Source: a virus
Virus record (IMG/VR): IMGVR_UViG_3300043313_000992
Span: 1-21,461 of that record
Length of the DNA stretch: 21,461 nucleotides
Direction: 5' to 3' (one strand)
Part shown: piece by piece, positions 1 through 21,461 of the stretch
Numbering within the stretch: the stretch's first letter is position 1
Layout of the letters: each line of letters opens with the position of its first letter
Position numbers and translations under genes: made by a program
The notes under the pieces: generated by a model
Seen by the model: only the letters and a program-made list of their open reading frames with translations
What the model was told of the DNA's origin: nothing
Databases searched by the model: none

Positions 1-83
1 GCGGCACGTTCCGGGAGCTGTTCCAGAACACCCGCCGCCGTGAGGGCCGCGACCGTCGCGCCAGGAGTTTGCAGGGATGGTAG
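1..83 (+). CDS. C-terminal end of upstream gene (possible terminase large subunit)
   Basis: A reading frame open from the window edge (codons starting at base 3) ends with TAG at 81-83. The visible tail is about 26 residues, strongly basic, and reads GTFRELFQNTRRREGRDRRA near its start. It overlaps the portal start codon at 77 by 7 bases, which indicates translational coupling with the portal gene. In tailed phages the gene directly before the portal is usually the large terminase subunit, so that is the best guess, but no ATPase or nuclease motif is in view and the identity rests on position alone. Confidence 0.45.
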   Translation, partial: GTFRELFQNTRRREGRDRRARSLQGW

Positions 84-2680
84 ACACCTTCGACAACTCC
101 TTGATGAGCATGTTCGCCGGCGGGAGCCCTGACGCCTCGGCTGATTCCGACATCAATTCCGACACCGGCAAGCCCAACACCATCCCGCGCAACCGCCCCG
201 ACCCACCCGATCGGCGCAAGCGCCTGGTCAGCAGCTGGACCGAGCGGGTCAAGAAGGCCAAGCGGTTCTGGAAGCCGGCCTTCACCCGCATGCGCGAGGA
301 CCAGGAGTTCTGCTTCGGCAAGCAGTGGTCCAAGGACAGCCAGGACGCGCGCTACGTCGCCAATCTGACGCTGCGCCTGGTCGCCCAGAAAACCGCATTC
401 CTCTATGCGAAAAACCCCAAGGCGGTGGCCAAGAAGCGCAAGCGGCTGAACGCCACCTCCTGGGACGAGAGCCAGACCACGCTCAACCAGCTCATGCAGT
501 CCGGGGCCATGATGATGGGCCAGATGGGTGGTCCGCCCGGCATGGGCGGCCCGCCGGGGATGCCGCCCGGCATGGCCGGCGGCATGCTCAACCAGGCCGC
601 CGGTGCGGTGTCCGGCATGATGCCGACCGCCACCCAACAGCCGCCCGACATCAACATGATGATGGCCGGCGGGATGCCCAGCCCGCCGCCGTCGATGGCA
701 CCCTCGTCCGCCATCAACCAGATCTCCGGCCAGATGGGCGCTGCCATGGGCGGTGCCACGATGCCTGGAATGGGCGCTGGGCCGATACCGGGGGAGATGC
801 AGCAACCACCCGGCCTCGGCGATCAGCTCGGCCAGGCTGCTGCCGGTGCGATCGCCGGCGGCATGCCTGGCGGGCCGAGCCCCTTGGCGGCACAGGCGGT
901 CGGCAGCGGCATCGACATCATGATGGACGCCGCGCGCGTCAAGAACGAGAACATCATGATGGACAAGCTCGCGCAGACGCTGGAGCTGCTCTACGCCTAC
1001 GAGGTCGATAACCAGCCGCACCCGTTCAAGGGCATGCTGAAGATGACAGTCAGAAGGGCTGTCACCAACGGCGTGGCCTACGTCAAGCTCGGTTACGAGC
1101 GCGTGATGCAGCAGCGGCCGGATCTGGAGAAAGGCATCGCGGACGCTAGTGAGAAGCTCGCCACGCTTGAGCGACTTGCCGCCGACGCGGCCGATAACAT
1201 CACCGACGAGAACGATTTCGAAGCGGAGCAGACCAAGCTCTTGTTGCAGGATCTGATGCAGCAGAAGGGCGCGGTGGTGCGTGAAGGTCTTACCTTCGAT
1301 TACCCTCTATCCACGCGCATCATCCCCGACGTGAAGTGCATCGACATCAAGAACTGGGTCGCCGCCGACTGGGTCGCTGAAGAGTATCTGATGTCCACCT
1401 CCGAGATCGAAGAGATCTACGGCGTGGACGTGCGCGGACACTGCAACGAATATGGCACCTCCGACGACGGCGCGATGTCGTTCTCGGCCGAGGACCACCA
1501 CAACTCCACTGGCAAGTGGAACGACAGCGAGCGCGACGACAAGAACGCGCTGGTGTGGGAGGTCTACAACCGCAAGGACGGGTTGGTTTACACGATCTGC
1601 GACGGCTACCCGGAGTTCCTGCGCGAGCCGGCATCACCTGAAGTCTACAACGAACGCTTCTATCCCTGGTACGCGCTGATGTTCAACGGCATCGAGGACG
1701 AGAAGGAGCTGTACCCTCCGTCTGATGTGCGACTTATGCGTGATATGCAGCTTGAGTATAACCGCTGCCGTGAAGGCCTGAAGGAGCAGCGCATCGCCGG
1801 TCGGCCGTTTATTGGGGTCGTCGCCGGCGCGATGGACGAGGAAGATCTCGACAAGATCACCAACCGCGCGGCCAATGCGGTGATCGAGCTGAACGCCTTG
1901 CAGCCGAATCAGGACATCAAGCAACTGCTCCAGGCCTACGCCGGCGCGGGCATCGACCCGAACCTCTATGAGGTGAACCCGGTCTACGAAGACATTCTTA
2001 GAACAACCGGCATCCAGGAAGCGAACCTGGGTGGCACATCAAACACCACCGCCACCCAGGCCCAGATCGCCGAGGGCTCGCGCATGACCAGCATGGGCAG
2101 CAACATCGACGACCTTAATGACCTCTTAACCCAGCTCGCCCGCAACGGTGGCCAGATCCTGCTGCGCGAGATGAGCCAGGAGCGGGTCAAGAAAGTGGTC
2201 GGCCAGGGCGCTGTCTGGCCGATGAATGCCGAGGCGCAGGACATCGCCAACGAGATCCTGCTTGAGATCGAGGCCGGCAGCATGGGCCGGCCGAACCAGG
2301 CGCAGGAGATCGCCAATGCCCAGCGTCTTTACCCGCTGCTCATACAGCTCCCTGGTATCGATCCTGAATTTCTCGCTAAGGATGTACTTCGTAGGCTTGA
2401 TGATCGACTTGACCTTACGGAGGCATTCAAGAGCGCCCTTCCGTCTATTGTCGCGATGAACGGGATGGTGACCGGCGGTGGTGCCGCCGGGCCGACTGCA
2501 CCCGGCGCGGGTGCCGGACCTGGCGCGATGATGGGGCCCCAGGGTGCCGTCAACGCGCCGGGGCAGAGCCCGCCCCCGCCCGGCGGGCCGCCGGACGCGG
2601 GCACCACCCTGGAAGGCACCATGCCCGGTCGGCCGCATCCGATGCCGCAGCAGGTCAAGATGCCGGCCATGCCGGGATGA
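77..2680 (+). CDS. Portal protein with long Met/Gly/Pro-rich insertion
   Basis: Likely head-tail connector (portal), the dodecameric ring at the capsid vertex through which DNA is packaged and ejected. It is 867 aa, much longer than the roughly 500-750 aa usual for podovirus portals. Residues about 50-130 (SWTERVKKAKRFWKPAF, then FGKQWSKDSQDARYVANLTL) and 290-790 look like a portal body, with the late helical part around VNPVYEDILRTTGI and TATQAQIAEGSRMTSMGSNI. Two low-complexity segments account for the extra length: an insertion at about residues 144-278, full of MGG, PPGM and GGM units, and a tail from about 791 to 867 rich in Gly, Pro and Met. ATG at 77 follows GCAGGG and overlaps the upstream stop. 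Scaffolding and capsid genes follow directly, which supports the call. The family is inferred from size, position and local similarity rather than a signature motif. Confidence 0.8.
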   Translation: MVDTFDNSLMSMFAGGSPDASADSDINSDTGKPNTIPRNRPDPPDRRKRLVSSWTERVKKAKRFWKPAFTRMREDQEFCFGKQWSKDSQDARYVANLTLRLVAQKTAFLYAKNPKAVAKKRKRLNATSWDESQTTLNQLMQSGAMMMGQMGGPPGMGGPPGMPPGMAGGMLNQAAGAVSGMMPTATQQPPDINMMMAGGMPSPPPSMAPSSAINQISGQMGAAMGGATMPGMGAGPIPGEMQQPPGLGDQLGQAAAGAIAGGMPGGPSPLAAQAVGSGIDIMMDAARVKNENIMMDKLAQTLELLYAYEVDNQPHPFKGMLKMTVRRAVTNGVAYVKLGYERVMQQRPDLEKGIADASEKLATLERLAADAADNITDENDFEAEQTKLLLQDLMQQKGAVVREGLTFDYPLSTRIIPDVKCIDIKNWVAADWVAEEYLMSTSEIEEIYGVDVRGHCNEYGTSDDGAMSFSAEDHHNSTGKWNDSERDDKNALVWEVYNRKDGLVYTICDGYPEFLREPASPEVYNERFYPWYALMFNGIEDEKELYPPSDVRLMRDMQLEYNRCREGLKEQRIAGRPFIGVVAGAMDEEDLDKITNRAANAVIELNALQPNQDIKQLLQAYAGAGIDPNLYEVNPVYEDILRTTGIQEANLGGTSNTTATQAQIAEGSRMTSMGSNIDDLNDLLTQLARNGGQILLREMSQERVKKVVGQGAVWPMNAEAQDIANEILLEIEAGSMGRPNQAQEIANAQRLYPLLIQLPGIDPEFLAKDVLRRLDDRLDLTEAFKSALPSIVAMNGMVTGGGAAGPTAPGAGAGPGAMMGPQGAVNAPGQSPPPPGGPPDAGTTLEGTMPGRPHPMPQQVKMPAMPG

Positions 2681-2681
2681 C

Positions 2682-2700
2682 ACGCCAGAAAATCTGGCGT
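2682..2700 (+). terminator. Hairpin terminator/attenuator after portal gene
   Basis: A perfect 8-base-pair inverted repeat, ACGCCAGA then loop AAA then TCTGGCGT, starts two bases after the portal stop and is followed by ATTTGTC. The T run is short, so termination is probably partial. It would lower transcription from portal into scaffold, or protect the portal message 3' end. Confidence 0.55.
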
Positions 2701-2743
2701 ATTTGTCAACTGATGGTGCCGACCGGCACCGGGAGAACAAGAT

Positions 2744-3817
2744 ATGGCTGAAGTCATCGAGCGGGAACTTGCTTCCGAGCTTGCTCCGCTTGAACCAGCG
2801 CCTTCGCCAGGCGCGACCGACGACCAGGCATCCTCGTCAGGTGCAGACCAGGGCGAAACCAGAGAGAGTCTTCTTGAAGCCGTCCAGCGCGCAGTGCCTG
2901 AGCTGCGTCGTGACGCCGAAGAAGATGCCGATGGTTCCGATGGGGCTTCGCCAGCCCAAGTCGCGAGGAACAGGTCCGACGACGATCCTGATCTCCCCGA
3001 CGAGGTTACGCAGGCCGAGCTAGCCAAATATTCCAAGAGCGCGACGCAACGCATCAAGAAGCTGAACGCACAGCGGCAGAAGTCCGCCGCTGACGTTCAG
3101 CGTCTGACGCAGCGTCTATCGGCGATCGAGTCGAGCGCGAATGCTGCTGACCAGGTCACCAAGTATCTTAACGACCACGATATCAGTCGCGAAGATTTCT
3201 TGTTCGTCCTGGAGATGGCCGCAGCGATGCGCCAGGGCGACTTCCCCAGGTTTCATGCGGGCGTGAAGCCCTACATGCGGCTGGCGGAAGAGTACCTTGG
3301 CATCACGCTGCCCAATGACCTGCAAGAGCGGGTCAACCAGGGGCACATGACGACCCAGGCCGCGGCCTTGTTCTCGCGAGAGCGCATGGACCGGGCAATG
3401 GCGCAGACAAATGCGCAGCGCCAGCAGTTGGCGTTGCAGCAGCACCAGGTGGCGTCAACCCAGCAGCAGCAGCAGTGGCAAAAGGAAAACCTGGCGGTTC
3501 GCGTGCGTGACACTGTCGATGCATGGGAGGCCAAGATTGCGCGATCGGACCCGGACTACGCGGCGAAGAAACCCGCTGTTCAGAACACAATGTGGGCCGT
3601 CGTCCGCGAGCAGGGCATTCCGCAATCGCCCGAGCATGCGGTGCAGATCGCCCAGGAGGCACTGCGCCGCGTCAACGCGCAGTACCGCGCCTGGGCACCT
3701 CAACGGCGGCCGACAATGCGAACTCCGAGCAGCACCGGACGAACCGCCGGCGTATCCTCGGAGCCGACATCGCTGCTGGAAGCAGTCAGATTCGCGCGCG
3801 AAGGAGCGAGCCGGTAA
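2744..3817 (+). CDS. Capsid scaffolding protein (putative)
   Basis: A 357 aa protein between portal and major capsid genes, the usual place for the internal scaffold that guides procapsid assembly and then leaves. Residues 1-90 are acidic and probably disordered (ELASELAPLEPAPSPGATD, then DGSD, DDDPDLPDE). Residues about 95-130 form a likely coiled coil (SATQRIKKLNAQRQKSAADV, QRLTQRLSAIE). A Gln-rich helix follows at about 217-250, and a basic tail containing QRRPTMRTPSSTGRTA is at the C-terminus, where scaffolds often contact coat protein. The composition and helical character fit a scaffold, but no diagnostic motif is visible. ATG at 2744 has GGGAGA at 2731-2736 as ribosome site. A fused protease is not seen. 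Confidence 0.65.
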   Translation: MAEVIERELASELAPLEPAPSPGATDDQASSSGADQGETRESLLEAVQRAVPELRRDAEEDADGSDGASPAQVARNRSDDDPDLPDEVTQAELAKYSKSATQRIKKLNAQRQKSAADVQRLTQRLSAIESSANAADQVTKYLNDHDISREDFLFVLEMAAAMRQGDFPRFHAGVKPYMRLAEEYLGITLPNDLQERVNQGHMTTQAAALFSRERMDRAMAQTNAQRQQLALQQHQVASTQQQQQWQKENLAVRVRDTVDAWEAKIARSDPDYAAKKPAVQNTMWAVVREQGIPQSPEHAVQIAQEALRRVNAQYRAWAPQRRPTMRTPSSTGRTAGVSSEPTSLLEAVRFAREGASR

Positions 3818-3834
3818 CCTCTCAGGGGTGACCG

Positions 3835-4953
3835 ATGCCAACCTACACTGCACCGCTACTCAACCACATCACGACCGCTGCGCTCGACTACTGGATGAAC
3901 AAGGGGACCGCCTTCAAGGAGGCGATTGCCGAGAAGCCGTTGCTCGCCATGATGGAGAGCAAGAAGAAGACCTTCCCCGGCGGCAAGGGCAATATCATCA
4001 TCTCGGTCAAGGGCGACTACGGCAACACCGCAGCGCCTGGTACGGCCGACCAGGTCATCGGCTACCAGCTCGATGACGCGGTCACCTACTACACGCCGGC
4101 CAACCTCACGCAGGCGGTCTTCCCCTGGAAGGAAATGCACATCGGCATCACGCTCACCCACTCCGAGCTGAAGACCGATGGCATCACTGTGACCGACTCA
4201 GGCTCCGGCGATGACACCTCCGAGCACTCCGGCCGCGACGACACCGTCCTGGTCGGCCTCTTGCAGGACGCGCTGGAGGATGTCAGCGAGCAGTACGCCC
4301 GCGGCATGAACAACCTGCTGTGGACCAACGGCGCTGCCGACCCGAAGGCGCTCGCCGGCATGGCGGCGCTGGTCACCGACACGCCAGGCACCGGCATCGT
4401 CGCCGGCATCGATCGCGCCACCCGCACCTGGTGGCGTAACCGCGCCTACACCGCGGCGATGGGTACAGCGGTTGGAACGACCCCTGCGCTCGCGGCCTGG
4501 GGCGGCGGTCCGATCACGTCGGCAACCACCAACGGCGGCTCGCTGATCACGCTGCTCCAGAAGGAGTATCGCCAGCTTACCCGCTACGGCGGCAAGCCCA
4601 ACACGGCGTTCTGTGGCAGTGACTGGCTCGGCGCGCTGGAGACAGAACTTCGCGCCAACGGCAACTACTCGATGCAGGGCTTTGCATCGGGCAAGGACAT
4701 CTCGGTCGGCAAAATCTCGTATATGGGGACCGACTTCGAGTACGACCCGACCCTCGACCAGCTCGGCAAATCCAAGCGTTGCTACTGGTTCGATTCGCGG
4801 GACATCTACCTGGTGGCGATGCAGGACGAATGGCGTCACCAGCATTCACCGGACCGGGAGCCGACGAAGTACGTCATCTACCGGGCCATCACCTCGACCG
4901 GGCAGCTCTGTGCCCGCCGCCTTAACAGCGCGGTGGTTATGGATATTGCCTGA
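3835..4953 (+). CDS. Major capsid protein
   Basis: A 372 aa protein expected to form the icosahedral shell, probably with the HK97 fold shared by tailed phages. It starts MPTYTAPLLNHITTAALDYW. A basic stretch, ESKKKTFPGGKGNIIISVKG (about residues 42-61), is followed by alternating strands and helices typical of coat proteins, and the end is rich in strands (IYLVAMQDEW, KYVIYRAITSTGQLC). Assignment rests on length, place after portal and scaffold, and uniform GC-rich codon use of a strongly expressed gene. ATG at 3835 is preceded by AGGGG at 3823-3827. A strong hairpin terminator follows the stop, as is common after the most expressed phage gene. No slippery site suggesting a second, extended coat form was seen near the 3' end. 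Confidence 0.75.
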   Translation: MPTYTAPLLNHITTAALDYWMNKGTAFKEAIAEKPLLAMMESKKKTFPGGKGNIIISVKGDYGNTAAPGTADQVIGYQLDDAVTYYTPANLTQAVFPWKEMHIGITLTHSELKTDGITVTDSGSGDDTSEHSGRDDTVLVGLLQDALEDVSEQYARGMNNLLWTNGAADPKALAGMAALVTDTPGTGIVAGIDRATRTWWRNRAYTAAMGTAVGTTPALAAWGGGPITSATTNGGSLITLLQKEYRQLTRYGGKPNTAFCGSDWLGALETELRANGNYSMQGFASGKDISVGKISYMGTDFEYDPTLDQLGKSKRCYWFDSRDIYLVAMQDEWRHQHSPDREPTKYVIYRAITSTGQLCARRLNSAVVMDIA

Positions 4954-4956
4954 TCG

Positions 4957-5003
4957 GAAGCCGGGGCGCGCGGAGGAGAGCCCACGCGCTCCGGCCTTCT
5001 TTC
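4957..5003 (+). terminator. Strong hairpin terminator after major capsid gene
   Basis: The left arm at 4957-4970 (GAAGCCGGGGCGCG) pairs with the right arm at 4985-4999 (CGCGCTCCGGCCTTC), with one G-T pair and one bulged base, then TTCTTTC follows. The stem starts four bases after the capsid stop and ends before the next ribosome site (AAGGA at 5006-5010). It probably reduces readthrough so that coat message exceeds that of downstream genes. Confidence 0.65.
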
Positions 5004-5016
5004 ACAAGGATCAGCC

Positions 5017-5481
5017 ATGACGAAGCAAGTTCAGTACTGCACCTGCAAGATCAATCTTGCCGGCCAGAATTGCCACACCGTGATCTACACCGAGCACAAC
5101 CCGGTGACGTGGCCGGAGGTGCAGGTGCTGATGCAGTTGCACGGCGAAGAGAACGTCATGGACATCATGCCGTGCGGCGTCGGCGAGGTGTGGCCGACAG
5201 AAGAGAAGAACCGCCTCGCTGCCCTCTACGGCAAGCGGATCACCGAGACATGCTTCCCCGGCCGCGCCTTCCGCATGGACTACATGATGACCGAGGAGAC
5301 GAACCTCCCGCATTATGAAGGCGGCACGCTGTCCACCAAGGTCGCGATGCCTGGCGCGCACAAGAATGGCGACGACGAGGACGACGGCGGCGAGGACGAG
5401 ATCATCAAGGCAACAACGCAGCTGGACCCGATCTTCAAGCCCGGCCGTAACCGCCGCGCGGAAGCTAAACAGGAGGCCTGA
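5017..5481 (+). CDS. Conserved phage protein of unknown function, after capsid
   Basis: A 154 aa protein beginning MTKQVQYCTCKINLAGQNCH. I do not recognise a named family. Residues 1-110 look folded, with three cysteines in the first 20 residues and the segment WPEVQVLMQLHGEENVMDIM. Residues about 115-130 are very acidic (DDEDDGGEDE) and the end is basic (KPGRNRRAEAKQEA). Placement between capsid and adaptor would suit a head-completion or minor virion protein, but that is inference. ATG at 5017 has AAGGA at 5006-5010. Its TGA shares one base with the ATG of the adaptor gene, so the two are translationally coupled. Confidence 0.75.
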   Translation: MTKQVQYCTCKINLAGQNCHTVIYTEHNPVTWPEVQVLMQLHGEENVMDIMPCGVGEVWPTEEKNRLAALYGKRITETCFPGRAFRMDYMMTEETNLPHYEGGTLSTKVAMPGAHKNGDDEDDGGEDEIIKATTQLDPIFKPGRNRRAEAKQEA

Positions 5482-6224
5482 TGCCGCTCGGTGTCCCGCT
5501 GATCACGCTGCGAAGGGAGCTGCGTGCCGAAACCGGCACCAGCCTCAACCCGCTCCAGGGCACCCAGGCCCAGGAGACGATGGATATCATCATCGATCGC
5601 CAGCAGCGTGAACTGTGGGACGCTTACAACTGGCCGCACCTGGAGATCTGGCTGGACCTGTCGCTGGAGATCGAACAGTCACTTTACGACTACGCGCCTG
5701 GAATGATGTTCGAACAGATCCAGGAGATGTATGTGGCGACATCGTCCACCACCAACTGGCAGCGGCTGGAGTACGGGGTGAAGCCATGGGCGGTGCCACC
5801 GAGCGGCAACCGCGTCGGCACACCGTCACGTTGGCGCAACATCGCCACCGTGGACATGAGCGGCGCAACGCCCATCACAAATCCAGTGGGGCAATTCGAG
5901 CTGATCCCTGCGCCCAACACCGGCGATATGCTTCTTCGCCAGAAGGGCCAGGCCCCGGTCAACCCACTGGTCGCCGACAGCGACTTCTGCGTGATCGACA
6001 GCAAGGCCATCGTCCTGTTCGCCGCCGCCGAGATGCTGGCGGTGCAGAAGTCCGAAGGCGCGCCGATCAAATTGACCAAGGCGCAGAACTATCTGCGCAA
6101 GCTGTTGCAGGACCAGGGCGCGGACAAGCGGCAGAATTACAACATGGGCGGCAACCACCGCGGCGGCAACGACCCCGACAAGATGCGCCGGCGGGTGCCG
6201 TACATCGACTACGTCCCCGGCTGA
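5481..6224 (+). CDS. Head-tail adaptor protein (T7 gp11 / SU10 adaptor-like)
   Basis: A 247 aa protein likely to form the adaptor ring joining portal to tail. The N-terminal third is helical and holds QAQETMDIIIDRQQRELWDA followed by YNWPHLEI, a pattern common in podovirus adaptors where a long helix leads to a W-P-containing loop and a strand-rich insertion. The middle has strands (WRNIATVDM, QFELIPAPNTGDMLLRQKG). The last part is helical (AIVLFAAAEMLAVQKSEG, then AQNYLRKLLQDQGADKRQNY) and ends in a basic segment that could contact the portal. The length matches known adaptors of about 200-260 aa. It is coupled by TGATG to the gene before. Family call is from pattern and position. Confidence 0.6.
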   Translation: MPLGVPLITLRRELRAETGTSLNPLQGTQAQETMDIIIDRQQRELWDAYNWPHLEIWLDLSLEIEQSLYDYAPGMMFEQIQEMYVATSSTTNWQRLEYGVKPWAVPPSGNRVGTPSRWRNIATVDMSGATPITNPVGQFELIPAPNTGDMLLRQKGQAPVNPLVADSDFCVIDSKAIVLFAAAEMLAVQKSEGAPIKLTKAQNYLRKLLQDQGADKRQNYNMGGNHRGGNDPDKMRRRVPYIDYVPG

Positions 6225-6237
6225 TCGGGGGGTCCAG

Positions 6238-7635
6238 GTGCCATATTTCACCGTTACCGATTTCGCCGCCGGGCTCGACCTGCGCCGCAGCGAGCTGACC
6301 GCGCCGGCCGGCACCATGCGCTCGCTGATCAACGCCCACATCACGCCGGGCGGTGAAATAGAAAAGCGCATGGCGTTCGTGCCGTTCTGGACCTGTGACC
6401 CCGCCACCAAAGGCTTGGTGTCGGTCGATCAGAAGCTCTACACCTTCGGCCCGAACGGCCCCTACAAGACAGAACCCAGCGGCGGCCAGGACAGCTGGAC
6501 CATCGGCGTCCTCGGCCAGCAGACGCCTTCCATCTACGAGATCATCGACTACGACCTGTTCGACAACCAGGTGTTCGTCATCCTCTGGACCGACGCCGCC
6601 GGCAATGTCGTGCGCTGCTACAACGGCTCAAGCATCGTTGAGGCAAGAGGCTTCTACTGTCGCACTTACAAGACAAAAATCTACAGCGTCTCGACCACCG
6701 TGCTGTACTTCTCCAGCGTCGGCAATCCAGCGGACTGGGTCGGCACCGGCTCGGGATCGATCGACATGTCGCTCGGCGATTCCGACATGACGGACTGCCT
6801 GGCGCTGGAGGTCTACTACGACAAGCTGGCTGTCTTCTCCAAGACCGCCACGCAGCTCTGGGCGATCGATCCAGATCCGCTGAAGAACCAGTACACGCAG
6901 ACACTGCGCGAGGCCGGCTCGATCGCCTGGCGCAGCGTGATGCAGTACGGCTCCGGCGACGTGATGTATCTCGCGCCGTCAGGCATCCGCTCCTTGCGCG
7001 CGAGAAACTCATCGCTCGCTGCCGCCGTGTCCGACATCGGCTCGCCGCTGGACCCTGTCATACAAGACCTGTTCCGCATCATGGGCGCGGACTGGATGAG
7101 CGGCACCATCTCGATCCTGCAACCAGTGACCGGCCGCTTCTGGATCATCTTCCCGGATCGCATCTATGTGCTATCCGCGTTTCCGGGACCGAAGATCACG
7201 GCCTGGTCGGAATATGCACCCGGCTTCGTCATCACCGCCGCAGCCGTCTACAACAACCATGTGGTCGTGCGCGACACAGACAACATCGTCTACGCCTATG
7301 GCGGCATCTCCGACGAGGGCCCGGTCTACGACGACAGCTATGTCGAGCTGGTCTTCCCGTTCCACGCCGGCACTGATGCTGCCACCTCCAAGACCTTCAC
7401 CGCGCTGGATGCGACCTGCACCGGCGTGCCGTGGGATGTCTACATCGCGCTGAACCCGGAAGATCCTTTCGAGGAAGACTGGGTCGGCACCTTCGACGGC
7501 CCGACGTTTGCGCAAGGAAAGTTTGCGATACACGGCCACGCCACGCACATGTCGCTGCGGCTGCGTTCGCAGTCACCAGGCCCGCAGTTGCTGTCCAACA
7601 TGATCGTGCATTACCAGGTCGCGGAGAGCGGATGA
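6238..7635 (+). CDS. Tail nozzle / tail tubular-like protein
   Basis: A 465 aa strand-rich protein probably forming the short tail tube (nozzle), the counterpart of T7 gp12 or P22 gp10. It begins MPYFTVTDFAAGLDLRRSEL, and the phrase 'GLDLRRS...APAGTMRSLINAHITPGGEIEKR' (residues about 12-43, abbreviated) is the typical opening in which gene products read off a list of parameters. Repeated strand units such as DNQVFVILW, YDKLAVFSKTATQLWAI, GDVMYLAPSGIRSL and NNHVVVRDTDNIVYAYGG fit a beta-propeller body. It is shorter than T7 gp12 (about 800 aa). The start is GTG at 6238 after a G-rich stretch (GGGGGGT), and no nearby ATG fits. The stop overlaps the next ATG (ATGA), indicating coupling. Confidence 0.55.
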   Translation: MPYFTVTDFAAGLDLRRSELTAPAGTMRSLINAHITPGGEIEKRMAFVPFWTCDPATKGLVSVDQKLYTFGPNGPYKTEPSGGQDSWTIGVLGQQTPSIYEIIDYDLFDNQVFVILWTDAAGNVVRCYNGSSIVEARGFYCRTYKTKIYSVSTTVLYFSSVGNPADWVGTGSGSIDMSLGDSDMTDCLALEVYYDKLAVFSKTATQLWAIDPDPLKNQYTQTLREAGSIAWRSVMQYGSGDVMYLAPSGIRSLRARNSSLAAAVSDIGSPLDPVIQDLFRIMGADWMSGTISILQPVTGRFWIIFPDRIYVLSAFPGPKITAWSEYAPGFVITAAAVYNNHVVVRDTDNIVYAYGGISDEGPVYDDSYVELVFPFHAGTDAATSKTFTALDATCTGVPWDVYIALNPEDPFEEDWVGTFDGPTFAQGKFAIHGHATHMSLRLRSQSPGPQLLSNMIVHYQVAESG

Positions 7636-8150
7636 TCGAGATCGTCGCTGCCGATGCCGGCCACATCCGCGCGGTGCTGGCGGCGCTGCGAGAGGTTGAC
7701 GCCCGAGAAATGACCGCCTGCGCGATCGACCTCGACAAGCTGCCGGCCATCATCATGCGCCACAAGGTGTTCGCGTTCTGCGCCTGGGGCATGGAAGACG
7801 GCCCGGTCGCCATCTGGGGCATGGTGCAGCGCCGGCCCGGCGTGGGGGCCGGGTTCGCCTTCGGGACCGACCGCTGGGGGTCCGCCCTCCTCCCCATGCT
7901 GCGCCAGATCCGGGGTTTTGTGCTACCGTTCCTGGTGGCCTCGGACTATCACCGCGTCGAGGCCGCCGCTCTGGCTTACCGTTCTGATGTTGCAAACTTC
8001 ATGGAGCTGATCGGAGCCGAAGCCGAAGGCACGCTTCAGGGTTACGGCACCGCCGGCGAAGACTTCATATCCTACCGATGGCTCGCCGATGAATATTGCC
8101 AACCGCGAACTGCCTTCGCCGAAGCGGACCATCCATACGCCTCACATTGA
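7632..8150 (+). CDS. T7 gp13-like GNAT-fold virion-associated protein
   Basis: A 172 aa protein starting MIEIVAADAGHIRAVLAALR. The C-terminal part, DYHRVEAAALAYRSDVANFM (residues 105-124) then ELIGAEAEGTLQGYGTAGED and FISYRW, is the pattern I associate with the phage gp13/DUF2833 group: a strand, a helix carrying a 'new neighbour' residue series, then GFE-like and GEDF motifs of a GNAT-type fold. T7 gp13 is needed for assembling the internal core and is not known to be an enzyme. The frame is open far upstream, but ATG at 7632 is chosen because it overlaps the previous stop (ATGA), has GGAGAG just before it, and begins the first GNAT strand. Its position between nozzle and gp14-like genes matches T7. 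Confidence 0.65.
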   Translation: MIEIVAADAGHIRAVLAALREVDAREMTACAIDLDKLPAIIMRHKVFAFCAWGMEDGPVAIWGMVQRRPGVGAGFAFGTDRWGSALLPMLRQIRGFVLPFLVASDYHRVEAAALAYRSDVANFMELIGAEAEGTLQGYGTAGEDFISYRWLADEYCQPRTAFAEADHPYASH

Positions 8151-8598
8151 GGTGCGGATGGCGCAAGTCGGTGACGCAGAGAAGGTCACTGCCTTCCTGG
8201 AAGGATTCTTCCAGCGGTCGCGCTGGTCCGCCAACCTGACGTTCGATCCGGTCAAGACGCTCAACTACCTGCGGCGTGCCATTCACACCAACTACGCGCC
8301 TTACGTTCTCGCCTGGGATGGCGAGGCGATCGTCGGCTTGTGCAGCTATCATCTGTACGACGTGTTCACCAATCCGATCGCGGTGATGGACGAAACCTAC
8401 GTCGATCCGAAGTACCGCTTCACTGACCTGGGCCGCCGCATCGTCGGCACCGCCATCGAGCTGGCCAAAGCCGAGGGCTGCAAGGCCATGAACTTCCCGA
8501 TCGCCTCCGGCATGCAGCAGCAAAATGGGCTCGCCAACATGATCGGCCGCCACTTCGGCGGCGAGTATGTCGGCATGATTTTCATGGTGAGGCTCTGA
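8089..8598 (+). CDS. GNAT-family N-acetyltransferase-like protein
   Basis: Up to 169 aa, with a GNAT fold: strand/helix IEVRMAQVGDAEKVTAFLEG (residues 21-40), strands APYVLAWDGEAIVGLCSY and MDETYVDPKYR, then the acetyl-CoA loop region RFTDLGRRIVGTAIELAKAE and the late strand CKAMNFPI. The usual Q/R-x-x-G-x-G/A loop is altered to TDLGRR, so activity is uncertain. GNAT-like genes of this sort are common beside internal virion proteins of podoviruses. The ATG at 8089 gives a 62-base overlap with the gene before and no clear ribosome site. GTG at 8152 or ATG at 8158, just after the preceding stop and with GAGGTG nearby, are alternatives; the GTG keeps the first strand. The stop shares a base with the next ATG. 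Confidence 0.7.
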   Translation: MNIANRELPSPKRTIHTPHIEVRMAQVGDAEKVTAFLEGFFQRSRWSANLTFDPVKTLNYLRRAIHTNYAPYVLAWDGEAIVGLCSYHLYDVFTNPIAVMDETYVDPKYRFTDLGRRIVGTAIELAKAEGCKAMNFPIASGMQQQNGLANMIGRHFGGEYVGMIFMVRL

Positions 8599-9212
8599 TG
8601 GGTGGCAAGGGCGGCGCAACGATGCTGAACGGCATGATGGAAGGCCCCGAAGACGCGCAGGCCAGATACCAGCGCGCTGGGTCGGAGTTCAAAGAGATCA
8701 ACAACGCCCCTGGCGAACAGCAACCGCTGCCGCCGGAGTGGCTGGCCGGCGCGTTCCCGTCGGGCTCGGGGCGCTACGGTCTGCCGGGCGCGTTTGCGCT
8801 CAATGACGATCTCACGCGCCGCGATCCGTTCGGCAACGTCTACGACGGCAACACCGGCAAGATGATCAAGGAAGTCCACCCGCTGACGGGCCAGGCGGTC
8901 GGCCAGCCCTACGCCCGCGACAGCGCCACCAGCAGCGGCATGGAACCGTTCATGCCAGGCTACCAGGCTCCGTCCGCCCCGCCGGCCGAGCTGAACCTGA
9001 CCTCGCAGCCGGCCGCCGAGGCGGCCCCGGCCGCAGCACCGGCGGCAGCGGCCACCAGCACCGACCCGGCCTTGACGGCAGTGCCGGAAGCCGCACCAAG
9101 CGCCACCAATTCGACCGGGGATCTGCTAGGGGATTCCGTGCGCTCGCCTCCGGCGTACTGGTCGAACCAGAGCAACAAGGCCAAAGACAGCCTGAAGACG
9201 ACACAAACGTAG
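8598..9212 (+). CDS. MGGKGG cassette protein 1 (unknown, probable virion protein)
   Basis: A 204 aa protein of unknown function, first of three neighbours sharing short ends around unrelated centres. It begins MGGKGG and ends with LLGDSVRSPPAYWSNQ and KTTQT. Between these lie a fold-like segment, residues about 45-110 (LPPEWLAGAFPSGSGRYGLP, then DDLTRRDPFGNVYDGNTGK), and an Ala/Pro-rich linker at about 125-175. The 'DPFGNVYDGNTG' segment resembles strand-turn repeats but I recognise no domain. Its place between the gp13-like/GNAT genes and gp14-like genes suggests an internal or tail-associated virion part. ATG at 8598 overlaps the GNAT stop, with GTGAGG upstream. Confidence 0.7.
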   Translation: MGGKGGATMLNGMMEGPEDAQARYQRAGSEFKEINNAPGEQQPLPPEWLAGAFPSGSGRYGLPGAFALNDDLTRRDPFGNVYDGNTGKMIKEVHPLTGQAVGQPYARDSATSSGMEPFMPGYQAPSAPPAELNLTSQPAAEAAPAAAPAAAATSTDPALTAVPEAAPSATNSTGDLLGDSVRSPPAYWSNQSNKAKDSLKTTQT

Positions 9213-9240
9213 GAGCGCACCATGGGTGGCAAAGGCGGCG
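9210..9240 (+). repeat. Junction repeat copy 1 (stop/RBS/MGGKGG start)
   Basis: The bases TAGGAGCGCACCATGGG and the following GGCAA.GG.GGCG codons nearly match 9780-9810, differing at four positions in 31. The unit contains the stop codon of one cassette, the AGGAG ribosome site and the start of the next, so it marks the border of a duplicated gene unit. A related coding end, ACGAC(A/G)CAAACGTAG, occurs at the 3' ends of cassettes 1 and 3. Confidence 0.75.
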
Positions 9241-9782
9241 ACAGCGGCGGCGGTGGCGGTGGATCAGCGGTCTACGACCCCGAGACCGAGCACTACTATG
9301 TCAACGGCATCGCGTTGAACAACGATGGTCCCGAAGCCGGCGGCCTGTCCGGCAAGACCAAGGCGCAGATCCTGGCCGAACGCTCGCCGCCACCGGCACC
9401 AGCGGCAGCAGCACCCGCGCCGGCGATCGTCGTGCCGGAGGAGGTGACGAAGGTCGATAACACGCCGAAGCCGGCACCGCAGGTCACCGAGGCCACGGGC
9501 CCGGCGGCCAGCACCGGCGCGCAGCTGGCGCAGCCGGTCGCGGCCGATAACACTCTCAGTACCGTCGGCACGAACACCGCCACCACCGGGCCTGCCACAG
9601 GCACCACCGGCAGCACCGGAGCCACTGGCGGCACCGGGACGACCGGCGGCACCGGCACCGGCACCACCGGCGACATCCTCGGCACCGCGGTGATCAAGCC
9701 GCCGAAATACTGGGTCGGCGGCATCAACACCTACGGCAAGAACAAAGCCAACACGACCGGCAGCATCACGACCACGAAGTAG
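9222..9782 (+). CDS. MGGKGG cassette protein 2 (collagen-like, unknown)
   Basis: A 186 aa protein that starts MGGKGGDSGGGGGGS and ends ILGTAVIKPPKYWVGG ... TGSITTTK, matching cassettes 1 and 3 at both ends. The centre begins with AVYDPETEHYYVNGIALNND, a short strand-turn segment, then is almost wholly low complexity: Ala/Pro-rich at about 60-90 and a run of x-T-G triplets at about 125-150 with glycine every third residue. No catalytic motif is visible. It is likely an extended or disordered virion protein. ATG at 9222 has AGGAG at 9211-9215, with the ribosome site overlapping the previous stop codon. Confidence 0.7.
   Translation: MGGKGGDSGGGGGGSAVYDPETEHYYVNGIALNNDGPEAGGLSGKTKAQILAERSPPPAPAAAAPAPAIVVPEEVTKVDNTPKPAPQVTEATGPAASTGAQLAQPVAADNTLSTVGTNTATTGPATGTTGSTGATGGTGTTGGTGTGTTGDILGTAVIKPPKYWVGGINTYGKNKANTTGSITTTK
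9594..9674 (+). repeat. x-T-G triplet repeat inside cassette 2
   Basis: An in-frame 9-base-type repeat (variants of RCC-ACC-GGC) encodes at least seven successive x-T-G units and then GTGTTG. Glycine recurs at every third residue as in collagen-like phage proteins, with Thr where collagen often has Pro. Such tracts change length readily by slippage. Confidence 0.7.
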
Positions 9783-9810
9783 GAGCGCGCCATGGGCGGC
9801 AAGGGTGGCG
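9780..9810 (+). repeat. Junction repeat copy 2 (stop/RBS/MGGKGG start)
   Basis: Second copy of the stop, AGGAG and MGGKGG start unit, starting TAGGAGCGCGCCATGGGC. It matches the copy at 9210-9240 at all but four positions. It lies at the border between cassettes 2 and 3. Confidence 0.75.
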
Positions 9811-10130
9811 GCGGCGGGGACTACTACCAGCAACCGCCGGACACATCGGGCTACGGCACGCCGGAGGAAGCGCGGGCGTCACTCGCCCGCGAGACGCCGC
9901 TCGACATGTCGCAGTACCAGCAGACCATCAACGTACAGCGCGCGGCGGCTGACGCCACCGCGCCCGAACCACCGCCGATCGTGTCAACCGGCACGCCGAC
10001 AACCAGTCCACTCGGCACCGGCGAGAGCCTTGCCAATGCGGTGTTGAAGCCGCCGGAATACTGGAAGGGCGCGGGCATGCAGCCGCGCAAGGCGACCGAC
10101 CAATCAAGCGTCGTCACGACGCAAACGTAG
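9792..10130 (+). CDS. MGGKGG cassette protein 3 (unknown)
   Basis: A 112 aa protein, the shortest cassette. It starts MGGKGGGGGDYYQQPPD and ends SLANAVLKPPEYWKGAG ... SSVVTTQT, keeping the PPxYW box about 25 residues from the end and the final TTQT. The centre (GYGTPEEARASLARETPLDM, SQYQQTINVQRAAADAT) may hold one or two short helices, then a Pro/Thr-rich linker. No known domain is recognised. It shares 5' and 3' DNA borders with its neighbours, so it is probably a duplicate whose middle has been replaced or worn down. ATG at 9792 follows AGGAG at 9781-9785. Confidence 0.7.
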   Translation: MGGKGGGGGDYYQQPPDTSGYGTPEEARASLARETPLDMSQYQQTINVQRAAADATAPEPPPIVSTGTPTTSPLGTGESLANAVLKPPEYWKGAGMQPRKATDQSSVVTTQT

Positions 10131-10140
10131 AGGACATGAG

Positions 10141-10782
10141 ATGGGAGGAAAATCCGGTCCTTCAAACAATCAGATGGTGCAGTTCGAAATGCAGCAGGCC
10201 CAGGAGGCCAAGGCAAAGGAGAACAAGCGCCAGGCACGCCTCGACCAGGGCAAAGCCGCGATCGATTCACTATTCGGCAAGGAGAACTTCGGCGACAACT
10301 TCTATGACAAGTACCGCGTCAACGAACTGAACTACTCGCTGCCGCAGTTGCACCAGCAGTACGACACCGCGAAGAACGCGATGACTTACGACCTGGCGCG
10401 CGCTGGCACGCTGCGATCGACCGCTGCTGGATATGCCCAAGCGCTGCTGGAAGGCCAGAACGCTGTCAACGAAGGCGGCATCCGCGCCAAGGCAGACACA
10501 GACACCGCGGCGTTGCGCAACAGCATCGCGAGCCAGCAACAGCAGGCCTACAACCAGCTCTACGCCACCGAAGATCCGACTGTGGCGGCGAACACCGCGG
10601 CCAACAGCGTGGCCAACGCGCAGCTGACGCAGCCTAATACTGGAGCATTGGGCGATCTGTTCAAGCCGATCGCCATCGGCCTCGGCTCGGCGATCGCACC
10701 GGCGTATGGTGCGCAACAAGCGAACGCCTACCTGAACGCGCCGTCCGGCCGGCAGCAGGGTTCTCAGACCAACACGGCATAG
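10141..10782 (+). CDS. Internal virion (core) protein with MGGK start
   Basis: A 213 aa mainly helical protein starting MGGKSGPSNNQMVQFEMQQA. The segment LFGKENFGDNFYDKYRVNEL (residues about 43-62), NYSLPQLHQQYDTAKNAMTY and DLARAGTLRSTAAGYAQALL is a pattern I know from phage proteins coded beside gp14-like core proteins, in which an aromatic 'FYD' box precedes a 'PQL..QY..A....YALARAG' helix. The C-terminus has a Gly/Ala-rich hydrophobic helix (DLFKPIAIGLGSAIAPAYGA, about 174-193) that could touch membrane during ejection. It likely belongs to the internal core. The MGGK start is shared with the preceding cassettes but the PPxYW box is absent. ATG at 10141 follows AGAGGA. Confidence 0.65.
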   Translation: MGGKSGPSNNQMVQFEMQQAQEAKAKENKRQARLDQGKAAIDSLFGKENFGDNFYDKYRVNELNYSLPQLHQQYDTAKNAMTYDLARAGTLRSTAAGYAQALLEGQNAVNEGGIRAKADTDTAALRNSIASQQQQAYNQLYATEDPTVAANTAANSVANAQLTQPNTGALGDLFKPIAIGLGSAIAPAYGAQQANAYLNAPSGRQQGSQTNTA

Positions 10783-10790
10783 GTTGATCC

Positions 10791-11480
10791 ATGTGCGACC
10801 CGATCAGCATCATCGGCCTGGGCCTCTCCATCGGAATGGCGGCGGCGAACTACTCCGCGCAGGAGGAGATGGCCAACCAGCAGCAGTCGGCGAACGACAG
10901 CTGGGTGGCCTACCAGAGGCGTCAAAGCCAGGAGTTCCAGAAGCGCGACGAGGAGCTGCGGCGCAACGCGGATGCTGCGAGGACAGCGGCCACCAGCGAA
11001 CTGACTGTCGAGAAGCAGAACAAGGCGCAGGAAAACGAACAGGCCAGACTGACGACCGCGCTCACGCCGGAGGACATCGCCAACGCGGCCAAGGGCGATC
11101 CGAACGCCATCGCCGGCATGATGCTGTCAGGCCAGCAGCACATGGCCGACGATGTCAAAGGCGGCATCCACTCGCGGATTCAACAAGCCGCTGCCGAGGC
11201 GCGCGATCGGCTCGCAGCACTCGCCGCGGTTCAGTCTTACGGCGGTTCGCAGTACGGCCTGACCAACCGCGCGAATACAATTTTGAACGCTTCCGGCCAG
11301 GACATCCGCCTGGCCGGCAACGAGCGCGCGGGCCAGCTCGCGGCTTACAACGTCGCCAAGGCGGTCGAACCGATCAAGATTGCACAGCATGGCGGCCAGG
11401 CACTCGGCGCGCTGGCCGGCACTGGCGCACAGATCGCCGGCGGCGGGCTCGGCACCGCGCTGGCGCGCGGCATAGCGTAG
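10791..11480 (+). CDS. Internal virion protein, T7 gp14-like
   Basis: A 229 aa helical protein starting MCDPISIIGLGLSIGMAAAN. The Met-Cys-Asp-Pro opening followed by a hydrophobic glycine-rich helix (residues 5-20) is typical of gp14-like core proteins. In T7, gp14 leaves the capsid and enters the outer membrane as part of the DNA-ejection channel. The middle is a long charged helix (YQRRQSQEFQKRDEELRRNA, AARTAATSELTVEKQNKAQE), then GGIHSRIQQAAAEARDRLAA. The C-terminus is again Gly/Ala-rich (GGQALGALAGTGAQIAGGGL). A 235 aa reading frame from 10784 overlaps it entirely, but has Arg/Gly-rich out-of-frame composition and is rejected. ATG at 10791 is 8 bases after the previous stop with TAGGT upstream. 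Confidence 0.7.
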   Translation: MCDPISIIGLGLSIGMAAANYSAQEEMANQQQSANDSWVAYQRRQSQEFQKRDEELRRNADAARTAATSELTVEKQNKAQENEQARLTTALTPEDIANAAKGDPNAIAGMMLSGQQHMADDVKGGIHSRIQQAAAEARDRLAALAAVQSYGGSQYGLTNRANTILNASGQDIRLAGNERAGQLAAYNVAKAVEPIKIAQHGGQALGALAGTGAQIAGGGLGTALARGIA

Positions 11481-11490
11481 GGGGTATCTG

Positions 11491-13140
11491 ATGGGTTCGC
11501 AGTTCGTTGACGGTTCACAGGGCTGGGGCGGCATCGGCAACAGCATCGCCGGTGCGATCACCGGCGCACCGGGAGTGGCACTCAGCAACATTCACGCAGC
11601 CGAGGTGATCAAGGATCAGCGCATCAAACGCGCGCAGGAAGAGGAAAAATGGAATCTCGGCACCAGGCTGGTTGAAGGCGTCGATGCCGCAACGCCGGCG
11701 GCCTATGTCGCGCCGCGGCCCTACACCGCAGCAGACATCTCCAATCCCGCGGTGCTGGACGCGCCGCTTTCTGTGACGGATCGCGTGTCTGGTTCGTTCG
11801 GCGGCGGCGATGTTCCGAACGGAATGTTCACCGACCCGCGTGCGCTGGCGCTGGCAGAAGCGCAACGCGCGCAAGCAGTGGCGGGCCAGCAGGCGACCGT
11901 GCGGGCGCACCCGGAGCAGTGGGCTCCACAAATGGCTTATGGCTCGGTGGCCACAGCCGGTGTGCCGGATTCGGCGACGGAGCGCGCGCGACTGGAGTTC
12001 CTGGCCGGCAAGGGTTTCCCGACGCACATCGGCGTCGATGAAAGCAAACAGCCGGTCAAGCAATGGGTACCGATCAACGACCAGAATGAGACGATCGGAC
12101 AAGCGATCGCGTCGAGGGTAGACCCGTCGCGACCGGGGCAGCGGTATGCCTTGTCCAGCCCGATCTCGCCGGCAGCGCCAAACCCGTTTGAGAACGAGGG
12201 CGTGGCCCGGCAAAAGCTCGCGGTCATAGACCAGGAGGTCGCCAAAAACGGCGGCATGACCGACGAGCAGGCGCGGCTGGTGCCGCAGCTCATCGACAGC
12301 GTCTACAAGCCGAAGCGGGTGCGGGAAGGCACCGGCGATGCCGCGCGGATCAGGATCGTTCGCGAAGTCCCGATGTCGCCGCAGCACAAGAGCCTGTACG
12401 AATTAGCGACCGCGCCGACGACGTCGCCTGCGCCAGGCAGCCCGCCGGCCGTGCCGGTAGATCCCAATGCGGATGTGGAGGTCAGCAAGGAGCCGATATC
12501 GGCGGCGGAACTGCGCAAGGAGTACGACTTGCTGCCCGAGGTCAAGCGCATGGTCACTACCACCGCGCTGTACAACGACGTGGCGAAGTCCGCCACGCTG
12601 CCAACGAACCGGGTCCGCGACCTGGACCTGGTTTACTCCTTCATCAGGACCATGGACGACCTGACCGGCGTCAGGGACGCCGAAGTCAAGATGGTGGGAC
12701 AGACCGGCTCCTGGGACGAAATAAAGAACGAACTGCTCGGGCGGGCCAGGGGCGAAGGCATGGACAACCGCACCCGGTTGAACATCCTGGAGACGCTGCG
12801 AAACCGGATCGATCAGTACGCGGAGGCCAAGGCCGTCCGGGATGCGCAGTTCCGCGATATCGCCACCAAGGGCGGCCTGGCGCACAGGACTGTCGTCCCA
12901 GACATGCCCGCACTGGTCACGATCGACCCGGACAAGGTGCTTAACGCGCCGCGCGGCGCGAGCGTAGCCCCCGAAGGCGGCGGCATCTTTAGCGGCATCT
13001 TCGGAACGCAGGACCGTCGCGCAGTACCACCCGTAGTGCCGGCTCCGACAATTCCGCCGGAAAACCGGGTGGTCAACCAAGTGTATCCTACGCCTAACGG
13101 CCCGATGAAATGGACAGGCACCGGATGGATCAATCCGTAG
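11491..13140 (+). CDS. DNA-ejection/internal virion protein (gp15-position, 549 aa)
   Basis: A 549 aa protein in the place of T7 gp15. The N-terminus (GWGGIGNSIAGAITGAPGVA, residues 11-30) is a Gly/Ala hydrophobic segment. Residues about 340-470 form a helical domain, LRKEYDLLPEVKRMVTTTAL then RDLDLVYSFIRTMDDLTGVR and DAEVKMVGQTGSWDEIKNEL. I know this pattern from phage large structural proteins in which an 'IYSFIK..DP.SVVREGE' box recurs. The last residues, NQVYPTPNGPMKWTGTGWIN, also match a recurrent end of such proteins. It probably forms part of the ejection conduit. ATG at 11491 has GGGGGT at 11480-11485. Its stop overlaps the next gene by 31 or 16 bases. The exact partner role is inference. 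Confidence 0.65.
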   Translation: MGSQFVDGSQGWGGIGNSIAGAITGAPGVALSNIHAAEVIKDQRIKRAQEEEKWNLGTRLVEGVDAATPAAYVAPRPYTAADISNPAVLDAPLSVTDRVSGSFGGGDVPNGMFTDPRALALAEAQRAQAVAGQQATVRAHPEQWAPQMAYGSVATAGVPDSATERARLEFLAGKGFPTHIGVDESKQPVKQWVPINDQNETIGQAIASRVDPSRPGQRYALSSPISPAAPNPFENEGVARQKLAVIDQEVAKNGGMTDEQARLVPQLIDSVYKPKRVREGTGDAARIRIVREVPMSPQHKSLYELATAPTTSPAPGSPPAVPVDPNADVEVSKEPISAAELRKEYDLLPEVKRMVTTTALYNDVAKSATLPTNRVRDLDLVYSFIRTMDDLTGVRDAEVKMVGQTGSWDEIKNELLGRARGEGMDNRTRLNILETLRNRIDQYAEAKAVRDAQFRDIATKGGLAHRTVVPDMPALVTIDPDKVLNAPRGASVAPEGGGIFSGIFGTQDRRAVPPVVPAPTIPPENRVVNQVYPTPNGPMKWTGTGWINP

Positions 13141-15437
13141 CACCGCAACGAGAGCTGACGGACGAGGAAGTGTTCGGCACGGCCGCGCCGCCGCCTGCGC
13201 CAGGTACTCCCGGAGCGCCGTCGCCGCCGATCAGCGGCGGGCCTGCGACTCCGGTCGTGCCGAGCAAGTACGACGTTGAGAACGCGCAGCTCGATGCGCA
13301 GGGCGGCGTGCGAGGATTCCTGCGCAACGCCAACGACCTGCCGCGCACCATCGGCCGCGGGATCATCGGCGACTGGGGCGACCGGATAAACGCCGGCGTC
13401 TACTCGCTGCTGCCGGAGGCTTTGGGCGGACGCCCCTACGCCGAGGGGCTGGAGATGGAGCGGTCACGCAACGCGCAGTCCGACGCCGATCACCCGATTG
13501 CCAACACGGTTGCCAAGGGCGTCGGCGCGGGGATGGCCGCCTACGCGCTGCCGAACAAGGGCGCGCTGGCCAACACCGCGATCGACATGGGCGTCAGCGC
13601 CTTTCGGGGTGCAGGCGGCGGCAGCAACGACCTGACCACGGCCGAAGGTTGGAAGAGCGCAGGCATGCGCGGCGGCGAGGACGCGGTCGCGACCGGGATC
13701 GTGTCCGGCCCGCTGAACAAGCTCATGAGCACGCTGCGGCCGTACTCGCAGGTGATGCCGGAGGTGGTCGCCGCCGCCGAACGGATGGGCATCAAGCTGC
13801 CGTTCTTCGCTCGCGCTGCGGACCCGGATGTACAGGCCGCCGGCCGGCGCTACGCGCAGACCAATCTCAAATCGCCGGTCAATGAGGCCTGGAACGAGGG
13901 CGTCACCGGCACCAATGCGGCTGCGACAAACACCGCAGTGCGCGGCACTGGTGCCCCCGAAATCGGCGTTGCGCCGTACTCGGCGGGCTCTCAGGTCAGC
14001 CCCGGCTTGCAGGCGTCGATCGACGCCGCGCAAACCGAGAAGACCCGGCTCGGCGAGGAGATCGCCAGTCTGCTGGAGCCAGGCGCGCGTTACGACGTGC
14101 CGGGAATGCGTGCCACCACCAGGGACATGGTGCGCGAGCGCCGCGGTTTCGAAGAGCCCAACCCCAGGGCCGGACTGGAAAGTCCGCTAAGGATGGCCGC
14201 GCGGCCACCGCCGAGCGAGGCAACCATGGGGCCGTGGGGACAGCGCGGCGGCTCGTCCTGGGAGGAGCTTTCGAACCTGGCAACCGACATGGGGCAGAAG
14301 CTGGGCCTGCCGCCCAGCATTCCGCGCGCCGTAGACGACGCCAGGCTCGGCAAGGTTTATGGTTCGCTGCGCGAGGACCAGCGCGGCATCATGCGCGCCG
14401 CCGACGCCGCCGACGCTGCGCCGCCTGTGGTGCCGGGCGCGTCGCAGGGGGTGCCGCCGGGTGCCGCAAGTGCTGCACCGGACGCGCCCATGCCCGGCGG
14501 GCCGCCGCGTATCCAATCCATGCCGCCCCAGGTCGAGGCCGCAGGGGTGCCGCAGCTCGCGCCGCCCTCAAACCCGAGCACGGCAGTCGGCGCGCCGCGG
14601 ATCAGCAACCAGAGCACAGGCGGACAGCTGGCCGAAGCTGTCGAGGCACCGGTCGGACCGGCTGGGTCGGCTGGCCCGGCACGGCCTCCCGGTGCCGAGC
14701 CGTCTTGGCAACCCGGTGGCTACGACCGGCCGCGTGAGGAGATATTCAGCCGCAACGTCGAGCGGCAGCGCGTGCTGTCCGAGAACCAGCGCCAGATCGA
14801 CGCCGCGATGAAGGAACGGCCAGAGGCGATCGTCAACCTGGCCCACAACGCCGCGCTCACCAGCGGTGCCGGTACCGACATCAACACACTGCACACGATG
14901 GTCACGGCGATGAACCCGGAGCAGCGGCAGATCCTCGGCAGTGGCGTACTGGCCAAGATCGTCAATGACGCTGGCGGGTCGCCGCAGCGGATCTCGACCG
15001 CGCTCAATGCCATGCCGGACGAAGCACGCGCGTTGCTGTTCACGCCAGGCACCCAGCTGGCGGCCGACGTCGCCGACCTCCGCACCGTGGCAGGCCAGGT
15101 CGGCCGGGTTAACGCCTTCCAGGGGACGGGATCGATCGCCTCCGGCGGCAAGGACATGCTGACGAAAGGCCTCCGCTATGGCGGCCTTGGCGTGACCGGC
15201 GGGGTGGCCGGGACGCTTGCCCATTTGGCCGGCGCATCGCCTATTACGAGCGGCGCGATCGGCGCAACCGCGGCGGCTGTCCCGGAATCGATCCGGCGTG
15301 TGATGCAGCCGTATCTGTACCGCAACGGAATCAACCCGGCGCTTCAGTCCGCCGCCGAGATCCTGACGCGCGGCACTTCGCAAGCGGCCGGCGCGCCGCT
15401 CGCGAACACCGCTTTCGGGACCGAGAGGAGGCTCTAG
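13110..15437 (+). CDS. Large DNA-ejection/internal virion protein (775 aa)
   Basis: A 775 aa protein starting MDRHRMDQSVAPQRELTDEE; a second ATG at 13125 is an equally possible start and neither has a clear ribosome site, so coupling to the previous gene is likely. After a Pro-rich leader, residues about 64-147 (GGVRGFLRNANDLPRTIGRG, RPYAEGLEMERSRNAQSDAD, HPIANTVAKGVGAGMAAYAL) match a module I know from phage ejection and tail-tip proteins: an ER-x-x-A helix, then HP, then a Gly/Ala-rich helix. The middle is Pro/Gly/Ala-rich linker. The C-terminus holds a hydrophobic glycine-rich pair of helices (GGLGVTGGVAGTLAHLAG, ITSGAIGATAAAV, about residues 691-725) that could cross or sit in a membrane. 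No enzyme motif is visible. Confidence 0.6.
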   Translation: MDRHRMDQSVAPQRELTDEEVFGTAAPPPAPGTPGAPSPPISGGPATPVVPSKYDVENAQLDAQGGVRGFLRNANDLPRTIGRGIIGDWGDRINAGVYSLLPEALGGRPYAEGLEMERSRNAQSDADHPIANTVAKGVGAGMAAYALPNKGALANTAIDMGVSAFRGAGGGSNDLTTAEGWKSAGMRGGEDAVATGIVSGPLNKLMSTLRPYSQVMPEVVAAAERMGIKLPFFARAADPDVQAAGRRYAQTNLKSPVNEAWNEGVTGTNAAATNTAVRGTGAPEIGVAPYSAGSQVSPGLQASIDAAQTEKTRLGEEIASLLEPGARYDVPGMRATTRDMVRERRGFEEPNPRAGLESPLRMAARPPPSEATMGPWGQRGGSSWEELSNLATDMGQKLGLPPSIPRAVDDARLGKVYGSLREDQRGIMRAADAADAAPPVVPGASQGVPPGAASAAPDAPMPGGPPRIQSMPPQVEAAGVPQLAPPSNPSTAVGAPRISNQSTGGQLAEAVEAPVGPAGSAGPARPPGAEPSWQPGGYDRPREEIFSRNVERQRVLSENQRQIDAAMKERPEAIVNLAHNAALTSGAGTDINTLHTMVTAMNPEQRQILGSGVLAKIVNDAGGSPQRISTALNAMPDEARALLFTPGTQLAADVADLRTVAGQVGRVNAFQGTGSIASGGKDMLTKGLRYGGLGVTGGVAGTLAHLAGASPITSGAIGATAAAVPESIRRVMQPYLYRNGINPALQSAAEILTRGTSQAAGAPLANTAFGTERRL

Positions 15438-18248
15438 TTGGGCTACCTTGAAAACCAGGCGGTGCAGCGAGCGGCTCTCCGCCGCCGCCTGCTCAATGGT
15501 ACCGCCGGCGATGCCCCGCCGCCGGAAGGTCGTTTACCTGGTTTCGGCCAGGACACCGTGGCGCTGCTTCAGAACCTGGGCGTCAACCTCGGCGTGCCGA
15601 TGGGGCCGCGAGGGTTGCCGCCCGGCGTCGGGCCGCAGGGCGAGTTATCGCTCGCGCCGAAGGGCGTCAACGTCTCGCAACCGTCCGAATTGAGAGTGTC
15701 ACCGCACGCGGAAGGCCGGCGGCAGAGCGGCGGTGAAGGCCAGCAGGGCGGCGGAGGGGGCGACCTCGGTGGCGTCCTTGGAGGAATTTTCAAGAACGCG
15801 CGCGACAGCGCCATCCAGAACGCGAAGGCCGGACAGGGCCAACAGCCAGGCGGCGGCGCTAGCGGCCCGACCGGGCCGGCGCGGCTGCGCGATGCGGCCA
15901 CCCGCGGCAACTCGCCAGAAGGGCGATCGGCCAAGGCGCGCGAGCTGATCCCCGGCCTGCGGCCCGGCATCGACGCCGCACAGGCAAGGCCGGGCGAAGC
16001 CGCCGCCAACGCCTACCAAACAGAGCAACAAGGTGGCCGCGGGGTGGTTGGCGTCGAGCGCGGCGGCGCGGGCTACAAGGCCGACATGGACTACCTGTCC
16101 GACCACGGTGGTCACGCCACCATCATGAAGGACGGCAAGAAAGTGAACGTGCGGGTCGATACGCCCGGTGCTTACGGCGCGCTCGACCCCGAGCTGGCGG
16201 CCCGCCTGCGGGCGGCCGGCGAGGCTTACGAGAAGGAAACCGGCAAGCCCCCGCAATACGGCGAGTTCTCCCGCGGCGAGGACGTGCAGAAGACCTACTG
16301 GGAAGAAAGCGCGCACGGTACCAAGTACGCCGCCGCCCCTCCCGGCCGATCGAACCACCAGAAGGGCGGTGCCGGCGATCTCCCGGCAGGCGGATTCCGC
16401 GACTGGCTGAATGCCGGCAACAAGGACAAGTTCGGCGTGCATTTCCCGGTCAAGGGCGATGAGCCGCATGTCGAGGTCAACCGCGCCTTCAAGGGCGGCA
16501 ACTTCGCCAACAGCGGTCCGGCAGCGCCGGGCTGGGACACCTCGCAAACCCCGCAAACCCCGCAGGCGGACACGCAATGGCCGGGTGCTGGCGAGACGAC
16601 GTCGGCTGACAGGATCTCCGCGCGGCCGGTGAACACCGCCCCGCCGGGCCAGGTCACGCCGGAGCTGATGAAGTCCATCAGCCAGCTGGAGAGCGGCGGC
16701 GACCCCAACGCGGTGCGCGGCTCCTACAAAGGCTTGCACCAGATCACCGATGAGACGTTCCGGCAGTATGGCGGGAAGGGCTCGATCTTCGATCCGGCCG
16801 AGAACACGCGCGTGGCGCAGCTGGCCACGGCCGACACCGCGCGCAACCTGTCAGCCCAGCTCGGCCGGCCGGTGACGGCCAGCGAGATCTATCTCGCGCA
16901 CCAACAGGGCTATGGCGGCGCGGCGGCACACCTGAAGAACCCGAACCAGCCGGCCTGGCAATCGATGCTGTCCACCGGCGAAGGCCAGCAGAAGGGCGAA
17001 GCCTGGGCCAAGCAGGCGATCTGGGGCAACCTGCCGGAGGAGGCGCGCGCCCGCTTCGGCAAGGTCGAGAACGTCACCAGCGGCGACTTCATCAATCACT
17101 GGAAAGAACGCGGTGCCGCTGCCGGGATCACCGATGCCCCGCGCGGGCCGATCGATCCGAAGGCCGGCACGGTCGAGATCGCGCCAGCGCGCACCGCCGC
17201 TGCCGCACCGCCGCCGCCGCCGGCTGTCGCGGCACCTCCACCCCAACCTGCGGTGCCGCCTGCCCCGGCGGTAGCGCCGCAGCCTGCTGCCCCAGTGGCT
17301 CCTGCCCAGCCGCCACAGGCAGCGGCTCCGGCCCCGGCTCCCGCTCCGGCACCCCCGCCGCGGTCGGCCGGGGTCGTTGCCGCGGACAAGTTCCTGAACG
17401 GGACGGTTGGCGATGCCGTGCGCCAGGTCGCGCCCTGGCAGGCCGCGCTGCTCCCCAACGAATACGCCAAGATGACCGTCTGGCAGGCCATGAACGATCC
17501 GAAGATCGGCAAGATGGTCAAGGACAACCTCGGCGAACACCTCGGCAAGTTCGGCGTCAAACAACCGGACCTGGACCAGGCGGTCAAAGAGCGCACAACC
17601 GGCAAGCGCACCGAGGCGCTGCCCGGCACCTCCGAAGGCCTGCTCCAGCAGGCCGAAGGAAAACCTGTTGACCTGAATCAGCCTGCTGCACAACGTTACG
17701 CCGAGGCCCAACCGGCAACCATGACCGATGCCGGGCCGCAGCCGGCGCAACAGCAACCCGGCCAGCAACTGCCGGATTCCTTGAAGGCCGCGATCACCAA
17801 TGTGTTCGGCGGCGAGCAGGGCGGCCCCATGGCCGCCGCTCCGCCGCCGCCAGCAGATCCGATGTCGATGCCGGTATTGCCCTCCCAGGTCGCACCGGCG
17901 GCACCGGGTGCGCCGGGTGGGCCGCCCCCACCCGGCGGTCTGGCTCCTCCAGGGCTCGCGCCGCAGATGATGCTTGATGCAAGTCAAGGCAGTCCGATCG
18001 CGATGATGGGGCTGTCCCCGATCCAGCCTGTGCAGAACGTGCAGATGTCCACGCCGCTGGTTGACAGCATGGCCACGCAGCAGCCTTTTGCTTCTCAAGG
18101 CCTGTCACCGATTCCCTTCGCCGAGATGGCCGGCTGGGGCTGGGGCAGTCCGATGTCTGGCGGGCTCTTTGACGGTGGTGGCGGTGGCGGCTTCAGCGGC
18201 CTGGACATGGGCGGCATGGGCGGCGGGTTTACGTTCAGCGGCGGCTAG
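15438..18248 (+). CDS. Ejection protein with M15-type peptidase and lytic transglycosylase domains
   Basis: A 936 aa virion protein, probably the wall-opening part of the ejection machine (compare T7 gp16, which carries one transglycosylase domain). Residues about 216-355 look like an M15 D,D-peptidase: SNHQKGGAGD places H307 and D314 in the SxHxxGxAxD pattern, and EPHVEV gives H344 as third zinc ligand. Residues about 410-520 look like an SLT transglycosylase: ISQLESGGDP puts the catalytic Glu at 418, with GLHQIT and later HQQGYGGAAAHL. A Pro/Ala linker spans about 582-642, and the C-terminus is Gly/Met-rich. The start is TTG at 15438, right after the previous TAG, with AGGAGG at 15426-15431; no better ATG exists. 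Domain calls come from motifs, not a search. Confidence 0.75.
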   Translation: MGYLENQAVQRAALRRRLLNGTAGDAPPPEGRLPGFGQDTVALLQNLGVNLGVPMGPRGLPPGVGPQGELSLAPKGVNVSQPSELRVSPHAEGRRQSGGEGQQGGGGGDLGGVLGGIFKNARDSAIQNAKAGQGQQPGGGASGPTGPARLRDAATRGNSPEGRSAKARELIPGLRPGIDAAQARPGEAAANAYQTEQQGGRGVVGVERGGAGYKADMDYLSDHGGHATIMKDGKKVNVRVDTPGAYGALDPELAARLRAAGEAYEKETGKPPQYGEFSRGEDVQKTYWEESAHGTKYAAAPPGRSNHQKGGAGDLPAGGFRDWLNAGNKDKFGVHFPVKGDEPHVEVNRAFKGGNFANSGPAAPGWDTSQTPQTPQADTQWPGAGETTSADRISARPVNTAPPGQVTPELMKSISQLESGGDPNAVRGSYKGLHQITDETFRQYGGKGSIFDPAENTRVAQLATADTARNLSAQLGRPVTASEIYLAHQQGYGGAAAHLKNPNQPAWQSMLSTGEGQQKGEAWAKQAIWGNLPEEARARFGKVENVTSGDFINHWKERGAAAGITDAPRGPIDPKAGTVEIAPARTAAAAPPPPPAVAAPPPQPAVPPAPAVAPQPAAPVAPAQPPQAAAPAPAPAPAPPPRSAGVVAADKFLNGTVGDAVRQVAPWQAALLPNEYAKMTVWQAMNDPKIGKMVKDNLGEHLGKFGVKQPDLDQAVKERTTGKRTEALPGTSEGLLQQAEGKPVDLNQPAAQRYAEAQPATMTDAGPQPAQQQPGQQLPDSLKAAITNVFGGEQGGPMAAAPPPPADPMSMPVLPSQVAPAAPGAPGGPPPPGGLAPPGLAPQMMLDASQGSPIAMMGLSPIQPVQNVQMSTPLVDSMATQQPFASQGLSPIPFAEMAGWGWGSPMSGGLFDGGGGGGFSGLDMGGMGGGFTFSGG

Positions 18249-18264
18249 ACCCTTCAGGCGGGCC

Positions 18265-18305
18265 AAAAATTTTTTCCGATTGCCAACTAGATAGTAATAA
18301 ATACC
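18265..18305 (+). promoter_or_regulatory. AT-rich patch with possible promoter
   Basis: Between the ejection gene and the next small gene lies a run with A5T6 (18266-18276), TTGCCA (18280-18285) and TAATAAATA (18295-18303), against a very GC-rich background. TAATAA at 18295-18300 could be a -10 box, but no -35 at correct spacing is convincing. If it is used, the message would begin about at the GTG start at 18306, so it would be nearly leaderless. The A/T tract may also aid termination of the long operon. Confidence 0.4.
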
Positions 18306-18572
18306 GTGCGCGCTCTCCTCGCTCTCCTGCTGCTGTCCACGTCGGCGTTCGCTAAATCCGACCCCTTGCCGCTGTCCTTTGAGGCCCGCTGGGCCCACGC
18401 GATCGCGCAGCTGCCGCCGGCGACTGAATTACCGCCAACAATTCAGCCGACTGCGCCGACGCCGGCGGCGCGGCCGGTGTTCAGACCTGCGAAGAAGGTT
18501 GTTTCACGGGGAACGTGCCGGCACGGCCACAAGGTGAAGATCAGCAAGTATCGCTGGCGCTGCCGGGCGTGA
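18306..18572 (+). CDS. Small exported protein with C-terminal Cys pair
   Basis: An 88 aa protein beginning MRALLALLLLSTSAFAKSDP, a short signal peptide with probable cleavage after AFA (residue 16). The mature part is about 72 aa with a Pro/Thr/Ala-rich spacer (LPPTIQPTAPTPAARPVFRP) and a compact basic end, GTCRHGHKVKISKYRWRCRA, whose two cysteines could form a disulphide in the periplasm. Function unknown. The start is GTG at 18306 because a stop codon lies at 18288 in this frame and the signal peptide begins here; no ribosome site is present. Its 3' end overlaps by 32 bases the end of the opposing gene at 18541-18834. No lipobox is present, so it is not an Rz1-like lipoprotein. Confidence 0.6.
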   Translation: MRALLALLLLSTSAFAKSDPLPLSFEARWAHAIAQLPPATELPPTIQPTAPTPAARPVFRPAKKVVSRGTCRHGHKVKISKYRWRCRA

Positions 18573-18834
18573 TCTCGGCGATCATTCGGTCGATATCTTC
18601 GCTCAGGACGTAGATCCATAGTTTCTTCGGCACCCGGTCCTTGCGTCCGAGCCACGTCCAGAACGCGCGGCATCCTTTGCGGTTGAGACAACTGCTCTCA
18701 AACACCGCATCCCGCTCGGTCGATGACAACGTGTCGAGCCACAGCCCGAAGATCATGTCGAACTGGAACTCGCGCTTGTCATCAGCGATGAAGCGCGTGT
18801 GGATATTGGGGACGAACTGGTACTTGAGCGTCAC
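18541..18834 (-). CDS. Small unknown protein (97 aa)
   Basis: Read on the reverse strand, GTG at 18834 overlaps the TGA of the gene before it (GTGA), so the start was placed there and not at the longer upstream ATG, whose added part is a shadow of the 85 aa gene. The product, MTLKYQFVPNIHTRFIADDK then REFQFDMIFGLWLDTLSSTE, has two internal cysteines (about 49 and 55) and aromatic-rich helices (AFWTWLGRKDRVPKKLWIYV). I do not recognise a family. Coupling with the 85 aa gene suggests joint expression. Its end converges with the + strand exported-protein gene. Confidence 0.6.
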   Translation of the reverse strand: MTLKYQFVPNIHTRFIADDKREFQFDMIFGLWLDTLSSTERDAVFESSCLNRKGCRAFWTWLGRKDRVPKKLWIYVLSEDIDRMIAEITPGSASDTC

Positions 18835-19088
18835 CGCGCGGCCTCCAGGCTTTTCTTGATCTCGGCGATCTTCCTGCGATCCTGTCTGACCATCTCGGTC
18901 AGCTTGATGCCGATCTCCCGGCCGATTTCTGCCGCGCTCCCTTTGCCGATCGTCGCTGCAATCGAGCCCGACATGCACTCAAGAAACGCCAATATCGCCA
19001 CATCGAGCGGTACACGCTCCTGCTCGACCAATGTCATCAGCTTGTTGGCCAGCTGCATGACGGCGAGGTCTTCTTCATCTTCGGTCAT
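18831..19088 (-). CDS. Small helical protein (85 aa), unknown
   Basis: An 85 aa reverse-strand protein, MTEDEEDLAVMQLANKLMTL then VEQERVPLDVAILAFLECMS. It looks fully helical: an acidic start, an amphipathic middle (GSIAATIGKGSAAEIGREIG) and a basic coiled end (MVRQDRRKIAEIKKSLEAAR). It lacks a signal peptide and a clear motif. It could be a small dimeric regulator or adaptor; this is a guess from composition. ATG at 19088 lies 21 bases after the membrane-protein gene and its stop overlaps the GTG of the 97 aa gene. Confidence 0.6.
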   Translation of the reverse strand: MTEDEEDLAVMQLANKLMTLVEQERVPLDVAILAFLECMSGSIAATIGKGSAAEIGREIGIKLTEMVRQDRRKIAEIKKSLEAAR

Positions 19089-19109
19089 GATTTGCTCTCG
19101 GTGTAGAGG

Positions 19110-19322
19110 TCACGCCGTTACGGCGCGTATCAGGAAGAATGCGATGATTACGCCGACTCCGATGGCCCAAAGCCACATTTTAAATTCAAGATCGTCGGAC
19201 AACTCATCTTCGCTTTGGCGGTCGAGAGCATCGTCAAAACTGTCACCCTTCAACCTCTCACGTCGGCGACGTTCGTGGTCAAGTAAGAGCAAAAAAAGAC
19301 CGCCGTTCATGATTGAGCCCAT
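19110..19322 (-). CDS. Small single-pass membrane protein
   Basis: About 70 aa on the reverse strand. It begins MGSIMNGGLFLLLLDHERRR if ATG at 19322 is used; TTG at 19331 and ATG at 19310 are other possible starts. A hydrophobic N-terminal turn is followed by a strongly basic then acidic stretch (RRERLKGDSFDDALDRQSED), and the C-terminal 22 residues, MWLWAIGVGVIIAFFLIRAV plus TA, form one likely transmembrane helix. That shape fits a tail-anchored inner-membrane protein. A holin-like or superinfection-exclusion role is possible but not shown, and no antiholin or endolysin neighbour is present. Confidence 0.55.
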   Translation of the reverse strand: MGSIMNGGLFLLLLDHERRRRERLKGDSFDDALDRQSEDELSDDLEFKMWLWAIGVGVIIAFFLIRAVTA

Positions 19323-19341
19323 CTTTCCCAATCAATGGTTT

Positions 19342-19361
19342 CCTGCGCATTTGCGCGCAGG
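19342..19361. other. Intergenic hairpin
   Basis: CCTGCGC (19342-19348) and GCGCAGG (19355-19361) form a 7-bp perfect stem with a 6-base loop in the gap between the sponge candidate and the membrane-protein gene. Neither side has a T run, so it is not a classical terminator. It could be a processing or attenuation site in the reverse-strand message. Confidence 0.4.
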
Positions 19362-19372
19362 CGCTAAGACCA

Positions 19373-19777
19373 TCAGACGACGTTTGTACCTTCAACGCCG
19401 CGCTGCATCCGCTTCAGCGTCCGGCTGTGAAGCCACTGCTGCGCCTCCTCGATCTTCGTCAGCGCCAAAGCGTTTTCCCGAGATGAAAACGGCCCTGCCT
19501 GAAATGAGCGCAGACGATCAGCGACGATCTCAAGCAACACTTCCTGCGTGACACCGTTGACGCCGTGTTCGTTAATTGGTCCGTTCTGGAACAGTATGAC
19601 AAGGCCGTCCATTTGTGCCGCTGGCATCTTATTAGTGACCGCAGACGGGTTGCCCGATGCGTCGAACCCTGTGATCTCATAGCGATGGTTAGCGCCGCCT
19701 GCGCCCGGATCGTCAGTGACTTCTATCTTCAGCACGTCGTTTGCGGGGTTCACCTTGTGGCCTGTAAGCTGTCTCAT
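19373..19777 (-). CDS. Candidate Acb2/Tad1-type nucleotide-signal sponge (anti-CBASS/Thoeris)
   Basis: A 134 aa reverse-strand protein starting MRQLTGHKVNPANDVLKIEV. A strand-rich first part (HRYEITGF at 31-38, DGLVILFQNGPI at 57-68) leads to GVNGVTQEVLLEIVADRLRS (72-91) and GPFSSRENALALTKIEEAQQ (95-114), WLHSRTLKRMQRGVEGT. The last part is the helical hairpin ('SREN.LA.TKLEEA..WL..RT..R..RGVEGT') that I recall being labelled Acb2/Tad1 hairpin in phage proteins. Acb2 and Tad1 bind the cyclic nucleotide or gcADPR signals of CBASS and Thoeris defences. Whether the pocket residues are kept cannot be judged here. ATG at 19777 has an AGGAG site (on the reverse strand) about 8 bases away; the longer frame from 19954 is rejected since it runs through a terminator. 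It lies downstream of the PEP-CTERM gene. Confidence 0.6.
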   Translation of the reverse strand: MRQLTGHKVNPANDVLKIEVTDDPGAGGANHRYEITGFDASGNPSAVTNKMPAAQMDGLVILFQNGPINEHGVNGVTQEVLLEIVADRLRSFQAGPFSSRENALALTKIEEAQQWLHSRTLKRMQRGVEGTNVV

Positions 19778-19829
19778 TCTGTAATCTCCTGTGGTGGGTT
19801 TACTCAGGTACGCAATTGTGAATGCACAT

Positions 19830-19870
19830 GAAAACGCCGCCGGCGAGCCCTGGACTCTTCCGACGGCGTC
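19830..19870 (-). terminator. Rho-independent terminator of PEP-CTERM gene
   Basis: On the reverse strand ACGCCGTCGG pairs with CCGGCGGCGT (10 bp, one T-G pair; + strand arms 19860-19869 and 19834-19843), followed by TTTTC. It sits about 35 bases past the stop of the PEP-CTERM gene and would end its message, so the sponge candidate needs readthrough or its own promoter in 19778-19830. Confidence 0.75.
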
Positions 19871-19904
19871 CTCATCACATCCACGCGGTTCGGCGCGCGG
19901 ACGA

Positions 19905-20669
19905 TCAGACTGTACGCAATTTACGCTGACGCTGACGCAACGATACAAAACCAATGCCGGCGAAGCCGGCGATCATCATGAACCAGGTCGAAGCCTCGGG
20001 AACGGCTTCCGCCTGCGGCGTCGGCACCAGGAAGAAGCTGTCGGGGCCGTCATTCGCGCCCGAGATGCGCGCGAAGAAGATGATCTGATCACCTGGCAGG
20101 ATATCGCCACGCTGCAAGTTGAAACCGCTCAACGTGTAATCCGGGAAGCCGGTGCCGTTGTTCTGCGAGGGCACCAGCACGCCACCGGGCTCTGGCGAGA
20201 ACGCCGCCAGCACCGTGTGCTGCGTGAGGTTGAGGAAGTAGAAGCTCTCCAGCGTCTGCGGCGTGCCGGTATCGTTGACATCGAAGCCGACGGTGAAGGC
20301 TAGCGCCGGGTCGTTGTTGGCTAGCAGGAAGGCCCGCAGGAATGAGCCGTCGTAGCCGGTGCCAATGGTGTCGAAGCCGGGATTGGCTCCACCGACAACC
20401 GCCGTCGAGAAGTAAGCGAGGTCGCTTTGGCCGCCGTTGTTCTTGAAATCGGTGTAACCGAAGTTGGCGGGCTGTTGCGGCTGGTTGTCGCCGCAGATGA
20501 TGCATGGCGCGTTCAGCGGCTGGTTGCCGCCGGGCACCGTCGGCGTCAGTGACAGGGTGGTGGCTCCACCAGTGGTCCAGAGCTGGTTGCCGATAACGAC
20601 GTCGGCAGCTGCGGGATCGGTGAACGCGATCGACAGCAGGCCGACGGCCAGTAACGCTTTTCTCAGCAT
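19905..20669 (-). CDS. Secreted PEP-CTERM (exosortase-sorted) protein
   Basis: A 254 aa reverse-strand protein. The signal peptide is MLRKALLAVGLLSIAFTDPA, with probable cleavage after PAAA (about residue 22). The mature part is strand-rich with Asn, Gly and Thr-rich loops, a CIICGD pair, and segments such as FTVGFDVNDTGTPQTLESFY, FPDYTLSGFNLQRGDILPGD and QIIFFARISGANDGPDSFFL. The end is a PEP-CTERM signal: VPEASTW (from residue 223), a hydrophobic stretch FMMIAGFAGIGFVSL, then RQRQRK. Such tails are recognised by exosortase, which moves and trims the protein during export, often together with exopolysaccharide. The Ala in place of the usual Pro (VPEAST for VPEPST) is a variant. ATG at 20669 has GGAGG on the reverse strand. 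It is an unusual gene within a phage. Confidence 0.75.
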   Translation of the reverse strand: MLRKALLAVGLLSIAFTDPAAADVVIGNQLWTTGGATTLSLTPTVPGGNQPLNAPCIICGDNQPQQPANFGYTDFKNNGGQSDLAYFSTAVVGGANPGFDTIGTGYDGSFLRAFLLANNDPALAFTVGFDVNDTGTPQTLESFYFLNLTQHTVLAAFSPEPGGVLVPSQNNGTGFPDYTLSGFNLQRGDILPGDQIIFFARISGANDGPDSFFLVPTPQAEAVPEASTWFMMIAGFAGIGFVSLRQRQRKLRTV

Positions 20670-20694
20670 GATTTAACCTCCAGGGGGTGTGTGG

Positions 20695-20736
20695 CTTGAC
20701 TACAGCATCATCCGCGCCATGTCTTGCGAAGTCAAG
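20695..20736. promoter_or_regulatory. Inverted CTTGACT/AGTCAAG pair between divergent genes
   Basis: CTTGACT at 20695-20701 and AGTCAAG at 20730-20736 are perfect 7-base inverted copies separated by 28 bases. One arm overlaps the PEP-CTERM -35 box. The pair may be face-to-face promoter boxes or operator half sites for the adjacent HTH regulator. The + strand lacks a good -10 box at the right distance. Confidence 0.45.
20707..20735 (-). promoter_or_regulatory. Sigma70-like promoter for PEP-CTERM gene
   Basis: On the reverse strand TTGACT (20735-20730), a 17-base spacer, then GATGAT (20712-20707) resemble a -35/-10 pair (5 of 6 and 4 of 6 matches). It lies about 40 bases before the PEP-CTERM ATG at 20669 and its GGAGG ribosome site, so the gene likely has its own constitutive-type promoter. 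Confidence 0.6.
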
Positions 20737-20759
20737 TTTATTGATATAGGAAAACCGAC

Positions 20760-20996
20760 ATGGCAACAGCAAACGCACCCCAGAAACCAAAGATCCTCAC
20801 CTCCGTCGATACCGTCATCGACACCCTCGGCGGCAATCTTGCCGTGGCCAAGCTGTTCAATACCGCGCCAAGCGCGGTGTCGAACTGGCGCGGCACCGGC
20901 CGGTTCCCGGCGCGCACCTACGTGCTGATCCAGACCGAGCTGGACAAGAAGAACCTGCTCGGCTCGGACGGGCTGTGGGCCATGTATGTCAAGTAA
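20760..20996 (+). CDS. Small helix-turn-helix (Cro/YdaS-like) regulator
   Basis: A 78 aa protein starting MATANAPQKPKILTSVDTVI. Residues about 16-60 contain the helix-turn-helix: DTLGGNLAVAKLFNTAPSAV then SNWRGTGRFPARTYVLIQTE, in which 'LGG..AVAKL....SAVSNWR..GRFPARTY' is the YdaS/Cro-like pattern common in phages of alphaproteobacteria. It probably binds DNA as a dimer and regulates a nearby promoter. ATG at 20760 follows TAGGAAAA at 20747-20754. It is divergent from the PEP-CTERM gene, with an inverted repeat in between, and is followed by a helical protein gene in the same direction. Confidence 0.7.
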   Translation: MATANAPQKPKILTSVDTVIDTLGGNLAVAKLFNTAPSAVSNWRGTGRFPARTYVLIQTELDKKNLLGSDGLWAMYVK

Positions 20997-21015
20997 CCAG
21001 GAAGGGCTCTCCCCC

Positions 21016-21339
21016 ATGAACGAGACTGAAGTCGTCAACGAAATCAAGCGGCTCGCAGAACTGCCGAAGCCGGCCGCCTCACCGCGGGAAGACCAGATCC
21101 ACTCGCTGCTGGACGACAGCATCGAAAAGCTCGCGGAAAGCTGGATCAGCCAGCTCAACGCGCTGCGCGACAACACCGTGCAACTAGAAAACCAGCTGAT
21201 CGCCTGCGTCGCGCAGACCAAGGACAACATCAAGCAATTGCATTCGCTGGGACTTCAGATCGCCGCCGAGGCGCAGCGCGGGCGTGAAGTCTGCGAGAAG
21301 CTCGCCGACGGCATCGACGCGATCGCGGGGCAGTCATGA
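21016..21339 (+). CDS. Helical/coiled-coil protein, unknown
   Basis: A 107 aa protein starting MNETEVVNEIKRLAELPKPA. Almost fully helical by composition, with LLDDSIEKLAESWISQLNAL, RDNTVQLENQLIACVAQTKD and NIKQLHSLGLQIAAEAQRGR making a likely long coiled coil. Family unknown. An ATG at 20986 would add ten residues and overlap the HTH gene by 11 bases, but 21016 is preferred since AGGAAGG at 20999-21005 sits upstream of it. It overlaps the next start by ATGA, so three + strand genes (HTH, this, next) look like one operon. Confidence 0.6.
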   Translation: MNETEVVNEIKRLAELPKPAASPREDQIHSLLDDSIEKLAESWISQLNALRDNTVQLENQLIACVAQTKDNIKQLHSLGLQIAAEAQRGREVCEKLADGIDAIAGQS

Positions 21340-21461
21340 GCTGGGTCGCAGAGGTCAAGGTCGTCAACGACGACAAATGGTACGGCAACGATCTGCGCTT
21401 CGAAACCGAAGAAGAGGCGGTGAAATACGCCGTCGATCTGGGGCTGCGCTGGAACGCGGTC
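21336..21461 (+). CDS. Small conserved phage protein, cut by window edge
   Basis: ATG at 21336 overlaps the previous TGA (ATGA). The 42 visible residues, MSWVAEVKVVNDDKWYGNDL then RFETEEEAVKYAVDLGLRWN, match a small phage/bacterial pattern I know only as a hypothetical ('W.....RF.T.EEA..YA.DL..RW'). Function unknown. The 3' end lies beyond the window. Confidence 0.65.
   Translation, partial: MSWVAEVKVVNDDKWYGNDLRFETEEEAVKYAVDLGLRWNAV

Follow-up and report, generated by a model that had tools for sequence, protein, structure and literature searches.

The window analysed here is the whole of positions 1–21,461 of IMG/VR record IMGVR_UViG_3300043313_000992 (21,461 bases) and, judged from its sequence, is the late region of a podovirus-like phage. 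Three tandem genes, which we call cassettes, lie between a GNAT-fold acetyltransferase gene (GNAT2) and an ejection-type gene (gp14a). The features of the region are as follows.

From 77: portal gene of the late region
From 2744: scaffold gene of the late region
From 3835: major capsid protein (MCP) gene, PHROG 9953
From 5481: adaptor gene of the late region
From 6238: gene of the nozzle/packaged-DNA-stabilisation type, late region
7632..8150, + strand: GNAT-like gene 1, in the N-acetyltransferase position (compare T7 gp13 and P22 gp14)
8089..8598, + strand: GNAT2, GNAT-fold acetyltransferase (PF00583), the left border of the array in relatives
8598..9212, + strand: cassette 1, 204 aa; MGGKGG, an orphan centre, an Ala/Pro linker, TGDLLGDSVRSPPAYW and SLKTTQT
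9198..9239, + strand: border repeat copy 1; codons for TTQT, stop, Shine-Dalgarno GGAG, ATG and GGKGG
9222..9782, + strand: cassette 2, 186 aa; MGGKGG, a centre beginning AVYDPETEHYYVNG, GTTG repeats, TGDILGTAVIKPPKYW and GSITTTK
9780..9809, + strand: border repeat copy 2; stop, Shine-Dalgarno GGAG, ATG and GGKGG codons
9792..10130, + strand: cassette 3, 112 aa, the conserved core copy; begins MGGKGGGGGDYYQQPPDTSGYGTPEEA
10116..10130, + strand: 3'-end repeat of cassette 3, ACGACGCAAACGTAG
10141..10782, + strand: gp14a, flanking ejection-type gene, 213 aa; MGGKSGPSNNQ start, all-helical model
10791..11480, + strand: gp14b, second ejection-type gene, 229 aa; hydrophobic MCDP start with a weak resemblance to T7/epsilon15 gp14
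3' of gp14b: ORFs of 549, 775 and 936 aa in the late block
15438..18248, + strand: the 936-aa protein, a gp16-like ejection component with a transglycosylase SLT domain, which closes the late block

Judged by capsid protein, the closest relatives in culture are Microcystis phage Mae-Yong1326-1, at 53%, and Rhizobium phage RHph_N65, at 40%; in both of these a GNAT gene is followed directly by a gp14a homologue, without cassettes. Towards the end of the window, a 254-aa ORF on the minus strand (19905–20669) starts like a signal peptide and carries a PEPxxWA-CTERM sorting signal at its C-terminus (NF035944, E 9e-7; the score of 28.7 bits falls short of the curated cut-off, which is 35). It seems to encode an exosortase-type cell-surface protein, which appears unusual on a phage contig and may be a clue to the host.

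The cassettes are adjoining ORFs and all three open with MGGKGG. Near the C-terminus each carries the box L-x3-V-x2-PPxYW (LGDSVRSPPAYW, LGTAVIKPPKYW and LANAVLKPPEYW, in order), and the proteins end in TTQT, TTTK and TTQT, respectively. The repetition extends to the DNA, with 26 of 30 positions identical between the borders at 9210–9239 and 9780–9809, and with ACGAC[A/G]CAAACGTAG present at two 3' ends (9198–9212 and 10116–10130). The sizes, coordinates, shared motifs and repeated borders that a first-pass annotation had reported were all verified. In composition-preserving shuffles of the proteins, PP.YW fell within the last 40 residues at a frequency of 0.6–2.3e-4 per protein and MGGKGG stood at the start at 0.5–7e-5 per protein; the three cassettes together are therefore not the product of chance, and fortuitous similarity was rejected. 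Cassette 3 has a weak, mostly disordered predicted structure (pLDDT 59.7), and cassette 1, used as a query, found no relative in IMG/VR.

Related loci were retrieved by the major capsid protein (80 loci) and by the core cassette (64 loci), which together yielded 122 distinct family members. The cassettes form a real, previously undescribed gene family, carried by short-tailed, uncultivated phages that are for the most part metagenome-derived. The array is always flanked by GNAT2 and the helical ejection-type gp14a: across the assessable loci, an HMM of the C-terminal box (C-box) gave 116 matches within the GNAT2–gp14a interval and none elsewhere. The recurrence of same-ended cassettes beside a gp14-like gene, which the annotation had named as the support to look for, is thus borne out across the family, and the box is present in the relatives as well as in the window. 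There it takes the longer forms LGxPIxxGGxIxxP and TGDxLGGAVLxPPxYWVGG, followed by a GSLTTTQT tail. Gaps between cassettes are mostly 9–10 nt and contain the Shine-Dalgarno sequence. An MGGK start is found in 98 of the 122 members and one member is truncated; the other 23 start differently (mainly MPW... or MPY...) and retain the C-box, so that GGKGG alone is not obligatory. Cassettes with a start of the MPYRVYDGYG... type carry three YDGYG-type repeats, which make up a small conserved module (L020, L026, L027, L029, L031, L034, L041 and L070).

The number of cassettes varies between zero and four per phage, and in 40 complete arrays there were 0, 1, 2, 3 and 4 cassettes in 7, 4, 6, 10 and 13 arrays, these being HMM-detected copies, with some diverged members overlooked by the HMM. 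In a capsid and nozzle tree, to which copy numbers were assigned by hand from the ORF lists, a branch with support 85/89 separates the five cassette-less IMG/VR phages from all others; the deep phages L068 and L078 have two diverged members each. Two of the loci, L020 and L041, lie on one contig (IMGVR_UViG_3300021082_000020, 94,958 bp) as related but different copies of the late region, and this contig is either a chimeric assembly or two genomes joined.

The annotation had also proposed that the centres are swappable, and this holds for the non-core cassettes but not for cassette 3. No array of the main clade lacks the last cassette; orthologues of cassette 3 are 48–62% identical in 17 relatives, and their alignment (A1) contains 24 invariant columns and shows the centre to be conserved as well. 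Apart from this core member, centres are not conserved across the relatives. The non-core cassettes have only their ends in common (alignment A3), with centres that split into many unrelated clusters, and a profile comparison aligned them with the core cassettes over only 38 C-terminal columns (98% probability). Cassette centres are rich in Ala (22%) and Pro (16%), and specific modules recur among them, including ITWGPLARANGWGWD in a cluster of 14 members and a YDGYG module in nine.

Comparison of closely related arrays captured these changes at base level. Two loci, L003 and L007, are 95–100% identical in nucleotide sequence over most of the GNAT2–gp14a interval (~3 kb), the exception being a central stretch of ~190 bp in cassette 1, where identity falls to 30–40%. 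In L016 a third centre, homologous to that of L060 (~70–80% in nucleotides), is joined to the same C-terminal half. Whole cassettes are also gained or lost: L026 has one more than L025, which amounts to 472 bp and has the direct repeat AACCAA[A/G]TAGG at each of its two junctions; L062 likewise has one more than L057. Three neighbouring cassettes in L011 have a common linker and C-box and different N-terminal modules, a pattern from which we infer duplication followed by module replacement. Since direct repeats from the cassette ends lie at gain/loss junctions, and since swaps are found inside near-identical DNA, the conserved ends appear to act as recombination seams. Together with their recurrence in the same place, these events lend strong support to the original description of a duplication series held by short end motifs.

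Resident cassettes are nonetheless under purifying selection, each resident version being conserved while centres change mainly through swapping and duplication. For orthologous pairs pN/pS ranges from 0 to 0.65 and is mostly below 0.4; within orthologues it is lowest in the N-terminal tag (0.10, versus 0.29 in the centre). It is the protein sequence of the tag that is maintained, since the GGK codons differ at third positions, and a constraint on the DNA alone was ruled out for the start.

The same start is found on the neighbouring protein, with gp14a opening with MGGK in 20 of 20 relatives. This shared start, the core status of cassette 3 and the longer boxes of the relatives go beyond the earlier annotation. 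Two distant cassette-less phages have a similar start (MGGKSGDD in L239 and MGKKGGG in RHph_N65), which indicates that it predates the arrays, and its absence from the gp14-type proteins of T7, epsilon15 and BPP-1 makes it a feature of a sub-lineage. GSxTT-like ends are present on 16 of 27 distinct gp14a tails and on no other late protein, bar a fortuitous match of the MCP to the loose pattern. Profile comparison did not find the C-box in gp14a and left homology between cassettes and gp14a past the start unsupported. No relatives of gp14a were found in 84,980 prokaryote genomes, and there is therefore no prophage context. An MGGK[GS]G start with a good Shine-Dalgarno sequence also occurs on many unrelated phage ORFs (L226, L233, L243, L251, L275, L240, L250, L270, L296 and others), several of which resemble virion proteins (tail-tip-like, or small coiled-coil proteins of 113–120 aa); it is possibly a wider N-terminal habit of virion proteins.

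The order GNAT, gp14-like, ... transglycosylase is the same as in T7, P22 and epsilon15 (orders compared: T7 12-13-14-15-16; P22 10-26-14-7-20-16; epsilon15 GNAT gp13, gp14, ...), and the array fills precisely the gap that separates the GNAT-type genes from those of gp14/gp7 type. GNAT-type genes hold the same place in Microcystis, Rhizobium, epsilon15 and phiGT1 phages; hhalign matches of gp14b and the GNATs to T7 and P22 genes were weak. The all-helical model of gp14a (pLDDT 79.5) aligned collinearly with T7 gp14 chain 8e4g_a over 126 of 127 residues (T7 residues 19–144; Z 8.6), which ranked second among the PDB chains aligned by structure (Foldseek E 5). This is no more than suggestive of kinship, since helical models can reach such Z scores without it. 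No sequence homology of gp14a to P22 gp7 or T7 gp14 was detected, it matched neither PF25688 nor PF24072 (P22 gp7 and T7 gp14 match their respective models), and a PDB profile search with gp14a gave no matches. T7 gp14 (PF24072) shares the genome position of gp14a but lacks the GGK start and has no sequence match; the cassettes themselves are unlike T7 gp14, and none of the three matches the Pfam models for gp7 or T7 gp14.

A parallel to the start is provided by P22 gp7. According to the P22 record, host OpdA takes off the first 20 residues of gp7, and the protein minus this leader starts KGGKGGADK. The 15-kDa virion-assembled fragment of gp7 was sequenced as Lys-Gly-Gly-Lys-Gly, and residues 21–154 are enough for procapsid binding and incorporation (PMC8402733). 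KGGKGG follows the 20-aa leader in the 80 relatives that we fetched, and also in Sf6. The mature N-terminus of P22 gp7 (PF25688) and Sf6 gp11 is therefore comparable with the MGGK[GS]G of the cassettes and gp14a; the gp7 gene follows the gene-14 position, and the neighbouring gp14a is likewise about 210–230 aa. As read from the sequences, the likeness is a five-residue resemblance and not homology.

The annotation knew of no named family with this layout, and our searches agree: Pfam, PHROGs and NCBIfam gave no consistent family for the cassettes, tblastn found none in 50,697 cultured-phage records, and no paper describing such an array was found in the literature searched. Matches to HC2 and spanins were rejected because they involved few members or reflected the composition of AADK repeats, and DnaK-type PDB matches of the core cassette in a profile search were attributed to chance. 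The cassette modules showed no similarity to anti-defence proteins.

We propose, with about an even chance of being right, that the cassettes are accessory internal or ejected virion proteins that are packaged by means of their end tags and work in the manner of the T4 internal proteins. An expandable array would thus head the ejection-protein genes of this podovirus lineage, encoding proteins on the plan of an MGGKGG tag, an exchangeable small module, a flexible Ala/Pro-rich linker and a C-terminal box (LGxPIxxGG / TGDxLGGAVLxPPxYWVGG / GSLTTTQT). The end tags would dock the cassettes in the assembling head together with the ejection proteins, an idea already put forward in the first-pass annotation and one that we infer from gene position and from the start being common to the adjacent ejection-type protein and the virion form of P22 gp7. 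The proteins would probably be delivered along with the ejection proteins, leaving the virion with the ejectosome by virtue of linkers flexible enough to permit passage through the tail. Their variable modules may target host-specific factors, namely barriers or defences situated in the envelope or in the cytoplasm. This would account for the fast turnover of modules and copy number despite purifying selection on each.

The T4 internal proteins would be the closest working analogue, with one targeting tag serving many cargoes. T4 Ip1–3 have only an N-terminal packaging leader in common and block different restriction enzymes (PMC12373910; PMC3012670). Like the cassettes, they are several small proteins per phage in which a short common end tag sits on otherwise unrelated sequence, and the sets vary among related phages (PMC12373910, PMC3012670) as the arrays do. 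The principle of a tag with variable cargo is thus already known from T4. Unlike the T4 tag, which is N-terminal only and processed, the cassettes have both ends in common, exchange whole modules and are arranged as a single tandem array within the ejection region of a podovirus, and they are known from their genes; no homology to T4 internal proteins was detectable. What is new is that the tag has two ends, that the genes stand in tandem in a podovirus ejection region and that the exchange of modules is visible. As is proposed for the cassettes, crassvirus cargo proteins are kept inside the capsid and expelled by way of the tail (PMC10172136), but these are large and single-copy whereas the cassettes are tagged and interchangeable. 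In a more elaborate and distinctly improbable version, the array would be a plug-in system for injected effectors, such that any module placed between GGKGG and TGDxLGGAVLxPPxYW/GSLTTTQT is loaded into the head and delivered, with the two upstream GNATs modifying the tag lysine or N-terminal glycine. Two GNAT-like genes (7632–8598) lie immediately before the genes with the GGKGG start, and the invariant lysine of the tag is a candidate substrate for them.

The exchange of N-terminal modules above a constant C-box would also suit external decorations of the head or tail, in which the box is an anchor, the Ala/Pro-rich centre a stalk and the swappable N-module an exposed adhesin for host or environmental surfaces. 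Fast module turnover is typical for host-range parts, and no tail-fibre gene was recognised within the window. We nevertheless consider this unlikely, because gene order puts the array among the ejection genes, and because the part kept most strictly is the N-terminal tag, which would be the free end and is also present on ejection-type gp14a. Moreover, the cassettes had no consistent Pfam or PHROGs match to a fibre, lectin, Ig-like or decoration domain, an absence that does not amount to exclusion.

It is similarly doubtful that the cassettes act outside the virion as morphogenesis helpers, that is, peptides akin to chaperones or scaffolds whose task would be to load the ejection proteins, perhaps in concert with the adjoining GNATs. 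The disordered core copy, the location of the array directly between GNAT and gp14a, and the GNAT-type or gp13/gp14-type genes at the equivalent place in T7, P22, epsilon15 and phiGT1 would all be consistent with such a role, which the core copy could fill by itself. A conserved assembly step is, however, a poor fit for arrays of as many as four divergent copies whose centres are unrelated, and for a clade that has no cassettes. Low-complexity linkers, motifs at both termini and ejection-type neighbours could also describe structural tapes of the ejectosome, flexible linkers of the periplasmic conduit whose centres differ merely in length, and T7 gp16 has been described as a 'molecular tape' (PMC8954989). 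This we regard as very improbable, because many centres are specific conserved modules under purifying selection, such as ITWGPLARANGWGWD and YDGYG, and not spacers.

If the tags of the proposed accessory virion proteins are packaging signals, this lineage of small podoviruses would have solved the T4 internal-protein problem a second time and independently. The array would then serve as a ready catalogue of quickly exchanged payloads, probably aimed at barriers or defences of the host. The tags would also offer a minimal, testable definition of how a protein enters a P22/T7-type head, a question that is open for the P22 ejection proteins. Were the plug-in version true, this would be a modular phage system of protein-delivery tags in which recombination seams exchange the payloads. 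Even if the cassettes prove to be external, they provide a clear case of natural module exchange among phage genes of the virion region, in which the breakpoints can be read to the base.

Follow-up and report, generated by a model that had tools for sequence, protein, structure and literature searches.

Organization of the locus

The window analysed here, the complete 21,461-nt stretch of viral DNA from an IMG/VR virus record, contains portal, major head and transglycosylase genes, and its structural genes reach position 18248. The gene of interest, referred to below as the cargo gene, is part of a minus-strand island with the late operon on one side and a divergent Cro-like gene on the other. 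The features of this region are:

19905-20669, minus strand: cargo gene (family 0), ATG start, encoding a 254-residue secreted protein with a PEP-CTERM-type tail
20604-20669, minus strand: signal peptide, residues 1-22 (assigned by eye from a basic n-region, a hydrophobic core and AAA ahead of the mature start)
20022-20603, minus strand: mature beta-sandwich domain, residues 23-216 (AlphaFold2, invariant columns, dN/dS)
19908-20003, minus strand: C-terminal sorting tail, residues 223-254 (VPEASTW motif, transmembrane helix, basic cluster)
20677-20681, minus strand: ribosome-binding site GGAGG (by inspection)
20707-20735, minus strand: sigma-70-like promoter TTGACT-17-GATGAT (weak, 9 of 12 matches)
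19822-19880, minus strand: intrinsic terminator hairpin followed by TTTTC (-35.4 kcal/mol, z -6.3)
19373-19777, minus strand: Tad1/Acb2 anti-Thoeris/anti-CBASS protein, 134 residues (PDB 8y6v, 8kbg and 7uav, E 1e-19 to 1e-21)
20760-20996, plus strand: Cro/YdaS-like early regulator, 78 residues, divergent from the cargo gene (P22_Cro, E 1.5e-4)

By inspection, the N-terminus of the protein, MLRKALLAVGLLSIAFTDPAAA, is a classical signal peptide, and sequence features show that a signal peptide is kept in all N-terminally complete homologs. Four relatives (L024, L025, L028 and L033) have signal peptides containing a lipobox-like LLSCG or LISCG; they may be lipoproteins, whether or not they are also exosortase substrates. 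The C-terminus of the window protein, VPEASTWFMMIAGFAGIGFVSLRQRQRKLRTV, comprises the VPEASTW motif, a hydrophobic helix and the basic cluster RQRQRK; PEA stands where PEP is typical, a variant that PEPxxW-type tails allow. The protein matches the Pfam PEP-CTERM model PF07589 at 21.9 bits, above the cut-off of 20.7. Its best NCBIfam match is PEPxxWA-CTERM (NF035944, E 9e-7), but the score falls under the 35-bit cut-off of that model. The open reading frame, the Pfam match and the signal peptide confirm the claim of the initial annotation that a complete secreted protein of the PEP-CTERM type is encoded here.

The same annotation assigned the gene its own terminator and promoter. The strong minus-strand hairpin bears out the former, while the promoter stands only in part: the site is present, but chance alone would give about 0.4 sites of this kind in the region against the one seen, which makes it suggestive at most.

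The mature domain, of about 194 residues, carries the invariant motifs CxxCG.NQ.Q, NGTG.PD and DGPDSFF (window numbering; A1/A2 invariant columns). AlphaFold2 models it as a beta-sandwich (pLDDT 86.6, pTM 0.87). Foldseek returned no match with E below 0.001; the best Z score, 7.4-7.5, belongs to a beta-sandwich domain from an Akkermansia enzyme, and carbohydrate-binding modules, lectins and viral jelly-rolls rank next. Because the fold is common and all Z scores lie below 8, no specific function can be read from the structure.

Phage origin of the cargo gene

The portal and capsid proteins of the window resemble those of Microcystis phage Mae-Yong1326-1 (~50%) and Rhizobium phage RHph_N65 (~40%); no match to Tad1, to the small island ORFs or to the large transglycosylase gene of the window was found in either phage. 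In the structural region (8598-10782, plus strand), four successive proteins with otherwise different sequences start with MGGKGG or MGGKSG, a repeated N-terminal start module. A much closer relative is the sister phage on contig G026, whose major capsid protein and portal are 87% and 84% identical, respectively, to those of the window. Its cargo gene occupies the same locus, after the same large late gene and adjoining a Cro-like gene, yet the encoded body is just 53% identical to that of the window and the tail is VPLPAVGTGFPM (VPLPAVG) instead of PEPxxW. The two phages share the locus and differ in the address.

The cargo gene forms an independent unit between modules, with the late operon on one side and the early regulator on the other, and has a strong terminator and a weak promoter. 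Its own terminator and its place beside an anti-defence gene uphold the proposal that it is a self-contained cargo unit. The next gene in the island encodes Tad1/Acb2, a cyclic-nucleotide sponge whose match to PF24729 is weak; no conserved island of Tad1 plus cargo gene was seen, as Tad1 had no match at the other loci compared.

Relatives of the protein (family 0) were found in IMG/VR, on 35 contigs at first and then on 215. The carriers include an HK97-type phage (terminase, fused protease-capsid gene), phages whose portal is P22-like and a further one encoding a tape-measure protein, and the position of the gene varies among them, either between the terminase and capsid genes or facing the end of the late operon. 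This sporadic and mosaic occurrence, across three or more phage types and at differing genome positions, indicates that the family-0 gene moves between phages as cargo. The assignment of the gene as phage cargo is thus supported.

Homologs in host genomes had been proposed as support for the initial annotation. None was found: two scans of 84,980 prokaryotic species genomes gave no family-0 relative, with short back-translated patterns by which distant relatives could be missed. The body therefore looks virus-specific. Likewise, tblastn found no family-0 relative in 50,697 phage records or 72,556 plasmid records. No exosortase gene was detected in the 15 carrier phage contigs searched (0/15), as expected if the phages rely on the enzyme of their host.

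Body and tail evolve differently

To compare the two parts of the protein quantitatively, we calculated dN/dS for 18 pairs of relatives. Values for the body are 0.03-0.13 in 17 of the 18 pairs and 0.27 in one distant pair, and the body is under strong purifying selection; values for the tail in the same pairs are 0.05-0.43. All 84 family-0 members inspected (66 distinct) end in a motif, a hydrophobic helix and a basic cluster. Their motifs fall into about seven classes (VPGPxxGAG[LI]PG, PEPxxW, PxPAxVWLFG, TPLPAS, PEPGSL, VPLPAVG and VPLPPAV), with VPGPxxGAG[LI]PG the commonest at about half of the members. On a maximum-likelihood tree of the body, from which signal peptide and tail had been removed, the tail class changes at least 15 times, and several of these changes are forced by well-supported branches.

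Conservation is much higher in the motif that precedes the helix than in the helix itself. Within the motif, VP, GAG and PG are nearly invariant, as is VPE..TW.MM in the PEPxxW class, a conservation that is partly selected by the class definition. The GC content of the carrier contigs, a crude proxy for the host, separates the tail classes weakly. In the nearest relative of the window protein (L037, 1217-1930), the tail sequence is VPGPTVGA-VPEPATWAMM, which looks like a shortened VPGP motif ahead of a PEPxxW tail; this stump is possibly a trace of tail exchange.

A wider class of tail-bearing phage proteins

Scanning IMG/VR for the motifs of three tail classes yielded at least 292 distinct tail-bearing proteins. 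The matches listed contain at least eight body families with at least eight members each, and among these matches the seven largest families (0-6) each carry two to five tail classes. That the tail can be exchanged and that proteins of this kind form a wider phage class both go beyond the initial annotation.

Some contigs carry two tail-bearing proteins of different families. Among the matches listed, the tail class of the two agrees in 37 of 37 such pairs, against a random expectation of 13.8, although the pairs are not fully independent, some contigs being related, and a tail with an unrecognised motif would not count as a disagreement. In a strict set restricted to families with at least three members, all 19 pairs among the matches listed agree, against 7.8 expected from family-specific tail frequencies (p ~5e-5 or less). 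For the matches listed, two tails from one contig also resemble each other more closely than tails from different contigs do (p 0.002). Agreement of tails within a genome could arise from recombination between tandem tails alone.

Most paired genes lie next to each other on the same strand, and in a set order: a member of family 0, 1, 5, 6 or 9, then one of family 2, 3 or 4. Ordered two-gene cassettes that encode unrelated secreted proteins with matching tails occur in L337, L339, L112 (the contig of L014), L126, L213, L270 and others, and the partners may act as a pair. A partner accompanies 5 of the 58 family-0 genes with enough flanking sequence; the gene of the window has none.

Family 3 scores above the cut-off of the FxDxF PEP-CTERM model (NF038126). 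Profile comparison aligned families 0 and 5 over 99 columns at 25% identity, which makes them probable distant relatives. Other high-scoring family pairs were distrusted, with fewer than 45 columns aligned and 0-4% identity. No relatives of the representatives of families 1-7 were found in the phage or plasmid records.

Several of the tails match the sorting models PEPxxWA, PEP-CTERM and VPLPA. The VPGPxxGAG[LI]PG tail matches no NCBIfam model, and it is present on many unrelated phage proteins (L107-L219), so that it is possibly an undescribed sorting signal. With this tail as query, nothing was found in plasmids, in a search that low-complexity masking may have affected.

Proposed mechanism

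Since the phage proteins share the layout of bacterial PEP-CTERM proteins, the most economical mechanism is export, anchoring, exosortase cleavage and placement at the surface. We therefore propose, with a probability of about 0.62, that the gene is phage cargo that uses the exosortase of the host, that its tail is an exchangeable, host-matched address, and that its body alters the host surface. The protein would be exported by the Sec pathway and held transiently in the inner membrane by its C-terminal helix. The host exosortase would then recognise the short motif before the helix and cut there, and the beta-sandwich domain would be passed to the cell surface or the exopolysaccharide layer. 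Over evolution, the tail would be replaced so that it suits the sorting enzyme of whichever host is current, and every tail-bearing protein of one phage would carry the same class of address. An address that fits the host enzyme explains both tail exchange and agreement within a genome; a plain anchor predicts neither.

The purpose is less certain than the mechanism, with exclusion, effects on exopolysaccharide, a decoy function and matrix binding all candidates. Among phage envelope proteins, the most frequent role is to exclude superinfecting phages through a changed surface. Most likely, the changed cell surface would prevent competing phages from adsorbing, or exopolysaccharide and aggregation would be altered to the benefit of the phage. 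The anti-defence neighbour Tad1/Acb2 fits an island concerned with conflict.

A broader version of this proposal is one to which we give even odds. It describes a plug-in address system, in which several unrelated virus-borne surface proteins, often in an ordered two-gene cassette, gain the tag of the current host by recombination, with the exchange of tags accompanying a change of host; VPGPxxGAGxPG would then be an undescribed signal with an exosortase-like enzyme of its own.

Alternative explanations

Several alternatives bear on when the gene acts and on how its product works. The initial annotation proposed a lysogenic-conversion gene, expressed mainly from the prophage. The terminator, the possible promoter and the divergent orientation relative to the Cro-like gene are consistent with this, as are the integrase and repressor genes that RHph_N65 (L369, 11998-14306) and Mae-Yong1326-1 (L370, 9456-11326) carry on the minus strand, right before the early genes. 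The position of those genes is comparable to that of the cargo island in the window. The window contains no integrase, and a few carriers do have one: among 34 large carrier contigs, which may be incomplete, a tyrosine integrase scored above cut-off in 6 and a serine recombinase in 1. However, no integrase was detected in most of these contigs, and none of the 84,980 species, each represented by one genome, yielded a lysogenised genome. We consider lysogenic conversion possible but doubtful.

Could the protein instead work outside the cell, released at lysis or carried there as a lectin-like factor that binds exopolysaccharide and aids the spread of progeny? Carbohydrate-binding modules and lectins are among its weak structural neighbours, but no Z score reaches 8 and these neighbours are not distinct from the common fold; moreover, the gene lies outside the lysis operon in most phages. 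Such a matrix-related role appears unlikely.

Slightly less likely again is that the tail is simply a stop-transfer helix with positive residues, which would tether the domain in the periplasm without any sorting enzyme and might, for example, block DNA entry by other phages. A signal peptide, a C-terminal helix and a basic cluster are enough to give this topology. They do not call for the other properties of the tails: the greater conservation of the motif relative to the helix (partly a product of class definition), the identity of the motifs with those of known sorting signals, and the shared tail class of unrelated proteins encoded on a single contig, which would not be required of an anchor.

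Host-matched tails would also be accounted for if the protein were a decoy, occupying the host exosortase in bulk so that the surface proteins and the exopolysaccharide layer of the host fail, with the body of little matter. A loss of exopolysaccharide retention, as described for Zoogloea in a statement in PMC9012009 when host PEP-CTERM expression is lost, would be explained in the same way. The strong purifying selection on the body and its many invariant residues indicate, however, that the body has a job of its own, and we regard a decoy as improbable.

Finally, some IMG/VR sequences are proviral or host flanks, and our scan gave a few one-off tail proteins that look host-like, but a host origin or an assembly error, the first of which the initial annotation had named as fatal to its claim, deserves almost no credence for a gene that has phage DNA on both sides, recurs at the same locus in a sister phage, belongs to a family of which no member was found in the 84,980 genomes scanned and is present on several carrier contigs of at least three phage types with TerL, portal, capsid or tape-measure genes.

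Relation to known systems

Exosortase substrates have been described as bacterial surface proteins, and we found no report of phage-encoded PEP-CTERM proteins or exosortase substrates in the literature searched. The layout of the phage tails is like that of the LPXTG surface proteins of Gram-positive bacteria, in which a C-terminal motif, a helix and a basic end are read by a host sorting enzyme, but enzyme and envelope are different. The function proposed here for the cargo protein is that of phage morons and superinfection-exclusion proteins such as P22 SieA (PMC10883804; reviewed in PMC11436027), accessory cargo that stops rival phages at the envelope. Unlike the window protein, SieA is a membrane protein of the phage that lacks a host sorting tag (PMC10883804), and exclusion by the window protein is a proposal.

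If phages do encode dedicated exosortase substrates and retune their tag, the host range of uncultured phages could be read from the tag, and the phages would be tools for finding which motif is read by which exosortase. Phages would also have a new means of altering the surfaces, aggregation and competition of soil bacteria.

Among the closest known systems are the PEP-CTERM/exosortase (EpsH) substrates of Gram-negative bacteria, which share with the phage proteins a signal peptide and a tail of short motif, transmembrane helix and basic end, and which co-occur with EpsH and exopolysaccharide genes (Haft 2006, PMC1569441). Shared as well are diverse bodies with little homology to known families, usually in single-gene units (PMC1569441). 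In Zoogloea, PEP-CTERM proteins are needed for floc formation, according to work cited in PMC9012009. Several phage tails match the VPLPA-CTERM (TIGR03370) and PEPxxWA-CTERM (NF035944) models, some with scores below the curated cut-offs, that of the window included. Family 3, a partner family and not that of the window, belongs to the FxDxF family (NF038126); some phage tail proteins thus have modelled bacterial relatives. The upstream site matched in the window is sigma-70-like, in contrast to the sigma-54/PrsR-type motif usual for PEP-CTERM genes in Proteobacteria (PMC1569441). The phage proteins differ from bacterial substrates in being encoded by phages, in having a body not found in the bacterial genomes scanned, and in carrying several tail classes per body family. 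The new element is a class of exosortase-type substrates that phages carry and whose tails, among them the frequent VPGP tail, can be exchanged. Conserved bodies with swapped tags suggest that a single surface protein is re-addressed by phages to suit different hosts.
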